In this document: piece by piece, positions 1-12,160 of the stretch
How positions within the stretch are numbered: position 1 is the first letter of the stretch
Layout of the letters: each line of letters begins with the position of its first letter
From: an uncultured Coprococcus sp.
GTDB lineage: Bacteria > Bacillota > Clostridia > Lachnospirales > Lachnospiraceae
DNA length: 12,160 bases
Direction of reading: 5' to 3'
NCBI GenBank assembly: GCA_900557435.1
Contig: USSH01000041.1
Coordinates: 1-12,160 of the forward strand
Translations under genes and position numbers: made by a program
Notes under the pieces: model-generated
The model's database searches: none
Seen by the model: the letters and a program-made list of their open reading frames with translations, nothing else
Told to the model about the DNA's origin: nothing

Positions 1-85
1 AGTACTTAACCGTTTTTGTATAGAGGGAAGGTGTCACATCAATTGTAACCCTACAGGAAAAATAAAAACTCTGGTCATACATACA

Positions 86-114
86 TTGTTATTGAACGAA
101 AATTATGTTATAAA
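86..114 (+). promoter_or_regulatory. Candidate sigma-A promoter for the zinc-ribbon/hydrogenase unit
   Basis: A -35-like TTGTTA (86-91) and a -10-like TATAAA (109-114) are separated by 17 bases. This predicts a start near position 121 and a 5' leader of about 135 nt before the ATG at 258. The -10 matches consensus at 5 of 6 positions and the -35 at 4 of 6. A small hairpin (GTGC, loop aaa, GCAC) lies in the leader around 157-167. The remainder of 1-257 is AT-rich with no recognisable gene. The assignment rests on motif match and spacing only. Confidence 0.4.
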
Positions 115-257
115 TGGAAGAGGTGTGGTTGTACATAATAAATATTTATCATTGTGTGCAAAGCACCGATAAAATGCGGATGAAATGAAGAACATTTGGG
201 TGATCAAGAGAACGATATTGCCCGAGATGTTATTTCATTCCGGTAAGGAGTTTTGAT

Positions 258-527
258 ATGTATTATGTACCGGATAACACGGAGAAATGCGGATATTATG
301 AGTGTGCAAAATGTGGCACGAGATTTCTGAGCCTTTCACTGGATGAACTTGAGGAATGTCCTGACTGTGCGGCGGAGTGGGACCCGGAGATCGGACCGGA
401 CGAGGTGATGGAAGCCGAGGAGAAGACGGCAAAGCTCATAAAGATAGTAGAGGGCGCGGAAGATGTAGAGAAGATGGACGCGCTGCTCAGTCTGGCGATA
501 ACAGGCGGGGATTATAACTGGATCTGA
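258..527 (+). CDS. Small zinc-ribbon protein, function unknown
   Basis: This is an 89-residue, acidic, presumably cytosolic protein. The ATG at 258 is preceded by TAAGGAG (244-250) with 7-base spacing. Residues 11-37 hold five cysteines. C16-x-x-C19 followed by C34-P-x-C37 makes a rubredoxin-like or zinc-ribbon knuckle pair, with an extra C11. Residues 40-82 are rich in Glu, Lys and Ala and probably helical. The protein ends in an aromatic tail (Asp-Tyr-Asn-Trp-Ile). No catalytic motif is visible and I do not recognise a named family. It ends 64 bases before the hydrogenase start with no terminator between, so co-transcription is likely. An accessory, regulatory or electron-transfer role for the hydrogenase is possible but is inference from position. 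The four paired cysteines could bind Zn or Fe, and the sequence does not decide which. Confidence 0.8.
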   Translation: MYYVPDNTEKCGYYECAKCGTRFLSLSLDELEECPDCAAEWDPEIGPDEVMEAEEKTAKLIKIVEGAEDVEKMDALLSLAITGGDYNWI

Positions 528-591
528 TAAGCCGAATTTGGATTTGAATTGAGAGAAAATTAATTTACAGTAACAAAATAGAGGTAAACAC

Positions 592-2046
592 ATGATTACA
601 AATGACGCTACATTATTAAAGGTAAAGCACGAGGTGCTCTATGAGGTGGCAAAGCTTGCTTACGATGGTAAACTGGATGACGAGAGGGACAATCTTCCAT
701 ATAAGATGGTTCCCGGTCCTCAGCCATTTTTCAGATGTTGTATATACAGAGAGAGGGAGGTCATCAGACAGAGGATCCGGCTCGCCGAGGGCAAGGCACC
801 TGGTACGGATGACGATGGCAACGTTGTCCAGATCATCAACTCTGCCTGTGAGGGTTGTCCAATCTCCCGTTATGTAGTAACTGATAATTGCCAGAAGTGT
901 ATGGGAAGAGCGTGCCAGCAGGCGTGCCGCTTCGGAGCTATCAGCATGGGACGAGACAAATCATATATCGACCCTTCAAAGTGTAAGGAGTGTGGACAGT
1001 GTGCAAAGGCATGTCCATACAATGCCATTGCGGATCTGATGAGACCTTGCATAAAGAGCTGCCCGGTCGGTGCTATCTCCGTGGCTGAGAACGGAACTGG
1101 TATTGCAGTCATAGATAAGGACAAATGTATAGACTGCGGTTCTTGTATTCACAAGTGTCCATTTGGAGCTATAGGATCAAAGTCTTATATAGTAGATATA
1201 ATAAATGACATGAGAGCCGGCAAGAAGGTATTTGCCATGTTTGCACCTGCGACATATGGACAGTTTGGTGCGGATATCACGATGGCGAGCTGGAGAACAG
1301 CCATGAAGAAGATCGGCTTCTACGATGCAGTCGATGTAGGCCTCGGAGCTGATATGACAGCCATGGCTGAGGCTAAGGAGTGGATGGAGGCCAAGGCAGA
1401 GGGCAAGAAAAAGACCACGTCTTGCTGCCCTGCATTTAAGCTCCTGGTGGAGAAGCATTTTCCAGAGCTGGCAGACAGGGTATCCGAGACGGTATCTCCT
1501 ATGTGTGCAGTTTCGAGATACATCAAGGAGAACTATGAGGATGCCGTTACGGTATTTATCGGACCTTGCATAGGCAAGAAGGCAGAGAGTGCAGCCGGTG
1601 AGAAAGAGTCTGCAGATTACGCGCTGACCTACGGAGAGATCAGAGCCATGCTGAGGGCGAAGGAGGTCAAGCTGGAGCCGGAGGCAGAGGACAACGACCA
1701 GTCCACACTGTTTGGAAAGAAATTTGCAAATGCAGGCGGAGTCACAGCGGCAGTCATAGAGAGCATGAAGGAGCTCGGCTGCGAGGATGAGGTGAAGGTA
1801 TGCAAATGCGATGGCATTGATGCCTGTAAGAAAGCGCTCACACTTATGAAGTTCAACAGATTCCAGGATGACTTCATGGAAGGCATGGCATGCGAGGGGG
1901 GCTGCGTGGGCGGTCCATCAAGACACAGGGATCCAAACATGGCGATGCGCGACAGAAAAACAGCCCTTGATAACTCTACGGATATCAACATCACAGAGAA
2001 TCTGGAGAAGCAGGGCGCAGACAAGATCGATATGGTGAGAGATTAA
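592..2046 (+). CDS. [FeFe]-hydrogenase, group B type, with N-terminal ferredoxin-like Fe-S domain
   Basis: A 484-residue iron-sulfur enzyme predicted to interconvert protons and H2 at an H-cluster, with ferredoxin the likely electron partner; it is cytosolic. The N-terminal 200 residues carry many cysteines: C86/C89, C100-x2-C103-x4-C108-x3-C112, C131-x2-C134-x2-C137-x3-C141-P, C153-x3-C157-P and C179-x2-C182-x2-C185-x3-C189-P, enough for three or more [4Fe-4S] clusters. The H-cluster motifs are L1 TSCCPAF (276-282), L2 GPCIGKK (324-330) and L3 MACEGGC (432-438). These supply the expected C279, C326, C434 and C438, plus C278 at the proton-transfer position. TSCCPAF and PCIGKK, instead of the group A forms TSCCPGW and MPCTxKK, point to the group B (B1/B3-like) monomeric family, whose usual length this matches. 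No [FeFe]-maturation genes (hydE, hydF, hydG) are in the window. The start is supported by GAGGT just upstream of the ATG. Confidence 0.92.
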   Translation: MITNDATLLKVKHEVLYEVAKLAYDGKLDDERDNLPYKMVPGPQPFFRCCIYREREVIRQRIRLAEGKAPGTDDDGNVVQIINSACEGCPISRYVVTDNCQKCMGRACQQACRFGAISMGRDKSYIDPSKCKECGQCAKACPYNAIADLMRPCIKSCPVGAISVAENGTGIAVIDKDKCIDCGSCIHKCPFGAIGSKSYIVDIINDMRAGKKVFAMFAPATYGQFGADITMASWRTAMKKIGFYDAVDVGLGADMTAMAEAKEWMEAKAEGKKKTTSCCPAFKLLVEKHFPELADRVSETVSPMCAVSRYIKENYEDAVTVFIGPCIGKKAESAAGEKESADYALTYGEIRAMLRAKEVKLEPEAEDNDQSTLFGKKFANAGGVTAAVIESMKELGCEDEVKVCKCDGIDACKKALTLMKFNRFQDDFMEGMACEGGCVGGPSRHRDPNMAMRDRKTALDNSTDINITENLEKQGADKIDMVRD

Positions 2047-2131
2047 AAAGATTGATCGATCATGAAAGGATAAGTTGTCGTCAGGGGCAGCCTTGGGGAC
2101 GGCAGATGTTCATTTACAGGAGGATGGCAAC

Positions 2132-2290
2132 ATGGCGACAGGCATGATATTTGTGATATGTGTGCTGATATTCGTGGGTGTGTCGGTTCTCACTGCGATA
2201 TTTGTATACAAATCACAGATGCGCAAGAGGAGAATGCAGCAGGACAAGCATCAAATGCAGGACCACAACTCGCAGCAGAATGTCAGGTAA
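2132..2290 (+). CDS. Small single-pass membrane protein (52 residues), function unknown
   Basis: The ATG at 2132 follows a perfect AGGAGG (2118-2123) with 8-base spacing, which makes it a far better start than the in-frame TTG at 2075. Residues 4-26 are a continuous hydrophobic stretch (Met, Ile, Phe, Val, Cys, Leu) long enough for one membrane span. It is followed by a basic segment (K27, R31, K32, R33, R34) and a Gln/His/Asp-rich polar tail. The positive-inside rule predicts an extracytoplasmic N-terminus and a cytoplasmic tail. It starts 85 bases after the hydrogenase stop, with no terminator between, and is followed directly by a strong terminator, so it is probably the last gene of the hydrogenase unit. 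I do not recognise a family. A membrane tether or small regulator is speculation. Confidence 0.65.
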   Translation: MATGMIFVICVLIFVGVSVLTAIFVYKSQMRKRRMQQDKHQMQDHNSQQNVR

Positions 2291-2327
2291 TGAATTAATA
2301 TAAGTATGATAAATTTATAAAATGTTG

Positions 2328-2387
2328 GGCGTATGCCAGATTGTGCGTGCCGGAACTCCGGATGCACTCTCCGGCATACGCCTTTTT
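2328..2387 (+). terminator. Rho-independent terminator after the hydrogenase unit
   Basis: The arms GGCGTATGCC (2328-2337) and GGCATACGCC (2373-2382) are perfect reverse complements, followed at once by TTTTT (2383-2387). The long loop folds again: GTGC and CCGG pair with CCGG and GCAC around an AACT tetraloop, giving one tall two-tier hairpin. It lies 38 bases after the stop of the small membrane protein and separates the hydrogenase unit from the repeat array and the acyl-CoA synthetase unit. Confidence 0.8.
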
Positions 2388-2406
2388 GTGCGCCGCGGGC
2401 ACCAGG

Positions 2407-2570
2407 GGGCCGAATGGGGACGGAGGTACCTGTCCCCTTTTGGGGAAATGTGTGAAAAACCGGTAAAAACGGGCCGAATGGGGACGGAGGTACCTGTCCC
2501 CTTTTGGGAAAATTCGCGAAAAACCGGTAAAAACGGGTCGAATGGGGACGGAGGTACCTGTCCCCTTTTG
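2407..2570 (+). repeat. Tandem 64-bp repeat array with GGGGAC...GTCCCC palindromes
   Basis: Three copies of a 30-base core begin at 2413, 2477 and 2541, exactly 64 bases apart. Each contains GGGGAC (2416-2421, 2480-2485, 2544-2549), the self-complementary AGGTACCT, then GTCCCC (2432-2437, 2496-2501, 2560-2565) and TTTTG. Spacers between cores are also largely conserved, sharing GAAAAACCGGTAAAAACGGG, so the unit is a true 64-bp tandem repeat of about two and a half copies, starting GGGCCGAAT at 2407. Each core folds into a hairpin followed by TTTT on the + strand, resembling a small terminator. From memory, GGGGAC/GTCCCC palindromes of this kind are scattered repeats in many clostridial genomes and behave like REP-type elements. 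No transposase is present here. Confidence 0.93.
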
Positions 2571-2624
2571 CAGGGAAAATGGCGGGGGGATATGTGAAAA
2601 TAGATTAAAATATTTATTTTTTTG

Positions 2625-2652
2625 TTGACATGATAAAGAGATATGATAATAT
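2625..2652 (+). promoter_or_regulatory. Candidate promoter of the acyl-CoA synthetase/thioesterase unit
   Basis: A consensus -35 TTGACA (2625-2630) and a -10-like TAATAT (2647-2652) are separated by 16 bases, preceded by an A/T-rich stretch with a run of Ts (2616-2623) like an UP element. A start near 2660 leaves a leader of about 210 nt before the ATG at 2873. Overlapping TATGAT and GATAAT hexamers (2642-2650) are too close to this -35. Confidence 0.55.
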
Positions 2653-2658
2653 ATGGAT

Positions 2659-2842
2659 GTAGTAATTGAAACTACGTGTAAAGTTAATTGAAGACGTAAA
2701 TCAAAGTAACGTTTATTTTGATTGCTAGATAAAATTACGAACTTAGAAGACTTTTTATACTAAGTTAATACGTAATGTGACAAGAAACGGCATGTATCGC
2801 TGATGCTAAGAGGCGGAAAAGTCGTTTTACCATATATATCAT
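2659..2842 (+). promoter_or_regulatory. Long structured 5' leader upstream of the acyl-CoA synthetase, unidentified
   Basis: This non-coding leader can form several hairpins. GTAGT/ACTAC (2659-2663/2671-2675) lies at the very 5' end. TCAAAGTAA/TTATTTTGA (2701-2709/2713-2721) is a 9-bp stem with one G-U and a 3-base loop. TTACG+AACTTAG / CTAAGTT+CGTAA (2735-2746/2760-2775) is a 12-bp stem interrupted only by a 4-base bulge. A weaker GCAT/ATGC hairpin and a GGCGGAAAAGTCGTTTT stretch follow before the ribosome binding site. I do not recognise a known riboswitch: no T-box AGGGTGGNACCGCG motif and no c-di-GMP, THF, ZTP or preQ1 core. It could be regulatory RNA or simply a structured AT-rich leader. 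Confidence 0.35.
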
Positions 2843-2872
2843 TAGAACTTATAGTTTATGGAGGAAATAAGA

Positions 2873-4549
2873 ATGTCAACAGAAATGAGACCAGAGCAGG
2901 GAATAGCAGGAAAGTTCGTGAGATCAGCACTTGATGAGAATGGAGTTCTCAGCAAGATAGAGTTCACCAACAGCGAGAAGTTCAACTTCGCATACGACGT
3001 AATGGATGCTCTGGCAGATAAGGAACCTGATCAGACAGCGCTCATCTATGTGTCAAAGGACAGAACAGTCGAGAAGAAATTCACATTCCAGGATATCAAG
3101 GATTATTCCAATAGAGCAGCAAATTACTTCAAGAGCCTGGGTATAAAGAAGGGTGACAAGGTGATGCTTGTGTTAAAGAGACATTACCAGTACTGGTTCA
3201 CCATGATGGCACTCCACAAGATCGGTGCCATAGCTATACCGGCGACAAATATATTAAAGGCAACAGATTATCAGTACAGAATTGAGGCAGCAGGTGTATC
3301 AGCGGTTGTGTGCACATCAGATGATGGGATCACAGCATCGATAGATACATTTGCGGATGACAAGCTGACAAAGATAGTTGTGAATCATCCTGCGGACGGA
3401 TGGAACTTCTTTGATGAGGGAATCATGGAGTGCAGCACTGAGTTCCCAAGGCCTACAGGTGAGGATGCCGTAGGAGGAAAGGACGACATACTGTTCGTCA
3501 TGTTCACATCGGGAACGACCGAGCATCCAAAGATGGTTGCACACAATCATCTGTACCCGCTTGGACATTACATCACAGCGAAATACTGGCACTGCAATAA
3601 GCCGGGTGAGGTTCATCTCACAGTTTCAGATACAGGCTGGGGTAAGGCACTCTGGGGCAAGCTTTACGGACAGTGGCTGTGCGAGGCGTGTGTATTTGTA
3701 TTTGACTTTGATACATTCAGCGCAGACACGATATTCAAGCTCATTGAGAAGTATCATATCTCAACATTCTGTGCACCTCCAACACTGTACAGAATCCTTA
3801 TCCGTATGGATATGAGCAAATACAACCTCTCGTCCCTCAGATACTGCACAACGGCAGGTGAGGCGCTTAACCCAGAGGTGTTTGATGTATTTAAGGAGAA
3901 GACAGGATTCACTATATATGAAGGATTTGGTCAGACAGAGACGACACTTACCATTGGAAACCTTGAGAATACAACTCCGAGACCGGGTTCAATGGGTAAG
4001 GCAAGCCCAATGTATGACGTGAGGATCATGAAGGCAGACGGAACATTTGCAGCACCTGGTGAGACAGGCGAGATTGTTATCAACATCGCAGACGGCGCAC
4101 CGGACGGACTGTTCATGGAATACTACAGGGATCCACAGAGAACAGCCGAGGTTATGCATGACGGTTTCTATCACACTGGTGATACAGCTTACCAGGATGA
4201 GGATGGATATTTCTGGTTCGTTGGACGTGTGGATGATATCATCAAGGTTGCAGGCTACAGAGTAGGACCTTTCGAGATAGAGAATGAGATCATGAGGATC
4301 CCTTATGTCCTCGAGTGTGCAGTTACATCAGTGCCTGACAGCACGAGAGGCCAGGCAATCAAGGCAACCATCGTTCTCACAGAGGGCACGGTTGGCGATG
4401 AGAACCTCAAGAAAGAGCTCAAGAGATACTTCAAGGAGAACATCGCAAGCTACAAGAGACCTAGAGTTATCGAGTTCGTTGATGAGATGCCAAAGACCAT
4501 CAGCGGCAAGGTAAGACGTGTTGAGATCAAGGAAAAGGACTGGAAGTAA
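2873..4549 (+). CDS. Acyl-CoA synthetase (AMP-forming), medium-chain (MACS)-like
   Basis: A 558-residue adenylate-forming enzyme: carboxylate + ATP + CoA to acyl-CoA + AMP + PPi, cytosolic. The start is the ATG at 2873, with GGAGG (2860-2864) 8 bases upstream. The in-frame ATG at 2858 overlaps that site and has none of its own. ANL-superfamily motifs occur in order: phosphate loop FTSGTTEHPK (211-220), SDTGWGKALWGKLYG (252-266) as in MACS enzymes, YEGFGQTET (349-357), YHTGD (433-437), GRVDDIIKVAGYRVGPFEIE hinge (451-470), and C-terminal PKTISGKVRR with the adenylation lysine K546. Length matches acetyl-/medium-chain synthetases (about 540-570). One oddity is E217 where this loop usually has Gly (TSGTTGxPK). 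The substrate is not determined by sequence; a short/medium-chain or aromatic acid is likely. A thioesterase gene follows after 22 bases, so the two are co-transcribed. Confidence 0.92.
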   Translation: MSTEMRPEQGIAGKFVRSALDENGVLSKIEFTNSEKFNFAYDVMDALADKEPDQTALIYVSKDRTVEKKFTFQDIKDYSNRAANYFKSLGIKKGDKVMLVLKRHYQYWFTMMALHKIGAIAIPATNILKATDYQYRIEAAGVSAVVCTSDDGITASIDTFADDKLTKIVVNHPADGWNFFDEGIMECSTEFPRPTGEDAVGGKDDILFVMFTSGTTEHPKMVAHNHLYPLGHYITAKYWHCNKPGEVHLTVSDTGWGKALWGKLYGQWLCEACVFVFDFDTFSADTIFKLIEKYHISTFCAPPTLYRILIRMDMSKYNLSSLRYCTTAGEALNPEVFDVFKEKTGFTIYEGFGQTETTLTIGNLENTTPRPGSMGKASPMYDVRIMKADGTFAAPGETGEIVINIADGAPDGLFMEYYRDPQRTAEVMHDGFYHTGDTAYQDEDGYFWFVGRVDDIIKVAGYRVGPFEIENEIMRIPYVLECAVTSVPDSTRGQAIKATIVLTEGTVGDENLKKELKRYFKENIASYKRPRVIEFVDEMPKTISGKVRRVEIKEKDWK

Positions 4550-4571
4550 GTCAGAAATCAGGTGAAGAAAA

Positions 4572-5030
4572 ATGATAGATATAGATATGAGTAAGATCAA
4601 GCCATATGAGAGATCGGTTTATTATTATGAAACGGACAGGATGCAGATAGTACACCACTCCAATTACATCAGATGGATCGAGGAGGCAAGGCTGGACTGG
4701 ATGACGCAGATAGGCTGGGATTACAAGTCCATCGAGGATGATGGATATATAATTCCTGTGCTCGGTGTGACGGCTGAGTATAAGAGCATGTGCCACTTCG
4801 GCGATGACGTGCTGATACATGTCAGCCTTTCGGAGTATACAGGTGTCCGCGTAGGCTTTTCATATGAGATCGTGGACAAGAAGACAGGCGAGCTCAGAAC
4901 ACTTTGTACAAGCTCACATTGTCTGCTGGATGGCAACAACAAGCTTGTGTTCATCAGAAAGGCATATCCTGAGCATGATAAGCTGTTTAAGGAGCTGCTT
5001 GAGGATTACAAGAAACGCCAGAGTAAATAA
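4572..5030 (+). CDS. Acyl-CoA thioesterase, hot-dog fold, YbgC/4HBT type
   Basis: A 152-residue cytosolic protein of the 4-hydroxybenzoyl-CoA thioesterase family, predicted to hydrolyse an acyl-CoA to acid and CoA. The signature is near the N-terminus: YYYETDRMQIVHHSNY (17-32), with the putative catalytic D22, H28/H29 and N31, followed by the helix IRWIEEARLDW (33-43). The rest alternates beta strands as expected of one hot-dog domain (for example VLIHVSLSEY and VGFSYEIVD), ending in a charged helix. Length is normal for YbgC-like enzymes (130-150). The ATG follows AGGTGA (4560-4565) with 6-base spacing. It lies 22 bases after the acyl-CoA synthetase and is followed by a terminator, so the pair forms a two-gene operon able to make and break a CoA ester, probably of the same acid. 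Substrate is unknown. Confidence 0.88.
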   Translation: MIDIDMSKIKPYERSVYYYETDRMQIVHHSNYIRWIEEARLDWMTQIGWDYKSIEDDGYIIPVLGVTAEYKSMCHFGDDVLIHVSLSEYTGVRVGFSYEIVDKKTGELRTLCTSSHCLLDGNNKLVFIRKAYPEHDKLFKELLEDYKKRQSK

Positions 5031-5086
5031 ACAGAGTTATTGTCTGGTTTAGAAATAATTTAATATTGTATTAATTGATGGTTAGT

Positions 5087-5132
5087 AATAGCTGGTAAAA
5101 TTGTTTATGTAACTTTTTTATCAGCTATTTTT
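5087..5132 (+). terminator. Rho-independent terminator after the thioesterase gene
   Basis: Arms at 5087-5100 (AATAGCTGGTAAAA) and 5116-5129 (TTTTATCAGCTATT) pair over 14 bp with a single G-U, around a 15-base loop. The right arm runs into TTTTT (5128-5132). Located 57 bases after the thioesterase stop, it ends the synthetase/thioesterase operon. Confidence 0.8.
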
Positions 5133-5185
5133 ATCTATTTAACCATGTAATCAGTTAAAACATCCTTTTTATATTATGGCGTAAA

Positions 5186-5194
5186 TGCTATAAT
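5186..5194 (+). promoter_or_regulatory. Extended -10 promoter of the GGDEF/EAL gene
   Basis: TGCTATAAT (5186-5194) is a perfect extended -10 (TGnTATAAT). A -35 at the right distance is poor (TTTTTA, 5166-5171), as often seen with extended -10 promoters. A start near 5200 gives a leader of about 50 nt to the TTG at 5252 and would leave almost no leader for the GTG at 5207, which helps decide the start codon. Confidence 0.6.
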
Positions 5195-5251
5195 GGAAAC
5201 GGTTGCGTGGGAATATATGGCAGGCTGGATGCTGCTGCAAGGAGGGATCTT

Positions 5252-8200
5252 TTGAAAGAGGTATCACTTGATAAAAAATACTACAAAGAACAGATACAAA
5301 ATATATTATATGATAATTATGTGAAGCTGGCGTTGGTCAACATTGATACTGGGGAGTATGTGAGTGTTATCAGCGTGGATAAAAATGCAGATGATTATAA
5401 AAGCATCACTGACGTATCCTCCTATTTTAAGGATAACAGGGGACTGGACTGCTGTCATCCTGATGAAGTCAGAGAATTTTCATATATGTGTGATATGAAG
5501 CATGTTAAAGCACTCATAGAAGCCGGAGCCAGATCGATCGTGCGTAATTTCAGATTCAGATTGAGGCTTGGTGAGGACTATGAGTGGGTTTCCATGGATA
5601 TAGAAGCTGAGAAAGAGCCGAGAGAGGACGGACAATGGGTTGTGTTCGGCATGAGGACAGTCAGCCTTGACACTCTGGTGCTGGAGGATAGCATCAGAAC
5701 ACTGACAAGGATATACAGACGTATATTCAGGATTGATGTGACTCACAATATTTGCGAGACATTGAGGGGCGGATATATAAGAAGCAGGGATGAGGTTAAG
5801 CATGACTGCCTTGGAGATTACATGAAAGACATGACTATGGGCGGTGAGATATTCCCTGACGATGTGGACAGGGTAAGTAGATGCCTGTCGCCTGAGTTCC
5901 TCACAAAATATTTTGCAAATGGACATGACAGATTTACCATTAGATATAAGCGCAAGATGGATATGGTGTACAGATGGGTGATGACTGAGGTCATACCTAC
6001 TGCTGACTATAGAGATGACCATAAGGTATTTTATCTTTATACGAGGGATATACATGAGGAGTATTCTGAGAGCATAGAGAAGCAGGAGCTGTTGGAATTT
6101 TACAGTTACAAGGACGCGCTCACTCATCTTGGCAATAGAAATGCATTTAACATTCTGTGTGACGCGTATGCAGACCGAAAGGACAAGCGGTCGGTCGGAT
6201 TCGTATTCAACGATGTGAACAAACTGAAGTATGTGAATGATCATTATGGACATAAAGAAGGAGATCTCTATCTTCAGAGGGTATCGCAGATGCTGGCGCA
6301 GCATTTTGGCGAAAATGCATGTTACAGGATAAGTGGCGATGAATTTGTTGTCATCATTATGGATATTACTGAGCAGTCGTTTAACTCAATGATCGCCAGA
6401 TACAAAGAGGTAATTGACGAGCAGGAGGAGGCTCCGGTTGCGTTCGGTGCAGTCTGGAAGGCTGAGGCTGATTCTATAGACAAGATAATGAACGAAGCCG
6501 AAAGACTGATGTATGAGGATAAGAAGAGATTCTATTCGAAACATCCTGAGGTCAAGAGGCGTGAGATCGTGGAGAACGAGGCGAATATAGCTGTAGGAAC
6601 TACAGAGGATGGAGTTCCGCATTATAGGAATCTTGGAAAGACAGACAGGATATTTGATGCCCTTGCAGCTACAACACTCAGAAATTATATATTTATGAAT
6701 GATCTCGATACGAATGTGACAAAATGGTCTGCCAGTGCGGTGGATTATTTTGGACTTCCGGGGCAATACATATATGACACACAGAAAGTGTGGAAGAATC
6801 TTATACATCCGGATGACAGAGCAATATTTGAACAGGATATTACAGAGGTATTTGCGGGGCGCAAAAAGTATCATGATGTAGAATATAGAATGAAAAACAA
6901 AAAGGGTGAATATGTGGTCTGTACCTGCAGAGGTTTCATCACCAAGAAGGAAAATGGTGATCCGGAATTCTTTGTAGGAACTGTCATAAACCACGGTGTC
7001 ATAGATGGAGTTGATCCGGTGACGAACCTGCACAATCAGCATGAGTATACCAAGTATATCTCTATACATTTGAGAAACAAGCAGACGATGAGCATTCTGG
7101 CAATAGGAATATCAATGTTTAACAGCATCAATATGATGTATGGATATGCATATGGCAATGCTGTTCTTAAGGATTTTGCCACAAAGCTCAAAAATGTCGT
7201 CGGTGGAAAGGGACTCGTATTCAGACTTGACGGAGCAAAATTTGCAATCTGCTCAAACATGTATACCAAACAGGAGCTCAAAGAGGTATATAGACATGTA
7301 CAGAATCTTGCACTTGATAATGTAGGTCTGAACGGCACATCGATCCCACTTAAATTGTACGGAGGTGGTCTGATATATGACCATGTAGGAGCCGATGAGG
7401 ATGTGATAAAGAGCAGTGTGGAATATGCCCTGGAGAGATCCAAGGAGGATCATCATGGTGAACTTGTATTCTTCAATGAGGAGATCAAGGACAATGATAG
7501 AATGAGGCTGCAGCTTTACAGCACAATACACAAATGTGTGGCAAACAACATGGAAGGCTTTTTCATGTGCTATCAGCCTATAGCCAATTCCGTGACAGGA
7601 CACATAGTGGGTATGGAGGCTCTTCTCAGATGGAAACATAAGGAATTTGGAGTGGTTCCACCGGGAATATTTATACCGTGGCTTGAGATGGAGCCGTGTT
7701 TCTTTGAACTTGGCAACTGGATAATAGAGCAGGCACTCACGGATGGTATGGAGATCCGCAAGATCAGACCTGATTTTGTGGTGAATGTCAATATATCAGC
7801 GACTCAGCTTGAGAATCATGGATTCAGGCAGGCTGTTGTGGATATATTAAAAAAGACGAAGTTCCCTCCTGAGTATTTGTGCATAGAGCTCACAGAGAGA
7901 TGTAAGAATATGGATATAGCATTTCTGAAAAATGAGCTGGAATATTTCAGGAAACTTGGAATAAAGATCGCTATCGATGATTTTGGAACGGGAAATGCTA
8001 CCTTAAATCTGCTCACGGAATTACCGATAGATGAACTTAAGGTCGATATGTCATTTGTCAGGGGCATACAGGAGAGCAAGCCTAATCAGGTCCTTGTACA
8101 GGCGGTTGTGTCATGTGCACATGAACTCGGATACAAGAGCTGCATTGAAGGTGTCGAGGACAAGGCGCTGTTCGATTACCTTCATAGGTATGGTTCCACT

Positions 8201-8263
8201 TACTATCAGGGATATCATTTCTCCAGACCGGTTTGTCTGGAGGATTTTAAGAAATTATTGTGA
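5252..8263 (+). CDS. Bifunctional c-di-GMP protein: GGDEF - PAS - degenerate GGDEF - EAL
   Basis: A 1003-residue protein with no signal peptide or membrane segment, so cytosolic. The start is a TTG at 5252, 6 bases after AAGGAGG (5239-5245). A longer in-frame GTG at 5207 has no ribosome binding site and lies almost on the promoter. Residues 1-285 contain two PAS-like sensory modules. The first GGDEF domain (about 286-430) has DALTHLGNR (288-296), NDVNKLKYVNDHYGH (320-334) and the signature SGDEF (361-365), so it may still make c-di-GMP. A PAS_3-type domain follows (about 465-581). A second GGDEF (about 588-750) is degenerate, with LDGAKF (659-664) in place of the signature. The EAL domain (about 770-1003) keeps EALLRW (789-794), NVNIS (845-849), ELTE (879-882), DDFGTG (909-914), K930, E966 and QGY (986-988), the expected phosphodiesterase metal and catalytic residues. 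It sits alone between its own promoter and terminator. Net activity cannot be predicted. Confidence 0.92.
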   Translation: MKEVSLDKKYYKEQIQNILYDNYVKLALVNIDTGEYVSVISVDKNADDYKSITDVSSYFKDNRGLDCCHPDEVREFSYMCDMKHVKALIEAGARSIVRNFRFRLRLGEDYEWVSMDIEAEKEPREDGQWVVFGMRTVSLDTLVLEDSIRTLTRIYRRIFRIDVTHNICETLRGGYIRSRDEVKHDCLGDYMKDMTMGGEIFPDDVDRVSRCLSPEFLTKYFANGHDRFTIRYKRKMDMVYRWVMTEVIPTADYRDDHKVFYLYTRDIHEEYSESIEKQELLEFYSYKDALTHLGNRNAFNILCDAYADRKDKRSVGFVFNDVNKLKYVNDHYGHKEGDLYLQRVSQMLAQHFGENACYRISGDEFVVIIMDITEQSFNSMIARYKEVIDEQEEAPVAFGAVWKAEADSIDKIMNEAERLMYEDKKRFYSKHPEVKRREIVENEANIAVGTTEDGVPHYRNLGKTDRIFDALAATTLRNYIFMNDLDTNVTKWSASAVDYFGLPGQYIYDTQKVWKNLIHPDDRAIFEQDITEVFAGRKKYHDVEYRMKNKKGEYVVCTCRGFITKKENGDPEFFVGTVINHGVIDGVDPVTNLHNQHEYTKYISIHLRNKQTMSILAIGISMFNSINMMYGYAYGNAVLKDFATKLKNVVGGKGLVFRLDGAKFAICSNMYTKQELKEVYRHVQNLALDNVGLNGTSIPLKLYGGGLIYDHVGADEDVIKSSVEYALERSKEDHHGELVFFNEEIKDNDRMRLQLYSTIHKCVANNMEGFFMCYQPIANSVTGHIVGMEALLRWKHKEFGVVPPGIFIPWLEMEPCFFELGNWIIEQALTDGMEIRKIRPDFVVNVNISATQLENHGFRQAVVDILKKTKFPPEYLCIELTERCKNMDIAFLKNELEYFRKLGIKIAIDDFGTGNATLNLLTELPIDELKVDMSFVRGIQESKPNQVLVQAVVSCAHELGYKSCIEGVEDKALFDYLHRYGSTYYQGYHFSRPVCLEDFKKLL

Positions 8264-8280
8264 TAAATTGTCCAATGGAC

Positions 8281-8323
8281 AAAGGCTGGTTCATTATTGT
8301 AAAAAGGGCCAGCCTTTTGTTTT
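8281..8323 (+). terminator. Rho-independent terminator after the GGDEF/EAL gene
   Basis: AAAGGCTGG (8281-8289) pairs with CCAGCCTTT (8309-8317), followed by TGTTTT (8318-8323). It lies 17 bases after the stop codon and separates this gene from the B12-regulated unit. Confidence 0.82.
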
Positions 8324-8366
8324 GCATATTTATGAGAAATAAATTGTCTTATATGTTTACATAAGG

Positions 8367-8395
8367 TTGACACCGGGCGCTGGCATTGTTAATAT
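8367..8395 (+). promoter_or_regulatory. Promoter of the cobalamin riboswitch transcript
   Basis: Consensus -35 TTGACA (8367-8372), 17-base spacer, and -10-like TAATAT (8390-8395). The start is predicted near 8402. The RNA would begin with a small hairpin, GGTGTGA (8402-8408) with TCACGCC (8416-8422), directly before the riboswitch P1 stem. Confidence 0.65.
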
Positions 8396-8422
8396 TGCTT
8401 TGGTGTGACCTTAGATCACGCC

Positions 8423-8585
8423 AGATATATAGTCCCGGAGATGTTCCGGCGAATGGATTATGGTGCAGCCGGAAAAGCTGTGGCCGTGTTCAATAAGAAG
8501 GGAAGTGCGGTGAGAATCCGTCGCAACAGCCATTACTGTATGCAGGGGAGTTCCCCTGTCAAGTCAGATCGCTTGCTATATATCT
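8423..8585 (+). ncRNA. Cobalamin (B12) riboswitch
   Basis: Conserved cobalamin-aptamer blocks appear in order: AAGGGAA (8498-8504), GGTGAGAATCC (8509-8519), CAGCCATTACTGTA (8527-8540, the ...ACTGT B12 block), and AAGTCAGATCGC (8561-8572, the AGYCAG block). A perfect 10-bp P1 stem closes the element: AGATATATAG (8423-8432) with CTATATATCT (8576-8585). A variable arm CAGGGG/CCCCTG with an AGTT loop (8543-8558) lies between the last two blocks, as expected. Other internal stems are visible, for example GCAGC/GCTGT (8465-8480). Binding of a cobalamin is expected to repress the gene at 8720. The ligand form (adenosyl- or hydroxo/methylcobalamin) is not decided here. Confidence 0.9.
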
Positions 8586-8686
8586 AATTCTTCGATAGAA
8601 GGGTATTTTGAAGCTTGTGATCTGAAATGCGGCGATGCGAATCAGAAATGTACAGATCCGTGGCAGGACACAAAGAATTCAATATG

Positions 8687-8711
8687 CCTTTCAGGGAAAA
8701 ATTGAAAGGAG
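8687..8711 (+). promoter_or_regulatory. Ribosome-binding-site hairpin (translation-control platform of the riboswitch)
   Basis: CCTTTCA (8687-8693) pairs perfectly with TGAAAGG (8703-8709) around the loop GGGAAAAAT. The right arm contains most of the ribosome binding site AAAGGAG (8705-8711), which stands 8 bases before the ATG at 8720. No T-tract terminator is seen between riboswitch and gene, so the likely mechanism is translational: the hairpin hides the site. How the aptamer state couples to it is inferred. Confidence 0.6.
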
Positions 8712-8719
8712 ATACGTTT

Positions 8720-11700
8720 ATGAGAAGAAGAATTCTTGCGGCATGTATGGCGATGTGCATGGCGGCAGCAACGGTTGTCACAAGCCCATGGGGCGGTGGC
8801 ATGACAGCGTATGCAGCGGAAGAGACCAAGACGATCACGGTCTCAGCATACGATTACACGGCAGTGGATGCCGGAATCGAGGGCGCCTCGAAGACAGGTG
8901 TCATCATGGAACAGACAGTCGAGGTGGATGCGGACACAACTACAGCGCAGGCTGTACAGAAGGCATTTGATCAGGCTGGTGTATCAGTTGAAGGAGTATC
9001 AAGCGGATATGTGAGCAGCATCAATGGGCTTGGCGCAGGTGTGGGATATTCAGGCTGGATGCTTGCCTATGACAATGACGACTATTCAAACTGGGGAATG
9101 AGCAGCATAGCCCTCAGCGATGGAGACAGCCTCAGATTTGATTATACATGCAACGAAGATAAGACGACCGATGATATCGGAAATGGCTACTACGGCAATC
9201 CGTATGTGAAGACACTCACAGTTGCAGGTCAGACATTCAATATGTCAAAGAATACGACATTTGATGCGAACTACAACATGACAAATACTTACTATATAAA
9301 TGGTGAGGAGACAAAGGCAGCAGGTACAGAGGAAGATCCTTTTGTATTTGAGGTTTCTGTCCCTGCAAATGAGGCTCAGTCCGCATATATCACCATGGAT
9401 ACAAGTCTCAACAGCCACTATGCAGTGATCGATGGATGGTCTGTTTCAAAGGAGACTTATGATATAACAAATGGTCTTGATTTCTCAGTTTCTTCATTAG
9501 GTGGAAAGTACAAGTCATATTTCACCATCAAGACAGATCTCAAAGCAAACAACACATCTGACTCCTACAAGGAGATGCTTGACAGTTCGATCAAGTATAT
9601 AAGAAATACAGTCAAAGAGGCCGAGGTTGGTTCTATAGGTGGAGAGTGGGCAGTTCTCGCTCTTGCCAGATATGGATATGAGGATCCAGAGTGGTACACA
9701 GCATATTACAACAATGTTGTAAAGTATGTTCAGAATATAGGAAGCAATAAGCTTCACTCACGCAAGCTCACAGACAACTCACGAGTTATCATTGGTCTTA
9801 CAGCAATTGGCGCAGATCCTACAAATGTAGCTGGCTACAACCTTCTTGAGCCACTTGCAAACCTTGAGGATGTTGTATGGCAGGGAATAAATGGTCCTAT
9901 ATATGCGCTCATCGCTCTAGATACAGGTGATTATGAGATTCCTGAGCTTCCGGACGACAGCACAGCTACACAGACAACAAGAGAGGGACTTATCCAGTAC
10001 ATACTTGACAATGAGATCCCAGGTAGCGGCGGATGGGCTCTGTGGGGCTCAAAGGCTGATCCTGACATCACGACAATGGCTGTTCAGGCTCTTGCACCAT
10101 ATTACAATACAAATGCCGATGTAAAGGCAGCGGTAAATCGTGGAATGAAGGCTATATCTGATCAGCAGTTATCAAATGGTGGCATGGGCTCATGGGGAAC
10201 CGTAAACTCAGAGAGCTGCGCTCAGACAGTATGTGCGCTTTCTGACCTTGGAAGAGATGCTGACACAGATCCACAGTATGTAAAGAACATGAATTCTATT
10301 CTTGATGCAATGCTTTCCTTCTATATTGATGGAGGCGGATTTGCACATGCAGCACAAAATGGAAAACTTTCAGTAAACATGATGGCTACAGAGCAGGCAA
10401 CATATGCTCTCGTATCATATGACAGATTTAAGACAGGAAAGACAACTCTCTACAACATGAGCGACAGAAAGAAGCTTTACACAGAGAGCGCAGAGAAGAA
10501 GTCAGTTGAGAAGGCGAATGTAACAGTTGCTGATTTTGGTCTTGTATATGACGGAACAGTAAAGGAGCCTAAGGTCACAGTTAAGTATGGTGACATTCTC
10601 CTCACAGAGGGCGTTGACTATACAAAGGAATACAGCAACAACGTAGAGGCTGGAAACACAGCAAAGGTAACTATCACCGGTATGGGTGATTATGAGGGTC
10701 AGATAGAGAAGACATTCTCGATCTACTCAGCAGAGATAGAGGCAGCAGATGTCGCCATCGACCAGACAGTATTTGTTGCAGATGGAAAGGTTAAGAAGCC
10801 AAATGTGACAGTCACACATGTAGGCGAGACGCTCAAGGTAAATACAGACTACACACTTGCATTTGCAAACAATGTACTTCCTGGCAAGGCAACAGTTACA
10901 GTCACAGGTAAAGGCAAATATACTGGTAAGGTTGTAAAGCATTACACATTAAATGCAACACATATTTCAAAGACAGACATTACAGTTTCAACAGAGGAAT
11001 ATGTGACAGACGGAACAGAGAAGACACCAGCAGTCAGTGTAGCATATAATGGCAAGACACTCAGAGCCGGTACAGATTACTCAGTAAGCTATATTGACAA
11101 CGTAAACGCAGGAACAGCAAGCGTGAAGATCACAGGACTCAAGTACTACTCAGGTTCAGTTGAGTATACATTTGAGATCAAGGCGATTGAGCTGACTGAT
11201 GCAGTTGTGACAGTTGACACAGACGATATCGTTGCGGACGGCAGCAAGAAGACACCTACAGTAAATGTAACACTTGGAGATACAGTTCTTGAGGCTGGCA
11301 AGGACTTCACAGTTTCATATTTCAGCAATGTGAAGGTTGGAACAGCGAAGGCCACAGTAACAGGAATTGGAAACTATACAGGAAAGATCAAGCAGGCATT
11401 TGAGATCAAGGATGGTAAGACAGAGATAACAGCAGCTTCACTTGAAGAGGGAGTTGTAGCACTTGAGTGGAAGGCTGTAACGGCAGCTGATTCATATGCT
11501 GTATACAGAAAGGCTGAGAGCGAGAGCGAATTTGCAAAGATTGCAGAGACAGAGAAACTTAGCTACAGTGATAAGACAGCAAATGCCGGAGTATCATATG
11601 AGTATGAGGTAAGACCTGTTGTTGGAAAGTCATTTGGAAGCTCAGAGGCAGTTAAGGTGGCAGTACTTGCAGTACCTGCAGCAAAGCTTACAAACACAAA

Positions 11701-12160
11701 GGCTGGCATCGAGGTAACATGGAGCGCATCAGCAAATGCTGACAGCTATGTGGTACTTAGAAAGACTGGAACATCAGACACATGGGAGAAGATAGCAGAC
11801 ATTGCTAAGACAACCTATGTTGATAAGAATGTAACAGAGAAGACAGTTTACACATATGCAGTACAGGCTGTATCAGAAGCTGGAACATCAGCATATACAG
11901 GCAAGAGCGTGACAAGAAAGACTCCTATCACAACACTTGCAACACCGACAGTTACACTCAGCAATGCAAACGCAGGAGTGACACTGAAGTGGAACAAGGT
12001 AACAGGTGCTAAACAGTATGTTGTTTACAGAAAGGCCGGAAATGCCAAGGCATGGACAAAGGTTGCCACTGTTAAAACACTCTCATATGCTGATCGTCAG
12101 GTTAAGTCTGGAGTTAAGTACACATATGCAGTTAAGGCATCAGGAGATTATGCTATATCT
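8720..12160 (+). CDS. Secreted DUF4430 / alpha-toroid protein, putative surface cobalamin-capture protein (C-terminus beyond window)
   Basis: An open frame from the ATG at 8720 to the window edge (1147 codons, no stop). AAAGGAG lies 8 bases upstream. Residues 1-32 are a Sec signal peptide (MRRR, hydrophobic core, AYA before A33). Residues about 36-145 fit DUF4430, related to the transcobalamin/intrinsic-factor beta domain: SGYVSSINGL (95-104), YSGWMLAYDND (110-120), LSDGDSLRFDY (132-142). Residues about 160-275 are beta-rich. Residues about 280-585 form an alpha/alpha-toroid like terpene cyclases and intrinsic factor, with helical repeats such as GGEWAVLALARYGY (307-320), WQGINGPIYALIAL (387-400), GGWALWGSKADPDITTMAVQALAPY (437-461, key residues GGW and DPDIT), NGGMGSWG (486-493) and MATEQATYAL (555-564). 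Four beta repeats (598-896) and three FN3-like domains (899 onward) make a stalk. With the B12 riboswitch upstream, the inferred role is binding cobalamin outside the cell. No cell-wall anchor is seen; it would lie past the window. Confidence 0.88.
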   Translation, partial: MRRRILAACMAMCMAAATVVTSPWGGGMTAYAAEETKTITVSAYDYTAVDAGIEGASKTGVIMEQTVEVDADTTTAQAVQKAFDQAGVSVEGVSSGYVSSINGLGAGVGYSGWMLAYDNDDYSNWGMSSIALSDGDSLRFDYTCNEDKTTDDIGNGYYGNPYVKTLTVAGQTFNMSKNTTFDANYNMTNTYYINGEETKAAGTEEDPFVFEVSVPANEAQSAYITMDTSLNSHYAVIDGWSVSKETYDITNGLDFSVSSLGGKYKSYFTIKTDLKANNTSDSYKEMLDSSIKYIRNTVKEAEVGSIGGEWAVLALARYGYEDPEWYTAYYNNVVKYVQNIGSNKLHSRKLTDNSRVIIGLTAIGADPTNVAGYNLLEPLANLEDVVWQGINGPIYALIALDTGDYEIPELPDDSTATQTTREGLIQYILDNEIPGSGGWALWGSKADPDITTMAVQALAPYYNTNADVKAAVNRGMKAISDQQLSNGGMGSWGTVNSESCAQTVCALSDLGRDADTDPQYVKNMNSILDAMLSFYIDGGGFAHAAQNGKLSVNMMATEQATYALVSYDRFKTGKTTLYNMSDRKKLYTESAEKKSVEKANVTVADFGLVYDGTVKEPKVTVKYGDILLTEGVDYTKEYSNNVEAGNTAKVTITGMGDYEGQIEKTFSIYSAEIEAADVAIDQTVFVADGKVKKPNVTVTHVGETLKVNTDYTLAFANNVLPGKATVTVTGKGKYTGKVVKHYTLNATHISKTDITVSTEEYVTDGTEKTPAVSVAYNGKTLRAGTDYSVSYIDNVNAGTASVKITGLKYYSGSVEYTFEIKAIELTDAVVTVDTDDIVADGSKKTPTVNVTLGDTVLEAGKDFTVSYFSNVKVGTAKATVTGIGNYTGKIKQAFEIKDGKTEITAASLEEGVVALEWKAVTAADSYAVYRKAESESEFAKIAETEKLSYSDKTANAGVSYEYEVRPVVGKSFGSSEAVKVAVLAVPAAKLTNTKAGIEVTWSASANADSYVVLRKTGTSDTWEKIADIAKTTYVDKNVTEKTVYTYAVQAVSEAGTSAYTGKSVTRKTPITTLATPTVTLSNANAGVTLKWNKVTGAKQYVVYRKAGNAKAWTKVATVKTLSYADRQVKSGVKYTYAVKASGDYAIS
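10511..11407 (+). repeat. Four tandem beta-repeat units inside the secreted protein
   Basis: Protein residues about 598-668, 672-744, 748-821 and 823-896 are four diverged copies of a roughly 75-residue unit (about 225 bases). Shared features are an opening D/E-rich strand with V-x-DG or YDG, a K-x-P turn, V-T-V strands, D-Y/F-T-x-x-Y/F, N-N/S-V-x-x-G, A-x-V-T-V/I-T-G, and a closing Y-x-G-x-(I/V)-x-K/E-x-F/Y. Such units are common in lachnospiral surface proteins, where they act as spacers or adhesive stalk. Copies are clearly diverged at protein level, so this is an old duplication. Confidence 0.85.
11414..12160 (+). repeat. FN3-like tandem domains at the visible end of the secreted protein
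   Basis: Three FN3-like domains follow the beta repeats: residues about 899-983, 984-1067 and 1068-1147 (cut by the window edge). Each has the core pattern L/V-x-W-x-x-x-x-x-A-x-x-Y-x-V-Y/L-R-K (WKAVTAADSYAVYRK, WSASANADSYVVLRK, WNKVTGAKQYVVYRK) and a final Y-x-Y-x-V strand (YEYEV, YTYAV, YTYAV). They probably extend the protein from the cell surface. Confidence 0.85.

Follow-up and report, generated by a model that had tools for sequence, protein, structure and literature searches.

Corrinoid capture by proteins that combine a DUF4430 domain with an alpha/alpha toroid is an idea that has already been published. Burroughs et al. predicted in 2007 that Gram-positive SLBB/toroid proteins scavenge B12 (PMC1796856). 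As described there, SLBB-toroid fusions occur in both domain orders beside CbiO/CbiQ genes, and their hosts are usually without key B12-synthesis enzymes. The same report notes that intrinsic factor (IF) and transcobalamin (TC) use the toroid fold as carriers, and it is cited for the proposal that Gram-positive bacteria were the source from which animals gained their B12 carriers (PMC1796856). Gut Bacteroides have been described to carry surface B12-binding lipoproteins (PMC6143338). The S component of an ECF system is itself the substrate-binding protein, and CbrT, of Lactobacillus delbrueckii ECF-CbrT (6FNP), has been reported as a proven B12 transporter that takes up both cobalamin and cobinamide (PMC5997447).

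In this study, we analysed a window of 12,160 nucleotides (the whole stretch of DNA, with all features below on the + strand), in which gene 8720 encodes a relative of these proteins. From fold and name, in our own reading, DUF4430 corresponds to the SLBB clade of Burroughs et al., and the window protein has both a transcobalamin-clade DUF4430/SLBB domain and a fused toroid, in the order beta then toroid. Common to this locus and the family as described in PMC1796856 are the signal peptide, the SLBB-toroid fusion and extra extracellular domains, together with CbiO/CbiQ-type transporter genes and a second SLBB protein, which is often in the operon. By comparison, the main text of PMC1796856 mentions neither a riboswitch nor CbrT, and an unanchored first protein with a TM-tethered second one was not found among the arrangements described in its passages on these proteins. 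A literature search on DUF4430, and on B12 riboswitches together with surface proteins or proteins resembling transcobalamin, found no title or abstract opening that linked the two. As far as the search extended, what is new is the link to a riboswitch, the S component resembling CbrT and the pairing of an unanchored with a tethered protein. The original prediction had presented the reversed domain order and B12 capture as a little-studied candidate; this was overstated, since both were published in 2007 (PMC1796856), and the two domain orders were about equally frequent (9 and 7) among the rows compared. Bacterial B12 capture outside the cytoplasm is common to the Bacteroides system and the one proposed here, whereas the Bacteroides binders are described as lipoproteins of Gram-negative bacteria (PMC6143338).

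Domains of the exported protein

The gene occupies 8720..12160 and runs off the window end. It is likely to start at the ATG at 8720, behind the RBS-like AAAGGAG at 8705..8711, 8 nt upstream; a longer ORF start at 8627 was disfavoured. The N-terminus (8720..8818; MRRR, a hydrophobic stretch and AYA, with the cleavage site placed by eye) resembles a signal peptide, and TM-like hydropathy windows begin at residues 4 and 5 in a near-identical relative. The main protein is apparently secreted. The signal-peptide-like segment is followed by a DUF4430, or transcobalamin-like beta-grasp, domain (8822..9160), which matched PF14478 at 30.0 bits against a cut-off of 23.8. In fold comparison, the model of this domain was closest to IF, TC and haptocorrin (HC), with a clear gap to other structures, in agreement with the kinship to the IF/TC beta domain proposed earlier. 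The sequence identity to these beta domains is only 14-22%. When the DUF4430-toroid part was searched against solved structures by sequence alone, neither IF nor TC was matched, and the link therefore needed the fold comparison.

A second beta domain (9182..9541, strands at model residues 129-241) joins DUF4430 to an alpha/alpha toroid (9542..10441), whose fold is that of squalene cyclases and prenyltransferases and occurs also in IF and TC. The toroid was seen in the structure model with a mean pLDDT of 92.2; the Pfam search of the window protein did not call it. Its closest folds were squalene-hopene and drimenyl cyclases, with IF about 5 Z units lower. The rest of the window protein (10442..12160) is a stalk of beta repeats, recognised by eye, and FN3-like modules, for which FN3 and GH85_C matches under their cut-offs were obtained in the window protein or the L043 relative. 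The signal-peptide, DUF4430, toroid and repeat-stalk order of the original prediction was thus recovered. The window protein, with its predicted binding, differs from mammalian IF, TC and HC in that the beta domain leads, another beta domain stands before the toroid and a long stalk is present. NCBIfam had no model for the main protein.

The complete protein could be read in the relative L043 (DNA 94% identical), where it comprises 1253 aa when counted from the equivalent ATG and ends about 106 residues beyond the position of the window end. In this full-length, near-identical relative, neither a second TM-like window nor a terminal sortase-like motif was found, and Pfam gave no SLH domain at E<=0.01. 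The one sortase-like pattern was internal.

Cobalamin riboswitch in the leader

An Rfam scan of the window gave no riboswitch match at gathering level. The top of its four matches at E<=1 was RF01482 (AdoCbl) at 8484-8616, with 34.8 bits and E 0.0023 against a gathering score of 50 bits. We then used a covariance model, R1, made from five relatives that were each over the RF00174 cut-off, with the window excluded. R1 gave 51.9 bits (rough E 6.5e-8) for 8476-8577. Helix P1 is a perfect 10 bp pairing of AGATATATAG (8423-8432) with CTATATATCT (8576-8585), which the RF01482 alignment does not capture and which is present in the minimum-energy fold of the leader. The aptamer was assigned to 8423..8585 from both models, the fold and the P1 coordinates. 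It contains an extra insert of about 40 nt (~8452..8491, ends approximate) between P2 and the core, where the fold predicts an additional hairpin; the alignment with L043, the nearest relative, shows no counterpart of the insert, and most of the leader apart from it is identical. The leader has the conserved core, P1 and homology to accepted cobalamin riboswitches (Rfam clan CL00101). Judged from these sequence features, the cobalamin riboswitch upstream of gene 8720 is real despite its sub-cut-off Rfam score, as originally proposed, and it recurs in relatives.

R1 also gave 81.2 bits on the riboswitch of the genome G304, which had earlier scored 29 bits and for which a chance origin had been considered; the new score argues against that origin. 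Two Rfam-strong riboswitches of L004 scored weakly (16.8 and 11.6 bits), so R1 models the nearest subgroup only. A promoter-like pair lies at 8367..8395, with TTGACA (8367), a 17-nt spacer, TAATAT (to 8395) and TG before the second hexamer (10/12 consensus matches). Both strands of 8250-8740 contain five such promoter-like sites against a shuffle mean of 1.2, which by itself is no evidence of function; the same region has no intrinsic-terminator-like site. The pair begins at 8367, which is also the start of the interval in the original prediction.

Transporter genes and distribution in relatives

Since the window ends before the downstream genes, the transporter evidence comes from the syntenic L043 chromosome, which is 94-95% identical. 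There, the main gene is continued by co-directional genes for a second, membrane-tethered DUF4430 protein and an ECF transporter, with CbiO/CbiQ-type (ECF) genes in an operon-like run. The sole PDB match of the L043 S component was 6fnp_A (CbrT), with E 8e-7. The homologous S component and ECF module are common to L043 and ECF-CbrT as described in PMC5997447, whereas L043 encodes the S component as a fusion with two ATPases, beside extracellular DUF4430 proteins. A surface B12 scavenger feeding a transporter had been predicted, with a search past 12160 for both anchor and transporter. Run on L043, this search supported the transporter, with its CbrT-like S component, but an anchor was not recognised on the main protein; the membrane tether of the locus is on the neighbouring DUF4430 protein.

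The original prediction had also staked itself on an association between homologues and cobalamin riboswitches. In the family sample, a riboswitch lay upstream of 41 of 81 toroid matches, compared with 0.35 expected, and the association was directional; one of the 41 (G194) rests on a sub-cut-off match. No upstream riboswitch was seen in 24 of 56 toroid-bearing genomes, and in 12 of these 24 RF00174 matched nowhere. The five congeneric genomes had one cobalamin riboswitch match each, always at a DUF4430 locus. With B12-synthesis capacity judged by CbiD only, CbiD was found in none of these five genomes (the window's own genome is not among them), and all five had B12-binding enzyme domains; CbiD was present in 16 of 60 toroid-bearing genomes. 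Of the five congeners examined, three gave no match to a FecCD-type (BtuC-family) permease. In G304, the FecCD transporter was considered as an alternative B12 route; because it is flanked by MobA-like and molybdopterin-dehydrogenase genes, molybdate is its likelier substrate.

Other layouts were also observed. The G305 riboswitch stands before a DUF4430 protein of 2094 aa in which no toroid was detected; the genes for the toroid, a small DUF4430 protein and the ECF transporter are found some 630 kb from there, and no riboswitch was found with them. The leading protein of G307 carries the toroid, and only its neighbour carries DUF4430; a DUF4430 on the leading protein had at first been assumed, and neither Pfam nor direct comparison found one. 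A scan of genome contigs gave six loci, three of which (L001, L004 and L006) had a riboswitch within the stretch inspected, and a scan of viral contigs gave no relative of the main protein.

Proposed function and alternatives

Based on the riboswitch context, the CbrT-like ECF genes and, in congeners, the absence of CbiD together with B12-binding enzyme domains, the main protein is very likely to capture corrinoids. We consider it probable that gene 8720 opens a corrinoid-uptake operon under B12 repression, whose genes would form one transcript. Low cellular cobalamin would permit expression through the riboswitch. The beta-grasp domain and toroid of the exported protein would then jointly hold a corrinoid, in a clasp resembling that of TC and IF with the domains in opposite order. 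The corrinoid may be handed to the membrane-tethered DUF4430 protein and from there to the ECF importer with the CbrT-like S component. This reading draws on the two folds, each a predicted model, and on the riboswitch, the L043 gene order, the S-component homology and the cross-genome riboswitch context. Points counted against it were the cyclase-like nearest folds of the toroid, the toroid genomes without riboswitch, the G305 and G307 layouts, the CbiD-bearing genomes, the unrecognised anchor and a transporter seen in a relative only.

The toroid could instead be an extracellular enzyme, terpene-cyclase-like or glycan-active, with DUF4430 and the stalk serving for attachment. We regard this as very unlikely in an exported-looking protein that combines a transcobalamin-type domain with a cobalamin riboswitch and a CbrT-like S component in the L043 gene run; moreover, IF and TC are described as employing the same fold as carriers (PMC1796856). 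The long FN3-like stalk would also suit an adhesin or structural surface protein under incidental B12 control, and the 120 homologues listed include many Paenibacillus proteins whose names refer to S-layer homology domains. However, the riboswitch association is directional and far above chance, the sole riboswitch match of each of the five congeners is at such a locus, and transporter genes share the gene run in L043, making this alternative extremely unlikely. A variant within the operon reading, and not exclusive of it, is that the protein favours a different corrinoid or a precursor, such as cobinamide or pseudo-B12, over B12 itself. Cobamides are described as structurally diverse (PMC9600662, PMC7733943), and CbrT reportedly takes both cobalamin and cobinamide (PMC5997447). 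The absence of CbiD is compatible with late-precursor salvage, and the present data do not discriminate between ligands; we rate this variant as a real possibility, somewhat short of even.

Within the corrinoid-uptake reading, the locus is a concrete, riboswitch-marked candidate for B12 capture in relatives of Coprococcus, and it bears on the Gram-positive origin of animal B12 carriers proposed in PMC1796856. More tentatively, and in our view rather doubtful, the main protein may be a freely secreted corrinophore that collects corrinoids at a distance for the tethered DUF4430 receptor and the ECF importer. If so, it would be an extracellular relay for a transporter class whose S component itself binds the substrate, as well as the bacterial equivalent of the transcobalamin-receptor pair.

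A cobalamin riboswitch ahead of a DUF4430-toroid gene

The main gene starts at ATG 8720 on the forward strand, with AAAGGAG ahead of it at 8705, and its reading frame continues beyond the window end. The encoded protein has a signal-peptide-like start, followed by DUF4430 (PF14478, 30.0 bits; Pfam cut-off, 23.8), a second beta domain, an alpha/alpha toroid and a stalk. An AlphaFold2 model of 558 residues, made with a 44-row alignment, had a mean pLDDT of 92.2 and a pTM of 0.81. These results support the original prediction of a DUF4430 domain, then a toroid, then a stalk behind a signal-peptide-like start. In the toroid (9542-10441), D443, D445 and T447 (query numbering) were invariant; we take them to recall the DxDD site of class II terpene cyclases.

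A cobalamin riboswitch had also been predicted to precede this gene. Rfam made no cobalamin riboswitch call in the window at gathering level. When the whole window was searched at a relaxed threshold, the AdoCbl riboswitch model RF01482 matched 8484-8616 with 34.8 of 50 bits (E 0.0023). Helix P1 (8423-8432 with 8576-8585, forward strand) sits further upstream than this alignment, and about 40 extra nucleotides, absent from the nearest relative, lie between P2 and the core; both features likely account for the low score. The insert is not the whole cause, since the insert-free nearest relative also fell below the cut-off of the cobalamin riboswitch model RF00174 (29.2 vs. 31.5 bits). A covariance model, R1, was built from five relatives with the window excluded. 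R1, whose E-values are rough, gave 51.9 bits for the window, 81.2 for the nearest relative, and 66.7 and 61.0 for the loci of genomes G305 and G306, respectively; more distant riboswitches, such as those of L004, scored poorly. We consider the cobalamin riboswitch upstream of the main gene established. No terminator-like site that might serve as its expression platform was seen in 8250-8740. In L004, a stretch of another relative, two tandem cobalamin riboswitches (668-1263; 66.1 and 69.5 bits) precede an open frame, 1772 aa or longer, that matches the beta domains of the main protein.

Continuation of the locus in the nearest relative

The nearest relative, G304, belongs to the same genus as G001 and has the same locus (L043). 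Window segments 2477-8263, 8307-8451 and 8492-12160 align to it at 94-95% DNA identity, and 547-2505 at 86%. In L043 the main protein is complete, at 1253 residues counted from the equivalent ATG, and no sortase-like motif or second TM-like segment was found at its end. The next gene on the same strand encodes a 373-aa protein that has a single TM-like segment at its N-terminus, continues as a repeat stalk rich in Thr and Ser, and closes with a DUF4430 domain (70.8 bits). It is followed, on the same strand, by genes for a CbiQ/EcfT protein and for a 961-aa protein in which two ABC ATPases are fused to an ECF S component. The 262-aa S part had a single PDB match at E≤1, 6fnp_A (E 8e-7), which was likewise the best match of the S component in another relative, L006 (E 4.5e-5). 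6FNP is ECF-CbrT, which has been shown to import cobalamin and cobinamide (PMC5997447). The search beyond 12160 for an anchor and transporter genes that had been suggested, as made in L043, gave a transporter with a CbrT-like S part and no recognised anchor on the main protein. Two further genes (L043 18008-19935) lie after the fusion gene, and similar sequences follow in L046 and L047, as judged by eye; they presumably encode a YkgJ-like protein rich in cysteine and a BioB/HydE-like protein of the radical-SAM type.

Riboswitch, transporter and domain order among relatives

When 299 genomes from this family were searched at E≤1e-20, 56 of them gave a total of 81 matches, mostly to the toroid. 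RF00174 was found in 44 of these 56 genomes; 12 had no match and 12 had a riboswitch elsewhere. For 41 of the 81 matches (in 32 of the 56 genomes), a riboswitch lay on the same strand no more than 12 kb upstream; one of these 41 (G194) rests on a row below the cut-off. The controls were 3/81 downstream and 3/81 on the opposite strand, and 0.35 would be expected given the number of riboswitches and the genome size. These counts show an association of homologues with cobalamin riboswitches, the lack of which had been named as a refutation of the original proposal. EcfT (PF02361) was found within 6 kb downstream of 29/81 matches and upstream of 2/81 (0.25 expected), and within 12 kb for 32/81 and 5/81, respectively (0.51 expected).

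All five genomes of the genus have a match, and each had a single cobalamin riboswitch match at E≤0.01, that of G304 being below the cut-off. In G304, G001, G307 and G306, the riboswitch stands at the head of a same-strand run in which ECF genes accompany a DUF4430 protein; for G001, the fused ATPase-S gene was recognised by eye alone. The composition of the binder varies. DUF4430 and toroid are in one protein in G304 and G001, and G306 has a 2246-aa DUF4430 protein adjoining a separate toroid protein. The first protein of G307 has the toroid and no DUF4430 that our search found; DUF4430 is in its neighbour (68.4 bits). The riboswitch of G305 precedes a DUF4430 protein of 2094 aa (33.4 bits); about 630 kb away, where no riboswitch was detected, this genome has a toroid protein together with a small DUF4430 protein and ECF genes. 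CbiD was found in none of the five, and in 16 of 60 genomes checked, so its absence is common, not universal. All five have B12-binding domains; in G304, a protein cut by the stretch end combines S-methyl_trans and Pterin_bind with both B12 domains, as methionine synthase does. FecCD permease had no match in three of the five; G304 and G305 have one each, that of G304 adjoining molybdenum-related genes.

Domain order was counted by eye among the listed matches that agree in contig, strand and length of open frame. DUF4430 precedes the toroid in at least nine frames (G001, G050, G076, G103, G112, G163, G181, G188, G194), and the toroid comes first in at least seven (G033, G045, G104, G187, G195, G251, G290). 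The reversed order is therefore ordinary in the family, the two orders being of similar frequency among the matches listed.

Proposed working, prior art and neighbouring genes

A B12-repressed operon for corrinoid uptake would be the simplest account, with corrinoid binding putative. The main protein would act as an extracellular carrier taking up corrinoid outside the cell, the tethered DUF4430 protein may act alongside it, and the ECF pump would import the corrinoid. Burroughs et al. (2007, PMC1796856) proposed that the toroid may be N- or C-terminal to an SLBB domain and probably binds B12 jointly with it, that the operon often includes another SLBB protein, that CbiO/CbiQ-like genes are part of these predicted operons, and that B12 scavenging is the likely role of the proteins. 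The locus is thus a further case of a kind already predicted. The word riboswitch does not occur in the main text of PMC1796856. Added here are the link to riboswitches, with its controls, an S component resembling CbrT, and the pairing of an unanchored with a tethered protein; a literature search, with most subscription papers outside its scope, found no paper describing these.

Between a thioesterase-like gene and the B12 locus, 5207-8263 encodes a 1018-aa GGDEF/PAS/EAL protein (c-di-GMP turnover); G304 has a counterpart at the same position, and in G306 the end of one is present upstream of the riboswitch. The gene at 592-2046 encodes an iron-only hydrogenase-like protein, which matches Fe_hyd_lg_C at 198.6 bits and has 4Fe-4S domains; genes with a similar N-terminus were recognised by eye upstream in L043, L045 and L047. 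Between this gene and an acyl-CoA synthetase-like gene are three head-to-tail copies of a 64-nt unit (2407-2598), adjoined by an inverted repeat (2328-2382); over the whole unit, the second copy is 94% and the third 61% identical to the first.
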